A stretch of 64,000 bases of DNA from Coniochaeta sp. PMI_546 (lineage: Eukaryota; Ascomycota; Sordariomycetes; Coniochaetales; Coniochaetaceae). Positions 1 through 64,000 of the stretch are shown here, one piece after another. The notes beneath the pieces are model-generated. The model had not been told where the DNA came from. It was given only the letters and a program-made list of their open reading frames with translations, and searched no databases. The DNA is taken from assembly GCA_021432605.1 (NCBI GenBank), contig MU271163.1:1-64000 (forward strand), written 5' to 3'. Every line of letters starts with the position of its first letter. Position 1 is the stretch's first letter. The position numbers were made by a program, and so were the translations under genes.

Positions 1-119
1 CCTAACCCTAACCCTAACCCTAACCCTAACCCTAACCCTAACCCTAACCCTAACCCTAACCCTAACCCTAACCCTAACCCTAACCCTAACCCTAAGTAAC
101 CCTAACCCTAAGTAACCCT
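1..119. repeat. Telomere, CCCTAA tract with variant repeats
   Basis: The first 94 bases are an uninterrupted array of CCCTAA, the C-strand of the TTAGGG telomere used by most filamentous ascomycetes. They are followed by interspersed CCCTAAGTAA variants up to about base 119. A terminal array in this orientation marks the left chromosome end. A short degenerate telomere-like stretch (AACCCAAACCCTAAG) recurs near 676-690. Confidence 0.98.
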
Positions 120-3100
120 AAGTCGGCCGGCAGCTTTACGGTCTTCGGATCGCTTAGCTATACGTTATTATAATAGTCCCGGATATCGTATAAGATCTGT
201 CCTTTGAACTAATACTTTCGTCTGAAATACGGTTCGATATTACGGCCCGGGCGGACTATAGTTATATATAGTCGATATATAAGTATCTGGTACGCCTCCT
301 CCACTTCTACGTACTGCTCTATTGTATCTGAACGTATAATTAGTTCGGTGATTGAAGTATACCTTGCTTTTCTATCGTATATATTCTTTAGTATATACCT
401 AAGTGCGACCGTCTTATATAGGTTAACGCGTTCAACTATCGCCGTAATTGCGCTTATTTGGTTACCCCTGTCAGCCCCTATTCCTAGCTTTAGTCCGACC
501 GCGACAACCTCAATCACCCGTTACTAAGCTTATTACGTATAAGCTTTACGTGCCGCCAAATAGTCAAGTGCCTAAGAGTACAAACTAAACTGTGGTCTTG
601 GTATTCATGAGCACTAACGCTTTACCTTATTACAATACTCACGAGCGCAAATAGGCGGGTTACGCCGGGGAAGCTAACCCAAACCCTAAGCTTGGCTCTA
701 TATGAACCCCAAGTTTTGGACCAATCAATTGGCGGGCCCTACGACAACCGTTTCTGTAGCAAAGCTCGGGCCACCTTTTCCGCTTTGTATGGCCGTTTAT
801 GGCAGAAACGGCCGCGAATAATACCTAGATTGTCGTCCCCATTCCGCTCTAGTATGGAGAACAGAAACTTGCCGCCGGCTGGGACCTCAAGGAACAGCTC
901 CTTATCCGCCTAGGTATCGATGTAGTCCGTATCGAGCGATTGGAATGTATAGAAGTTGGAGTCGGCGCCGTCGAGGGTAGTAACGGTTAGCTAGTTTAGC
1001 ATTGATACCTTGGTCGATATAGTTACGAGAACTGTACCTACGCCAGTCAGTTGAAGTCGGATACGAGAGATCCTGGGGCGGGGCGGAAGGGGACCGAGAA
1101 ACTTACGCCAATATATACCGTCGACGTATATGCCGATAATCCCGTGACCACGCGCCTCCTAAGATTCTAGCTTTAGAATAGCGCGCCGGGATCCATCCGC
1201 GTCGGCTTGACGATGGTCGGGATGACTTAAGATATACGCGGGCAGGTGGGAGATAGGAATAGAGCCGAGTAGGGCCGGATAGTCAAATGGAACATTTCTA
1301 AGAGAGGATAGTACCTGAGAAAGGCGGGCCTGGGATACAAAAACCGTAAGATACTAGTTCGTCTGGCTCGGAGACGTCCCTTGGGGAGAGAGAGAGAAAC
1401 AAACTTACTTGTACGGATAATCCGTAACTGAATCCGAACGCTCGGGCGACCTCGTCCTACTATTATAGGTAGAGATCCGTAACGTATATGCCGATATATA
1501 CCTAAAGGAAATCCGTACGGCTCGGGGAGTAGTCATGACCAAGCAACCAAGAATCTTGATACCGGCTTTCTACGATATCAAACAGTTTGATGGTAAAGGT
1601 TTGATTATCGTCGCCGAAAACGCGAGCCGCGAGGGACCAGTCGAGGGTGTTTGGCGGCACCTACCGTACGATATATCCTAAGAGCCTTAGAGGATCACGA
1701 TATAGTCTACGGCCTCGGGGTATTGTGCTAGGAGGACGAGAGACGGACTGCTAGAAGGAACGCTATAGAGAGTCGGAATTAGTAGATACCGATAAGTAGG
1801 GATTGGTGGCAAAGGGTTACGTTACGCCTCCAAAACAGATGGGGAATAAACTATATTGTAATACGTAAGGAGTAGGAGCAGTATGTTATTTAAGTAGGAA
1901 GTCCCTCCATCTTATGCTTTTGTATCATCATATCCTTTATTAAGACCCTATATATTAACTAGTACGAGCCAAGGACCCGGAGAAATAGAAGTCCTACCCT
2001 TTCGATAGCGTCGCCAGACTACCGTAGTAAACAACCTATACGTAGGCGATATCGGAGGAAAGAGGACGAACAGACTTACCGGTAATAATATAGGAGGTAT
2101 ATGAACGGCGAACCGCGAACAAGGAGCAATTGAGGCGGATTCCGTAGTTACGACGTCGTGATTATCTTTGCTTTGTTACCTATCGATAAGTAGTCAGCAG
2201 ACATTCGATACCGGCGACGGCTGTTGTTCAGAGTTAACGGGAAGCCGTAGATAGTTCGAGCTTCCGGGTTTGCTTTGGTTTGGATATCATATAGTCAAGC
2301 CTTTACCACTTGATTCGGGATTTTTTCCTCAACGCCTGGCCAGACCTAATTACCGTCAACCACTACAGACGGATCGTAATCTTCCAACTCATAACGCTAG
2401 AAAGGCAGAGCCCGCGCCGGCCTTCCATTTCTTACTAGGTTTTCCTCTCGAAATTAGAGTCTCCAGCACTCTTGTTTTCCGGCTCCAAATATCAAGGTAC
2501 GACCTCTAACCACGAGAATCGCTACGCTAATCTCGTACCCGACTTCTACGCCTACGTAACATCTTATCTCGCCGGCACCATTGACGGCAGAACTTTTCTT
2601 TGAAGCGCGCGGACAAAGCTAGGAAATAGTAAGCAACTGGGCAGCTCGGGTCCGGCGGAATGTTCGAGTTCTTTACCAAGCGGCCGACCGAGATCCGTCT
2701 CCGGGTCTAGGCCCTTATCGCCGGCGAACTATCGGTACTAAAGGATCGCGTCTTCGACGACAATACAATACGACTATATACGCCGTCCGGTTATTCCCTC
2801 GAGCTCGTTAACACGGAGGCCGGGCGGGAGGCGAGGTCGGAGAGGATACCCGGTAGGGTAGATACTAGGATGGAGAGACGTACGCCGAATGCTATAAAGA
2901 AATATATAGTTAGCCTTGGTATAGAAGTTTGAGTAGGCTGACTTGCTAGGAAGGCGTTAGTTGAACGGCCGCCCCGGGTAAAGATAGCGGAGATTTCGAG
3001 GCATCTTATACCGGAGAAAGAAAGGTAAGGAGGGTAAGAAATGGCGTTGCCGGTCATAAGGTCTAAAATCTCGCCTGAGAGATAGCTAGCTAGCGTAACG

Positions 3101-4380
3101 GGCGCCTTCTACAACGGTTTGTAAACTTGAACGCGTATTTAGTAATCTGTTAAAAAGATATTGATCGATAAACTCCTCCTCGCTATTTAACTTGGTCCGT
3201 ATATCGTTATCGTACCTACCTATCTCGATAGCTTGGTTTCGGTTGCCTTAATTTACCAATCCTTCAACCTTCTCTTATCTCTTATCAAACCTGAACTTCA
3301 AATCTCTATAACCTTTCGATTTTATCGTTATTCGGCATCAAACCTACCTTTAGCTCGCCTAAAAACTTGTCAGAATACTTGCTTCTTCCCGGATACTCTT
3401 GGTATTTGGTATTACCTTTAGCCCGTCAATAGCCTTCAACCGCTTTCGTCTCTCATCAGAACGTCAACTTGCTTTCGGCTCGCCGAAATCTTATCAAAAC
3501 ACTTGCCGACTTCTTCTCGGATACCTTATTGGTGTTTTGTATTACCTTCGGCGCGCTAAACAAAAACAGATCTAACCGCCTTTATCTATTATCAGACCTG
3601 ATATTCGAGTTTCCGAAACCTCTCGATTTCTACCTACCTTTAGCTCGCTACAACCTTAGTAGAGAACAATCTACGTTCCGCCTCGCCGGATTATCTGCTA
3701 CCGTTATTTCTTTATTCTCGTACCCGGCTCGCAAAACGTCTTCCAACTACTTTTATCGAGCTAGGAACCGAGAAACCAACCTAGATCAAACCTGTTCTTC
3801 GGAACTGTATACTTACCTCGGATCGTTTCTTTGTTCTACCTTACCTCGTTTCTTTACTCAACCTTACGTCGTTTCTTTATTCAACTTTACCTCGTTTCTT
3901 CTATTTGCCTAGAGTCGTTTCTTCTATCGGGCTCTTCCTACTTCCGCTATCGAACCTCCGGCTTCTTTTCGACCTTTGGTTGGTTTCCATTCTAACCAGT
4001 CGTTATTACCTTTTTATTTTACTCGCGTTTCGGCGCAATTTCATTTTAACAAGTCTGTTGTACGACAAAACGTTTATTTCGCTTGATTATAACCGTAAGT
4101 CAAACTCTACCCGCCGGTCTAGGCAATAGCTAATTCCGCGACGCGTCGTTAGGTATCATGCCGCTATCTCCAGACTTGACGGCCGGCGGCCCGACCGGGA
4201 AAACAGTAGCGAGGAGCCCTCGAGTACCACAGCGTCTGCCTCTCGACCAACTAGGTATATGTAACCTGCCAAGCACGATTACTACCTCTGAGGACCCTTA
4301 ACTAACCCGTTGATCATATATAGAGACGTCATTTCTACGCCCGCCTTACAATATGTTCTAGACCAGCGAGAATCCCAGTC
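120..4380. other. RIP-like subtelomeric DNA without recognisable gene
   Basis: This stretch is rich in TpA and poor in CpA/TpG, and every frame is broken by frequent TAG/TAA, the signature of repeat-induced point mutation. The longest open stretches (for example 209-517 on the minus strand and 3469-3912 on the plus strand) match no family I know and look like chance openings. About 3230-4130 is markedly pyrimidine-rich and contains diverged repeats (separate entry). No gene is claimed. Confidence 0.7.
3340..3660. repeat. Diverged tandem repeat in a pyrimidine-rich tract
   Basis: Two imperfect copies about 120 bases apart share the order CCTACCTTTAGCTCGCC / TTCGGCTCGCCG, then ATCTTATCAAAACACTTG-like, then CGGATACTCTTGGTATTTGG / CGGATACCTTATTGGTGTT, then GTATTACCTT. 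A third partial start (TACCTTTAGCTCGC) is at about 3637. The strand is C+T rich throughout. No coding assignment is possible. Confidence 0.5.
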
Positions 4381-7300
4381 TATCCGACGGAGATATATCG
4401 GACAACGGCAAGGCCGTAGCCAGCGCCATTACGGCCGTAACGGAAGAAGAGCTCTACGATATGACGGATAAAGATATTGAAAATATCTCGGACGACGAAA
4501 TAATCAATATAGTAGATTCCTCCCCGTCCGGCTCGGAAGATATTAACGATAAGGAGGAGGAGGACGAGAAAGAGGAGGAGTAGGAGGAGGAGGACTAGTC
4601 CCCATCCGTCTTGACGGCCGATAGGGTTCTATAAGCGGTTTCGGCCGCGATCAACTGGTTCGAACGAGTATAGGATCGTACGTACAAAGATCACGCCGCG
4701 TCGATTTAGGATCTGTTGGTCCGGGCCAACGATAAGAGCGACGGCCGTATGGCAGACTAGGCGCGCGGGTCGGAGAAAGAGAGCCGCCGTCTCTTATAAA
4801 GACTAAAAGACAAGATCGTAGAAGGAAGATACGAGATAAGCGAAGAATTGGCCGAAGTCTTACCTAGCTTGGAATAGACTGTCTTCAACATTCGGTACGC
4901 GATATAAAGATAATATATTCTGGCTTACAATCCCGACGAACTATTCCCGCCGCCTAGTAACGGTCCGACAACCTTTTCAAAGGATGAAATCATTCTATCG
5001 TTACGGAACTTGGTTAACAACTACGGCAAGGACGTAATCGAGGTCATAGGCGCGTAGTTTCCAGGTTCGAGCCGGGTTCTTAGGAAAGAAGCCGAAGCGC
5101 GATTTCAGGCGAGCTTGCCAATAGGTGGACGTCTACGGTCGGACCGCCCTAGGATGAAACCGAGATCGATAGAGTAGGGACCGTCAACCGGATCATCGAT
5201 ATAATAATCTACCGGTCCTAGCCTCGCGCCGCAACCGACTCCCGACGTGTTACTGCCGACCTTCCTCATCAATAACCAGACCGCTAGTAAGCCGCGTAAA
5301 CCCCCGGTCTATATCAACGCTTATATTCGGGAAAAAATCAAGCCTCATCAGATCGAAGGGGTTCGGTTCATATAGAAACGTCTCGTAAAGGCAAAACGTG
5401 GCGGTATACTCGTTCATTCTATAGGTCTTGGCAAGATATTCCAGGTGATTACTACCCTCTCGGCTATCGCTAACGCGTATTCGCCCGCCAATCGTATCAT
5501 AAGTACCCATATTCAGGTGCCGAAATACTTGAGGTCGGTAAGGTATATGGTCCTATGCCCTACGGGTATAGTAGATATATAGGTTAGTCAACTTCGGGAA
5601 TGGACGCCGCCCAAACCCCTTGCCGGAAGATCATATAACGACGTTACGACTAGGATTCTCGGATCTATATATTTATTTATATCTTCACTCAAGAAACCAA
5701 TAAGGAAGGAGATGATTCGGAGCTGGGTAAAGGGTAAGGGGATTCTGGTAGTAAGGTATAAGATATTCAGATCGTTTTATAACGACGATAGTAATAGGGC
5801 CGATATAGAGCTGATCCTTCGGGAAGCTAACGTTATAATGGCTGACGAGGCTTACGTATTCGGCAAATACGAGTCGGAACTGCTAACTCTCATCAAGAAG
5901 TTCGAAATACCGTCGAGAATTACGATAACTAGTATACCGGTAACGAATACGTTGATAGAATATTACGGTATCTTATCCTAGTAGTCGCCAAACAAGTTTA
6001 CGGATTACTTACAGTATAAAAAGGTATTACGTAGGATAAAGAAGGGTTTTTATAGAGATAGTTCGGCCTAGAATGATAAGAAGGCCAAGGAGGTTATAGA
6101 AAGTCTTTAGAGATACCTCGATATTGTCACGCATAAGGCCGTATTAGCCGAACTGGAACCTAGTTCCATACCGGAGAAAAAAGAGTTCGTCCTGTTTATC
6201 AGCCTTACGACTCCGTAGCTCGATACGTATCGGGAATATATACGATTGGTCCTCGGCCAGCCCGGCAACCTAGCTAAGAGCAGTAGTATAGATAGGAACA
6301 AGGAGAACGAGAGGCTTGGAAATCTTAACGTTACGACGTAGACTTCGGTAACCTATCTTAGCTATCTCCTAGCTTACCCTAAGATATATTACGATCGATT
6401 GAAGAAGAAGGCCGAGATAGCGCCAATAGGCATTCCTAATTTCGCCGGCTTTCCGAACGATACCATTTCGTAACTGTTACGGCCGTTATACGGATACCTT
6501 TCTATACCCGCCGAGTCGAACAAGATAGACCTGCTTAACCGGATCTTACGTAACAATACGGAGGTTGGGGACAAGGTACTGATCTTTTCTCAACGCCTGG
6601 CTATATTAGACTACCTTTCCGGGATACTCGAGGCGGACAACCGCCCGACCTACCGTCTCGACGGTCATATTACACAAAGGGAAAAGCTAGTTAATAAGTT
6701 TAACAAAGACATTCGACCCGCTATGTTTCTAATCTCTACGACCGTAGGCTCGGTTAGCCTGAACATCCAAAGGGTAAACCGTATCGTTATCTTCGATTTC
6801 GGCTATACGCCGACGGACGAGTAATAGGTTATTACAAAGGCGTACCGTTTGGGCCAAGAGAAGCCTGTTTTCGTATACTAGCTACTCGTAACCGAATCAT
6901 TCGAACTATCCATATACAACCGGTCTGTCTACAAACGGTAGCTCGTAGCCAGAGTAATCGATAAGAAGGACCCGGACCCGTAGGCGCGGATCGGTATTAA
7001 GCTCTTCAATACCGTAAGTATCCCAAGGCCCGCCGAAGGAATATAGCGATTCGCCGGTTAGGATCACGTTCTAGACAATATCCTAAGAGGTAGTCGGAAC
7101 GGGCAGCTAGTCGATATAATAAATACGGACGAGTTTGAAAGGGGAAGAGGGGGCCGCCTTATGGATACGATAGACGTTATATCTATTAGTAACGATACCG
7201 ACGACGCGGGCGGGAAAGGTTATAGTACGGACCAGCCGATAGAGATCGATAGCGATAACGATGACGAGCCGGCGGAGGCGACTAGCAATACCGGAGGTAG

Positions 7301-7385
7301 CCGTAACGGGGAGGGTAGCGGCGAGGCTATTACTATAGATAATGACGTTGAGATGAAGGATACTACTATTGTAATCGATTAAGGA
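4380..7385 (+). pseudogene. RIP-mutated SNF2-family helicase/translocase gene
   Basis: Collinear translated blocks, separated by many stops, follow the SNF2 order. An acidic region lies at about 4440-4620. An N-terminal helicase block beginning KPHQIEGVRF lies at about 5330-5500, where motif I appears eroded (GLGK remains). A motif II-like MADEAY is at about 5840. The C-terminal helicase lobe at about 6560-6900 shows DKVLIFSQRLAILDYL, YRLDGHI, STTVGSVSLNIQ and AYRLGQEKPVFVY, close to Rad54/ATRX-type SNF2 proteins. A short intact end, 7161-7382, encodes an acidic tail with four SUMO-interacting-motif-like patches (DVISIS, IEIDSD, ITIDND, TIVID). Most stops are TAG/TAA at former CAG/CAA positions, as RIP would produce. 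It is dead as it stands. Whether it was a host gene or a repeated telomere-associated helicase cannot be told from one copy; RIP implies it was once present in more than one copy. Confidence 0.75.
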
Positions 7386-7599
7386 GGGTAGATTTGTTCA
7401 AGGGTTTAGGAATACCGGGTATATATTCTTTTGTCGTAGACAGACGAATCTGTTATATCAATTATCAGGGATTAAGGGTTGTCTCTATATTGAAGGGTAG
7501 AGAATATAAGGTCTATAGTCTAATAGGTTATATCGTAGATAGGAGGATTCTATAAGGTAGATCAACCAACCTATATATAATATTGCTTCCGCTCCTTAT

Positions 7600-10500
7600 C
7601 TCTTTTTCTACTTCCGTAACTCTTTATCTCCGACGACTTACCAGATGAAGCCGGCGCCGTAGACATAGTCGAAGCATCCTTACGCCTTGATAGTTATTAC
7701 GACTACCGGATTCCGCTATACTTAGTAGACTGCTTATAATAAACGGGGGCAAGGCTGTTGGGGTATGGAATACGGCTTTTTAGGCAGCCAAACGACGTTC
7801 TTTGATAACGCCTACCGGCCTTCAGCCCGTTTTCGGACTTACTCGCCGCTAAGAACCGTAATAGGTGGTCGGGAATAATATAAAAAGGTAGCAGATCTGG
7901 CTTCTCGACCGTCGTCACTAGCCTTATCAACGGCGGTAGTAACCCCAACCAGATAGACCCGAAGGTTTTGTACGATAATATCCAAAGAATCATCCTTACC
8001 GCGTTAGGGAACGCTATTGCTAAGCTTATAGAGGAGTTCTACCATATCAGGAGGAAGAACTATACGACCTTCTATAAGTTCTTAGAGCGTATTCAATACC
8101 TTCGCCGGAGGCTATAGGAACTTATCCCAATTCTCTCGGATAAGGTTTACGTCTGGATTACTCTCGCTAGTATCAAGGAATATCAGTTTTATACCCATCT
8201 TATAATGTAACAGAAGGAAGGGAAGCTTACCTAGGAGAAGTTTAATAAGGAGTTAACCGTTAAAGCGAACCGAGAAGGAACTGACTCTACGATACTTCTC
8301 TAGAAGCCCAGTTCTTCGTTAACAACGACTTATGATAATAACAAGCCTCAAAGAAACGAGGAGAAGTTTTACTACGCTTATTACGATAGATATCACGTTG
8401 GAAGAGACGACCGTTGTTAGAAACTCCATCCGGAACTGAATATTGGCTGGCGAAAGAACCAGAAGAACCGAGATAGGAGGGAGGACCGAGATACTTAGAA
8501 CCAACGACCTTCTTCTGGTTCCATGAAGTTCCAGAATAGTATTCACGGCGCCATACTTCAACTCCCGGTTGCCTAGAGATCCCAGGCCTCTTCGCCGTAC
8601 CAGATCGGTAGAGATACCCTCATTCTCGATTCTAGAGCCTCCCTCGTATACGTTTAACGATAAGAAGTAGTTCGATTCGTTAAAGGTATTTGAGAAACCC
8701 GATTTCTACGCGTCAGCCAACGGAGGCGACGTCGTAATCAGCTACGAAAGTACCGTTCGCTTTGCTATACGCATTTTAGCTGGAGAGATAGTTGATTTCG
8801 AAGTGGGAGTAGTTTACTTACCAAACGCGCCCTATAATCTGATCTTATCTGGAAAGCTCAAGTCTGACGGCGTTATTGTCGATAGAATTCGCGATCTTCT
8901 CGTAATGAAAGATTCCCGCAAGGAGCTTGCCCAACTAGACTAGGTTACTAATATCGCTGTTCTCCGAAACGTTCAGCTTCCCCGGACCCTGTCTCCGTAA
9001 CTAGCCCTTCCTTATTATAGGGTCTAGGTAGTCTGATATTGTTGGATGAGAGGATAGAGGGCTTGGGAGGGTTGGTATTACGGAGAAACTGCTTGCTCTT
9101 TAGGTCGCGATAACTTTAGTTTCGTACGACGTGATATATTAACGACTAGGCTACGCTAACAAGAAAGCCGTTATAAAGGCTTACCGCGATACCGGTATTA
9201 TATTCTTATCGAAAGAGATGGATTTTTATCATTATAACGCTTGCCTTATTACTAAGGTTATAGACGATATCCCGAAGGAAATAATGGAGGCGGTTTACCG
9301 AGCTTTTGGCGATAGTTCGCGTTGATATGATTTAGTACGAAATAGGCTATCTCGGTTTCCAGTTTACTACCCATTTCCTCGACGTTGCCCGTAGATTCTA
9401 CTGGTTGAAGTTCTATAAAACGAAGGGCGAGGCCTAAGAGAAACTGAAGGAGTTCGTAAGGCAGATGAAAACCCAAATAAGGATTACCGTTCAGAACGTC
9501 GGCGTCGATAGAAGCCTTGAGTTTGGTTAAGGAACGAAGCTATTTAGCAAGTTAGCAATCCGTAAATAGATGAAATCTAAAGAAATCAACCTTATCGTAC
9601 CTACGCCTTATACCCCGTAGTATAACGGCTATAGCGAACGTGCCGGAAGAAGTATCGCCATATACGCCAGAACGTCCCTGATTACTTTAGGACTTCTAGC
9701 AATCTTCTGGCCCTTTGCGGAGGAAACGGTTGCTTCGATTCTGAATCTACTGCTTTCGAGAACCGATCCGGCTGGAAAGTGGCGTTCTCCGTGGGAAAGG
9801 TGGGCTACCGGGTTAGAACTGCCTCTAAAGGACAAGAAACCTTATATCAAGCATCTTCGAGTCTACGGATGAACGGCGTACGCCTATATCAAAAAAGAAT
9901 ACTATCGTTAGTACGACAAGTTCGCTATAAGGGCGAGGAAAGGTCGTCTTGTAGGATACGACGACGACTACGGTAGGATCTACTAGGTTTATTTCCCAGA
10001 TACCGATAAGATTCGCCGGGCTAGAACTATAAAGTTTCGCGAAAATATCTCCCTAGTACCTGATTCCTCTGTTCTTAAACCTCAAGTTAAAGTTGTTTTT
10101 GATAATCCTAGCCTTACTAATGAATATTTACCAGGCTCGAGGTACGATTCTAATAAAATCGATAAGATCTATCAAGAGAACGAGAACAAGAATCAGTCTA
10201 TCCAAAACAAGCCGTCTAAGGCGATTACGGCGACTGAAACCTTCCTACGAACCGATCGTCCCCTACCCTCGCCGGAACTTACCCCCGAACTCGAGCAAAC
10301 CGCCCCGACCAACCGAAAACACTTTGGAAATACCGAGATTGTAGAGGAGACCGCTAGAAACGAGGATAATACCTGGGAAGAGGAGGAATCTGATAGATAT
10401 CATCACGATAATAATAAAACGGTTTCTGAAGCGAGATCTGAACAGGACGACGAGCTCCAGTCTAAGCTCCCAATTACGCCAGTTTCCGCCGCGGCCGTAT

Positions 10501-12490
10501 CTGCCCAGAACGACCAAGTCTTTAAACGGCGTACTCGAGGTAAGACCAAGACTCTAGGATTCTATAAGAACCTCGCCGGCGCGACGTATAACAAGGATAG
10601 GTAACTATTACTTACTCTATACCGTCTGGATAGACTACGAAAACCCTAGAAGGACGACGACGGCGAGGAGCTTCCCCGAGAAGCCTACGTCATACTTTTC
10701 CAAGCCCTGGCGATAGCCAGGATGGATTAGAGCATTCCAAAGAACTTTGGGCAAGCTCGGAAGCGCCCAGATTACTATACGAACTGGCTCCCTACGATAG
10801 AACGCCAGATGCAACAACTTATATATCTACATACCTGGGATCTGGTAGACCGGCCTAAAGGTGCCAAGGTCTTGCTAAGAAAGTAGGTATACGACCGCAA
10901 GTTTACTATCGACGGCGACGTTATTGAACGCGCGCGTTGGGTAGTCTACGCCAATTTTGCAGATGATAATAACTAGGGAAACGCCTACGCCGTAATCGCC
11001 AGCGTAACCACGTTGAGGTTCTGCCTAGTGATCACGGCTGTTCGAGATTTCCGTCTCCACGCCTACGATTTCAATATAGCTTTCCTGAATGCCAATATGC
11101 CTAAGGGCGTTAAGGTTTACGTAGAACAACCACATAGACTTTCAAAGAGAACGAAAGTCTGTCTCCTACGCCGAGCACTTTACGGACTCAAGGAGGCCCC
11201 TCTCTACTGGTTTCTCACGATAGTTCCAGTAATAAAAAAGCTAGGCTTTGAACCGTTTAATTCGGACCTTTGCCTATTTTATAGTAACAAGGTCGACGCC
11301 TACGTTGTTCTATACGTTAACGACTTAATAGTTTCCGCGGCTATACTAGAGATTGCCTAGAGGACTAGGGACCAACTATAGACCTTCTTTCAGTTGAAAG
11401 ACCTCGGCGAAGCCAAGTCGTTCCTTGGTTACGAGATATATTACGATAAAACCACTAAGCGTATCTATCTCTCGTAGAAACGATATTACAAACGGATGCT
11501 TGAGGAATTCGGTTATGATCAGCCTAATAGAGTAGCAACTCCGTGGCCCTAGGGTCTACTACTTCCGAAAACCATCTCTGAGGAAGACCGGGTTGACCTG
11601 GAGACCTAGAAGGATTATATTAAGAAAACAGGGAAACTTAACTATCTCGCTATCGGAACTCGAGCGGATTTGAGCTTTATAATGAGCAAACTTTACGAGG
11701 CGAACGTAATCCTTTCCAAGCAATACTACTACCTATTGGCATACGTTTTTCGTTACTTTAAGAAGACCATTGACTTCTACGGCGTTTACGGAGGTAAAGA
11801 CTATAGCCTAAAGGACTTAAAGCTGATTACCTACGCGTATACGGCGTTTGTAGACTGTCCGTTGACCCGGTATTTAACCGGACGCCATATAATGATCCTA
11901 GTTAGAAGCCCGGTCTTCTAGAAGTCAAAGAAGCAAACGGTAATAACGACTTTATCTACGGAAGCCGAATTCATCAACCTTACGCCGGTAGGTATTAGCC
12001 TCAACTAGACCAACAAGACGTTAGGAGAATTTGGAACTCCTTAGCCTACGCCCGCCTTGTTGTTAACGGACTTAGCAAATGCCTTGACAACGGTCTTGAA
12101 TCCGTTGAACAGCGCTAGTACTAGATCTATTGATATTCGTTACAAATGGATTATCGACCAAGTCGCCAACAAACAAATCCGTATAGAATACCTTCCGGGC
12201 GACGAGATGGTAGCAGATGGCTTAACTAAGGCTTTAGGCCGTAAGAAGTACGCTAGGTTTGTCAAGCTACTCAATTTGGTACCTGTTCCACGCCTAATTA
12301 CGGAGTAAATGGAGGACTTCGAGAATAAGGGGATGACGGGAAGGTATCTGTTTACTTGGACTATATTTATTTATTCTAAGACTGGTAATAGCCTCATTTT
12401 TTCCCCTTTTAGTAGGAATGATACTCAGGAGAGTGGTGATAGCCTCACTTTTGCCTAATTAGGTGGGAGTGGCTAGCTTGAGGGGGGGTG
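7600..12490 (+). mobile_element. Decayed Ty1/copia LTR retrotransposon (fossil)
   Basis: Plus-strand remnants follow copia order: a gag-like region (about 7.9-8.5 kb), a protease-like region with a DSRAS-type active-site remnant (about 8.6 kb), an integrase region (about 9.3-10.0 kb), reverse transcriptase (about 10.8-11.5 kb, with LHAYDFNIAFLNA, ALYGLKEAP and YVNDLIVS) and RNase H (about 11.6-12.3 kb). Integrase upstream of RT is diagnostic of copia rather than gypsy. A purine-rich tract (GAGGGGGGG) at about 12480 is followed by TGTTAGAG, a plausible start of the 3' LTR. No matching 5' LTR was found by eye. The element is broken in dozens of places and RIP-bleached, so it is inactive and old relative to the RIP episode. 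Confidence 0.85.
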
Positions 12491-13300
12491 TTAGAGATAT
12501 AGGCCCGTGCCCTACGGATCTCCTGGTTAGTTACGCCATCCTTTCCCCACCTAGATAGCTAGTTAGCTAGATCGTCTTCGGTTTCGGAGGATCCTTACCG
12601 AATATATCATATACGCGTTTTACGCCTTTGAGTTGGAAGCCTAATAATTTCATCTGTAAAGCTGAAGTCCGTTGCCTACCTCTTCCCGAACGTCTGAATA
12701 TCATCTCGGTTCCTTAATTCGGGTCCGTACTAAGCCGGCGTTAGCCTTACATTTTCCCGGAATATTATCTCTACTTCGGTCCGTATTTTAGCTCCGAATC
12801 TTCGAACTCCCCGAACTCAACCACTTCTATTATTACGTCTTCCCATTGAACCATCTTCCGTAGGCTTCAACTATCGTTAATAAATAGCTTTCGGGCTCCT
12901 TCTTGTTCTTCCGTACCTCTTTAATAGGCTCAAATAACGTGAACGATCGTTAAGCAGATGAGTAGTAATAGGAGGCGCGGTTTATTGTTCGTAGTAGTTG
13001 ATCAGATTCTCGTTTCGGGCGGGCATTCGACAACAGGCGAATTTCGTATTCGTTTCGTACCTCTTCTTCTTCTTCTAACAAACAATCTCGATTGCCTTCG
13101 TACCTCTTCTTCTTTATCCTATAAACAATCTCGGTTGCCTTCGAAACCTCGTACGCCTTGATCCTACCTTGCCCTACCGCTATCTTCTTTTATCATTCCT
13201 TCAATTGAACTTATTAAATATCGCGCTTTTCTAGATATCTTATGTTCTCGACGATCTTATTGAACCTTCTGCGAAACGACCGCGCCTTGTTAAAACCGCT
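12490..13300. other. RIP-like DNA, possibly LTR remnant
   Basis: This lies downstream of the purine tract that ends the copia fossil, so part of it may be its 3' LTR; without a second LTR the end cannot be placed. A short direct duplication occurs at about 13050-13145, where TCGTACCTCTTCTTCTT and AAACAATCTCGRTTGCCTTCG each appear twice about 55 bases apart. No gene is seen. Confidence 0.4.
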
Positions 13301-14340
13301 GGTAATGTTTTGGGACTGTTTCCCGAGCCCGGCGATATTCTTGCCGCCGGCGAAGAGAGTCTTCCTGGTTCCTTTGTTGCTAACAATTCCCCAGAGGACG
13401 AGCCCGATACCGCCTTTCCCGTTTTTAACGAGTACGATACCGTTACTGCCGTTAATACCGAATCTGACGCCGCCTTTGCCGTTGGTAACGAGGTTGACAA
13501 AATCGCTAATCTTGCCGCCGACGAAGAGACTCTTCCAGGTCCCGCTATTACCCATATTTCCCTAGTGAACGAGCCCGATACCGCCTCTAACGTTGGTAAC
13601 GAGTCTGATACCGCCTTTACCGTTGGTAACAAGTCTGGCGGGTTTTCTAACGGCGAGTCCGATAACGCTTGCGTTCCGCGTATTCCTTCTAAGCTTAACC
13701 ACTCTTCCGAACCTTCTCGTTCCTCCGTAGAGGATTGTATCATCGTCCGTATCGAGCCTCCTAGTAACGTTATAAAGAACGCTCGTCCTACCCCTATTAC
13801 GGGCAAGAAGACGTAAGTTTGTCATTTGGCCCTAGGGATTCTTTCGATTACTAACGTAAACCAATCCGAAAAAGGGCAATCTACGTAACGAGTCCTATAT
13901 TACGTATATACGTTCCGCCCTAGCTGGTTTGTCCGATGGCGTTTATTACGATATCGCCAACTCCAATACCCGCCGCTGTTTCTATTGCGCCCCTAGCGGC
14001 ACTTGTTAGCCTATACCTAAGCTTGCGGCCCGCGCTATTGGCGAGTTCTTGGAAGCTATGGACGATAGATATAAGCCTCGCGAGCGCGTCAGTTTTTTCT
14101 AGATACTCCTTTGTAGATGGTCTTTACGCTAACTACCTCCTTCTCAGAATATAAAGATGCTTCGGGACCGCGTTCGTATCTTCCTAAAGGAGGCCGACAA
14201 TGTTACTACGCGTAATACGGAATAGGTCTTACGTGATTTGGATAGGGGCGAGGATTTGCGTATAGCTGAAGTACGTTCGCGTTTCGCTAACGCGGAAGAG
14301 ATTATTCGTAAGGTTCGCTAGTCGTTTTGAGAGGACCAGA
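13300..14340 (+). pseudogene. RIP-eroded gene of unknown function
   Basis: An open stretch at 13310-13816 encodes an acidic, repetitive segment (variants of GNESDTAFTVGN repeated about five times). Further downstream, in other frames and through several stops, there is protein-like sequence: CFYCAPSGTC at about 13975, AIGEFLEAMDDRYKPR at about 14040 and RVRIFLKEADNVTTRNTE at about 14165. The composition (charged, helical, few low-complexity runs) suggests real former coding sequence. The minus strand is also open over 13240-13806, an effect of the repeated codons. I do not recognise the family. A transposon-borne ORF is an alternative. Confidence 0.35.
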
Positions 14341-15240
14341 CTAGCTTATAGCTATAATTTGGCTGTTTTGATATTAGTTACGCGGCCTACCGTTATCGAA
14401 TAGATACCATACCCCTTCAAGGTATTGATAAAGTATATCTGGTATGTTCCGATATGACAACTTCCTACTAGGCGTAGTTCTCAGTTAACCGTATATACTC
14501 GTCGGTAGGATTGTAATTATCCTTCACACTCTTCTTTGTCATAGGTGACTGGATATCCAAAATGTTGAATAATATCTTAGCAAGGGTACTCGGTAGCTAG
14601 GGCGTTCAACTGGCAACCGGCGTAATCAGGGCCAAGGGGCGGAGGCGGATTCGGCAATTGCCGTGACGCTAGGGTTATAGCGTTGTAAGGGCAATTACGG
14701 ATGAGGCGGGGTTATTACGGGGACGACGCGTTCAGGCAGATAGGGCGCCACGATAACGTATTTACGATAAGATTGATAATACCAATGATCAACAAACGCG
14801 TTAAATCAAGACAAATAGATACGTAACGTGAGGATATACTAATACTAACGAAAGAGAATGGAAATAGAGATGATTGTTTTATTATAGACGAGGAGGAATA
14901 CTCTTACGAATAAATACTTACTTTAACAATGTCTTTCAGAAGGCAGAAAATGAATTTGTACGTAGTATAGATAACTTTAAAGACGAACCTCTAGCCAAAG
15001 GTAGAAAATGGTTATAAAGAAGAGATATGACTGATAAGCTCTAGGTAGAGTGTTCTTGGACGAAAGGAGAGGGAAAGACGAAAGCTCAGGTACGGACTCT
15101 TTGGCGGCGAAAACCCAAGCCAGAGACAGGATATACGTCTCCAAACAGGCTAGCGGAAAGGGGAGAACGAGGAACAGCTAATATACAACCTATTTGGATT
15201 TGAATTGTCGGGCTAGAGGTCGGGGAACAGTACTATATAA
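14340..15240. other. RIP-like DNA without visible gene
   Basis: AT-leaning, stop-rich sequence in all frames. I see no open frame of note, no RNA gene and no clear repeat. It joins the decayed gene to the minisatellite. Confidence 0.5.
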
Positions 15241-15785
15241 AGAGATCTGCCAGGGAGGTCGTATATGGCAGAGGCTTTAGAGGAGAGAGATCTGGTAAAG
15301 TACGGACCAGGAGAGAGGTCTTGGAGCTGGCGAGAGAGGTCTGCCAGGGAGGTCTCGGTTAAGAGGTCTGGTCGAGTATAGACCGGGGGAGAGGTTTGCC
15401 AACGAGGTCTTGGATAAGAGAGGTCTTGGGTAAGAGAGAGGTCTAGTCGAGTACAGACTATGGAGAGAGGTCTTGGAGCTGGCGAAAGAGGTCTGCCAGG
15501 GAGGTCTCGGTTGAGAGGTCTAGTCGGGTATAGATTAGGAGAGAGAGGTCTGCCAGGGAGGTCTTGGATGAGAGAAGTCTTGGTGAAGAGAGGGCACAGA
15601 CCAGGAGAGAGGTCTGGTCGAGTATAGACTATAGAGAGAGAGGTCTGCCAGGGAGGTCTTGGATAAGAGAGGTTTTGGGGAAAAGAGGGTATAGACCAGG
15701 AGAGAGGTCTGGCAGCGTATTATCCAGTTGTAAGAGAGGTCTCGGGCCAGAGAAGGTCTTGGTAGAGAGGTCTACCTAGGTACGG
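15240..15785. repeat. GAGAGGTCT minisatellite
   Basis: The core AGAGAGGTCT recurs more than a dozen times with spacers of two main kinds, GCCAGGGAGGTCTTGG and GGTCGAGTATAGACC. A higher-order unit (AGAGAGGTCTTGGAGCTGG, then GCCAGGGAGGTCTCGGTT, then the GTCGAGTATAGA spacer) occurs at about 15311 and again at about 15474, a period near 160 bases. Copies differ by point changes, mostly transitions. The same core reappears singly at about 16095 and 16165, up to the seam with the transporter gene. Confidence 0.9.
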
Positions 15786-16069
15786 ACTAGTTTTGGAGAA
15801 ATCGGCCTACTAGTTGTACGGAAAAGGACGCTAAATGAACCCTACGAAAGTTCGGTAACAACGATGCTTTACTTAACAATACCTATATCTCGACGGAAAA
15901 TGGAGGAAAACAGATAAAAAAGGCAAAAGAATACTCCTAAAGATCAAAAGTACAAATAACCTTACGTATATTATTATAATACTGTGGGAAGGGTGCCTTT
16001 TAATAGCTAGAGGTACGGGTCGGATTGTTCTCTTATGCGACGTGGGAGTGAATAACTTGCGTTAAATGG

Positions 16070-17280
16070 CTACAGACCTCTCTCAAAAGACGCTAGAGAG
16101 AGGTCGAAAACAGGGGTTTTTGACGCTAAAACGACCAGGGGACTGACTTCATTTTGCGGGCAGAGAGAGGTCTCTGTGGCATTCCTAATATCTAGGGTGG
16201 CTTCAATCTCGTTGATCTCGAAATCGACAAGCGGCGAGTCCATGTCACCACCTGCGTGGCATTTCGCGAGGATCTTCCGGGCTTCTTCACTGCGGCCTCG
16301 AGAAACCAGCCACCTAAAGCATCAACTGGGGTTAGAGACTCCTTGGGAGACGACGATCTAGGAGAGATAGTTAACATTGGAGATGCACAAACCTTGGAGA
16401 CTCAGGGACGAGGAGCAGTCCGCAGGCCTGGACCAAGGGAACCGCACCCTGCAAGATGGATGGAATCCTCCAGCTCCACGTGGAGTCGATCCTAAACGTG
16501 CCGTAGGTCAGCCAGGCGGCGAAGATGGCGCCGAAATACTAGTATACAGTCTTAGTCTCCAGTCGAGCGTTCTAGAGAGGTCGAGCAAGTTGAGTGGGTG
16601 AGCGGGGAGATGGACTTACGTAGCTGGTCTGGTACAAGCTGGTGAGTTTGCCTCTTTGAGTGGGATAAGCAAGTTCCGTAATCAGGATTGGGCTGGCCTG
16701 GCTCATGAAGCTGGTGAAGAAGCCGAGAAAGGCCCTGGCAGTGACGAACATGGTGAAGTTCTGGGCGAATCCTTGAAGTAGTGCGAACCCGATGCCGCCG
16801 GCAAAGCCGATATATAGCGGAAGCCTGCGGCCGTATTTGTCGCAGATATAGGTGACTACAAAGAGGCCAACAACCTTGCCGAGGGGATAGACCGAGTTCA
16901 CTAGACCCAGCATGGCTCCTTGGGGATTGTCAAAGTAATCTCGCCATTGCGAGAGAGTTTGGAGGCCGTTCATCATCGAGCCTAGAATGGCGTCTCGTTA
17001 GAGTCACCGGGTAATCGAGTTCGAACGCGAGAGCATGCGTACCATCGTAGCCCACCGACGCTGCAGAGAATAGGGGAGCCAGCAGGCACAGGTTCAGCTT
17101 AAGTAAATGAGGCGTGAGATACCATGGTTTCGGATTGGTTGGGAGGACCTGAGTGCCTTGTCAGCCGGTGTTACCCAGTTGCAGAAGCCCGAATGCACAC
17201 CGGATATATGGTAGACGTACTGCCACGAGTCCTTCACCGACAGCAAGCTCAGCCTCCTTCTTTTTTCCAAGCAAACCCAT
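16070..17280 (-). pseudogene. MFS sugar transporter, 3' half lost at the subtelomere seam
   Basis: The first half of a lactose-permease-like sugar transporter of the major facilitator superfamily, which would import a sugar across the plasma membrane. Five exons fit frame and GT-AG rules: 17221-17280, 17043-17148, 16620-16981, 16393-16538 and 16313 downward. They read MGLLGKKKEAELAVGEGLVA, then WYLTPHLLKLN, GYDGSMMNGLQTL, CDKYGRRLPLYIGF, ELAYPTQRGKLTSLY and PESPRWLVSRGRSEEARK. These are the sugar-porter signatures of the first six helices and the start of the central loop. Similarity stops at about 16190 (EIEATL). The frame then runs about 40 codons through GAGAGGTCT-repeat DNA to a stop at 16070, giving about 305 residues where the family has about 520-560. 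Helices 7-12 are missing, so it cannot transport. The retained exons show no RIP damage. Confidence 0.85.
16075..16105. repeat. Inverted repeat built from the minisatellite core
   Basis: GACCTCTCT (16075-16083) and AGAGAGGTC (16097-16105) form a perfect inverted pair around a 13-base loop. It is the GAGAGGTCT unit present once in each orientation, between the minisatellite and the truncated transporter gene. It may mark an old join. Confidence 0.6.
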
Positions 17281-18411
17281 TGTTTCGTGGATTAAGGAAT
17301 AAGGGAAATAAGGACTATTGTTCTGCTAGTGTTCTGGGGACGTCGATACCGCTGAAAGAGCAGCGATCTGGGGAAAATTGAGACGGATCAAAAGGGAGTT
17401 TTAAATAATTGTTCGATAGCCATGACTATTCCTCAACCAACCCCAGAGTTGAGTACCCCATGGGGAATCCCACTCCATGAAAGGATGCAGTTTTTCTTCC
17501 CCCCTCAAAGCATTGATTCTGCATTATTACATGAGTGGAGTAGTGGAATCATCGGGGAGTCTCGGGAGGCGATTTCTCTGATCCACCTACGGCCATCCTT
17601 AGATCATTCTCCTCATGCTCCCAATTAGGCTAGTATTTAGTGCCAGACGACACTGCAAGACCTCTGATGTCAATGCCCACGATGCCGAGTATCAGTCCCG
17701 TGTCCATGGTACCGGTTTTACGCAGCTTGGGGTGGTCAGCTGCGGAGAAGTTCGCCCGTCGTCGTGCATATGCCAACATGAAGTCTCAGGAGCGTCTCCC
17801 CGCCAACCTATCAACAGTAGAGTTGTAAGCGCTCTTGCATAGATCAACTAAACGTTACGATACCTTAAGGACCGTGGCAATGCATGTCTGGGCTTGCTAG
17901 CATGTCATAGAACGAAGTAGACTGGACTAATTCGCGTCGGATCTCAGGCTACTTACCAGTACTGGCTTTTTTTACTCTTGCCTATACGTGTGAAATGGTA
18001 ACACGGTCGACTTCCACCCACTATACCACTCTTCTTTGGGTATCTAGTAGTGTGGATATGCTCGGATTCCTCAAATGGCTCCGCGATACCCCGGTAAGCC
18101 AATGTAGGTAGCGATAGCAAACCTGGCTTTTCTTCGATCCGAAAGTCACAAGACTGCACTAGCAGGACATGATTACGAAGCGTACTTTTACCGGCATTTG
18201 TCTGCCGAGCTGGAATAAGAACACGGTCTAGATGCTCAACTCACCGGCCGGTCTGGGACGAACCGACACACTAGTCAGCGGTCAAATGGTCCACTACCGT
18301 GTAGACGGAGCTAGGTTAAGCAAGTCGGCAGTTGAGCCATCCTATCGACTTGAGTCTTGTCTACGACGGAGAGGGCGTTGGTGTCCATCAGGGGCTTACC
18401 AGCTCTGCCTA
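17281..18411. other. Intergenic region between transporter remnant and regulator
   Basis: About 1.1 kb forming the promoter side of the transporter and the downstream side of the Zn2Cys6 gene. Short open frames (for example 17422-17628 and 17615-17842) have no recognisable content. Composition is normal, not RIP-like. Nothing else is seen. Confidence 0.5.
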
Positions 18412-20679
18412 TCAACAAGTTCCTGGATCTCGACGACCATATGTTCCCGCTGCAACACTCTCCAACACTTCGGCCAACAACCCAAAATCAGGCGCCTCCC
18501 CCTCCCACCATTTCAGAGTCTTCACAGCGACCTCCACTGCCTCTGTCCAGTCTCCGGGCAACTGCAATCTCCCGCTCCTCGCGGCCGCCAAAATCATCAT
18601 CGCCCTCGTCATCATCGCCCTCCCGATCAGCCACGTGCCGTGGTGCCTATGGTACCCATAAGGTAGCTTCTGCCCCTCAATACACAGGTCGAGGCACCTT
18701 TGTGCCAGAGGCAGGGCCACGGGGAGATACGGATCGTCGGCGGGCTGGTGGATAACGTAGTAGAGGAAGGGACGGTGTATCCACTCGCGGAAGCTATCTG
18801 CCCGCGTGTGGATGTAGGTGGCCATTTCGTTGGGCGCCATCTCGTTCTGGGAGATGGAGAGTTGCGGGGGAATATGCGAGCACCTAACGTAAATTCGCCG
18901 AATCAGACGTGTCAAGGCCATCTTCCATGATCGGGCGGGCATCGGGTATCTCTTACCATATGTTCATCTCGTCTTCAAAGGCCTCGCGGTGCTTGAGATT
19001 TGCGCGTATGTTGGCGATCCAGCCCACATGTCCGTCGCAACCGAACGTGGTGATGGCCCGGTTTAGGATTCTGCGGTAGGAGATCTCGGCGAGGTAGTAT
19101 AACCAGCTTCTCTCCTCTTCCGGCTGGACATCATCCTGGCGGCTCGCTCCGCCGGGGCTGGGAAGCCGTTCTGCCGTTGACGACGTCATCTCTGTGGGTG
19201 GAGATGGAAATAGGTCTGGATAACCGAATTGAGCGATGCCGCTCGTGGGCAAGGGAATCTCACACCGGAGTTCACTACGTGGCACCGTGTATCAGTACGG
19301 GTTCATGCTTGGTAGAGGGTGTGCCGGGACGACATACCACTCTGACTTCATGCAGGACCAATACAGCCGCTGCTCCAACCGCTTCATCTCGCGGCACATG
19401 ACCTGGCCCGATCTCTTGTGCGCCGTCCGCCAGAGGTGATCCCGAAACTGTGTGGATGCGTGGCTGAAGTAGTACCACGCCTTCAGGGGGTTTAGGAGGT
19501 ACATTTCCAGTACTCCACAGAGAAACAAGCATTGTACCGAGAGTAAGGAGGGCTCAATGAGACCTAATCGCTTCTTTGCGGCGAGATAGTACGCCGCGGC
19601 TCGGCTTCGGTCTGCCTGTGACGTGGGGATTTGGATGCTGGAGCCAGCTTGATAGCGCGAGGAAAGACTGGCAACGGCACAGGTGATGAGCTACACACAG
19701 CTGTCAGCGAGACTCTGGCGCGGGCTGCCGACAGAATGTACCGTACGACTAGGCACGACGGGCCATCCCAGCCTATCCCGTTGGTCACTGCCTCCCAGAC
19801 GTAGGACCTGTATTGAGCCGGATCAAGAATGGGGTTTTTGACATGCACATAGGCGAGGAACTTCTTTGAGAGCGGAACGAAATCCTCTTCTCGGATGCCC
19901 GCACCCGCTCCACTGCCGAATATGCTTGGCCTAGAATTGTCATCGTCGGCTTCGAGGACGAACGACTGGACGTTAGGAACGGATCCCTCAAAGACAGGCC
20001 ATTGCATCGTTGCTTCGCAGTTTATTACGTTGGAGGGATACTCCAGGACACCGGACAAGTGGTCGTCGGAGGGTATGTCCCTCGTCACGTCACCGATAGC
20101 GACGGCGCTAGAAGGAGACGCGTCTGTGATTGCATGCTGGCTGCTCGACTGAAGTGAGATGAGCGAGGCTGGGGAAGCAACTGATACCCCTTCCGGAGCG
20201 AGCTGTCGACTCGAAACACTGGCACTGGCAGTTTGCCCTTCGAGGAGAGATATGGCATAATTGACGCGATCCAGGATCGTCAAGCTTGCCGGGTCGAACC
20301 TGAGGCCAGAGGTCAGAAATCAATCAAGTAGGAGACTGAGGCAAATGACACAAGACAATATATTCCCGTGTTTTTTTCCCTCTTGTTTTCTTCAGACGGG
20401 TACTACGTACGTGGAGTAATCCTTTGATGACTCCGAATAGGTGCATTCGGCTTGGTTTCTGCTGCAGAACCCGCAGACGGGCCTCACGTTGTCGCACTTG
20501 GTCTTACGCGTCCGGCATGCTAGACAGGCGGCTACGGCTCGTCTGCGCTGGTACATGCGCGCAGTCCGGGGTCCACTTGACACATGTCCGGGTCTCGAAT
20601 CCCGATCTACACCGTGGTGCATCTTAGTACAGTGTATTTTGTGACTGCAGACGACGACTAATGATGGCAGGGAGATCAA
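18412..20679 (-). CDS. Zn2Cys6 fungal-specific transcription factor
   Basis: A nuclear DNA-binding regulator. The binuclear zinc cluster is in exon 1: CLACRTRKTKCDN, then RPVCGFCSRNQAEC (the six-cysteine pattern of the Gal4 class). Five exons fit frame and splice sites: 20411-20679, 19699-20299, 19341-19615, 18957-19274 and 18412-18883. With the Met at 20556, which places the cluster close to the N-terminus as is usual, lengths sum to 603 residues; the most upstream Met (20679) would add 41. Exon 2 begins FDPASLTILDRVNYAIS, and exon 3 has LEQRLYWSCMKS joined to LRCEIPLP and SGIAQFGYPDLFPSPP, typical of the fungal_trans middle-homology family. It sits between a broken sugar transporter and two sugar-type dehydrogenases, all on the minus strand except the last, so it may regulate them (inference). 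No breaks are seen. Confidence 0.9.
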
Positions 20680-21032
20680 CGAGAACGAGATAAACTGTCG
20701 GGGAGTAGCGGACCTGGGTTCGCTCGAGAGGAGACAGGGGCCTTATACATCGCTTTAAATGCGGGGGTGCCGACTTGCCTCCAAGTTTGGTCCCGCAAAA
20801 TGTCGACAACCAATGAGTGGGGTACCTCTAGTCTGCATGCTAAGCCCGTACACCAAGACTAATTAGCTGTGATAATTCTTCTTATGCGTCCGATGTAAGA
20901 GTTTCGTCATCCCACTGTCTCCGAGCATTCGCTCTACTATTTATATGCCACGGGCGCTAATTTCGGGCTCACAACCTCATCCGTGTGAAGTCAGTCCCCT
21001 ACTTCCCGCCATGGACAGGGACCTACACGACC
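20680..21032. other. Short intergenic region
   Basis: About 350 bases between the start of the Zn2Cys6 gene and the stop codon of the dehydrogenase upstream of it on the same strand. It must hold the regulator's promoter. I identify no specific site. Confidence 0.4.
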
Positions 21033-22076
21033 TCATGCTTCCTGGGGGAACCTCGCCCCTCCTTGCCTCCTCACCTCGTCTAATATCTCCAGGACCCTGA
21101 TCGTCTCGGCCCACGGCATCACCTCGCTCTGCTGTCGGCCTGCTGCGATATCCACCGCCACGGCATCCGCTTCCCAGTAGAATCCCTTACCCATCCTCTC
21201 GAACTCGTACTTCTTCGGCTCCTCGTCGCCATTCAGGTGGACCGCGTAGGATGCGGGTGCGGAAGCGACGAAGCCGTCGACGACGACCGTACCCTCTGTC
21301 CCTTCGATCCTGCAGAAGGAGCGGCAAGTCTTGGTGAAAGTGGTGCTTGTGAGAATGCCCTGCTGATCCTGGGGAAATGACACGATCATAGACGAGGCGA
21401 CGTCCACGCCGTCCACGAGATGCTGTGCTGCGGCGATTTGGGGCATCTCGGTCTGCCGGCCAAGGCCGAGGAGACCCCAAGTCAAGCTGTAGATGCCGAT
21501 GTCGAGGAGGGATCCGGCCCCGAGGGCGGGATCCTTCAACCTTGAGCCGGCCGGGAGCGCGGCAATATCCTGCTGCAGTCCGAAGTCACAAAACACGCGT
21601 TTCACCTCGCCGATGACCTTGTCGGCGTGAAGCTGATGCTGGAGGCTCTTGACGAGAGGGAAGAACCGAGTCCACATGGCCTCCATGACAAACACACCCT
21701 TCTTTGCAGCTGCTTCGAAAACATCGCGTGCCTCGGCAGCATTCAAGGTGAAAGCCTTCTCGCAGAGGACATGCTTCCCGTGCTTGATTGCATCTAAGCA
21801 GTTCTGCTTGTGGAAGGCATGCGGTGTGCCGATATACACAATGTCGACCTCGGCGTTGGCGAAGACTTCCTCGTACGTGCCAATAGCGGGCGATGTCCCG
21901 GGAACATGCGTCTCTACGAATTTCTTGCCCTTATCGTAGGACGAGGACCCAATCGCTTGGATGATGTGGTTTGCCTTGGCATCAGGACGGGGAATCGATA
22001 TGTCTGCGGCGAACCAAGAGGCTATCAGGCCTGTTGCAATAATGCCCCAGCGAATCGTGGGCTTGTCGGCGGCCAT
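21033..22076 (-). CDS. Gfo/Idh/MocA oxidoreductase, dihydrodiol/xylose dehydrogenase-like
   Basis: An uninterrupted 347-residue protein of the usual length for dimeric dihydrodiol dehydrogenase or NADP-dependent D-xylose 1-dehydrogenase, cytosolic enzymes that oxidise trans-dihydrodiols or aldoses with NADP+. The N-terminal Rossmann fold shows RWGIIATGLIAS at residues 9-20. IVYIGTPHAFH lies at 79-89 and the family's catalytic lysine is in CEKAFTLN (Lys107). The C-terminal substrate/dimer domain contains GAGSLLDIGIYSLTWGLLG, where Asp and Tyr are the conserved family pair. There is no signal peptide. The start Met is immediately followed by the Rossmann strand, so it is well placed. It is transcribed away from the second oxidoreductase across a 717-base shared promoter. 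Whether the substrate is xylose, another sugar or a diol cannot be read from sequence. Confidence 0.9.
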   Translation of the reverse strand: MAADKPTIRWGIIATGLIASWFAADISIPRPDAKANHIIQAIGSSSYDKGKKFVETHVPGTSPAIGTYEEVFANAEVDIVYIGTPHAFHKQNCLDAIKHGKHVLCEKAFTLNAAEARDVFEAAAKKGVFVMEAMWTRFFPLVKSLQHQLHADKVIGEVKRVFCDFGLQQDIAALPAGSRLKDPALGAGSLLDIGIYSLTWGLLGLGRQTEMPQIAAAQHLVDGVDVASSMIVSFPQDQQGILTSTTFTKTCRSFCRIEGTEGTVVVDGFVASAPASYAVHLNGDEEPKKYEFERMGKGFYWEADAVAVDIAAGRQQSEVMPWAETIRVLEILDEVRRQGGARFPQEA

Positions 22077-22793
22077 GCTAATGGTGACAGTGGTTGTGAT
22101 TTTGCCAGGGGGAAGAGTAAGAGGAAATGGGATAGGGATGCCGTTGGAGTATTAGCCTACTCTAAACTAACAACCGTCTCGAAAATAAAAGAAGACATGG
22201 AGCACTTCAAATTATATCTTCGACATGAGGACACCACCTTCAAACCGGCTAGTCTACCATCGACGCGCTAACTCGGTGGGCGCATACAGCTTCCAAGCAT
22301 CCGTGGATCGCGATATATGTCTATGCTGTATCATACTCCGAAGCCCGGGGACATCTCCGCGATCCCGACAAAAGCACTTGAGAAGGCTGTGAAGTATGCC
22401 CAGGGACCCGAAGCAGATGTTGGCCCCCGCATCCACACAACACATTCTGGGCGGGGTACGGTTCTCCGCTCCAGGGGTCCGTGCCAGCCCGGCGCCTGAC
22501 GGGATGGAGAGGAGCAACGGGGAGTGTCGGGCTGCACGACGCTTAACGCCAACTCCGTCATTCCCCGACCTGTCATTCCCCGCAACGCTAGCACCCTTCG
22601 GCTGGATAATCCCGGCCTGCTTCAAGAGCTGGACTTACATGGCAGGTCGATCAGGTCGTGTGGGCTTGACGATCCTCTAAGCTGCCTAACATATAAAGGG
22701 GAGTTTCCTGGACGTACCGATGATGGCACTGCAAGTCTGGGCAATACTAGCGCTTGAAGACATACGCCTGTTTACTTACCTAAGAACTTTGCC
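22077..22793. promoter_or_regulatory. Shared divergent promoter of two dehydrogenase genes
   Basis: 717 bases separate the start codons of the two divergent Gfo/Idh/MocA genes, so both promoters lie here. Small open frames within it (22254-22680) have no family resemblance. I see no site I can name with confidence. Co-regulation of the pair is an inference from geometry. Confidence 0.55.
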
Positions 22794-24073
22794 ATGCCGA
22801 GCATATTGTCTAACGGTTCCAACGGGGTGAGTGCGAGCTCCAAGTCTCGCATCCTCAGAGTCGGCATCATCGGCTGCGGAGAAGTCGCCCAGGTCATCCA
22901 TATTCCTACCCTTAACTACCTCTCCCACCGCTACCGCATCACCTACCTTTGCGACATCTCCCACCAGGCCCTCGAACACTGCGCCAAGAAGGTAGCCGGA
23001 GCAGCCCCGTCCACCACCACCGACGCCGAAGAATTGTGCTCTTCGCCCGACGTCGATGTCGTCCTCATCTGCAACGCGAACGCGTATCACGTGGAGCACG
23101 GAATCCTCGCCCTGAAGCATGGCAAGGACTGCCTGACAGAGAAGCCGCTCGCGCTCAACTTCCGGGACGTCGACCGCATCATCGAGGCCGAGAAGAGCTC
23201 CGAGGGGAATGTGTTCGTCGGGACAATGCGTCGGTACGCGACAGCATTTCTCGATGCCGTCGGGGAGGTCGGCGGTCTCGAGAAAGTCTTGTATGGCCGC
23301 GTCCGAGACATTGTTGGGCCGAATTCCAGCTTTGTGTCGCAGTCGGGCACGTATCCTGCCAAGTTCGGCGATTTCACAGAGGCAGCTACGCAGGATCTGG
23401 CACGGCGGGATGCGGCTATGGAGGAGCAAGCTCTCGGGAACGAATTTGGCGTACCTGTGACTCCCAAGTCGCGGCGGATGCTAAGGTTGCTGGGCGGGTA
23501 AGTGGAATGTCTTGTGCTACCGAAGCAACCCCCCCTCCCAACTCTCCCACCAAAAAGAAGAAAAGCTTTCGGACGTCTTGCTAATGGTGGGTCAACAGCC
23601 TTGGTACTCATGATTTATCGGCGATGCGTGAGATTGTGGGAATGCCTCAATCCGTCGCTGGCGCTGTCCTCACGTTCCCCGGTATCTTTGCCGTCCTCTT
23701 CCAATACGACGGCTTCCCGGTGACGTACGAGTCTGGATTCACCGGAGTGCCCGAGTTCGACGCCAATATCGAAGTGTACTCTCAGGACAAGATCATCCGG
23801 GTGAATTACGACACGCCGTACATCAAGGGGCTGCCGGTCACCATGACCGTCCGTGAGAGGGTGGGCGAGGCGGGATGGCAAGAGAGAACGATCAGGAAGA
23901 CGTATGAGGATCCGTACACTCTGCAATTCCTTGAACTGTACGATTGCGTTGTCGAGAGAAGGACGCCAAAGACGGGTGCGGTGGATGCGAAGAGAGATGT
24001 CGAGTTGTTCCAGATGATTCTAAGGGCGGGGGCCGAGACATATAAAGCAGAGGCGGCGGCGGCGAGTCAATGA
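22794..24073 (+). CDS. Gfo/Idh/MocA family NAD(P)-dependent oxidoreductase
   Basis: A second, only distantly related member of the family. Two exons, 22794-23497 and 23599-24073, are joined by a 101-base intron (GTAAGT...CAACAG). Together they give 392 residues, ending QLFQ-type charged helix then AAAASQ. The Rossmann motif GIIGCGEVAQ is at residues 24-33 and the catalytic EKP (TEKPLALN) at 115-122. VGTMRRYATAFLDAV follows. Across the splice the sequence reads LLGGLGTHDLSAMREI, the conserved HD-containing loop of this family. The substrate is unknown; sugars, inositols and sugar acids are typical. It is divergent from the dihydrodiol/xylose dehydrogenase-like gene. Intact. Confidence 0.9.
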
Positions 24074-25918
24074 GGCTGAGCCTTCGGTATCTGTTGTGTC
24101 ATATAATTACTGTGCGGGCGGGAAGGATAGCCGGAGTCCGGTCAATATATGCATCCTACATATACGACCACCAAACATCGGGCTTTGGCCTCAGTCTGCA
24201 ATCGGGATATTCTGCATCAATGGTTTTGAAGATGACGTTATACTCCGGGCTCGAGAGTATAAACCCCCATCCTTCCGTCTCGAATGAGGTGTCGTGCCCC
24301 TCGATGCCATACATCCCTACTGCAACCTTGACCTTTGTCCGTCAGCACCCAGATCAGACGAACTATATCCAGAAGACATCATAACTTTTGGACTAGTCCT
24401 ACATCATCTATGTGTGCCGCTGGTTGTGGCGGCTAAAGGTGCCGCAGTTCGAACTACCTTAACTACGATTAGGTCTTATATACGGTCCTGTTTTGTCTGA
24501 GACTACTGTAAAAAATTCCCTGTAAAGCTATGGACTTCGCTTACGCTTGGCGTTCTAACAAATTGAGCGAACCAGGGAAGATTATAGGGTCACATAACAA
24601 GGTCCGCCTAAGTTCGTAACATGATTGGAGATAGCATCTCGAGCTTCTTATGCCAAGTCTTCAGCTCGAAGTCAGGTCAGGTCACGCTACTAGTTATGGG
24701 CCGATTGCCATGCAAGGGCTCTTGTTGATGACCTACACCTCGTGGCATTGATGGTGATTTCGAGACAACGCGTACTTAGGTCAGACAAGATGAGGTGGTG
24801 GTGGGAATGGATTGGCATGATGGACGGCTCAAGTACGCTAATACGATCTCTCCTTTACCGGGCAAAGTGTCAGGGTGAATCTAGTGACTAGGTAACTCTC
24901 TCACAGCCTAAGACTAGTTTTATTTAGTGATCAATATTCGATAGCTCCCGGCCGACCGACGTGTTGTTACCAAACTCTCTTCCCTATGTCGGTTCAGCTT
25001 TTGGAACTTGTCTTCTAGTATTCACTAGCAGCGATCGCGGTAATAATAACGAGAATCGCGCTAATAATCATAACTCTCCGAAAACCATTCAGTCGTACCA
25101 ATTCGTACTACCCTTGGCCGACATGGCAAGCAACGAGATACCGAGCGTAAGCGATACACCTGCTCATACCGCCAGCAGAATCATGGACTCGTCGTTGAGG
25201 GATTACAACATCAAAGCCCGGAAGAATGTGCTTTCGGTCGGGGCCAGGGGGCTCTCGTCAAGGACTCATTCTTTGTCATAGAATGATGCGAGTAAACATT
25301 TCCTAGTAGGGAAAGATGGCGCCGGGAAAATGTCGGGCATGAAGAATCGCATTCCCGGTGGGTAGTGATGGGATAAATCACCGGAGAACAAGGAACCGCG
25401 AGATGCGATGAATCGCGAAAGCTGGCCGCCTGCTGTCAGATTGGCTTGCTCCCGGCGAAACAAGGTGCGGGCCGCCGGTCTGTAGGCAATTGCTGTCGAG
25501 ATTGGCGCCATGTTGCCTTTGGCACTGGTTCAGGGGCCTAATTGTGGGTCACACGAGAAGCTGTCGTATTCATTTCCTCAAGGCTTTTAGTATTGTTGGT
25601 TGCTACTCTGACCGGTCATACGCTGGTTGAGCTCATTGTGTTGGCTTCTATACGGCGATCACTGGGCAAAAGGCCTTCTCCAGTGGGAAGGCTTTTGCTT
25701 CTTGTGATCTCTGGTATATTCGCTGAGCCTTCCAAGTAGGAGGTTGGCAAGTGGCCTGCGGGGTAGGCCAGGGCCTGTCACGTGGTCAAGGCTAGTCCCC
25801 TGGCTTCCCTCCAGTCTACAGGAACTGGCGCCATATTCCAACAAGTATGTCCGCTTTCATTTTCAACAATAAAAAAAGAAGACCACATATAACAGGATCG
25901 CCTTGAAACTGTTACGCT
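24074..25918. other. Intergenic region, 1.8 kb
   Basis: No convincing coding sequence on either strand. The longest open frames (24070-24384 and 24961-25281 on plus, 25266-25511 on minus) lack family features. Base composition is mixed and no repeat was noticed. The last few hundred bases are presumably the promoter of the ankyrin gene, with an A-rich stretch (AATAAAAAAAG) about 50 bases before its ATG. Confidence 0.5.
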
Positions 25919-27955
25919 ATGGCGACTACCTCGTCATCTGGTCACGACTACATGAATGACCCGTTGGTCAGCGACCTTGCCGAGAGAGGCACACCGCGAG
26001 CCGCTCTTGTTGATGCACTCTTTTCTGAGGACTTCGAGCGGTGCCGTGAACTGCTGGACGCGCACCCGGAGCTCGTTAACACCCCCTTACGACACCATGC
26101 CTATGTCCGATTACAAAATGGCGACTCGGCTTGGGGACCCCTTTACGACGGACGTTACCAGAACGTGACACCGGTCGTCTTTGCATCCCTAGTCCCGCGG
26201 TTCCGAGAGAAGCACATGGGTTTGCGCGAGCTTTCACCATCTGGCCTCGCTAACATTGCACTGCTCGTTGAGCGTGGCGCTGTACTGGAAACAACTCCCG
26301 GTGCCGATAATTGGACCTCGTATCTCCTTACCGAGATTTGTCGAGATTACGATAGCCCGGAAGCTCTGAGCCTCCTTGTCCGTATCGGTGCTGACATACA
26401 TACCAGACGGCTGGACAATCGCAACTACACTCTTCTGCAGGTAGCTGCAAGCCGAGGTGCCGTCGGAGCCGTCGCCATTCTTCTCGATAGTGGGGTTCCT
26501 ATGAACTACGCATGGGAGGAGGACAGGGAGTGTGCTGACGGCACTCCGCTCCACTCTGCGGCGGAAACGGGGCGTCACCATGTCGTCAAGCTCCTCCTGA
26601 GCCGAGGGGCCCTTTCAGACATGGAGAAACGAGACCATATGGGCCGCACCCCGCTTCTCTGTGCCGTCAGGGGCTCTTTGTGGCAACGCCCCGATGCTAA
26701 TCCGCCGCTAGACGCCGGCCGGGAGGAAACTATTCGCCTTCTTGTCGACGCTGGAGCTGACCTAATGGTATCAGACGAAAAACCCGCTCTGTGGGGCAAT
26801 GCTCATTTCTTATCAGACTCGCCACTGGGTCACGTCTCGAGATGGGGCGGCGCCGACATTATTCGATATCTGGCAGCAAAGGGATCCGATATTCACCAAC
26901 AACGGTCATACCCTGTGACAAGAGGGTTTCCCTATGGTGTCGGGGGCGGCAGGGTGACCCCACTACACTGGGCCGTGTACAACTGGAACGCTGCTGGCGT
27001 GCAAGCACTCTTGGACCTCGGTGCGGACCCGGACGCCACGGATGAGCACGGGCGACAGCCATTACATTGGGCAGCACTCGGACGAGGTCTCTCAGACAAC
27101 TTCTCATCCAAATTTAGATGTACCTCCCACATTTGGTTTGAACTCGGGGCCGAGTCTCGGAGCGCGGCTTTTTTTGATGCGCTAGCTGCACTGGACTCGA
27201 CCATCTCGCAACTTGATGTCCACAAGGCCAATATCGATCGGCAAGACGCCTTTGGCCGAACCGCGCTCCATTACGCCGCCTCTACGAAGCTAGTCGGGCT
27301 TGCCGCGCACCTGATTAGGAAAGGCGCCGACGTCAGCCTAGCCGACGACGAGGGACGCACCGTGTTTCACTATCTTGCGGACCCTCTTCATCATGATCAT
27401 ACACTGGAGCCGGTCGACGGCGACCTCAAGGATGAGCATCTCAGCGCTGCCTTACTTGGACGGATTCAAGGTGTCGACGTGAACCATCGCGACAATGAAG
27501 GCTCGACTGCGCTCCACGTGGCTTCGAACGAGGCGTCTGACGCGGCAGTCGCGCTCCTTCTCAGCCTCGGCGCTGATCCCAACCTGCCCGACCGGAAAGG
27601 CTCGACCCCATTGCATCTCGCAGCACGTCGTGCCTGGTGGGTTAGTGTTGGCACGTACGAACCGCACGAGTACTCGGCGTGGAGCAAGCGGGCCGTGCGG
27701 ATCAAGGAGCTGCTCTTGGGCGCTGGGGCAGATGCGAGCGTGCGGGATGCCCAGGGACGGACGGCGGCAGAGATTGAGGACGCCACCACCCAAGAACTGA
27801 GTCGGGGACGGACCAAGTACTTAGAATACATGGCAAGTCCAGTCCTGCCCGAAGGCCTGGGCCGCGGCCGCGGTCAGTGGCAGAGAAGTCCACTCCCCCA
27901 AGGGGGTTTCGACACGCAAGTCCGTTCTGGTGCTGGACATGGGAGAGGATACTGA
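25919..27955 (+). CDS. Ankyrin-repeat protein
   Basis: One intronless frame of 678 residues. From about residue 100 to 640 it is a run of ankyrin repeats, recognisable by the TPLHxAA...GA(D) pattern: GTPLHSAAETGRHHVVKLLL, GRTPLLCAV, VTPLHWAVYNWNAAGVQALL, RQPLHWAALG, GRTALHYAASTKLVGLAAHL, GSTALHVASNEASDAAVALL and GSTPLHLAARRAWW. Each helical pair ends in variants of GADP or GADV. The C-terminus is Gly/Arg-rich (EGLGRGRGQW...GHGRGY), an RGG-like tail. No signal peptide, membrane segment, NACHT or kinase domain is present. Ankyrin arrays bind proteins; no partner is indicated here and the neighbours suggest none. It is transcribed toward the chitinase gene on the opposite strand. Intact. Confidence 0.92.
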   Translation: MATTSSSGHDYMNDPLVSDLAERGTPRAALVDALFSEDFERCRELLDAHPELVNTPLRHHAYVRLQNGDSAWGPLYDGRYQNVTPVVFASLVPRFREKHMGLRELSPSGLANIALLVERGAVLETTPGADNWTSYLLTEICRDYDSPEALSLLVRIGADIHTRRLDNRNYTLLQVAASRGAVGAVAILLDSGVPMNYAWEEDRECADGTPLHSAAETGRHHVVKLLLSRGALSDMEKRDHMGRTPLLCAVRGSLWQRPDANPPLDAGREETIRLLVDAGADLMVSDEKPALWGNAHFLSDSPLGHVSRWGGADIIRYLAAKGSDIHQQRSYPVTRGFPYGVGGGRVTPLHWAVYNWNAAGVQALLDLGADPDATDEHGRQPLHWAALGRGLSDNFSSKFRCTSHIWFELGAESRSAAFFDALAALDSTISQLDVHKANIDRQDAFGRTALHYAASTKLVGLAAHLIRKGADVSLADDEGRTVFHYLADPLHHDHTLEPVDGDLKDEHLSAALLGRIQGVDVNHRDNEGSTALHVASNEASDAAVALLLSLGADPNLPDRKGSTPLHLAARRAWWVSVGTYEPHEYSAWSKRAVRIKELLLGAGADASVRDAQGRTAAEIEDATTQELSRGRTKYLEYMASPVLPEGLGRGRGQWQRSPLPQGGFDTQVRSGAGHGRGY

Positions 27956-28400
27956 GTTATACCACGAAGGATGTCCAAGGGACGACCTTTTCAGACTAGG
28001 CAAGTCGTGCAATTTGTTTGATTCTACCACCAGCCAGTATGAGTCGTTTTCTCGGTAGAAGAGGCGCTATTGTCCAGGTACGATGCTGTTATGTAAAGCT
28101 TGGACTCGCCATAAGATAGCAACCGTTCATCCCAAGAACCACGAGATCGCGGACGGTAGAACAAAGCCACAAGGCATTCGCTCGCGCTAGTTGATTCAAC
28201 CCGTTACGGAATGCTTCCTCGTCAACGGATGTTACCATGTTGAGAGCTAGATTGACAGTCATCGGCGACACATGCTTTACGCAACATTTTCACACATGAG
28301 CTAATTCGAAATAGTTTGAAGAGTTGCCGACATTACAGGTAAATAGTACATGAGAGATTGGGTTGGACGATGATACAGGCATTGCCTTGGTCTACTACTC
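27956..28400. other. Convergent intergenic region
   Basis: 445 bases between the stop codons of the convergent ankyrin and chitinase genes; it should contain both 3' ends. Nothing else is seen. Confidence 0.5.
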
Positions 28401-31400
28401 TTAATTTCCGTAGTACCAGCCACCATTCACCGTTGGGACGCCCGGTATATTTAGGCTGTGGGGTTGCACTCCGTGGCCAAGCCACACGGCGTCAAACGCA
28501 TCGGCGGTAGGTCGGAACGTGCGCTGGTTCATAGGCTGACCGTCTGGAGTGGGATCCCCCCTTTGGTCGGTCCAGACGTAGGACAGCGAGTCCATGTCTG
28601 CAATGCCGGCGGTGAAGAGGTGATTTCCGAAGTCGACCAGGGTCTGGCCCCACCGCGACAGACTTGGTGATTCGGTGTCTCCTATATACCAGAGTCCCGT
28701 GTTGGCACTTTGAATGGGGCAATTGAAAACCGTGGTGCGGTCGTTGTAATATGCCCCTTGGCCGAAGTTCACATCGTTGCCCTCGCTGTCTCTCTCATCT
28801 CGCGTCACTGGACAAATTGATCAGCAGTTATTCGGCACGGGTAGGGGTGGTGATGTGAGGGAGGGCACCTACTGCGGCCATCGACGTGAGGGTCGATATC
28901 GTTGTAGTATACTACGCGCTGGCCGTGAAAGACGGCGAGGGTAGCAACCCCGACACGAAAGTCACGTGCGCCGGTACCACCTCCGGTCGGGCGCCGGAAG
29001 GTACGGGGTCCAATTGGAATGTGGAGGTGAAAGACAACCCAACGGTCCTCCGGGTTGGTGTGTGAATTCTGTCGGTACCGGTCACGGACGGCGGTGGATG
29101 GCGCTGTGCCAACCGAGGGTCCTATCCAGTAGGCCACTTCAAGAATGACCTCTGTGTCCACGACATGCCGGGAACGGAGCCAGCGGGCGTAGTGCAGGGT
29201 GAGGTCACCGTTGAGCACGCCCTCGAGCGCCAGGCGCACGCTAGGTGAGTCACTAGTGCCGCGATTGCTGCTGTCAAAAGCTTCAAACCGGCGCTTCCAC
29301 AAGTCGACGAGCTCTTCAGAAAGCGGACCGTAGAGGTCGCTGTCGCCATTGGAGTCGTTTCGCAGCCCACGCCGAACCAGCCGGTCCAACTCCTCCCGCA
29401 CGTCAGACTCATCGAGCGGCGATGCGTCGCGGGTCCTGGCCCTCGGGCCTGACGGGTACTCGCAGAGCTCTCCTCGGGCGGTATTACTTTCATCTATGGC
29501 ATCTCGGGCGCTGTACACGTTACATAGGAAATCGGCCGTGAACTCGGACGGGTCTACCGTTGGCCCCACGTTGGCAATGTCGGCGCCCCTGGGATATAAG
29601 AAGTCGCGCACGAGGCTGTCACTTGGCAGCATGCGGTCCGTTCCGACCATGTAGCTATCAAAGAAGTTGACTTTGTTGACATCCTGATGTGTCGCGAAGA
29701 AGAAGTAGCTCATAATGTTGACCAGGTTGGTGAACCGGGTCTGGTCCATTGCCTGCCGCTTCCTAAGATCCGATGTCGACAATGTCGACGATATGGACGA
29801 TGCCGACGTCGGAGCGTCGCTAATGCCATGTCCTGCCCGCTTTGTAAGCTCCGAGTATGCGCCGGCTGGGCAGGTTGGGTCCATCATGAAGGTCGAGAGA
29901 TAATACTTGAACTCCTCTAGATTCGCGTCGTCGCCCGATCTCTCAATAACCTCGGGGACGCCCGCGCAGCAGAAAGCTGGATACGTGGCTAAGCACGAAA
30001 GCTCATCACTCGGGCCGCCGAAGTTCTTGGCGATGAGGATGTTGTCAGGTGGGCATGAGTCCTCGCAGAGCACCGCGACGTCTGTTTTGAGCAGGTTGGT
30101 CTGGTGGCCGTACCATTTGCAGTTCTGGAATGGCTTGGGAATTTCGGGACCCTTGCAGCAGAACGCACGCTTCCCCGTCTGGCAGTAGGGCTCCCCTCCA
30201 AAGCCCACGTTAGAAGCCACAACAAACTTTGGGTAGTCGCCTGGGCACGTCGTCTGGGGGTCGCCTGTTGGGCAGTTGGGCGAGTCGCCAAACCACTTGC
30301 ACTCCCCGTACGGCTCCGTTGTTGGGTTGAGAGTACAGCAGGCTGACTGGTAGCCCTTGCTGCAGCCCGCGTTAGTAGTGCCAACCTCAACCTCTTTGCT
30401 GCTGCACCCGCCGCTGCAGTGGCCGCTGTTCTTGAATCCCCGCCATTGGCAAAAGGTGAGTTCCTTCTTGGGACAGCACAGCGTGTGAACCGTGTTCGAG
30501 CCGTAGGGGCACCCTTGGCTAGTGAGCATGAGCTGTGACGTCTCATCCTGCCGTAACAGAGTGTTGAAGCCCTCGGGACAAGTCTCACCGCAGTTAACCC
30601 ACCGGCAGAACTCGGCTTGCGGATTCGTCGTGTCCATTTGAGCCTCGTGCGTTGTTGGGATGCTTACGGGCCGCCCCAAGGCGTTGGCTAGGGCCACGGC
30701 ATTGTCTCCGTTGATGTTGTCGTGGCTGGCGGCCCAGACCATGACGCCGCCCATACAATGCGCCTTGGCAAAGTCACCCTTAATCTTGAAAGTGTCACCA
30801 TCGTCGAAGGACGTCCACTGGTTGCCCCACGTAATCATCTTGACAGCTGCAGCTTTGTCAAGCGTCGGCGTCAGGTTATGCTCGGCGATAATGTCGGCAA
30901 TCTCTGTGTTGAGCAGCACGCCGGCAGCGTCACTACAAGGGCCGGCATCGCCAGCCGATACGACGGGGCAGCCTGGATGGCTGCACGAAGTCGAGGCGAG
31001 CGTCATGCTTCGGCCGTAGAAGGCGAGGCCCATGGTCACCTTGGCCGGGTCAATATTATTGCGCCACAGCAGGTCGAGACCGTCGGAGATTTCGGTAAGA
31101 TTCGTGTGCGGGTTGACTCTAGCGCCTTGTCAGCAACATACCCGTTCTTTCTGCGGCCCAGGCGATGGGGCAGCAACTCACTGTGCGCCATGAATTTTGC
31201 CCCAGTCCGTCGTCAAATCCCAGGCCCCGTGCATATCATAGCTCATCATGTTGAACCAGTCGACATTTTCCTCAAGCTTGACAATGTCAAAATGCTGAAG
31301 GTACCAGAAGCTGGCCGGGAGTGTGACCGAGATGCCCCAGTTACTGTTGGCATTCTTTAGGGCCTTCCGCAGTCGGCCGATGAAGACGGGGAAGTTGACG

Positions 31401-32338
31401 AAATCCTCACTACGGCCGCTTCGCTCCGGCGCTCCCGGGTATTCCCTACGTACACCCGTAAGCGTTCGCTCGTCTTGTCAACCCACTCCTGTGAAGCTGG
31501 GAATGACTCACCAGTCGATGTCGACGCCGTCAAACCCAAAAGATGTCATGAGTAACACTAAGCCGGTGATGAATTTGTCCTGATTAGCCTTAGAACTGAC
31601 TATGTCCGAGAACGTGGTTCTCGTGATCTGATCCGGGTCGTTAAAAGTCCAGCCGCCGATAGCCAGCCATATCTTGACGTTGGGATCGGATTGCTTGAGC
31701 ATCATGACGCGTTTCCAGAGTTCTATGCCGTCGGTCGATGACGGGATGGTCTGGAATGAGGGCTCGCCAACGCTCGCAAAGGCGAAGTTAATATGGGTGT
31801 AAACGCCAAGTGGAATGTTCTCCGGGTTCATGCGGTGACAGGACCGGATTGGCGCCCATCCCTCATAGTAGCCGATGACGCGCTTGATGGGCTGCGTGGA
31901 AACGTCGCACGTCTGGTGCTTCACAACCTTGTCACCGCAGAACTCAGATGTCATACCGCAGAAGCCGAACTTGGAGCAGCAAACGTTGAGTGGGCACTTT
32001 GTGTTGTTAACATACTTGGCTCCCCAGCCGCCGGGATCGCATTGGGCCTTGCGGTCGCACTGGAAGGCGCAGTCGGCACCGCAGAAATCCTGGCCCAAGC
32101 CGCAGAAGCCGAAGCGTGAGCAGCACCCGATATCACAGGGCCGGTTCTGATCGCATTGCTTCTGGGCGGTGCAGCTATTCTTGCAGCCTGTCCCGCAGAA
32201 GTCGTCCCCGAAACCGCAGTAGCCGAACTTCGAACAGCAGCCGACGCTACATGGGACAGTCTCGCTGCATTGTTGGGCAGCGACACCAGTGGCTAGGGCC
32301 AAAATGCCTATGAAAAGGAGTGTAAAGTAGTGTAGCAT
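28401..32338 (-). CDS. Large secreted CBM18-GH18 chitinase (subgroup C type)
   Basis: Four exons (31512-32338, 31182-31445, 28873-31118, 28401-28807) sum exactly to 1247 residues. The start at 32338 is preferred because it opens with the signal peptide MLHYFTLLFIGILALATG. Three hevein-type CBM18 chitin-binding modules follow at about 24-145 (CCSKFGYCG, CCSRFGFCG, CCSKFGFCG). The GH18 barrel spans about 155-470, with WLAIGGW and the catalytic DGVDIDWE (Glu277, its codon placed just after intron 1) and FNMMSYDMHG. About 500-750 is a Cys-rich stretch of repeated C-x-W...CC modules (CRWVNCGETC, CQWRGF, CKWFGD, CKWYGH). The long C-terminal region ends LSRWGQTLVDFGNHLF and is not assigned. This is the layout of subgroup-C fungal chitinases, which resemble the alpha/beta chitinase subunit of yeast killer toxins. 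It cuts chitin outside the cell. All catalytic residues are present. Confidence 0.92.
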
Positions 32339-33635
32339 ATCGGTTGACCAATAACAACTGACGTAATGAGAGGTAGGATGGGCACAGGAAGAGCCATTCG
32401 AGACTGGAGTGAGGTATGCCACCAGTCTGGAACGATGGCCTTCTGAGGGCTATCATATACGAGCGAGTCGTTCGTTCGTCGGCGAGGCATAAAGGAGTCA
32501 TCCTTCGAACGATGTGGGGGCCCTCTCGGCCTACGCATAGGCCAGGCCAATCTATCGACAGGCAGTATTGAATAGGGGGTTGCAGGTGACTGTTGGTTCA
32601 GGAAATTAGCAAGTCGTATCATAAGGTGGGAGTCGGGCACAGTTCCTGTCGTGTAGGGGTAGGAATAGAGTCCAACTTCCAAAGATATCGACTAGAGAGC
32701 ACCCATGTCCAATACTCTGCGAGCTAGGGATAACGAATTGCCCATTGCATGAGAGAGGCCGATGCTCGGACCTTCAGATGGCACTATCAAGAGGTGGACC
32801 TATCCGGTATTCGAAAGCGCTTACCGTTTGGTTTGGGACAAATCATAGAGCAGTAGACAGAGCGGTCGCAGTTCTCCAACTCACGCGTCTCGGTCGCAGT
32901 CTAAGCAAGGGTGCACCACGCTACAACCATAATCCCATATTTGAGCGAAAAACGATAGCATGGCTAAGTACGGCAGTCTGCTGCGATTCGGGAGCAGCGC
33001 CCGTAGCTTGGCCTGCGTCAAAATCAATAGTGTACGTTCCATACGAGCAAGATCGGTTCTAGATCCGTCGGTGTTGTCTAAAAGCGGTTAAGGCCGTTAA
33101 CTAAGAGGGTTCGGACCGGTTCGCTTCCTCTGTTTAGCTTCTGACATGCATGGCAGCTGTTAGCGCAGCCCGCTGTAAGACCCGCGGCTAAATCGCTTGG
33201 ACGATCTCGTGGGAGGGGTGGGAAATGAATGGAAATTTCCCGCGCAGATATGGGTTTTTGGACCTCCCTTACCAAGACTAGTACAAAATGATTGTCACAA
33301 AGTTAGAATTTGGCATTATCACATGGTGCTCATCAACCGCTAGCCGTGGGAGTGGAGCAATGAGGAGTAAATGAGCGATGGGCTAGCCGGGCCGGGCCGT
33401 CTGAACAACATTGACCATAGCCGTCAGGGGCAGTCGATATCAGACGACTCGCGAGCAGATTGAGTACTTGCCGAATGAAGTGCATCCTGCCCTTCATGCC
33501 GTCAAGTAGGACGCCTTCCCGCCATGTGTGAGACATTCCTGGCCTGCTCCCCATCGGTCACGTCGAGGCATCGCAGTTCTAAAGACTTCTCTTTCAAGGC
33601 ATCGCCCACGCTCCTTTTTTCGTTCTTTTGGTATT
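32339..33635. promoter_or_regulatory. Divergent promoter of chitinase and glucanase-LysM genes
   Basis: About 1.3 kb separates the start codons of two divergently transcribed secreted wall-degrading genes. No gene is seen within it. A pyrimidine-rich run (CTCCTTTTTTCGTTCTTTTG) lies just before the glucanase ATG, as is common in fungal promoters. I name no specific regulator site. Confidence 0.5.
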
Positions 33636-36600
33636 ATGACCCTGCAAATGTTGCTGTCACTCGTTCTTATTGTCGCCGGCCTCCTCACCCAGGTTGATGC
33701 CTCTCACCACCACCGCGTCCACCACGCCCAGCACCATGCCGTCCACAGGGCCATGGCCAGACGCGGTGATGTGATCTCTAACACTACTAGCACCTCAAAT
33801 TCTAGTGCTGAGGCTCTGTACGCCGAAGCCCAAGCCCGCATCGCCATTGCGAACAAGCTCCGCATTGACAACCCTCGCTTCAACAAAAATTCCTTTCCCT
33901 CTGACCATTTCCAGGCAAACCAGACCAAGGCACCTCCCATTATCTTGACGCGAGGCCTCTGGAGGAGAGACAACGCCTCGGTCCCTATCGACTACTCGAT
34001 ACCCCCCGAGCTATTGCAAGCTGCCAAGGAAATCGCCGAGTCGACCTCGCACACCAGTGCTGTGAGCAAGTATGCCGAGGAAGCCGCGGCACTTAAAACC
34101 CAGTACTGGCCGGAGGCTAATGACACCAACACGCCCGCACCGGCCAAGGAGCCTATGAATGATGTCACCAAACGCGACAGCGCCTTTTGGATTGCGTCAA
34201 TGAACATGAACGGGATTGCCCCCTACGCAGGGGGCACATACAACGTAAGCGAGACGTCCTCGTAGCAAGCTATCTAGACTAACAGGTGGACAAGATCTTC
34301 CGTAATGTCAAGGACTACGGCGCAGTTGGTGACGGTATCCACGACGACACAGCAGCCATCAACAACGCTGTCACAGACGGCGGCCGCTGCGGCATGTCCT
34401 GCGGATCCAGCACCGCCAAGCCGGCCGTCATCTACTTTCCCGGGGGCACCTACCTTGTCAGCGCTTCTATCGTTCAGTATTACAACACACAGTTTCTCGG
34501 CAATGTAAGTCTCAACACTTCCAACGACAGGAAGTCGTAAGATTGACGGTTACATACAGCCTTCGAACCGCCCCGTCATCCTCGCCGCAGCCAGCTTCGT
34601 CGGCTTGGGCGTCGTTTCATCCGATGTATATATCGACGGCGGGAATGGAGCTGAGTGGTATTCACCCTATCACCCTCGGCCGGCAAAGTAGACAAAGCTA
34701 ACCAGATCCGGTCTTCCCAGGTATGTCCCTCAGAATAACTTCTTACGGTCCGTCCGCAACTTCGTTATCGACATTACCAATACGCCTGCCGATGCCTACG
34801 TATGCGGCATTCACTGGCAGGTAGCCCAGGGCACTGATCTGCAAAATGTCGATTTCTATATGGCTCCCGGTACCACTCAGCAGGTGATTTCTTCTATGAA
34901 AGTCTGGCTAGGGCTCGCAAGCTGATCAAAGCCACAACAGGGAATTTATATGGAAAACGGTAGCGGCGGCTTTTTAAGCGATCTATACTTCTACGGCGGT
35001 AATATTGGGTATGTTCGAATTGTGACCGTGCCAAATCTTTCGTGCTAACAAGACGGGATGCCACAAAACAGCGCGTATCTAGGGAACCAGCAGTTTACCA
35101 GCCGCAACCTTCTCTTCCACAACTGCCTGACGGGCCTGGAGATTCACTGGGATTGGGCCTGGACAATGCAGGGTATCACCATCGTTGGTCGGGGAACTTC
35201 GTCGGGCAATCCCAGCACGGGCATCTCTATCGTGGGCGGCGTATGTTCTATGTCCTACGGCAAAATTGTGCAGCGCTGACAAGTCTTCCTCTCAGGCCGG
35301 CGGCCCTGGCAGCACGGGCCAAGGAGTCGGGTCCTTCATTTTATTAGACTCGACCCTGTCGCAGCTCACCCTGGGCATCTCAACGACCCTACTGGCCGAA
35401 AACTCGACCTCCCTGCTGCTGCAGAACGTGGCTCTCAGCAATGTCGCCATTGCCGTCCAAGACTCGGCACGCGGAGCCGTCATGCTGGCGGGTGGCTCGT
35501 CTGTGAGCATTCCATCATGGGGTTTCGGCAACATCGTTACGGGCGAGAGCGGCACGTCATCGTTCCAAAACGGCAACGCTATCCCCGCCGCCAACCGGTC
35601 GTCCAGCCTCACGACGGCGGGCGGAGGCAGCAACTTCTTCGGGCGCTCGGCGCCCACGTACAAGGACGTGCCGATCGGCAGCTTTGTCAATATCAAGTCA
35701 TACGGCGCAAAAGGTGACGGCGTGACCGACGACACGTCGATCATCAACCAGGTCCTTGCTGTAGCCGCCAACGCCAGCCAGATTATCTTCTTCCCCTACG
35801 GCATGTATGTCGTGACCGACACCATTCGAGTCCCTCTGGGATCGCGCGTCGTCGGCCAGGCCTGGTCGCAGATTGTCGGCAGCGGCGCAAATTTCCAAGA
35901 CATGCTCCGACCGCGGCCTGTCGTGCAAGTGGGGCTGGCCGGCGACTCGGGCATCATTGAGATCACCGACATGATGGTCTCTGTACGCGGACCTACGGCG
36001 GGAGCAGTCTTGATGGAGTGGAACGTCCACGAGAAGACACAGGGATCCGCCGCAATTTGGAGTACGTCCTTTCGGCAGCCCAGTCCCCCCTTGTAGCAGC
36101 AAACGCGTTCCCTGGCTGACATGACGAGTAGATACGCACTTGCGGGTGGGGGGCAACGTGGGATCGTCTCTACAGGCCGCCGACTGCCCCAAGCTAACAG
36201 GCTCCGTCAACCCCAGGTGCATCGCTGCCTCTCTCCTACTGCATCTCACGCCGTCATCATCCGTCTACATAGAGAATCTCTGGGCGTGGTAAGTCTGGTT
36301 TTTGGGATGCCGTCTGTTGATTTTATATTCTTAAAGCATTTATTAAGATCTACTCTAGGGTTGCCGACCACGACGTAGATGTCGCAGCGCAGACCCAGAT
36401 CGACATCTATTCGGGACGAGGTAGGTCTGGACAACCCTGACCATGTGCGCGGCTACTGATGTCATGAAATCAGGGATATTGATCGAGAGCCAAGGCCCGA
36501 GCTGGCTCTGGGGAACGGCGTCAGAGCACAGTGTTATGTATCAGTACCAGCTCTCCAATGCCCGCGACATCTTCTTCAGCATGATCCAGACCGAAAGTCC

Positions 36601-39063
36601 GTATTTTCAGCCGGGACCTAAGGCACCGACGCCGTTCACACCGGGTATGTTCCCCAACGATCCAGATTTCACGTCGTGCAGCGCGAGTTCGACGACATGT
36701 GCCTTCGCATGGGCGCTGCGCATACTGGACTCGAGCTCCATCTACGTCTACTCCTCGGGCCTCTACAGCTGGTACAGCAGCTACTCGCAAGCGTGCGTGG
36801 CCACTGAGAGCTGCCAGGATCGTGGCGTCGGCATCGAAAACACTTCGGGTATATGGGTGTACGCGCTCGCTACCAAGGCGATCAAGGAGATGGTTAGCCC
36901 CGTCAAGGTGGCCGCCACACTGGCCGCTCCTAACCAGAACGGCTACCTGTCCTCCATTCTCGCCTGGCTCGAGGGCTCTACTGCTGTCGTCGGTAACCGG
37001 TTTCCTGGGTGGTCTATCTTCCCCAACGGGTCGCTGGCCGACGCGGGTCTAACCAATGCCTGCGAGGCCGCCATGTACCAAACACTCAAGTGCGACACCT
37101 CGGCCCAGGCCTTCCTTTCGGATGGCTACCAGGGCAACGTCGGCAACACCACGAGACTAGCCCTGATGTGCGACCCGAGCTGCTCCGACTCGCTGCGCTA
37201 CCTTCACAACAGCATTGTCTCCGCCTGCGCTTCCACACCAAACCTTTTGACTGGCTGGCCACTCCTGGGCTTTGCTGATATGGTCTGGTCGCATTGGAAC
37301 GAGACTTGTTTCAAAGACCCTTCTACAGGACAGCTTTGTGACAGTGGGTCTCGTATACCCCTATCGGTCGTTCATTATACTAATGTGTCGTAGCCGTCCT
37401 ATCGGGCTTCTCCGCTGTTGCCGACATCTCGCTGATGCCACGTGACGAGATGTGTTCGTACTGCAACCTCCAAAAATACAAGTTAATGCAAAGCTCGGCG
37501 TTCTCGGTTTACGATAATGCCACCTTCGAGACGAGATACCAATACATCGCCTCCAGTATGCCGCTCCCCCTTTTCCCCCGTCCGGTCCGTGGTAGATGCT
37601 AACTTCCTCCGCCCTTGCCAGCATGTAGTGCCGGCGTCTCTAACTTTAATCCGACCCCTTACGGCTTTCAGTCCGACGTCGACGTGAGCGAGGAAATTTG
37701 CACGTCGGGCCAGTTCTACACCGCTCAAGCGGGCGACACATGCGACTCAATATCCGGCGCCAAAAGCGTATCATCGGCGACACTATTTTGGACCAATCCC
37801 TCTATCAGGGATTGCTCCTCGATATCACCCGGAACTCGGCTTTGCCTACCACTAGCATGCCCAGTCATCCACGTTATCACGGCCACCGAATCTTGTTTGA
37901 ATATCACGACCAATGCCGGCATTCTGACGTCGGACCTCAGCAGCTACAACCCGGGAATCAACTGGGACTGCGACCACTTACATGACGGTACCATCAAGTG
38001 GGGCTCCACCCTCTGCATCTCGCCGCCGGGCGGGGGTTACACTCCTAATTCAACCTCCAACGGCACTGCGTCACCCTGGAGTGGCGGCAACGGCTACCGC
38101 GATCCGGCCGTGGCTCCGCCAGCAGGCTCTGTCGTGGCGCCGGGCACGACAACCAAGTGCGGGGCCTGGTACAAGCACACTGTCGCTACCGAAAGTTGTC
38201 CAGAGATCTGCATCGCCGGTGGCGTCGTCTACTCGCTTTTCCTATCCGTCAACCCCTCGCTGCACGACGCCACGTGCAACACCGATCTCGTCGTCGGCAC
38301 CACGTATTGCATCCATCCCACGCGTGACTGGAACGCCACTGGCTCTTTACCCACCCTTACCCCGTCCTCGGCTGTATCTTCCAGCACAGGAAGTACGACG
38401 AGGAGTACAGACACCAGCAAGTCGGTTACGACCGGGTTCAGCACCACCGAGACCTCGACCAGTAGCACAAAGACCTCTTCTACCTCGTCGACCGTGTCAA
38501 GCACTACAAAGATATCGTCCACCTCGTCGACGAGTCCCACACCTTCACCGACCAGCTATTGCACGCATGGTACCGGACCCGGTGGCTACCTCGGCCTGTG
38601 CGACTTCAGCTGCTATTTTGGCTTCTGCCCCTCGCCCTGCACCTGTACGGCCACAAGCAGCACACCCAACCAGGCGCCGGCCCTGACGTCCGACCACGGC
38701 TACGCGCTCCCGGGCGAGGCGTCCGACTTTGGGCCGCTGTGCGACTACACATGCTCCCACAACTACTGCCCGGACACGGTGTGCACCAATGTGCCGCCCA
38801 GCAGCGACCCGGGCACGGGGAATGTGTGTGTCCAAGGCAGTGGCGATGGCGGCTATTCAGGCTTGTGCAGCTTCTCGTGCAACTTTGGCTATTGCCCACC
38901 CGGGCCGTGTGTCTGTACCATGTACGGCACCCAGATACCGCCGCCGCCCGCATCGGGTGGGTCCGGTGTCCCGGCGCCAGGTTTGGACCAGAGTTACTCT
39001 GGGCTTTGTAGTTTCGCGTGCGGCCACGGCTATTGCCCGAGCACGGCCTGTACTCCAGTTTGA
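33636..39063 (+). CDS. GH55 beta-1,3-glucanase fused to LysM domains and Cys repeats
   Basis: Twelve exons: 33636-34244, 34286-34504, 34560-34657, 34721-34883, 34941-35008, 35072-35240, 35296-36061, 36132-36288, 36359-36420, 36474-37343, 37394-37555 and 37622-39063. All use GT-AG and sum to 1594 residues. The chosen Met begins a signal peptide (MTLQMLLSLVLIVAGLL). Two parallel beta-helix (Pectate_lyase_3) halves typical of GH55 exo-beta-1,3-glucanase follow: FRNVKDYGAVGDGIHDDTAA at about 206 and FVNIKSYGAKGDGVTDDTS at about 574, ending near 910. Within the same exon (36474-37343) the protein continues into the N-terminal region usual for multi-LysM proteins (DMVWSHWNETC, then MCSYCNLQKYKLMQSSAFS). 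Three LysM domains start near 1142, 1197 and 1296. A Ser/Thr linker (1354-1427) and four LCxFxCxxGYCP Cys repeats complete it. It would cut beta-glucan and bind chitin outside the cell. Two separate genes are unlikely, since the junction lies in one open exon. Confidence 0.88.
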
Positions 39064-41370
39064 GGCGGTTTCGATACTCGGCGACGCTGTTTGACTTCTT
39101 AGGAGGTGGGACGTTTCTGTATCCAACATTGAGATGGAACGCAGGAGGACTACAACCGGATTTCTTCCGTGTTCATACGGCCGTGTGGGTCATGCAATTT
39201 TACTCTTGGATACTTGTATAATAAAGCGCTCGGGCTACCTTTTCTAAATTATATAGCCGCTTATGAATTTTGGTGCAGTCCAACAAAGAATAGAACAGGA
39301 TCAAGACATCTGCCTCTTGCCGAGGATGAACACACTACACGTTCGGTCGATAGGTTGAGTCGAGCCCCTGTGTCCGATGATTTCTGAGCAGTGCAATGGT
39401 CTTGGAACTACCAAGACCAATCTCGACCTGGCCATCAAGGGACCAAAACCATGCGACTAAAACCGTAGACGAGCATACGGATCTAGAAAATTGTCCGACG
39501 ACATAGGGGGAACATATCGTCGAAGAATAACCTGTCAGTCTTTCCTGTTGAACTATGACCCCTCCGCTCAAAGGTCATTTGAGTAGCATTGCACAAGATT
39601 GTCGACATTGAATCATTCGCCTCCGCGACTCAAAAGGTGGCTCCGCACTTATTAGGTAACTCTTAACAGTACGTCGTCCGGAATGTAGCATCCTTGAAGC
39701 GTATCGGAAACGATCCTCCGGAGCACTTCTTGCACAATTTGTGATTGAAAGGTGGTATTCAAGCATACTACTTCATATCACGCTATCGCTGCCAGTGACA
39801 ACAGGGGCTTGACGCGAATGTTACCTTAATGGTACTTAAATTAGATCTGCGCGACCCACTACACTATAGTAGTAAAGGTTAGCACGCAAACAGCTTGGCA
39901 AGTCTGGCCAAGACGGGGTACCTGATCGTCCCGCAAAACCCCTGCAAGACTGTTTATCGGACTAAGAACACAGGTGCATAGTTGGTCGCGGTCTAACCAG
40001 AGGGCAATCACATACGCCTTGCCTAGTCTCTGGGATATTTGACCAAAACCTGAAATTGGTGTGTCGCTGTCGGGCACGCCCTTTTCTGATTGCTCCAAAT
40101 CTCGCCACGTGTGGTGCCGCGCCCGGATCCTGGCTCACCGTGAACCTGGCTAGGGCCAGCAGCCAGATACCACCTGGCGCATCTCTGCGATGTAGAAAGC
40201 TGCTAAGGAAGACAAGCTCCCGGAAAATAGTCAGTTTATGCCATGCGTATCCAATTTCTATGCTATCTAATTGAAAAGCTGCCTTATTACGCCCTTGTTT
40301 ACCCATTACGTACGCGCGCTGCTTCAGGTGTACAGTACCAATTGTGGGCTTAACGCTTTCAATCTGCTGGTGGAATAGGTATTTTGTAACGCCGCGCAGC
40401 AACTGGGCAGAACCACGGGTTCGCAGGGCTAGCAGCAGGGTTATAAGCCACTGGAGTGCACGAGTACAGCGGGCGCTGCACTGCTGGATCTTTTTGGGTC
40501 TCTTGCCGAGTGGTTTACGTATACACACTCGTAACACTATAAAAGGGTCTTTATCTTATACACAAGAGTTATTACAGCTATTTAGGACATTATACAGACC
40601 TATATGCTCTACAGCGGTATAATGATTCTTGGGGACTCACGTGTTACGGAGCAGTTACATGTAACAGTTCATGGGCCTCATTTCCTATAATGCCTGGTCC
40701 ATAAGATAGAAGATGAGGAATATTATCAAAAACCCCGAGAAATAGAAGGGACCCATTCACTACATCCATCAGAATGAATCAAGGGCGAGGGGATCTGTCG
40801 GAGAAGAGACGTGTTACACCCGGGTGGTTGGACAGTGAAAATCACCCGCTGCAGCCGGAGAGGACGGGCGAGTCGGCGGACGGCGCTAGGTCTAGTAAGG
40901 GGCATAGGCAAGGGAAACGGCGTAGAAGGCGGTGCTGAAGGGTCGTTGGCTGGGCTAAGGTTTGAAGACGATAAGGCGACAAGGGCGAGGGGGCCAACTA
41001 AGATGGCGGCGCCAGATCCTAGAGAGGAGTCTGAACCACGCGTTTGGCGTCATGGGCCTAGGTTAGCAAGCTGCTCTAGCCTGACGCTCGCAGTGGCAGA
41101 CGATGTGAGCATTTCAAACCTCTGTCAATGCCCTATGAACGGTTGCATCTTGGTCTGACCTGGGTGCCAACGGGTCAGGAGTATATCGGGGCTTATTGAA
41201 TTTGCCCGGTCATCCTCGAGGATCTGCGTGATCTGCCACCCAGAGAATTTTCTTTCTTTTTTTTTAGGTTTTTATTTTTATTTTTACTATGGCGCTGAGG
41301 AACCTAGGAGTAGCTAGTCGATCTAGATCTCATGCGAACGCCACTGCAACATCCAAAAAGCCTTGCGCGC
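39064..41370. other. Intergenic region with possible transposon debris
   Basis: 2.3 kb between convergent genes. On the minus strand, 39962-40537 is open for 191 codons and basic (KPLGKRPKKIQQCSARC at its start), with protein-like composition. It matches no family I recognise and could be a fragment of a mobile element or a chance frame. T-rich runs lie at about 41250-41290. No other gene is supported. Confidence 0.4.
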
Positions 41371-43612
41371 TCACGAGTTGTACGACTGGGGTGTTCCGGT
41401 CGGGTAGGTCTGGAAGCTAAGCCCAGCCAGAGCACGGGCACGGCCCACATAGAGTGAGCAGATAGCTTCCATGGTCTGCGACACTCCGTCGGTGCCACCC
41501 CTCCAATGCTCGTGGCCGTCGAGGGCATTGGCTATCAGCCAGTTCTTCAGTGTCTGGAAGCGCTCGGCCATGTAATCTTGGTACCAGGTGTCCCATGCAG
41601 CGACCACGTCGATGTTGAGGCCGTTCTGCTGGTTGAAGATCCGCTGGTAGTTGTACAGCTCCCAGCGGATGGCCTTGATCGAGTTTTCACCGAATGAGAT
41701 GGCGTCTGCGTTGTTCATGTAGTTGAGCACGTTGAGGGCCTTGATGAGTTTGGATGTTCAGCACAGTTCTCGGTGGGGCTCGTGCCGAAACCTCCTCTAG
41801 CGCTATGCAGGCAAGCAAAGGTCTTCAACTTACTGCACGAAGGTGTGTCACGAACACGCGTGGCGCGCTGACCATTGCGCCCGCCATTCTGTCCGGAGCT
41901 ACTGGATCGTTTCCCCTCAAGATCTGCAGGCTTTGTGAGTGAGGCTTCCGCTCAGGGACTCATCATGCTGAAAAAAAGAGGATGACCCAGGTGTGTGTCA
42001 GCCAGGTGTCTTGGGCGAAACACTCACAGCTGCTTTCATGAGATTGAGATTGGCCTGCAAGAGCAAGAAGTTATCCCTCCATACGCCGCTACCGAGGGTC
42101 CACATGAGTCGCCTTGCTGGCAGGGTCACTGCCTGCGCACCGGGCATTGTGGCTATGTTGGCCAAAGCGGCTTGGTTCGTGTTCATGAAGTTCTGAAAGA
42201 AGCCCCCCGGTATCGTGGTGAAAGTACCGCCACCTGCGAGATTGCCCTCGATGGCAGCCTTGACAAACTTGGCGAACAAATTCTTCTCGATGTAATGCTC
42301 GGCTGTGTTTGGACTTGTGAGCAAAGCGGTTCCTGCAAAGTTGCGTAGTTCTCTTGCACAACGACCAGAATCGGATGACCGAATCTTTTGGCGAACAGGG
42401 AAAGGATCCAGATGGGTATGAATGGTGTGTGCGGACTCACTATTGAGGAAGTTGTAGATGGTCTCGCCAGCAACATTCCTCCCAGCCACGCCGGCCTGTA
42501 TCCCTGCCTGATTGTACTCGACTACATAGAAAGCCGTGCAGTCGTCGTTGAAGTCCATAGCCATGGCATGCTGCCATTGCCAATCGGTGGCAGCAAAGTC
42601 CCGTGGTGTCGGCCACTGTTGGAATGGTTAGCGAAGAGTATCGACGGCGGGCTCAGGGAAACCTACGTCCACGGAGGTGAAGCTACCGGACCAGGTCTGG
42701 CCTTGCGGGTCCGTGGCTGCCCAGGGATAGCTGTCGGCTCGGCGTTCGAGCGATGCCACTTCATCATCATGTTCGAAGCGGCTGCTGAATTTGGGGCTGC
42801 GCGCAAGCAACTTTGACGTGCCGGACGGACATGACGAGTCGCTCGGCCCGCAGCAGGTGTCCTGATCGTAGCATATGCAAATGAGAGGGTCAGGACCAAC
42901 GCCTATCCACTGGCGCACAAGGTTGGCGAGGGTAGGTAGGCCGCAAGCTATCAAGGACGCTGCCGCCAGGTTCCGACGCATCTCCTGGCCCTGCGGGGAC
43001 CGGTTGAGCCAGTCAGAGAAGTCTGCATAGGACAGGCTGTTGAAGACGGGTATGACTCTGGCGTCCCATAGTGTCGTAAGAAGCTTGTCGCCAGTTTGCT
43101 TGATAAACAAGCTGTTCACCAGGTCTTGGATGGCCTGCGGCGCGCTCCCGGTTATTGTCTCGGACTGCCGCGCGGCAAGCTCTGCATAGTGGATTACGGT
43201 TAGCGATAAACTTAGAATGCCGCGCCGCATCGCCCAATGCAGGATGCGACGCATGATGCTTAACTCAACTGACCATGTCCAGCGGTAGACTTTCTTTCCT
43301 TGCAATAGGACAACCCTTCCACAGCATCACAGTTTCGTCTCAGCGCGGGGTTCTGACAATCAGGTCAGTGCCCGCCAGACGACAACGATCAACTCCTGTT
43401 GATTTCAGACCACATACATGACTGAGTAACTCGCCCACCGAGACATGTCCTCTCTCTGCCAGAAGATGGCAATTATCGGCCGGTTGCGCCACGATCCAAT
43501 CTGCACAGTCGGCGACTGTGTCGACCGGCGCTCTAAAGACAGGATCTGAGAGGAGGCAATGGCCTGGCAACGCCAGAAAGCCGACAACGAAGCCCAGTGT
43601 GACGGCCACCAT
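41371..43612 (-). CDS. Secreted LysM protein with unrecognised C-terminal domain
   Basis: The first exon (43418-43612) encodes a signal peptide (MVAVTLGFVVGFLALPGHCL) and most of a LysM domain (DCADWIVAQPADNCHLLAE). The second, from 43352, completes it (NPALRRNC...GLSYC). LysM binds chitin or peptidoglycan sugars. From there two models fit. Either the frame stops at 43260 (a 95-residue LysM effector, with a separate gene beginning only a few bases on), or an intron 43182-43273 (GTCAGT...ATGCAG) joins it in phase to further exons 42667-43181, 42028-42615, 41834-41923 and 41371-41739, giving about 611 residues. An optional 108-base intron at 42333-42440 would shorten this to about 575. The fused form is preferred because the genes would otherwise almost touch. 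The downstream part contains CICYDQDTCCGPSDSSC, WPTPRDFAATDWQWQHAMAM and YNYQRIFNQQNGLN; I do not recognise it. Confidence 0.7.
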
Positions 43613-44188
43613 GTTGCAGGCGACACTGGCTCACGGGGTTACTCAGGGACCTTGGCTGCACTGCGGTCCGGGAACCGAATGTTGAGGAGCCGACCATACT
43701 TATGGATCGCCGTGCTGCGCATGATATATCAGATTCGATTCGCCTTGCAGGGCCGTGCGAAGGATCGTAGGATGCTGAGTAAGATTAACGCCGAGGAATG
43801 ACTAAATTGCTTCTAGAACTCCGACAACTACCTGGTATGGGTCCAGTTAGCGCATCCTTCGCAACGTTTTGATCCATGGTCGCCGGAAAAAGGGAGCTTT
43901 TGCGCGCGAAAAGGTCAGATGCCAAGCAGCGAATATCCGAAGTTGCGAATCGTCTAAAACACCTCGTCGCGTGTGTCAATGCAACGCCTGGTTCATGCTT
44001 ACAAGTCTCCGGAAGTCCGTCCGAATAGCGACCGAGGAGGAATCGAGCCGGGATGGATGCCGTGGATTACAAGATGTCAGCGCCTGACCTTGTCTTCGAC
44101 CTTAGCTCACCGAGCTCGAGGCATTTAGTCACCTCTTCGGGCTCCCCATACCCAGAACGTCCTCTCTCAGTCAGGACTTACGCTCGTT
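43613..44188. promoter_or_regulatory. Divergent promoter of LysM and spherulin-4 genes
   Basis: 576 bases separate the start codons of two divergently transcribed secreted-protein genes. No open frame with family features lies within it. Shared control is inferred from position only. Confidence 0.45.
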
Positions 44189-46309
44189 TTGGCAAACATG
44201 CGTTCATCATGGCCTGCAAGGCTGGTTGCTGCCTCTACGGCGCTACTCTTCTGCTCAGCTGCGGCGGCGTCGCAACTGCTCAGCACTGATGCTGCAGTAC
44301 AACAGCTTCATGCTCGCGACATATGGGATACCTATGACAGCTCATTGCAAGACTGGCTTAGCCATCCGACATGCAGCATAGGTGATGGGCCCGGCGGAGG
44401 AGAGACACACGGAGATGTCATGGTTGCGATCGCATCATACATCAACCCAACCGGGTCCAAGGGTGCTTGGGACCGGTTGATAGGCTACCCGAATAACAAG
44501 ATGCCCATCCTGTGCGCCAACGTTGTCAATGGCCCCGGCGCCAAGCCAGCGGATGAAGACTGGCAAGATGTCATCAATCGCGCTGCTGGATCAGGGAAGA
44601 TTGTCTTGGGCTACGTGCGGACAGGGTATCTCGGTCTCTCTGACGATCACTACACGACGCGCCTTGGATCGACCAACTTGGCGGACTGGGCAGCTCAGAT
44701 CCAAGAGGACGTGGATGCGTGGTACGATATCTACGGCAGCAGCATCGGGGGCATCTTCTTTGACGAAGGCTGGCCTGGGTGCGGCAGCAGCAGCACTTCC
44801 AGCGAGTACCACGACTTGTACAAGTGGATCAACGACTACACAAAGCGCAACCATCCTGGCGCCTACACAGTCCTGAACCCAGGCTCACCGTGCGACGAGT
44901 GCTTCAAGGATACCATGGACACGCTCTTGACCTTCGAGCTCTCCTACACCGCGTACAAGTCATCTTACACGCCAAATAAGTGGAATGCAACCGACGCACG
45001 CAAGCTGTGGCACATCGTGTACAACGTTCCCAGAAGCGCGATCAACGAGGTGGCTACATTGGCTCGTCAGCGTGGCGCCGGCTTCCTACAGATCACTGAC
45101 GAGGACATGCCGAACCCTTACGACATCCTGCCCGACGACGACTATATGCAGGCGCAGCTGCTTCAGGCATCGGGCGGCACGGTAAAGACTGATCCTGCCT
45201 CTACCTGGCCCGCAGGCGAGGCTGTAGGAAGCGTCGGCTCCTTGAATGTGGGATTCTTCGACTACAGCTCTGCCAATATGATCTGGTCTGGCGTCACGGG
45301 TGCGTTCGGGTACAATATCTACGTCAACGGCCGCCTCGGCGCGAGCGTGCCCGGCAAGATGACGTCGATCACAATAGGCGGTCTCCAGCCAGGTTCCTCC
45401 AACAGCGTATATGTGAAAGCTATCGGCGGCGGTGGAGTTGAGGGAGGACAGTCTCCAACAGCTTCAGTGTCCACCACAGCTCTGCCAGATGGGAAGTCAG
45501 TCTCCAATCCAAGCTACACTGTGAGTGGCGGCTCAAGCACCTACCAAGCCGACGTACTCATTCCGTACGCCTTTGTCCGCCTTTTCATCTGGGATTTGGT
45601 GGATTGCAAACTCGAGAGTCACCCTGCCTGGCCCATCAACTTCGGTGACAAGGGTCACTATGTCTGCACGCAATACATGGTCGAGGGCACCAAGCTGTAC
45701 AAATACACCGGCGTGATCCTGCCGGGCCAGAACGCGCCTTTCACCTTCACGAAGGTCGCTGACATCACCCGTACGATTTCCGGATACACCTACAAATGGA
45801 CGCTGCCTTACGGCAGCGACACGTTCGACGCGAGCAGGTACCTCGTCCAGGGGCAGGGCTACAACCCCTCCATCAACCTTATCCAGCCTGGCACGGAAGC
45901 CTATGACTGCAAAGGCTCGAGCGGTTGCGGACCGGGCCTCACACCCGCTTGCGTTGCCGCCGCAGCCAATATCTCGCGTAGTGACACCTACCACTACACC
46001 AACTTGTAAGTGATTACGTCTGCTCTGACGACTCAGCTACCGCTGGACAGATTGATAGGCTGACTCCTCGCTCCTAGGGGTGGTGCCGACCAGACCGGGG
46101 TTTGCGCCCCGAGCGTAGACAATGGAGGTTACGGCTGCGGCATCTTCGTGCAGAGTTTCAATGGCGCACAGTGCATCCTCACCGGTAACCAGCTCTACTC
46201 GGGCTACGAGCAGATCCGTGAGTTCGGCAGCTGCGATACATGCGGCTCGTATCACAGACCCGATGGCTGTCTCATCACAATTAACTACGTGACTGGCTGC
46301 TACCCTTAG
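44189..46309 (+). CDS. Secreted spherulin-4 (GH135-like) protein with FN3-like domain
   Basis: Two exons (44189-46005 and 46078-46309) sum to 682 residues. A signal peptide lies at the start (WPARLVAASTALLFCSAAAA). The spherulin-4 domain follows at about 50-330: MVAIASYINPTGSKGAWDRL, KIVLGYVRTGYLGL, IGGIFFDEGWPGCG, TVLNPGSPCDEC and FLQITDEDMPNPYD. This family includes Sph3 (GH135) of Aspergillus, which cleaves galactosaminogalactan; the FFDE acids sit where its active-site acids are expected. About 355-430 resembles a fibronectin-type III domain (ANMIWSGVTGAFGYNIYVNG, SNSVYVKAIGGGG). The last part (430-682) is an unassigned extracellular region ending in a Cys-rich tail (CGIFVQSF, CDTCGSYHRPDGCLI). 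It may trim a galactosamine-containing wall or matrix polymer. Substrate and activity are inferred. Intact. Confidence 0.85.
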
Positions 46310-47161
46310 ACAACTAGATAATTAGATTGATCCTGGAAAGCTTTCCAAAGACTTGCGAGGCCGTTGGTCGATGTCCAACACGGCTTTTTCTTCTTTGATA
46401 AACACCTTGTATTGGCACTATAGAAGAAGATTCTACCCTGAGGAAGAGAAAGGAGAGCCTCCCTCCGGCCGCTGCAGCAGGTACAGCCAAAAGTCTGCCA
46501 CGCAAGGCTGATGCTACGTGATAGTCTCTGTCGCCTGTGGGGCCCCCGTTCGGGTGCAATTCAGGGGTCTCATCGTCACAGCAAAGACCCCTAACAAAAC
46601 GAGAAAGATGGTAGCTTTGGTTAGCTTTCATCGACTGGCCGCCAGGTTCCTGGCTCCTGGATTCCCTCTTTGCTCCCCACGCCTAGCTCTTGGCTCCTAG
46701 CTCCCATTTTGGAAATGGCTGCGTACTGCGCATGTAAAGTGGACTCTAGTAAGTACATTGCCCCCACCTGGTGTGTACATACCGGGCTGTCTGAGACGCT
46801 GAAAATGGCCGCGCCAGCCAAAAATGGCAGTCCAGACAGCGATATAGGTACGCACTATCAGTGGAATATAGTATTTGAATGTGTCCTTAGGACATGCGTT
46901 TTTGCTACAATATCGTAAAACGCCTAGAGTGGTCCGTGTGTTTGTACTTGTAGGTCTCCTAAGGACCTAACATTTAGAGTTTTTGTACGGATCCGTTTTT
47001 GGGGTTGATTGGGTGGTGGATGGGTAGTAGGGTAAGTAGGTCAAAACGTACATTGAAAAAACTAGGTACCTAGGTAGCTTACACATACTGAGATTAGGAA
47101 ACAGTTGACACCAACAAAAAACACCTCTAAACGTTGAGAATAATCACAGGCTCTCGTGCAG
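46310..47161. other. Intergenic region with short repeats
   Basis: About 850 bases downstream of both flanking genes. At about 46645-46705 there is a small array of CCTGGCTCCTGG / CTTGGCTCCTAGCTCCC units. Two similar patches, GAAAATGGCCGCGCCAGCC and AAAAATGGCAGTCCAGAC, lie at about 46800-46835. The surrounding 46.7-47.0 kb could be a short non-autonomous repeat, but I see no terminal inverted repeats. No gene. Confidence 0.4.
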
Positions 47162-48067
47162 CTATTCTTTGGGTTTGTATGGCACTCGATCTTTGAGCAG
47201 CCGAGGCGTGTCCGGGTCATGACTTGGCAAGACCACCACGTTAGTTTGACGAGCGAACTCCTTGATGAGCTTCAAGGTCTTCAGTGCCGTCGCTGGATCA
47301 TCATTGATGCCATCTGGCTCCTCCCTGTTCAATATATCCAGGCCATAGGTAGCGTCTCCTGGCAGGAAATACGTCGTGACACTCCCGTCGTCATTGTCGC
47401 CGTATACGACTAGGGAGAGGTGACCCCGAACGTGGCCGGGGGTCTGGACCGCGACGACCTTTCCGTCGGAGGTGATCTTGCCCGTTTGCTTCCACGGGCC
47501 GGTCATGGAATCCGAAAACTCGATCATTTTCGGCGCAAAATCCTTGGGCCAGTGCTGGGGGGTGCAGCCCTGGATAGTTGCAAGGATGGGATGCTTGCCG
47601 AACACGTCCCAGTGCTCACGGCCGAGGTAGATTGGGACATTCGGCGCCAGCGCCGTCAGATCCTTGAGCCCGCCCGCGTGATCGCCGTGCAAGTGGCTAA
47701 GCACGATGGCCTGGAGGTCTTTCGGTTCTACCCCATGCGCGCGAAGCTGCTGCACGACGCCGTCATCCGGGGTGATTTCGACCTTGCTGAGCATCTTCGT
47801 CAGGCTCCAGACAGATAGGTAGCCCGGGGTGTTGAACAGAGGCGACTCTCCTGTGTCGAACAGGATCGGGCCATCGGGATGGGAGATGATGAAGACCCCG
47901 ATGGGAAGCGGCGCAGACCACTGGCGGTCTGCCAAGGACCGTAGGCGGCGCATTGCCACGCTTTTGTTGGCGATGGGCTGGTTTTTCATGGCGGGTCGGA
48001 TCTGGACCGACCCGGTCGAGATGAAGGTGAGGCTTACGCCCTTACGAGGAGGAGACGTTCCCTCCAT
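47162..48067 (-). CDS. Metallo-beta-lactamase-fold lactonase (AHL-lactonase-like)
   Basis: Intronless, 301 residues, the usual size for the lactonase branch of the metallo-beta-lactamase superfamily. The dinuclear metal site is complete: SHLHGDHAGG at 124-133 (His125, His127, Asp129, His130), His212 in TPGHVRGH, Asp238 in LPGDATYG and His283 in PSHDPDT. FDTGESPLF near 70-78 is typical of N-acyl-homoserine-lactone lactonase relatives. Such enzymes open lactone (sometimes lactam) rings in the cytosol; there is no signal peptide. The gene is divergent from an NmrA-like gene. Possible substrates include lactones made by the nearby Baeyer-Villiger enzyme, bacterial signals or plant/fungal lactones; sequence alone does not decide. 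Confidence 0.9.
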   Translation of the reverse strand: MEGTSPPRKGVSLTFISTGSVQIRPAMKNQPIANKSVAMRRLRSLADRQWSAPLPIGVFIISHPDGPILFDTGESPLFNTPGYLSVWSLTKMLSKVEITPDDGVVQQLRAHGVEPKDLQAIVLSHLHGDHAGGLKDLTALAPNVPIYLGREHWDVFGKHPILATIQGCTPQHWPKDFAPKMIEFSDSMTGPWKQTGKITSDGKVVAVQTPGHVRGHLSLVVYGDNDDGSVTTYFLPGDATYGLDILNREEPDGINDDPATALKTLKLIKEFARQTNVVVLPSHDPDTPRLLKDRVPYKPKE

Positions 48068-48907
48068 GTTTGCGATCGTGTATGACAGATTGGCATTCCT
48101 TGGATTCGCGATTCATAGCGTCACAGGGGGAGGAAGACGCTCCAAAGCCCTTTTGCAGACAAAGTGAGAGACTCGGTAGTTTCGCCGACGGGGTCCAGCG
48201 GGGCGAACATTATGCTCCGTCCCCACGTACGCCACCTAGGAGGAGACTTTTTTGACTTTCCTGGCGTATCTTAGCCAATTTTAGCTTGTCTGGGTTTCCG
48301 AGTATAGTGGGCCGGAGCAGGGTGTGTCATGCAATTGCTGCTACTACCTACTATGGTAGGTATGTACCGTGCACGCCCCGTGATTGCAGAGGGGGTCTTC
48401 TGATAGAATACCTCGTGGCATGGGCAGGACCATAGTAGCTGGCAAAGCAAGGGTTCAGTCACAGACCCTCAACAATGCCGAAGGGCTCAATCCTTTGCCA
48501 TACTCAGGCCAACGGCATCGGTAGTCGGCTCACGGAGTTTGGCCGAAGCTGAACGGCACCGCTGTGGGTCCAATTTTGCAATGGGCCGAGATTTAGTCTA
48601 ACATTGGCAACGTTGTTGAAACCGCGTTGGAAGAGGTCGACGTGGTATTTTGCTACCGATCGATCAGTGGTCTCGTGTGCTTGGGAGCCGTTAGCGAGAT
48701 CTCGATGTGTCGATTCATCAACGTATCAATCGATAACATTAATATTGTAGGTATAGGTGGTCGGCCCAGCGGCTGGCCTAGGCTGGCCTTCAGTACAAAT
48801 ATGACCTGAGTCGAGGCCGTTGAAACAGCTGCCGCGCTGAACAGCGAGACACCACTGGTTTTTTTTGCTGCCCCTTTTCAAGATTTACATTACCCTTTCC
48901 ACGAGCA
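48068..48907. promoter_or_regulatory. Divergent promoter of lactonase and NmrA-like genes
   Basis: 840 bases between two divergent start codons. It contains a small inverted repeat, TACCTAC (48345-48351) and GTAGGTA (48356-48362), separated by four bases, which could be a dimeric-regulator site. This is suggestive only. No gene is seen. Confidence 0.45.
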
Positions 48908-49984
48908 ATGGCTCAGAAACTCATCGTCGTCATCGGCGCCACAGGTGGCCAGGGTGGCGCGGTGGTGGCCGCATTCCTCAAGGATCCGCAATGGAAGATC
49001 CGTGGCATCACGCGCAACCCGGGCAGCGAGAAGGCGAAAGCCTTGACCGCCAAGGGCGTCGAGATGGTCAAGGCCGACTTGATGGACCTCTCCAGCCTGG
49101 AGCAGGCGTTCCAAGGTGCAAACGTCATCTTCGGCGTCACAGACTACTACGAGCACTTTTTCGCCAAGGGAAAGGAGAAGGCCATGGAGGCTGAGTACAC
49201 ACAGGGGAAGAACATGGCCAAGGCCGCCAGCAAGGTCCCTACGCTGGAGCAATTTCTTTGGAGCACCCTGCCGCACTCCAGCGTGATCACTAAGGGCGAA
49301 GCGATCGTCCCTCACTTCGAGGGTAAGGCTCGTGTGGACGAGTTCATCAAACAAGACGAGACCCTGTTGCAGAAGACAACCTTCTGCTTCTTCACAACCT
49401 TCACTTACAACATGACCCACTACGCGGTCTTCAAACCGTTCTACTTGGTGAGTGACTCGTTCCCTGTCTCACAGCGTAGACATTCTCTCCTCCTTACTGC
49501 TTGCTAACATCTCGATCCGCAGGGCGCCGCGAAGAAATGGGTGCAGTTGTACCCTGCAAACCCAAATTATGCATATCCCTGCTTGGGGGACCATGCAGTA
49601 AACAGTGGAGTCTTCGTCCACAGTCTTGTTCAAAATAAGCCTCCAGGCGGCACCTACGTGATCTGCTCCATCGAGAACCACACGCTCGAGTCCTATCTTG
49701 CGCTCTGGGGTAAAGCAAGCGGCTTCGCTACAGAGTCAAACTCGACCAAGGTCATTCAGATCTCTCCGGAGACCTATATCGATCTCTTCGGCTCTATGGG
49801 CGAGGAGCAGGCAGCTCAGTGGAACTTCTCCAAGTATCTCGCGGAACATGACCTTATGGCCGTTGCCGTGGCTCGGTACAAGAAGGCTCAGGAGTACATG
49901 ACCAGCGAAGCGATTTCCTCGCTCGTGAGCGTCGAGGAGACCTTCAAGACGACAGACTGGAAAGCCTATGGCTATTCGAACTGA
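48908..49984 (+). CDS. NmrA-like NAD(P)-binding protein
   Basis: Two exons, 48908-49447 and 49523-49984, with a 75-base intron (GTGAGT...CGCAG), give 333 residues. The N-terminal Rossmann motif VIGATGGQGGAVV (residues 8-20) and RGITRNPGSEKAKAL (32-46) are characteristic of the NmrA/HSCARG atypical short-chain dehydrogenases. YYEHFF and FLWSTLPHSS follow. The YxxxK catalytic pair of classic SDRs is not evident, as expected for NmrA-like proteins that sense the NADP/NADPH ratio or act as atypical reductases. Cytosolic; no signal peptide. Divergent from the lactonase. Intact. It could be a redox sensor for the catabolic block or an isoflavone-reductase-like enzyme. Confidence 0.88.
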
Positions 49985-50561
49985 TTGTATATATACACAA
50001 AGCCTCAATAGAAATTGTGTCGTGAGAAATACAAGTAGATTAGCTCGTGCACCGCACTGGCAATTGTTTTTGCGACAAAGTGTATTCTCATTGCGTGATC
50101 ATATAAGGAAGTTTAAAAGACACCCAGACATCACTCTGATATGCCTTTATAAGCCAAGTCAAGCTCCCGTACTCTGCACTAAACCTGCCTAGACATTCAT
50201 GAGTGGCACTAATCTTTCACAGTACTGGAACTGGTTCAGGACTGCGGGTTCAAAACGCTCGCTGCTTTTGGCTTACATACAAGACCGACATCTTGTCCTT
50301 GCTACGGATCCTATGTCGTGATCTGGTTACAGGAGGGACGGTCAGACCGTTGATCACTCTGCGTTACTGTTCTGGTGCCTGCGTGCTTCGAACTGTGGAA
50401 GAGGGTTCTAATCTAGACCACCTAACCTTAGTTGTACCCAGTCGCACGATGGAAAGCAAGAATGGAAGACGGAAAGGGGTGAGTTTGCGTGCGGTTCAGG
50501 GTACCATTTCAGCGGGCTCAAATCGGGCCCAGGACGCGAGCTTGTGCAGATTTGTTCATCG
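49985..50561. other. Intergenic region between convergent genes
   Basis: About 580 bases between the NmrA-like stop and the end of the second lactonase remnant. No supported feature. Confidence 0.4.
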
Positions 50562-51834
50562 CTATAAGTGTCTAGCCTGTTCCGGGCCAAGTGATCCGAA
50601 CCTTTGCTTCTTATACAGATCGTAATCCCACTGCTTCCCATCCCTCCAAAAGCCTTTCACGATAGGGGAATGGGCAGGCTGCCCGTCGACAGGGACCTCG
50701 TTCAGCCAGCCCCAGTGACACTTCTGCTTCCACCCACTCTCCCGCCAGTTATTACAGTCTTTGCCTGGATCCTTGTTGAAAACTGGCAGTACGTCGAGCA
50801 GCATCGCATCGTGAGCCAGGCACACAAACACATTATCTTTGGCGTCCAGCTCCTGCATCTTCAACACCGAAGCCCGCGCGGTCTCGTAATCATGGTACGC
50901 CGTCGGCCATTGCGGGGGCATGCCATACCAGGGCGTTTTGCTCGCGACACTCTGGTCAGAGGAAACTGGATGGTGGGAGGATACTCGCGGTCCGTACGAT
51001 GCGGAATGGCCGACACCGGAATAGTATCCGGCAGAGGCAGCGCGGCACTTGGCCGGAAGTGACCGGCAAAATGGGAGATGTCGCCTCCAAGGAGCATGAA
51101 GCTGGCCCCGCCTTAATCAGACGACGGCTTGGTCCGCGCGAGGGCGCAGATGTGGCCCGCATAGTGGCCTGGCGAGTCGAGGAGGTAGAGAGATCCGTCC
51201 CCGAAAAAGTCGAGCGCCGGAAAGCCCCCTACCTTGAGATCTCCGGAGAAGTCAGCCTCCTCTAGTTTGCGACTGGCGAGGTCAGAGGCTAGCACAGGCG
51301 ACTTTGGGTTCTCGGGATAGCCTGGCAAGACGCCTGAGGACTTGAAACCGGGCCCGACGACGACGGAGGTAGAGGGTGGAAATTGTGACATGTTTCCACA
51401 GTGGTCGTAGTGGAAATGAGACCAAATACAGTAGTCTTTGCCCTCGAAGAATGCGGTTAGCGTACGAGGGATGCCGTCACACGATGCAGCAAGGGATTAA
51501 TGTCGTATTTACCGATGGAGCTGAGTTTCACGCCTCCTTCCTCCAGTATTTCACTGACCTCCTTGTCCACCCTCACGCCAGTCATAGCAGTGTCCGATCC
51601 GAGGAGGGCCTGGACCGCCGGTGGTGAGTTCCAGTAATCCCTGCGGGTGCCGAGGTCAAACATGGCCTTCTTGCCCAACCCGTCATGTTCAATGAGGAAC
51701 GCAACATCTTTGAAGTTGAACGTTTCGTGCCCTTTCGCGACAGGGGTGACGAAGACCTGGGCAATGCCAGTCAGGTACGTGGTGGTGTCGAGCAGCTTGA
51801 CGCGGACTGTGTTATCCGACTGTGGGAAGTCCAT
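50562..51834 (-). pseudogene. Second metallo-beta-lactamase-fold lactonase, inactivated
   Basis: Reads from MDFPQSDNTVRVKLLDTTTY at 51834 through FLIEHDGLGKKAMFDLGTRR, WSHFHYDHCGN (metal site, after an intron near 51.46-51.51 kb), LYLLDSPGHYAGHI, FMLLGGDISHFAGHFRPS and FVCLAHDAMLLDVLP. These blocks are in family order and give about 370 residues, the usual size of fungal lactonase-like metallohydrolases. Two lesions are visible. A stop, TAA, at 51113-51115 sits where CAA (Gln) is likely, a C-to-T change of RIP type. A frame change near 50945, between VSRA and SKTPWYGMPPQW, cannot be explained by an intron. All metal-site motifs are otherwise intact, so the loss looks recent. Sequencing error is the alternative. 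It is only distantly related to the intact lactonase at 47.2 kb. Confidence 0.75.
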
Positions 51835-52343
51835 TTCGGCCACAGCCTGAGCAGTTTCCGCAGCAACGCAGCAGACAGTTAGCTTATTTTCTCTATCAGT
51901 GACAAAAATTGAGGACTGTAGAAGCGCTATGAGATGCGTATATGAATTTGACCGGCCGCCGCCTTGAGCCGAACAAGTTTCGGCAGATGACACGGTACGC
52001 GCCGAAGGTGCGAGAATATGTACCGAAGTTGGGATCGCCGAGCGGTGCGAAACCAGGCGCTCCTTGCCGAAACGGAGAACGATATGCTCCGGCCGAGCCG
52101 GACGGTGTCCCCCTGTGGTCAATGACATGTTACGGCAATTGAACAGAATTGACGTACGTAATCGTACATCCTTTATAAAGATATCGAGTAATATCTAGAG
52201 ATTACTGCCGCAACGCCGAGACTCTGCTCGTCATATCATGCATCAAAGTCTGACAGCCCCCGGCTTTTCGGCGCTCAGCGGGAAGCGGCCGTCTTATCGG
52301 TTCACATAGTCGCATATGGTCTCGCTATTGGAAGACATGGGCT
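51835..52343. other. Intergenic region
   Basis: About 500 bases between the start of the lactonase remnant and the stop of the regulator behind it on the same strand. Contains the former lactonase promoter. No other feature. Confidence 0.4.
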
Positions 52344-54420
52344 TCAAATACAAGCAGGTGTGACAAGCTGCTGCGTCAAGTTCGACTCATTAAAAGCACC
52401 AAAATCCATATCCAACACGTCTATGAGAGGATACGGCTCATCGAAGCGGAAGACCGTGTCCAGCTCATTCTCGAGGGGCACGAGATTATCGGCTACGAAC
52501 TGGCCGTGTGAAGTAGCCGTGAGCTCCAGTAGGTCCATGTCCTCGCAGATCGTGGGAGGGAATGGGAATAGCTCGTGTGCGCGTTCGGGCGGCTCTTGCG
52601 TATTGGTGTAGAAAGCAGTCTGGCCCTCGTCGTTGCGCACCGACGCCGTCACGTGCCTCTGCAGCCTGTCGATTTTCCTCAGCACCATGCTCGACCCGCC
52701 ATACCTTGTCCTCATGGCCATCATGATCGAGCGGAGCATGTCTATCTGCTTTATCCGCAACGACTCTCTTCGGGTGGACGTAGGGCGATAGTGTATTAGA
52801 GGGAGTGCAGCAGCCATGCAGAAGAACCCGTGGATGGGGAGCAGGCAGACCGCATGTTCTCTGTAGTAAATCTCCTCGTACAAGGTGACGATACAGGATG
52901 ACGCAATGATCGATAGTACTGATGTCCGCCACCTCTTGTCTCTCTCGTGCATGAGGTTCTGGCTCACGATGACGGCGACAAAATACTCGATGAACATCTC
53001 TGACGTGGGCCTGTGATAGCGTCGCCTGTCACCGGCGGTTTCATGGAGGCGCAGCTCCTCGGGAAGCTCGTATATCCAGTCACATAGACGAGCGGTGATG
53101 CTGGTCACCTCCTCGGGCTGAATGGGCCGCTTCTCTAGGTTAAGTTCGGATATGACTCCGATGATGATGGAGAGCTTCGTGGTCTGGATGAAAGACCGGG
53201 CTTCTAAAGTGTCCTTTTCGAAATCCTCTATCGCTAGCATCCTCACGTCCAGATCCTTTAGCCTCAACAGCGGCGGACGGCCCCAGCAACACACCTGGAG
53301 CTTGTCGCTATTCTGCAGCGTTGGCGGGGTTAGAAACAAGAACGACCGTATTTATCGTACGGGGGATACAGGATCACCGACCACGAGGTGCCAGAAGATT
53401 CTTCGCAGACAGCGAGCGTTCGGTCTCTTGGCATATGTTGACTCTTCGTGGAGCCCCATCTGGATGGCGAGGCGCGTTGCCACGCCGGTCCAGTGCCAGG
53501 GTCCATCAACGCTGATCTGATCCGGAGGCTTGAGGCTCCAGCAGGACAAGATGCAGAGCGCCTTCAATGTTTGCACGTGATCTTCTTCGTAGTTTACAGA
53601 GATCAGCGTCTTTACCTTCTCATATAACAAGCGGGACAGCTTCATGCTGGCAGAACTGTGTCTCGTCAGACTGCCTGCAAGGCAAAGAGCTTGGTCCAGC
53701 AGCACGCAGGAGCCGGGGTTTTCCAGGTCGCTCGGGTCGACTACGGGGTAAAGGTGGGACATGTGCTCGATGAAGGAGTCCACCAATGCGCGCTGGAGCA
53801 CTGTCTCAGGAAGAGAGGCGGCTTGCGTTGCCATGAGTATGGCCTCCCTAAAATTTGACATGTCAGGGACGACGCTTTCGGCAACAGCAGCCCCTGCAGG
53901 CGCGTCGCAGGATAAGACGGAGCTGCAGGCAATGAAGCCCTTGGGCTGCTGGACTGAGGCTCTGCGGGGGCTGTTATTTGACAGTCTCACGTGGACATCG
54001 GTCGAGGTATCGGGGGACAACAGGCTCATTTCGGGCCCCTCATCCAGGTCAACCTCGAGGTTTCTCGGCGACGCGGCGAGCCCCAGCCGCGCCCCCATTT
54101 TCCTTCTCCGTCGAACGCCGTCGCGACGTCTGAGAGCGGCCGGTCAGCAGCAATTGTTCTTAGCCGGACGAAACCCGGCGCGCGTGGAGGGGAATGGAAT
54201 TCTTTGGCTCTACTGACATGCACTGCTGTTTTGAGCGCCGGCAGTTGTGGCATACATCGTCCGGGCTGGTTTGTAAGTCACATTTGATCTGGACGTTGTT
54301 CAGCTTAGTAAACCTAAGGCTTGTCGCCTAGGCAGTCCGAGTCTGGACTGTTGTGCCCGTACATACCTTTTTGGAGTGGCACTGCACGCAGACAATGTTT
54401 GCTCTGTCTCGTGACGACAT
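52344..54420 (-). CDS. Zn2Cys6 transcription factor with fungal_trans domain
   Basis: Four exons (54367-54420, 54218-54288, 53370-54129, 52344-53312) sum to 617 residues. The zinc cluster is split by intron 1: CVQCHSKK joined to IKCDLQTSPDDVCHNCRRSK then QQC, the full Cx2Cx6Cx9Cx2Cx6C pattern, followed by a basic linker (RRDGVRRRRK). The middle-homology domain has SFIEHMSHLYPVVDPSDL, HWTGVATRLAIQMGLHEES and ARCLRRIFWHLV, continuing into KLQVCCWGRPPLLRLKDLD. The third intron's exact donor is uncertain, since two in-phase choices differ by a few residues. It is a nuclear regulator lying between the lactonase remnant and a divergently transcribed SDR, so control of the surrounding catabolic genes is plausible. 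Intact. Confidence 0.88.
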
Positions 54421-55775
54421 TGTGCTAGTCGACAATCGCCAGTTGTGACTGCGCTCGTGGTCGTCGCGGTTGTCATGAATAAAGCACGGTGAGGTGTGGT
54501 GAAGCGCCCAAGACTGGGGGGGGGGGCTTTCAGACGTTTCCTTCCCGCGCCAGGAGTCGGACACGTCAACTCTCCACCGGGTACCGCAAGTCTGTGTTCT
54601 CCGTGTTCCCCGCAATCCATGCATCTTGGGCCACGTGCCATACATTACCGGTACCTACAGTCTGGGGGCGGATGATGCCGCATCTAGAGTGCTCGTACCG
54701 CTACGCTACGCCTCCTCTCGCCTGGCGATAGACGCAGCTAGCTTTGGCCGCATGGCGGAGAAATTCTGGGGAGTTGACGTCCCCAGCTTGACCGGCAAGG
54801 ATTTGGTTCTCTTGCAACTCCTGCAGGAGATTCGGTCGGGAGGTAGGTCACGCGTGGTCCGTGTCGACGCCTTGAGTCTCCTCAGAGGTGCTTGGGGTCT
54901 GAGGCTGCGTTGTTATCGGCGGCATGGTTATCTCCATTGACTCAATTCACCTAGGTGCCGCTGTGCCACAACCATTACTCAGTTAAAGCACCAAATTTCC
55001 AGGACACCCCGACTCGTCGGATACAACGCCTCGACACGATTGCAAACATCTGCCTCCAACCATCAATTCCTCTACGAATGTCGATCTGAACAATCCTAAC
55101 TTTTGCGAGCCAATTATTCAGTCAACAGTGAAGCCATATACCGAGAAAGATGTTGATTTCGCGCTCTAAGCTATTGCAATGGGCAGATCTCGGCGGAAGG
55201 TTGGAATGGAACCGGGAAATTATAAGGCTAGGTTTCCGACCGTTTGAACGGTATGCAGTATCGATCTACAGCCTTTTCTCTTCTCCAGCGCTTTTCTAAC
55301 GAGTCTATTACTGTGGTATTGTTTTTACAAGTACCTTTTTATTGTGTTTGACTGTGGGGGGTGGGTGTCTGGGAAGTAAATGGGCGCTTTAGATTGCTAC
55401 ACATCCTAGCCAGCCCACATTCTGGCCAGCCCATAGTAGCGGGCTGTTTGGTCAATTTCCGCCCCCGTCGGCACAATCTCTTCAATACGGGTCTCGGCAC
55501 TCGGCAAGACAGGTGTGCCGTTTCGGCCATGTGCCGAACGGCGAGAAGACGGATGTATCATCGTATGATAGGCGCACCGAGACTTTATGTACCACTGCAC
55601 AAGTACGTTGTGAGAAGTCTCTATTTGATGGGCTCCCACTCAGGGCGGGGGCTGATTTTGTCGTCCCGCGCGTTCGAAGGACAATCTCAACATTGGCCCA
55701 TCACTATCACTGCCCGTTGCCGCGCACTCGAGTACCCAGAACGTATAACTTCTCGCGGAGAAGTCCACAGAAGCC
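54421..55775. other. Divergent intergenic region between regulator and SDR
   Basis: About 1.35 kb holding the promoters of the Zn2Cys6 gene and the SDR gene. A homopolymer of 11 G residues is at 54516-54526. Open frames inside (54489-54731, 54626-54940, 55361-55918) show no family features. No other feature. Confidence 0.5.
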
Positions 55776-56552
55776 ATGCCTGTCGCAATCGTCACTGGTG
55801 CCTCTCAAGGGATAGGAAGAGCGATCGCGCTGCGGCTTGCCAGAGACGGCTTCGACGTCACGGTCAACGACCTCGCTTCCTGCGCAACAAATCTCCAAAG
55901 CCTCAGCGAGCAGATTGAAAGCACTGGTCGACGGTCCCTTGTAGTCAGCGGGGACGTCAGCGTGGAGAAGGATGTCGAACGCATTGTAGACGAGACGGTC
56001 TCCTCCCTAGGGGAGCTCAACGTCATGGTTGCCAACGCGGGTGTGATGCGCATGGCGGGTCTGGTGGAACTCTCGGTCGAGGAATTCGACAGGGTGCAAG
56101 CCATCAACGTGCGAGGAGTCTTCCTCTGCTATCAGAAGGCTGCGGCACGCATGATTGCTCAAGGAAATGGAGGGCGCATCGTCGGAGCATGCTCGATTTC
56201 GGGATACAGACCTCAGCCTACAGCCCTTGCATACGGTGTGAGCAAGTGGGCAGTTCGGGGACTGACCCAGGCCTCAGCGATGGATTTGGCAAGACACAAT
56301 ATCACGGTCAATTCCTACTGCCCGGGGATCGTCAAGACACCCATGTGGGACAAGATTGACGCGACCATAGCCAAGAAGATGAATGTCCCGTCGGGGTTTG
56401 CTTTTGAGAAGTCGGTCAGTGAGCGCTCTGCGATGGGGAAACCTCAGACGCCGGAGGACATTGCCGGCTGTGTGAGCTTCTTGGTAGGCAAGGATGCCAG
56501 TATGATCACTGGCCAGAGCCTGATCATAGACGGCGGTATTCAGTTTTCATAG
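55776..56552 (+). CDS. Short-chain dehydrogenase/reductase, diacetyl/acetoin reductase-like
   Basis: Intronless, 258 residues, a classic SDR. The cofactor motif TGASQGIGRA lies near the N-terminus, with the ANAG motif (VMVANAGVM) near 83-91, the catalytic Ser in CSISGY and the catalytic pair in YGVSK. PGIVKTPMWD and a C-terminal TGQSLIIDGG complete the fold. The length and the overall pattern with a short C-terminus resemble (S)-acetoin/diacetyl reductases and related secondary-alcohol dehydrogenases, which interconvert alcohols and ketones with NAD(P)H in the cytosol. The Asp in VNDL after strand two would favour NAD over NADP. It is divergent from the Zn2Cys6 regulator and upstream of the Baeyer-Villiger gene on the same strand. 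Intact. Confidence 0.9.
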   Translation: MPVAIVTGASQGIGRAIALRLARDGFDVTVNDLASCATNLQSLSEQIESTGRRSLVVSGDVSVEKDVERIVDETVSSLGELNVMVANAGVMRMAGLVELSVEEFDRVQAINVRGVFLCYQKAAARMIAQGNGGRIVGACSISGYRPQPTALAYGVSKWAVRGLTQASAMDLARHNITVNSYCPGIVKTPMWDKIDATIAKKMNVPSGFAFEKSVSERSAMGKPQTPEDIAGCVSFLVGKDASMITGQSLIIDGGIQFS

Positions 56553-57287
56553 ACGTCTACAAAACACCAAACATTTCTACCCATCACCAGAATTGCTCAG
56601 GATAACCTGCGTGAACACATCCCGCTATGCTCAAATGTGTAATTATTGTGTGTGATAGGTTAGAGGTACCGAGGCTTTAGAGTCTTTTGCCATACCAAGT
56701 CAAGCAGGAACCAGGTATCAATGCTGATTTGAACAACAAAGTACAAATCCTTAATCCCCGCGTAGCCTAGAAAGGCTCCATCCACTCCTGAGGTTCTTCC
56801 CCGCCGCTTTTTCCGGAGATGATTTCAAAGTCCTGTATGTGGAGAAGTCACACTGCTATCCAGGGGCTCCCGGGCCGTCGATAATGTCTTTGCCCATTCC
56901 CCGCCGTCATCGTGCTAGTCGGTACTGGCTCATGCCGAGCCTCCAACCGACTCGTTCAAAGGCACACCAACACTGAACCGATCAGTGACACTTGTGGAGG
57001 TCGTCAAGAGGGAGGTTATGCAACTGAGACGGTAAACATTGAGCAGTACGGCTCGGCACTCGGCTTGTATTGTCTAGGTATACACCACTTGCTGCCTTGC
57101 ACCGACCTTCAACTCGTACCACTCATCGTATACCATGATCGGTTTATTGAACGTCTTTATAAGCGATGCTAGCCTTGACCAGTCAAGAGAACACCATTAA
57201 TTCGCTAAGCTATCAATTAAAGGTTTCAGACATAATTCCAAATTCTTTAACCAACTTCAAAGCCTAGGACGCCAAGCATGTAAATGC
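56553..57287. other. Intergenic region
   Basis: About 735 bases between the SDR stop and the monooxygenase start. It contains the monooxygenase promoter. The open frame 56912-57172 shows no family features. Confidence 0.45.
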
Positions 57288-59326
57288 ATGTCTGAATCTT
57301 CGAAAATGTCTTCCGCAAGACTAGGCCAGCTGGCGGGCCAACTAGCAGCTGCTGTTGCCGATGCGCGTACATCGGCCAATATCGCATCCTCCTACAAGGT
57401 CCTGGAGCAACCTCTTGGCACTGCGCGCCCTATTCGAATCGTTGGAATAGGGGCTGGCATGAGTGGCATGAACATGATCCGTACCCTGCGGCTTCATCTC
57501 ACTGATTATGAGCATGTGGTCTATGAGAAGAACCCCAAGATCGGAGGGACTTGGTTCGAAAACAGGTATCCCGGGTGCAAATGCGACATTCCCTCTCACA
57601 ATTACCAATTCTCTTGGCGACCCAACCCGGAATGGAGCGCCTTCTTCTCCCCGGCGGAGGAGATCGAGGACTATCTGTATCGCGTGTGCGAAGAAGAAAA
57701 GATGCACGACCATATCATGCTGGAGCATCAAGTGACACGGGCAGAGTGGGACGAGACGGGCGGTGTCTGGCATCTCAAGGTGACCAACCTGCGGACAAAC
57801 ACCGCTATTGACGATTACTGTCACTTCCTTCTGGACTCATGCGGCATTCTCAAGTATGTGTCCTCCCTCGGCTCGGCAGTCGTCCCTGACTTATAATGTG
57901 GAGATACTGACCAACCCAGTCACTGGAAGTGGCCAGAGATACCAGGGCTAAACAGCTTCCTGGGTGAGTTGGTTCACACGGCGAACTGGCCGGAGAAGAT
58001 CAGTCTGACTGACAAGACGGTTGCGGTGATCGGAAACGGGTCGTCTGGGGTGCAAGTCCTGCCAGCGATACAGCCAGGTAAACTCCAAGAACGTCGTCGT
58101 GTCATACTTCACTTCAACTCACTTGATTGATAGAGGTCAAGAGTCTCGTGCACTTTGTTCGAGAACCTACGTGGATAATCCCGTCCAGGACAGAGCTCCT
58201 GGCTCAGGGTGAGGGTCGGGACAGTGGCGTACTAAGCGAGCTGGAGGTCAACCCGGATGGGACTTTCCCACCATCTCAAATCGCCAGGTTCAAAGCGGAT
58301 CGAGAGTTCTACAGGAAGTTCGTGAAAGCTGTAGAGGAAATCGTGAATGGCAACTTTCCCGTTGTGAGTTTGAACACCTCAAAGAGCAGAAGCATAGTTG
58401 ACTAACATGAGGCGAATGCTCCGGTAGACACTGAAGGACACTGATTTCGCCGCGGCTGCGCAAGAGATGACGATCGGGTACATGACTGAGAAACTGGGAG
58501 GTGACAAACGTCTCTGCGATGCTCTAATTCCAAAGGATTTCCCTCTTGGGTGTCGACGACTGACACCAGGCGTTGGCTACCTGGAAGCTCTCAGTGCCCG
58601 GAATGTGACGGTTGTCACAGACCCGATCACCAAAATAGTGCCTCGTGGCCTCGAAACCTCGACGGGGGAGCTAATCGAGGTGGATGTTATCGTCTGTGCC
58701 ACGGGTTTCAACGTCTCATTCTGCCCCCGCTTCCCGATCATAGGTAGGGAGGGTAATCTCCAAGACAAATGGAGGAGGGAGTTGCCAAAGGGGTACATGT
58801 CATTGGCAATCCCTGGGTTTCCGAACTATTTCAGTAAGTCAAAAGCCTGAAGCCTGAAGCCTTTTCAAGGCAGCAATTGTTTCTAACTGATCTCATAATA
58901 GCTTTCCTTGGCCCGAATGCACCGATCGGGCATGGCAGCGTCTTCACCATCACGGAGTACATCTCCAAGTACTTGACCCGACTGATCAAGAAGTGTCAGA
59001 CTGAGGGCATCAAGGCCATCGCGCCAAGTCAAGCAGCCGTCAAAGAGATATTCGAGCATACCCAAGCTTTCATGCCCCGCACGGCGTGGAGCGGGAACTG
59101 CATCTCGTGGTTCAAAAACGGGACTTTGGATGGTCCCGTTGTTGCATTGCATCCAGGCAGTAGGATTCACTTCTTCCACATGCTTGAGGCTTTCAGGGGT
59201 GAAGACTGGGAGTATACGTATCTCAACAAGGGTAACCGGTACCAGTACCTTGGTAACGGCTTTTCGATCAAAGAAGAAGGAGATATGGATTCCACGTGGT
59301 ATCTAGACGAGCCCGACAAGTTGTAA
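57288..59326 (+). CDS. Baeyer-Villiger flavin monooxygenase
   Basis: Five exons (57288-57853, 57920-58077, 58134-58363, 58428-58833, 58902-59326) with short GT-AG introns sum to 594 residues, normal for class B flavin monooxygenases. The FAD Rossmann motif is GIGAGMSGM (near 53-61), followed by GGTWFENRYPGCKCDIPSH. The Baeyer-Villiger fingerprint FxGxxxHxxxW is present as FLGELVHTANW in exon 2. The NADPH motif is VIGNGSSGVQ and the second fingerprint lies in VIVCATGFN. The enzyme inserts oxygen next to a ketone to give an ester or lactone, using NADPH and O2 in the cytosol. It sits after an SDR and near lactonase genes, whose reactions would come before and after this step. Intact. The ketone is not predictable from sequence. 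Confidence 0.93.
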
Positions 59327-60225
59327 TGGGCACTCTGACGCAGCATCCAGCTTATTTCAACGAAAATGTCTGAATGGGGCGGGATTCCTCTCCTTTAGCA
59401 AAACCATATGTAGGAAAATAGTTTACTTTGAGGGTTCAGTCTTATCAGACGATATACCATATTGTGCTCTTCTACAGTGAAGATTATTTCATTGTAAACT
59501 GATCCCGGACTGAGTATGGACTGTATAATATATACTTCTAAGCCGATGTAGAGCACGATATCTTCCACCTAATACAAGTTGATATAGGTCCGACACTAAG
59601 ACTGACCCTGCTAGTTAGACATACCTATTTCTGACATCATCTGTTCCTGACGGAAGGCACGCCCGACCAATATGTAGACTCAGTCACACCTTAAGCAATC
59701 CTGCTGGAAATGAGTAATAAGTCACGAAATGGCTTTTGTACACTGTACTGGTGGGAACAGTATCAACCTACGAACAACCTAGATGGCCATTGCACCAAAC
59801 CGAGGAGCGTGCACAAAGCAGTCTATACCACACGTGCCTTACACAATAGTATGCCGAGATGGCCGACGGCCCGACGCGAAACCGCGAATAACGCCCGTCC
59901 GAAATTGTGCACCGGTGTGGAAACTAACATGACATCCTCAATCAATCAATCAATGTCGGCATGTCCGTCTTGCCGAAGGTCGGCACACGGCACGCGGCAC
60001 GCGGCCTACGGCGCAGCTGCTCGGCGGAGTGAGATAATATATCTCTAGCACAGACACTAACTACCAGTCAAGAGTAATCCTTTCAAAACCATATCGGTGC
60101 TCTTTACTTCGTATTTTCCAGTTCACCTCGGCTCAAAATAAGTATCATTCGAGCTCCCTTCCTCAACTGAGCCGCCCACAGCCTCGTTCATCTCAAATAT
60201 TCAGTTCATTACGACAATCTTCACA
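59327..60225. other. Intergenic region
   Basis: About 900 bases. A short TCAA repeat (ATCAATCAATCAAT) is at about 59940 and a GGCACGC-type direct repeat at about 59988-60010. The open frame 59710-60048 has no family features. The 3' part is the promoter of the next gene. Confidence 0.45.
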
Positions 60226-60713
60226 ATGTCAGAGCCCTCCGAGAAGTTTATGTTAGGTGCCAGATTGACGCAGGAGTTCTTTGGCGAGGAACTCTTCAAC
60301 AAAATTCGGTCGGAATCAGTAAGGAGCCTATCACTGTGAAGCACATTGGCCACTTGTTGAGGCACTAACACAGCTCGTTACGACAGCGTGATGATCTGCC
60401 GAGCAAGATTGGGGCTGAGTACATTGCCGAGGTCTGCTTTTCGAGTTACGCCAGGCCGGGGCTAGAGTTCAGGGAGCGATCCATCATGAATATTGCCATG
60501 TTGGTTGCACTTAATCGGGGACCGGAGCTGCGCCTTCATATCCGCGCGGCGCTTCACAACAATCTGTCTGAGGAGCAGATATGTGAGATTTGCAGGCATT
60601 CCATGATCTACTGCGGAGTCCCAGCTGGGCGAGATGCATTGAAGATCGCCAGTGAGGTCTTCGACGAGGTGAAGAAGGAGAAACAGAAGAGTGCTCGCGC
60701 AAGGATGTCTTAG
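60226..60713 (+). CDS. Carboxymuconolactone-decarboxylase-like protein
   Basis: Two exons (60226-60318 and 60387-60713), intron 60319-60386 (GTAAGG...CGACAG), encode 139 residues, the usual size of gamma-carboxymuconolactone decarboxylases of the AhpD-like fold. The domain runs from FSSYARPGLEFRERSI through LNRGPELRLHIRAALHNN to EICRHSMIYCGVPAGRDA and a charged C-terminal helix. The H...CGVPAGR motif is the family's active-site region. In bacteria this enzyme acts in the beta-ketoadipate pathway; fungal relatives are often of unknown activity and recur in secondary-metabolite clusters. Cytosolic. It may handle a lactone-acid product of its neighbours (inference). Intact. Confidence 0.88.
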
Positions 60714-61290
60714 GCGAGGATCACTTCACCCGTTTGGTCACGCCTTCACGGGCCGAACCGTCTAGACAGTATAGCCTGAAATTATTAATAACATGTACTG
60801 TTGCCATTAGGGGCCAATAAGGTAATTGGACCCCTATTCTTCTCGCAGTTCGAGAAGTCACTTGACGAGAAACGTCCGAATCTGAACTGCTGAACGACTA
60901 CAGACATAATCAAAGGCGCGTGAGACCGGAGATGCAGCTACATATATGTATCTACTACAATAGCTGTTTCTTTAAAGCATAATATGGTGTATCTTTAGAG
61001 CTCGAACTTGCATATAATTACCTTGGCTCGAATTGTGTACCGGGAAACATCACAACAAATGATGTCGTTCTAGTCCTTGAAACACTTCACATATCGTTGC
61101 ATTGCGTCAGAGAGTTGTCGCGTACCATGACGCGGCACAACACAGCCTTGGACCCAGTCCCTATTCAATGGGTGATAGTTCAAGCCAGCAAGACGGTTCG
61201 TCGATACCCCCACAGGGCGGCTAGCCCGAACGGTCTGGAACCAAAATGTCGACTAGATTGGTATTACGGATACACCTGAGAACGAAGTGA
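60714..61290. other. Intergenic region
   Basis: About 580 bases of AT-leaning sequence without a supported gene or repeat. Confidence 0.4.
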
Positions 61291-61599
61291 TTAAGTTGGC
61301 TTAACCAGATGATTAGAATCAAGGGCTCTGTTTCCGTTATTATGGGCTCGTGATTTCCAACTATCCCAGGTGCTCTCGTTGACATTCAAGTGATATAACC
61401 TAAGAAGAGGAAGAACAACCAGATGCGACGTTAGATGTTCCCGGACCCAGTTTTCGCCCCAAATCTCAAGACTGATCCAGCTACTCTTCAACGCCCTGAA
61501 CAATGAGGAGCAACCGCTTATATCGTGGATCAAAGCTCTGTTCATCAGTTGACTTATATAGCCTATAACTGAGCTTGCAGCCATGACAAGATCTAGCTA

Positions 61600-62450
61600 T
61601 CAGTGCGGAAGGCTTACGAAGAACAAACTAAGTGCGGTCCTTGTCCTACACATCCTGCGGCTACTCATTCGATCTATACGAAGATCTGCCATACTACCTA
61701 TCTCCCCAGCATCAGATTCAATAGGGGCATTCGATACTTCGGGATCAAAAGCCATGACATTCTTACAAATCTGATCTGCTCGCGCGTTAACCTTATCTAG
61801 GAGTCCGAATATTGTCCTGAAATTGCTCAACCACCCTTCCAGTAGATAACGAAAACACGTTGACATTTCGCCATTACGGAAGCAATCGCATTCGCTATAC
61901 TCAACCCCGATTCCATGCTCTTCCGCCATGTCCAAGAGCCTGTCGCTTATATTCCTCTATTAGTTTAGCCCAGTCCACGCAAGCTGCGCAGCCCTTCACG
62001 AACCTCCTTAAGAGCCGTTCCCCTTTGAAAACTGCCAAATCCGATCACGTTCCAGGGTGCTAGGGCCCTGCCCAAGTGGCGTGCCATGGGGTTCATATCG
62101 TGCTTAACGTCTTGGCTTATGACGTTCCAGCGGCCTTGATCAATGGAGAGTGGACATGCCATAAGCGCGAGTGTACGTATTGCCGCCGTAGACTGTAAGG
62201 CAGTGCTATCGGAGATACCGAGATTGTTCACCGTCCTCTGCTCAACAAGGATGCGCAGACGATCCATCACTTCGATCGAGATTGCATTGTCCTACAAGTC
62301 AACGCTTAGGACGTCAACCCAGTCGGTTCGTAGCTTATGGAGTCACGCGCCACTTTTTATGAATCAGCTTATGGTGGCCACAGCAAGTGGGGACATCGTA
62401 TTTGCTGGTGTTTCCATGCCTTATAGTCAGTAGTATACTTGGTGGCGAGG
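61600..62450 (-). pseudogene. Inactivated gene of unknown function
   Basis: Protein-like sequence on the minus strand is spread over shifted frames. In order it reads DNAISIEVMDRLRILVEQR, then LSIDQGRWNVISQDVKHDMN, then VDWAKLIEEYKRQAL, DMAEEHGIGVEYSECDCF, TCFRYLLEGWLSNFRTIFGL and ADQICKNVMAFDPEVSNAP. A stop before DNAIS (TAG, likely former CAG) and at least two frame changes near 61935-61990 separate the blocks, one consistent with a single extra G between QAL and DMAEE. No GT-AG intron joins them cleanly. Further open sequence at 62427-62816 on the same strand may be its 5' part. I do not recognise the protein. No signal peptide is seen. Confidence 0.45.
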
Positions 62451-62983
62451 GCGAGGGCGGTCGCCTTTATCGTGGAGCAACATCCACACAACGAGCCATG
62501 CTTTAGCTCCCTCGTTTTCGTGGTTTCGAGCAGTATGGATAGAATTGCGTGCGGTACCGACAAAAGTATCGACGAGTTGAAGGACTACTACATCGCCCAT
62601 GAGGGATGACCACCCGCTGACGATGGACATGAAGCTGAGCTCAAAGTAGAGGCTGACCCCGGTAGCTAGAGAGATGATGCGTAACCGGCGAAGCTCTGTC
62701 ATTTGCCCAGTCACTGGCTGTATCTCACTTGTTGTGGACCTAAGATTCCTGCTGAACGCCAAGCTTGGACAGAGAATGCTCTTTGGTAGATAATCACAAG
62801 ATGTTACAGACTCCACGCGCGTTCTAAGGGCCTCCTAGGTTGCACTAGTCTACGTCACCAAACCTATACCCTCTCCAGGGTCTTTGTGGCTGATGATAGA
62901 AATCAGCCTGCCTTAGTCGTCAACATTCCAGATCACTCAGCATCGAGGGACAGATTATCTTATTTTCTTGCTATATATTTTCC

Positions 62984-63957
62984 TCACTGCGTATGCTTCT
63001 CGTTAACAAGCACGTATCGATAGCGGGCTTTCCCCTCTGCCATGTCAATTATAGCCTTGTTAGCGTCCTTAAGAGGTCGAGTCTCAACCCAAGGGCGAAT
63101 GTTCTTGTCTGCCGCAAACTGCAACATTTCGCGGATTTCTGCCGGTGATCCGATTCCACTTCCACCGATCTTGACGTTGCCTGCAATAAGGGTAAAGGCA
63201 TTCACAGCAGGAAGGTTTCCACCATCGGGAGCACTATAGAGGATGACTGTCAGTGGCTATGGCAAGTGGGGCAAAAGGGGGCGCGCTTGAGATGCTGTTG
63301 ACCTACCCAACTTGGATGAAGGTACCGTTGACTTTCAGCAGCGACAAATACCCCGAAAGTGGCATCTTCTCGCTCGAAACAGTGCATATGATCAAGTCGA
63401 GCGTCCGCGCATTCTGCGTAGCCCAATCCTTGTCGTCATCAGTCGCGATGTACTTGTCGGCTCCGAGCTTCAGGACATCGTCTTTCTTTGATGCCTTCCG
63501 CGATATACCCACAACGGTGTCGGCGCCAAGAGCTTTGGCAAACAAGACAGCGAAGTGGCCCAGGCCACCCACACCAACCACGCCGACAGATTTCCCAGGA
63601 CCGCATCCCTGCCTTTTGAGGGGTGAGTATACAGTAACGCCGCCGCAGAGCATTGGAGCGGCCGCCTCGGACGGCAAAGCGTCGGGGATCTTGACGACGA
63701 AGTGGGCGTTGGTTCGATTATAGTCGGCATAGCCGCCATAGGATTTGCCCTCGCCGTTCGGGTAGACGGAGCCATAAGTATTGACGACGCCATTGCGGCA
63801 GTATTGCTCGTTTCCGGTGGAGCACTCTGGGCAGTCGGGCTTCAAGCAGCTTCGGGCCTGGGCGCCGACCCCGACGCGATCTCCGACCTTGATGTCCTTA
63901 ACGTTTTTACCTACGCGTACAGCCTTTCCGACGATCTCATGCCCGACACAGCATGCT
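62984..63957 (-). CDS. Zinc-dependent alcohol dehydrogenase, CAD/ADH6-like (partial)
   Basis: The gene runs off the right edge. Two exons are visible: 63307 to about 63957, and 62984-63233, joined by a 73-base intron (GTAGGT...CTATAG). The upstream exon boundary at about 63957 is inferred from a lariat-like CTGAC and AG just before GCATGCTGTGTCGGGCATG. The sequence has the zinc-ligand motif CVGHEIVGKA, the structural-zinc cysteines CLKPDCPECSTGNEQYC, GGYADYNRTNAHFVVKIP, the NADP-binding GVVGVGGLGHFA and SRKASKKDDVLKLGAD. It ends with VKIGGSGIGSPAEIREML and KARYRYVL. This is the NADPH-dependent cinnamyl-alcohol-dehydrogenase/ADH6 subfamily, which reduces aldehydes in the cytosol. The N-terminal roughly 65 residues lie outside the window. 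The visible part is intact. Confidence 0.9.
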
Positions 63958-64000
63958 GCCCTCAATGTCAGTCCAGGCTACTAGCACACCAGAAAAGGCT

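What the first reader, a model, noticed from the sequence alone, without database searches (positions are those of the whole stretch)
33636..39063. One gene fuses a whole GH55 glucanase, three LysM domains and four Cys repeats
GH55 enzymes and multi-LysM proteins are normally separate fungal genes. Here a single open exon (36474-37343) carries the end of the GH55 domain (GIENTSGIWVYALATKAI) straight into the N-terminal region usual for LysM proteins (SHWNETC). The twelve-exon model closes in frame at 1594 residues. A beta-1,3-glucanase tethered to chitin-binding LysMs would target chitin-glucan composite walls, or combine degradation with chitin hiding.
Basis: partly seen in the sequence, partly recalled or inferred. 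Interest (0 to 1): 0.75.

Follow-up and report, generated by a model that had tools for sequence, protein, structure and literature searches.

The report
Conserved glucanase fused to chitin-binding LysM domains
A fungal gene appears to encode one secreted protein that joins an apparently intact beta-1,3-glucan-cutting enzyme to chitin-binding domains and a further wall-binding tail; the same join is found in many other fungi and has been noted in print, so it is a little-studied known kind rather than a one-off oddity.

Summary
Twelve exons with GT-AG introns close at 1594 residues; exon 36474-37343 runs from the GH55 end into a cysteine-rich domain without a stop. The fusion is not a gene-model accident and not unique: 33 of 71 proteins found with residues 700-1594 carry GH55, this middle domain and LysM in one chain, in three classes of Ascomycota at least; nearest is Coniochaeta ligniaria (79%). 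LysM proteins with GH55 are in print for Raffaelea (PMC7441637) and, as 'pectin lyase fold', Penicillium expansum (PMC5662087), uncharacterised. Ten of eleven published GH55 active-site residues are kept. The four Cys repeats match the tails of three GH71 frames in the same genome, the place of CBM24. Best reading: a secreted wall-bound beta-1,3-glucanase holding chitin and perhaps alpha-1,3-glucan. Less expected is the evolution: GH55 halves form one clade, LysM halves do not; LysM-only proteins nest among fused ones, a few with what look like scraps of the GH55-side linker. This suggests one old fusion and repeated GH55 loss. Expression, cutting and binding are untested.

The parts
33636..39063 (+). 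GH55-LysM fusion gene; exons 33636-34244, 34286-34504, 34560-34657, 34721-34883, 34941-35008, 35072-35240, 35296-36061, 36132-36288, 36359-36420, 36474-37343, 37394-37555, 37622-39063; 1594 residues
   Evidence: all introns GT-AG, frame closes; homologues spanning both halves
33636..33701 (+). hydrophobic leader, likely signal peptide (residues 1-22)
   Evidence: sequence and hydropathy 3.1; no signal-peptide predictor run
33702..34175 (+). His-rich leader and probable propeptide ending in Lys-Arg (residues 23-180)
   Evidence: dibasic site within 45 residues upstream of GH55 in 24 of the 28 fused proteins (of 34) whose GH55 start was found
34179..36976 (+). GH55 domain, two PF12708 beta-helices (residues 182-938)
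   Evidence: Pfam 6.1e-93, two stretches; 5m5z 5.9e-205 over 182-938 and 3eqn 1.2e-187 over 182-936
36524..36604 (+). stretch holding Glu788-His789 and general acid Glu811 with Tyr814
   Evidence: aligned with MnLam55A Glu591-His592, Glu614, Tyr617
36474..37343 (+). exon 10: GH55 end runs without stop into the middle domain
36992..37653 (+). middle domain ('NTD', residues 944-1125; the span crosses introns 37344-37393 and 37556-37621), ten cysteines, helical in a homologue model, no Pfam name found
37699..37860 (+). LysM1 (residues 1141-1194)
   Evidence: Pfam LysM 1147-1191, just under cut-off; 24.8 bits, over cut-off, in the genome search
37858..38028 (+). LysM2 (residues 1194-1250)
   Evidence: alignment A1 and homologue model; not called by Pfam
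38158..38331 (+). LysM3 (residues 1294-1351)
   Evidence: alignment A1 and homologue model; not called by Pfam
38332..38556 (+). Ser/Thr-rich linker, 51 of 75 residues Ser or Thr
38554..39060 (+). four Cys repeats (residues 1426-1594), CBM24-like tail
   Evidence: 22 matches in the own genome, one of them this tail itself; the best other one 48% identical, in a GH71 frame; the name CBM24 rests on papers and recall
28808..32338 (-). neighbouring divergent GH18 chitinase with three CBM18 (first ATG placed at 32338 by eye; introns and 3' end not modelled)
   Evidence: frames 28808-31129 and 31511-32449

Best explanation
One gene makes one secreted precursor. After the leader and a His-rich propeptide are removed (Lys-Arg at residues 179-180; inferred), the mature protein is a GH55 beta-1,3-glucanase with its active-site residues kept, followed by a ten-cysteine helical domain, three LysM domains expected to hold chitin, a Ser/Thr-rich linker and four CBM24-like Cys repeats that may hold alpha-1,3-glucan. 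The binding modules keep the enzyme on a fungal wall, where it trims beta-1,3-glucan; the target is probably the fungus's own wall during growth or autolysis, possibly also other fungi. The architecture arose by one fusion, and GH55 was lost again in several lineages, leaving LysM-only proteins. Shown by sequence: gene structure, modules, kept active-site residues, the clade of GH55 halves, the mixed placing of LysM halves. Inferred: secretion, processing, activity, binding, target, and the direction (loss rather than repeated gain).
For: Model closes in frame. 33 of 71 proteins found have the same modules in one chain. GH55 domain matches solved GH55 chains end to end, with much lower E-values for 5m5z (5.9e-205) and 3eqn (1.2e-187) than for endo-acting MnLam55A, 8jhh (3.8e-82). 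Of 11 MnLam55A positions that PMC10637969 names, ten match (E811, Y814, E788, H789, Q345, S371, W748, W750, D753, F316); Glu140 is Gln313, a relay place for which the paper names Thr149 in SacteLam55A. LysM units in the homologue model; its only PDB match at E <= 0.001 is the LysM effector Ecp6 (7.4e-4). Tail matches GH71 tails. GH55 halves: 37 rows one clade, 100/100, against 30 rows without the module. NTD-LysM halves: 33 fused rows against 16 LysM-only rows are not a clade, p-AU 3e-67, five changes forced. P0088 keeps the GH55-side linker before its NTD; P0078 and P0082 have a His-rich leader and a DTT...FPGF stretch as in the linker of fused P0014 (by eye). None of the seven Met residues between 861 and 1161 starts a segment as hydrophobic as the leader (best 1.35 against 3.1).
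Against: No transcript, activity or binding data. LysM2 and LysM3 are not called by Pfam. 8 of 34 fused proteins have a KR or RR site at the GH55/NTD boundary, so the halves may part after translation in some species; the window has a single Arg there. GH55 proteins under 877 residues could not enter the first search, and only the 7984 candidates sharing most words were scored, so unfused members of the GH55 clade may be missed. Some LysM-only proteins may be incomplete gene models. The His-rich leader is no clean mark of GH55 loss: it also occurs in P0090 and P0096, which lie in the LysM-only nine-row group, and in one unfused GH55 protein, P0066. P0001, the nearest homologue, is partial at both ends, so the Cys tail is confirmed only by a metagenome fragment (P0072, 92%).
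Confidence: 0.68

Rival explanations
1. Two separate genes (a GH55 enzyme and a LysM protein) were wrongly joined by the reader.
For: No transcript data exist here; the other LysM loci found in this genome are not near PF12708 matches.
Against: One open exon spans the junction; 33 of 71 proteins found share the modules in one chain; no leader-like start before the LysM half.
Confidence: 0.03
2. The protein is made as one chain but cut at the GH55/NTD boundary, giving a free glucanase and a free LysM protein.
For: KR or RR site at that boundary in 8 of 34 fused proteins; LysM-only proteins of Aspergillus fumigatus are found in wall and extracellular matrix (abstract and passages of PMC6399445).
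Against: No KR or RR site between residues 181 and 1594 in the window model; 26 of 34 fused proteins lack one at the boundary.
Confidence: 0.15
3. The protein is mainly aimed at other fungi (competition or mycoparasitism) rather than at the own wall.
For: The divergent neighbour is a CBM18-GH18 chitinase; LysM genes without hydrolase domain are in most cases adjacent to chitinase genes in Trichoderma (passage of PMC3218866); the modules fit the main fungal wall polysaccharides.
Against: Fused proteins occur in Penicillium, Aspergillus and Microsporum among others, which I know mainly as saprobes or animal-associated fungi (recall); nothing here shows induction by prey.
Confidence: 0.3
4. The LysM half hides chitin fragments from a host (effector role) and GH55 is secondary.
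For: The LysM part of the homologue model resembles Ecp6.
Against: Ten of eleven GH55 active-site residues are kept; LysM effectors are described as having no catalytic domain (passages of PMC6399445); I made no host-related test.
Confidence: 0.08

Closest known systems
LysM proteins with GH55 in Raffaelea lauricola and R. aguacate (PMC7441637; passages and the legend of Fig. 4)
   Same: LysM-containing proteins there also hold GH55 (PF12708) domains, and CBM24, CBM18 or GH18 in some
   Different: order and full architecture not readable from the text (figures not held); functions stated there as still to be investigated
Penicillium expansum PEX2_101830 (1410 residues, three LysM, pectin lyase fold) and PEX2_003000 (1258, two LysM) (PMC5662087; passages with Table 2)
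   Same: same size class and module types
   Different: listed as pectin lyase fold, the word GH55 does not occur in the main text; listed without signal peptide
Fungal GH55 glucanases 3eqn (PcLam55A) and 5m5z (Chaetomium thermophilum)
   Same: whole catalytic domain
   Different: the solved chains (757-758 residues) match GH55 only
LysM effectors such as Ecp6
   Same: LysM units, chitin binding expected
   Different: no catalytic domain in effectors
GH71 alpha-1,3-glucanases with CBM24 tail
   Same: Ser/Thr-rich linker followed by like Cys repeats
   Different: other catalytic domain

Membership tests
GH55 | tandem PF12708 right-handed beta-helices over about 750 residues | tested here: met
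   two stretches, 6.1e-93; residues 182-938
GH55 | general acid Glu with Tyr at +3, second Glu 23 residues before, water-relay and subsite residues | tested here: met
   ten of eleven MnLam55A positions kept; Glu140 is Gln313
GH55 | hydrolysis of beta-1,3-glucan | not testable with these tools
   no assay
CBM50/LysM | LysM profile match | tested here: inconclusive
   LysM1 20.3 bits against 20.9 in the whole protein, 24.8 in the six-frame search; LysM2 and LysM3 not called
CBM50/LysM | beta-alpha-alpha-beta fold | tested here: inconclusive
   three such units in the model of homologue P0074, matches to Ecp6 and plant LysM, the latter mainly through a fourth, extra LysM of P0074; the window protein itself was not modelled
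LysM effector (type A) | LysM only, no catalytic domain | tested here: not met
   GH55 in the same chain
CBM24 | Cys-repeat module after a Ser/Thr linker, as in GH71 | tested here: inconclusive
   48% identity to the tail of a GH71 frame; no CBM24 profile was available; name from a PMC11837517 passage and recall
CBM24 | binding of alpha-1,3-glucan | not testable with these tools
   no assay
Subgroup C chitinase | GH18 domain in the same protein as LysM/CBM18 | tested here: not met
   GH18 is in the neighbouring divergent gene, not in this one

The most novel reading that the evidence does not exclude
GH55 and a middle-domain-LysM protein fused once, early in the evolution of filamentous Ascomycota, to make a wall enzyme that recognises beta-1,3-glucan, chitin and sometimes alpha-1,3-glucan; since then the catalytic half has been lost at least four times, so that some secreted LysM-only proteins, which look like LysM effectors, descend from a wall enzyme by loss of its catalytic domain.
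Probability: 0.5. Interest if true: 0.55.

Novelty: new member of a known kind. Interest (0 to 1): 0.37.

Why it matters
The protein may combine cutting of beta-1,3-glucan with holding of chitin and alpha-1,3-glucan in one chain. It is widespread, yet in the held library I found only passing mentions of the architecture. If LysM-only proteins really arose from it by loss of the enzyme, the origin of some chitin-binding effectors becomes a testable question.

Tried and rejected
Split gene: rejected (exon 10; 33 of 71 proteins found). Plasmid origin: one near search of exon 10 found nothing and says little. Fold of the middle domain: the whole-model searches were filled by LysM units (in one search only model residues 466-532 were spanned by a fifth or more of the rows), so its fold is open; it was not folded alone, since no stretch of window DNA and no returned protein holds it alone. 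A weak Pfam hit, DUF6229 at residues 932-981 (E 0.053), was set aside. NCBIfam, for four homologues, gave mainly bacterial LysM-protein and rhamnogalacturonidase-type models, all below their cut-offs, and nothing for P0078. A separate internal start of the LysM half: no leader-like segment. Chitinase neighbour in other species: not tested; the collections offered hold prokaryotes, viruses, plasmids and E. coli, metagenome scans were capped at zero, and the homology search gives no context.

Rows dropped. GH55 tree: the 37 rows marked fused include P0033, P0035, P0036 and P0037, which have GH55 and part or all of the middle domain but no LysM; left out were P0013, P0049, P0060, P0065, P0067, P0069 and the C5 fragment. 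LysM tree: window and P0001-P0032 against 16 LysM-only rows chosen by me as complete-looking; left out were P0033-P0037, P0072, P0073, P0075, P0077, P0080, P0081, P0087, P0091, P0092, P0094 and P0098-P0103. An earlier quick tree of 62 rows, with most of these in it, needed 11 changes.
Full report
What is there. Exon 10 (36474-37343) lies in a 322-codon open frame and codes for about residues 771-1060, the last part of GH55 and the first part of the next domain. No stop lies between the two, and no leader-like start: the seven Met residues found between 861 and 1161 are followed by segments of hydropathy 1.35 at most, against 3.1 for the first Met.

Modules. Residues 182-938 match solved GH55 chains from end to end: 5m5z (5.9e-205), 3eqn (1.2e-187) and, more weakly, the endo-acting MnLam55A 8jhh (3.8e-82). 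PMC10637969 (passages read) names eleven active-site residues of MnLam55A; on the printed alignment ten are kept in the window protein: general acid Glu811 with Tyr814, Glu788 and His789, Gln345, Ser371, Trp748, Trp750, Asp753 and Phe316; MnLam55A Glu140 is Gln313. The paper names Thr149 among the relay residues of SacteLam55A, so this place seems to vary. Residues 944-1125 hold ten cysteines; no Pfam family above cut-off was found there in the window protein or in the matching part of P0074, P0078, P0090, P0097, P0005 and P0084. Residues 1141-1351 hold three LysM units; only the first is seen by Pfam, at the edge of its cut-off. An AlphaFold model of the LysM-only homologue P0074 (mean pLDDT 76.8) shows a helical middle domain (most ten-residue blocks from 51 to 230 above 80) and three beta-alpha-alpha-beta units in the matching stretch, plus extra LysM beyond; the only PDB match at E 0.001 or better is Ecp6 (7.4e-4). 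A 75-residue linker with 51 Ser or Thr follows, then four Cys repeats.

The Cys tail. It has 22 matches in the same genome, one of them the tail itself. I ran Pfam on five of the host frames: three score as GH71 (L023, L029, L030), one as WSC (L024), one gives no family (L025). [quoted passage not shown] I therefore call the tail CBM24-like; the match of name and motif is partly recall, as no CBM24 profile was at hand.

Conservation. A search with residues 700-1594 gave 71 proteins, from the 7984 candidates sharing most words. By BLAST of each module, 33 carry GH55, middle domain and LysM (P0001-P0032, P0034), four carry GH55 and part or all of the middle domain without LysM (P0033, P0035-P0037), 32 carry GH55 alone, and two are GH71 proteins matched through the Cys tail. 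The 33 come from, among others, Coniochaeta (Sordariomycetes), Pseudogymnoascus (Leotiomycetes), Microsporum (Eurotiomycetes), Purpureocillium, Pleurostoma, Aspergillus, Penicillium, Uncinocarpus, Fusarium, Ilyonectria, Apiospora and Akanthomyces. The C-terminal end differs: WSC in P0003 and P0011, a 3-keto-disaccharide-hydrolase-type domain in P0002 and, below cut-off, in P0027, extra LysM in the metagenome fragment P0073 (by eye), the Cys tail in the window and in the metagenome fragment P0072 (92%).

Evolution. GH55 halves: 37 rows marked fused (four of them without LysM) form one clade with support 100/100 against 30 other rows, three of them from the window's own genome. Middle-domain-LysM halves: of 33 fused and 16 LysM-only rows, the fused rows are not one clade (p-AU 3e-67), and five changes are forced. 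Both trees set the window, P0001, P0002 and P0003 apart from the other fused rows (in the GH55 tree together with P0033, in the LysM tree together with LysM-only P0074). P0078 and P0082 sit with four fused rows (100/100), P0088 beside fused P0021 (100/89). P0088 keeps the GH55-side linker sequence before its middle domain. P0078 and P0082 have a His-rich leader and then a DTT...FPGF stretch as in the linker of fused P0014 (judged by eye). Leaders with five or more His in 20 residues occur in 17 of 38 fused rows (many of the others lack the true N end), 5 of 19 LysM-only rows and 1 of 32 unfused GH55 rows; since two of the five, P0090 and P0096, lie in the LysM-only nine-row group, the leader may be older than the fusion and does not by itself show loss. 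The simplest account is one fusion and four or five losses of GH55, depending on the root; repeated gain of GH55 from the same clade is less simple but not excluded, and gene-model errors could imitate loss. The trees are unrooted.

Setting. The divergent neighbour (frames 28808-31129 and 31511-32449, minus strand) is a GH18 chitinase with three CBM18, about 1.3 kb from ATG to ATG (my placing). In Trichoderma, LysM genes without a hydrolase domain are in most cases next to chitinase genes (passage of PMC3218866). The seven other LysM loci are all more than 60 kb from any PF12708 match; both calls are lower bounds.

What it most likely does. It is read as a secreted wall-bound beta-1,3-glucanase. 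A KR or RR site lies within 45 residues upstream of GH55 in 24 of the 28 fused proteins (of 34) in which the start was found, the window included (Lys-Arg 179-180), which suggests removal of a propeptide; at the GH55/middle-domain boundary 8 of 34 have one and the window does not. So the chain probably stays whole here, while in some relatives it may be cut. All steps of activity and binding are inferred.

What is in print. Searches of the held library. PMC7441637 (passages) says that LysM-containing proteins of two Raffaelea species also hold CBM24, CBM18, GH18 and GH55 domains, with functions still to be investigated, and shows their layout in a figure not held here. PMC5662087 (passages) lists two LysM genes with a pectin-lyase fold. 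PMC3627985 (passages) gives six GH55 proteins of Aspergillus fumigatus and does not use the word LysM in its main text. I found no paper in these searches on a single fusion or on loss of GH55, but no search was made for those very terms, and most subscription journals are not held. Hence: the architecture is known, this is a new member, and the evolutionary account is the part that may be new.

Noticed in passing
L014/L024 (contig C3, about 1727.3-1730.1 kb): A LysM gene without GH55 in the same genome: leader, a distant likeness of the middle domain (by eye), LysM, WSC and the same Cys tail, near a minus-strand frame that looks by eye like GH71 with Cys repeats. with the window's LysM half did not list it.
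   Followed up: partly
L007 and L025 (contig C8:323872-326484): PF12708 matches with in-frame stops (may be introns or decay) about 1.2 kb from a CBM24-like stretch on the other strand.
   Followed up: no
P0057 (Cordyceps fumosorosea): Named 'LysM domain protein' by its source, yet BLAST with the window's middle domain and LysM modules found nothing in it at 1e-3; its GH55 lies in the unfused group.
   Followed up: partly
P0079 and P0098 (Clonostachys): Middle domain and LysM in one protein with an alpha/beta-hydrolase-type Pfam domain: either another fusion or a merged gene model.
   Followed up: no
P0035, P0037: GH55 plus middle domain in one protein with Pfam PF13561 or PF00149, probably merged neighbouring genes in those annotations.
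   Followed up: no
window 44129-46006 (+) and 25907-27952 (+): A Spherulin4-family frame and an ankyrin-repeat frame on either side of the chitinase/glucanase pair.
   Followed up: no
residues 944-1125 of the model (window 36992-37653): A conserved ten-cysteine helical domain that goes with fungal LysM proteins and has no name in the Pfam and NCBIfam copies searched.
   Followed up: partly
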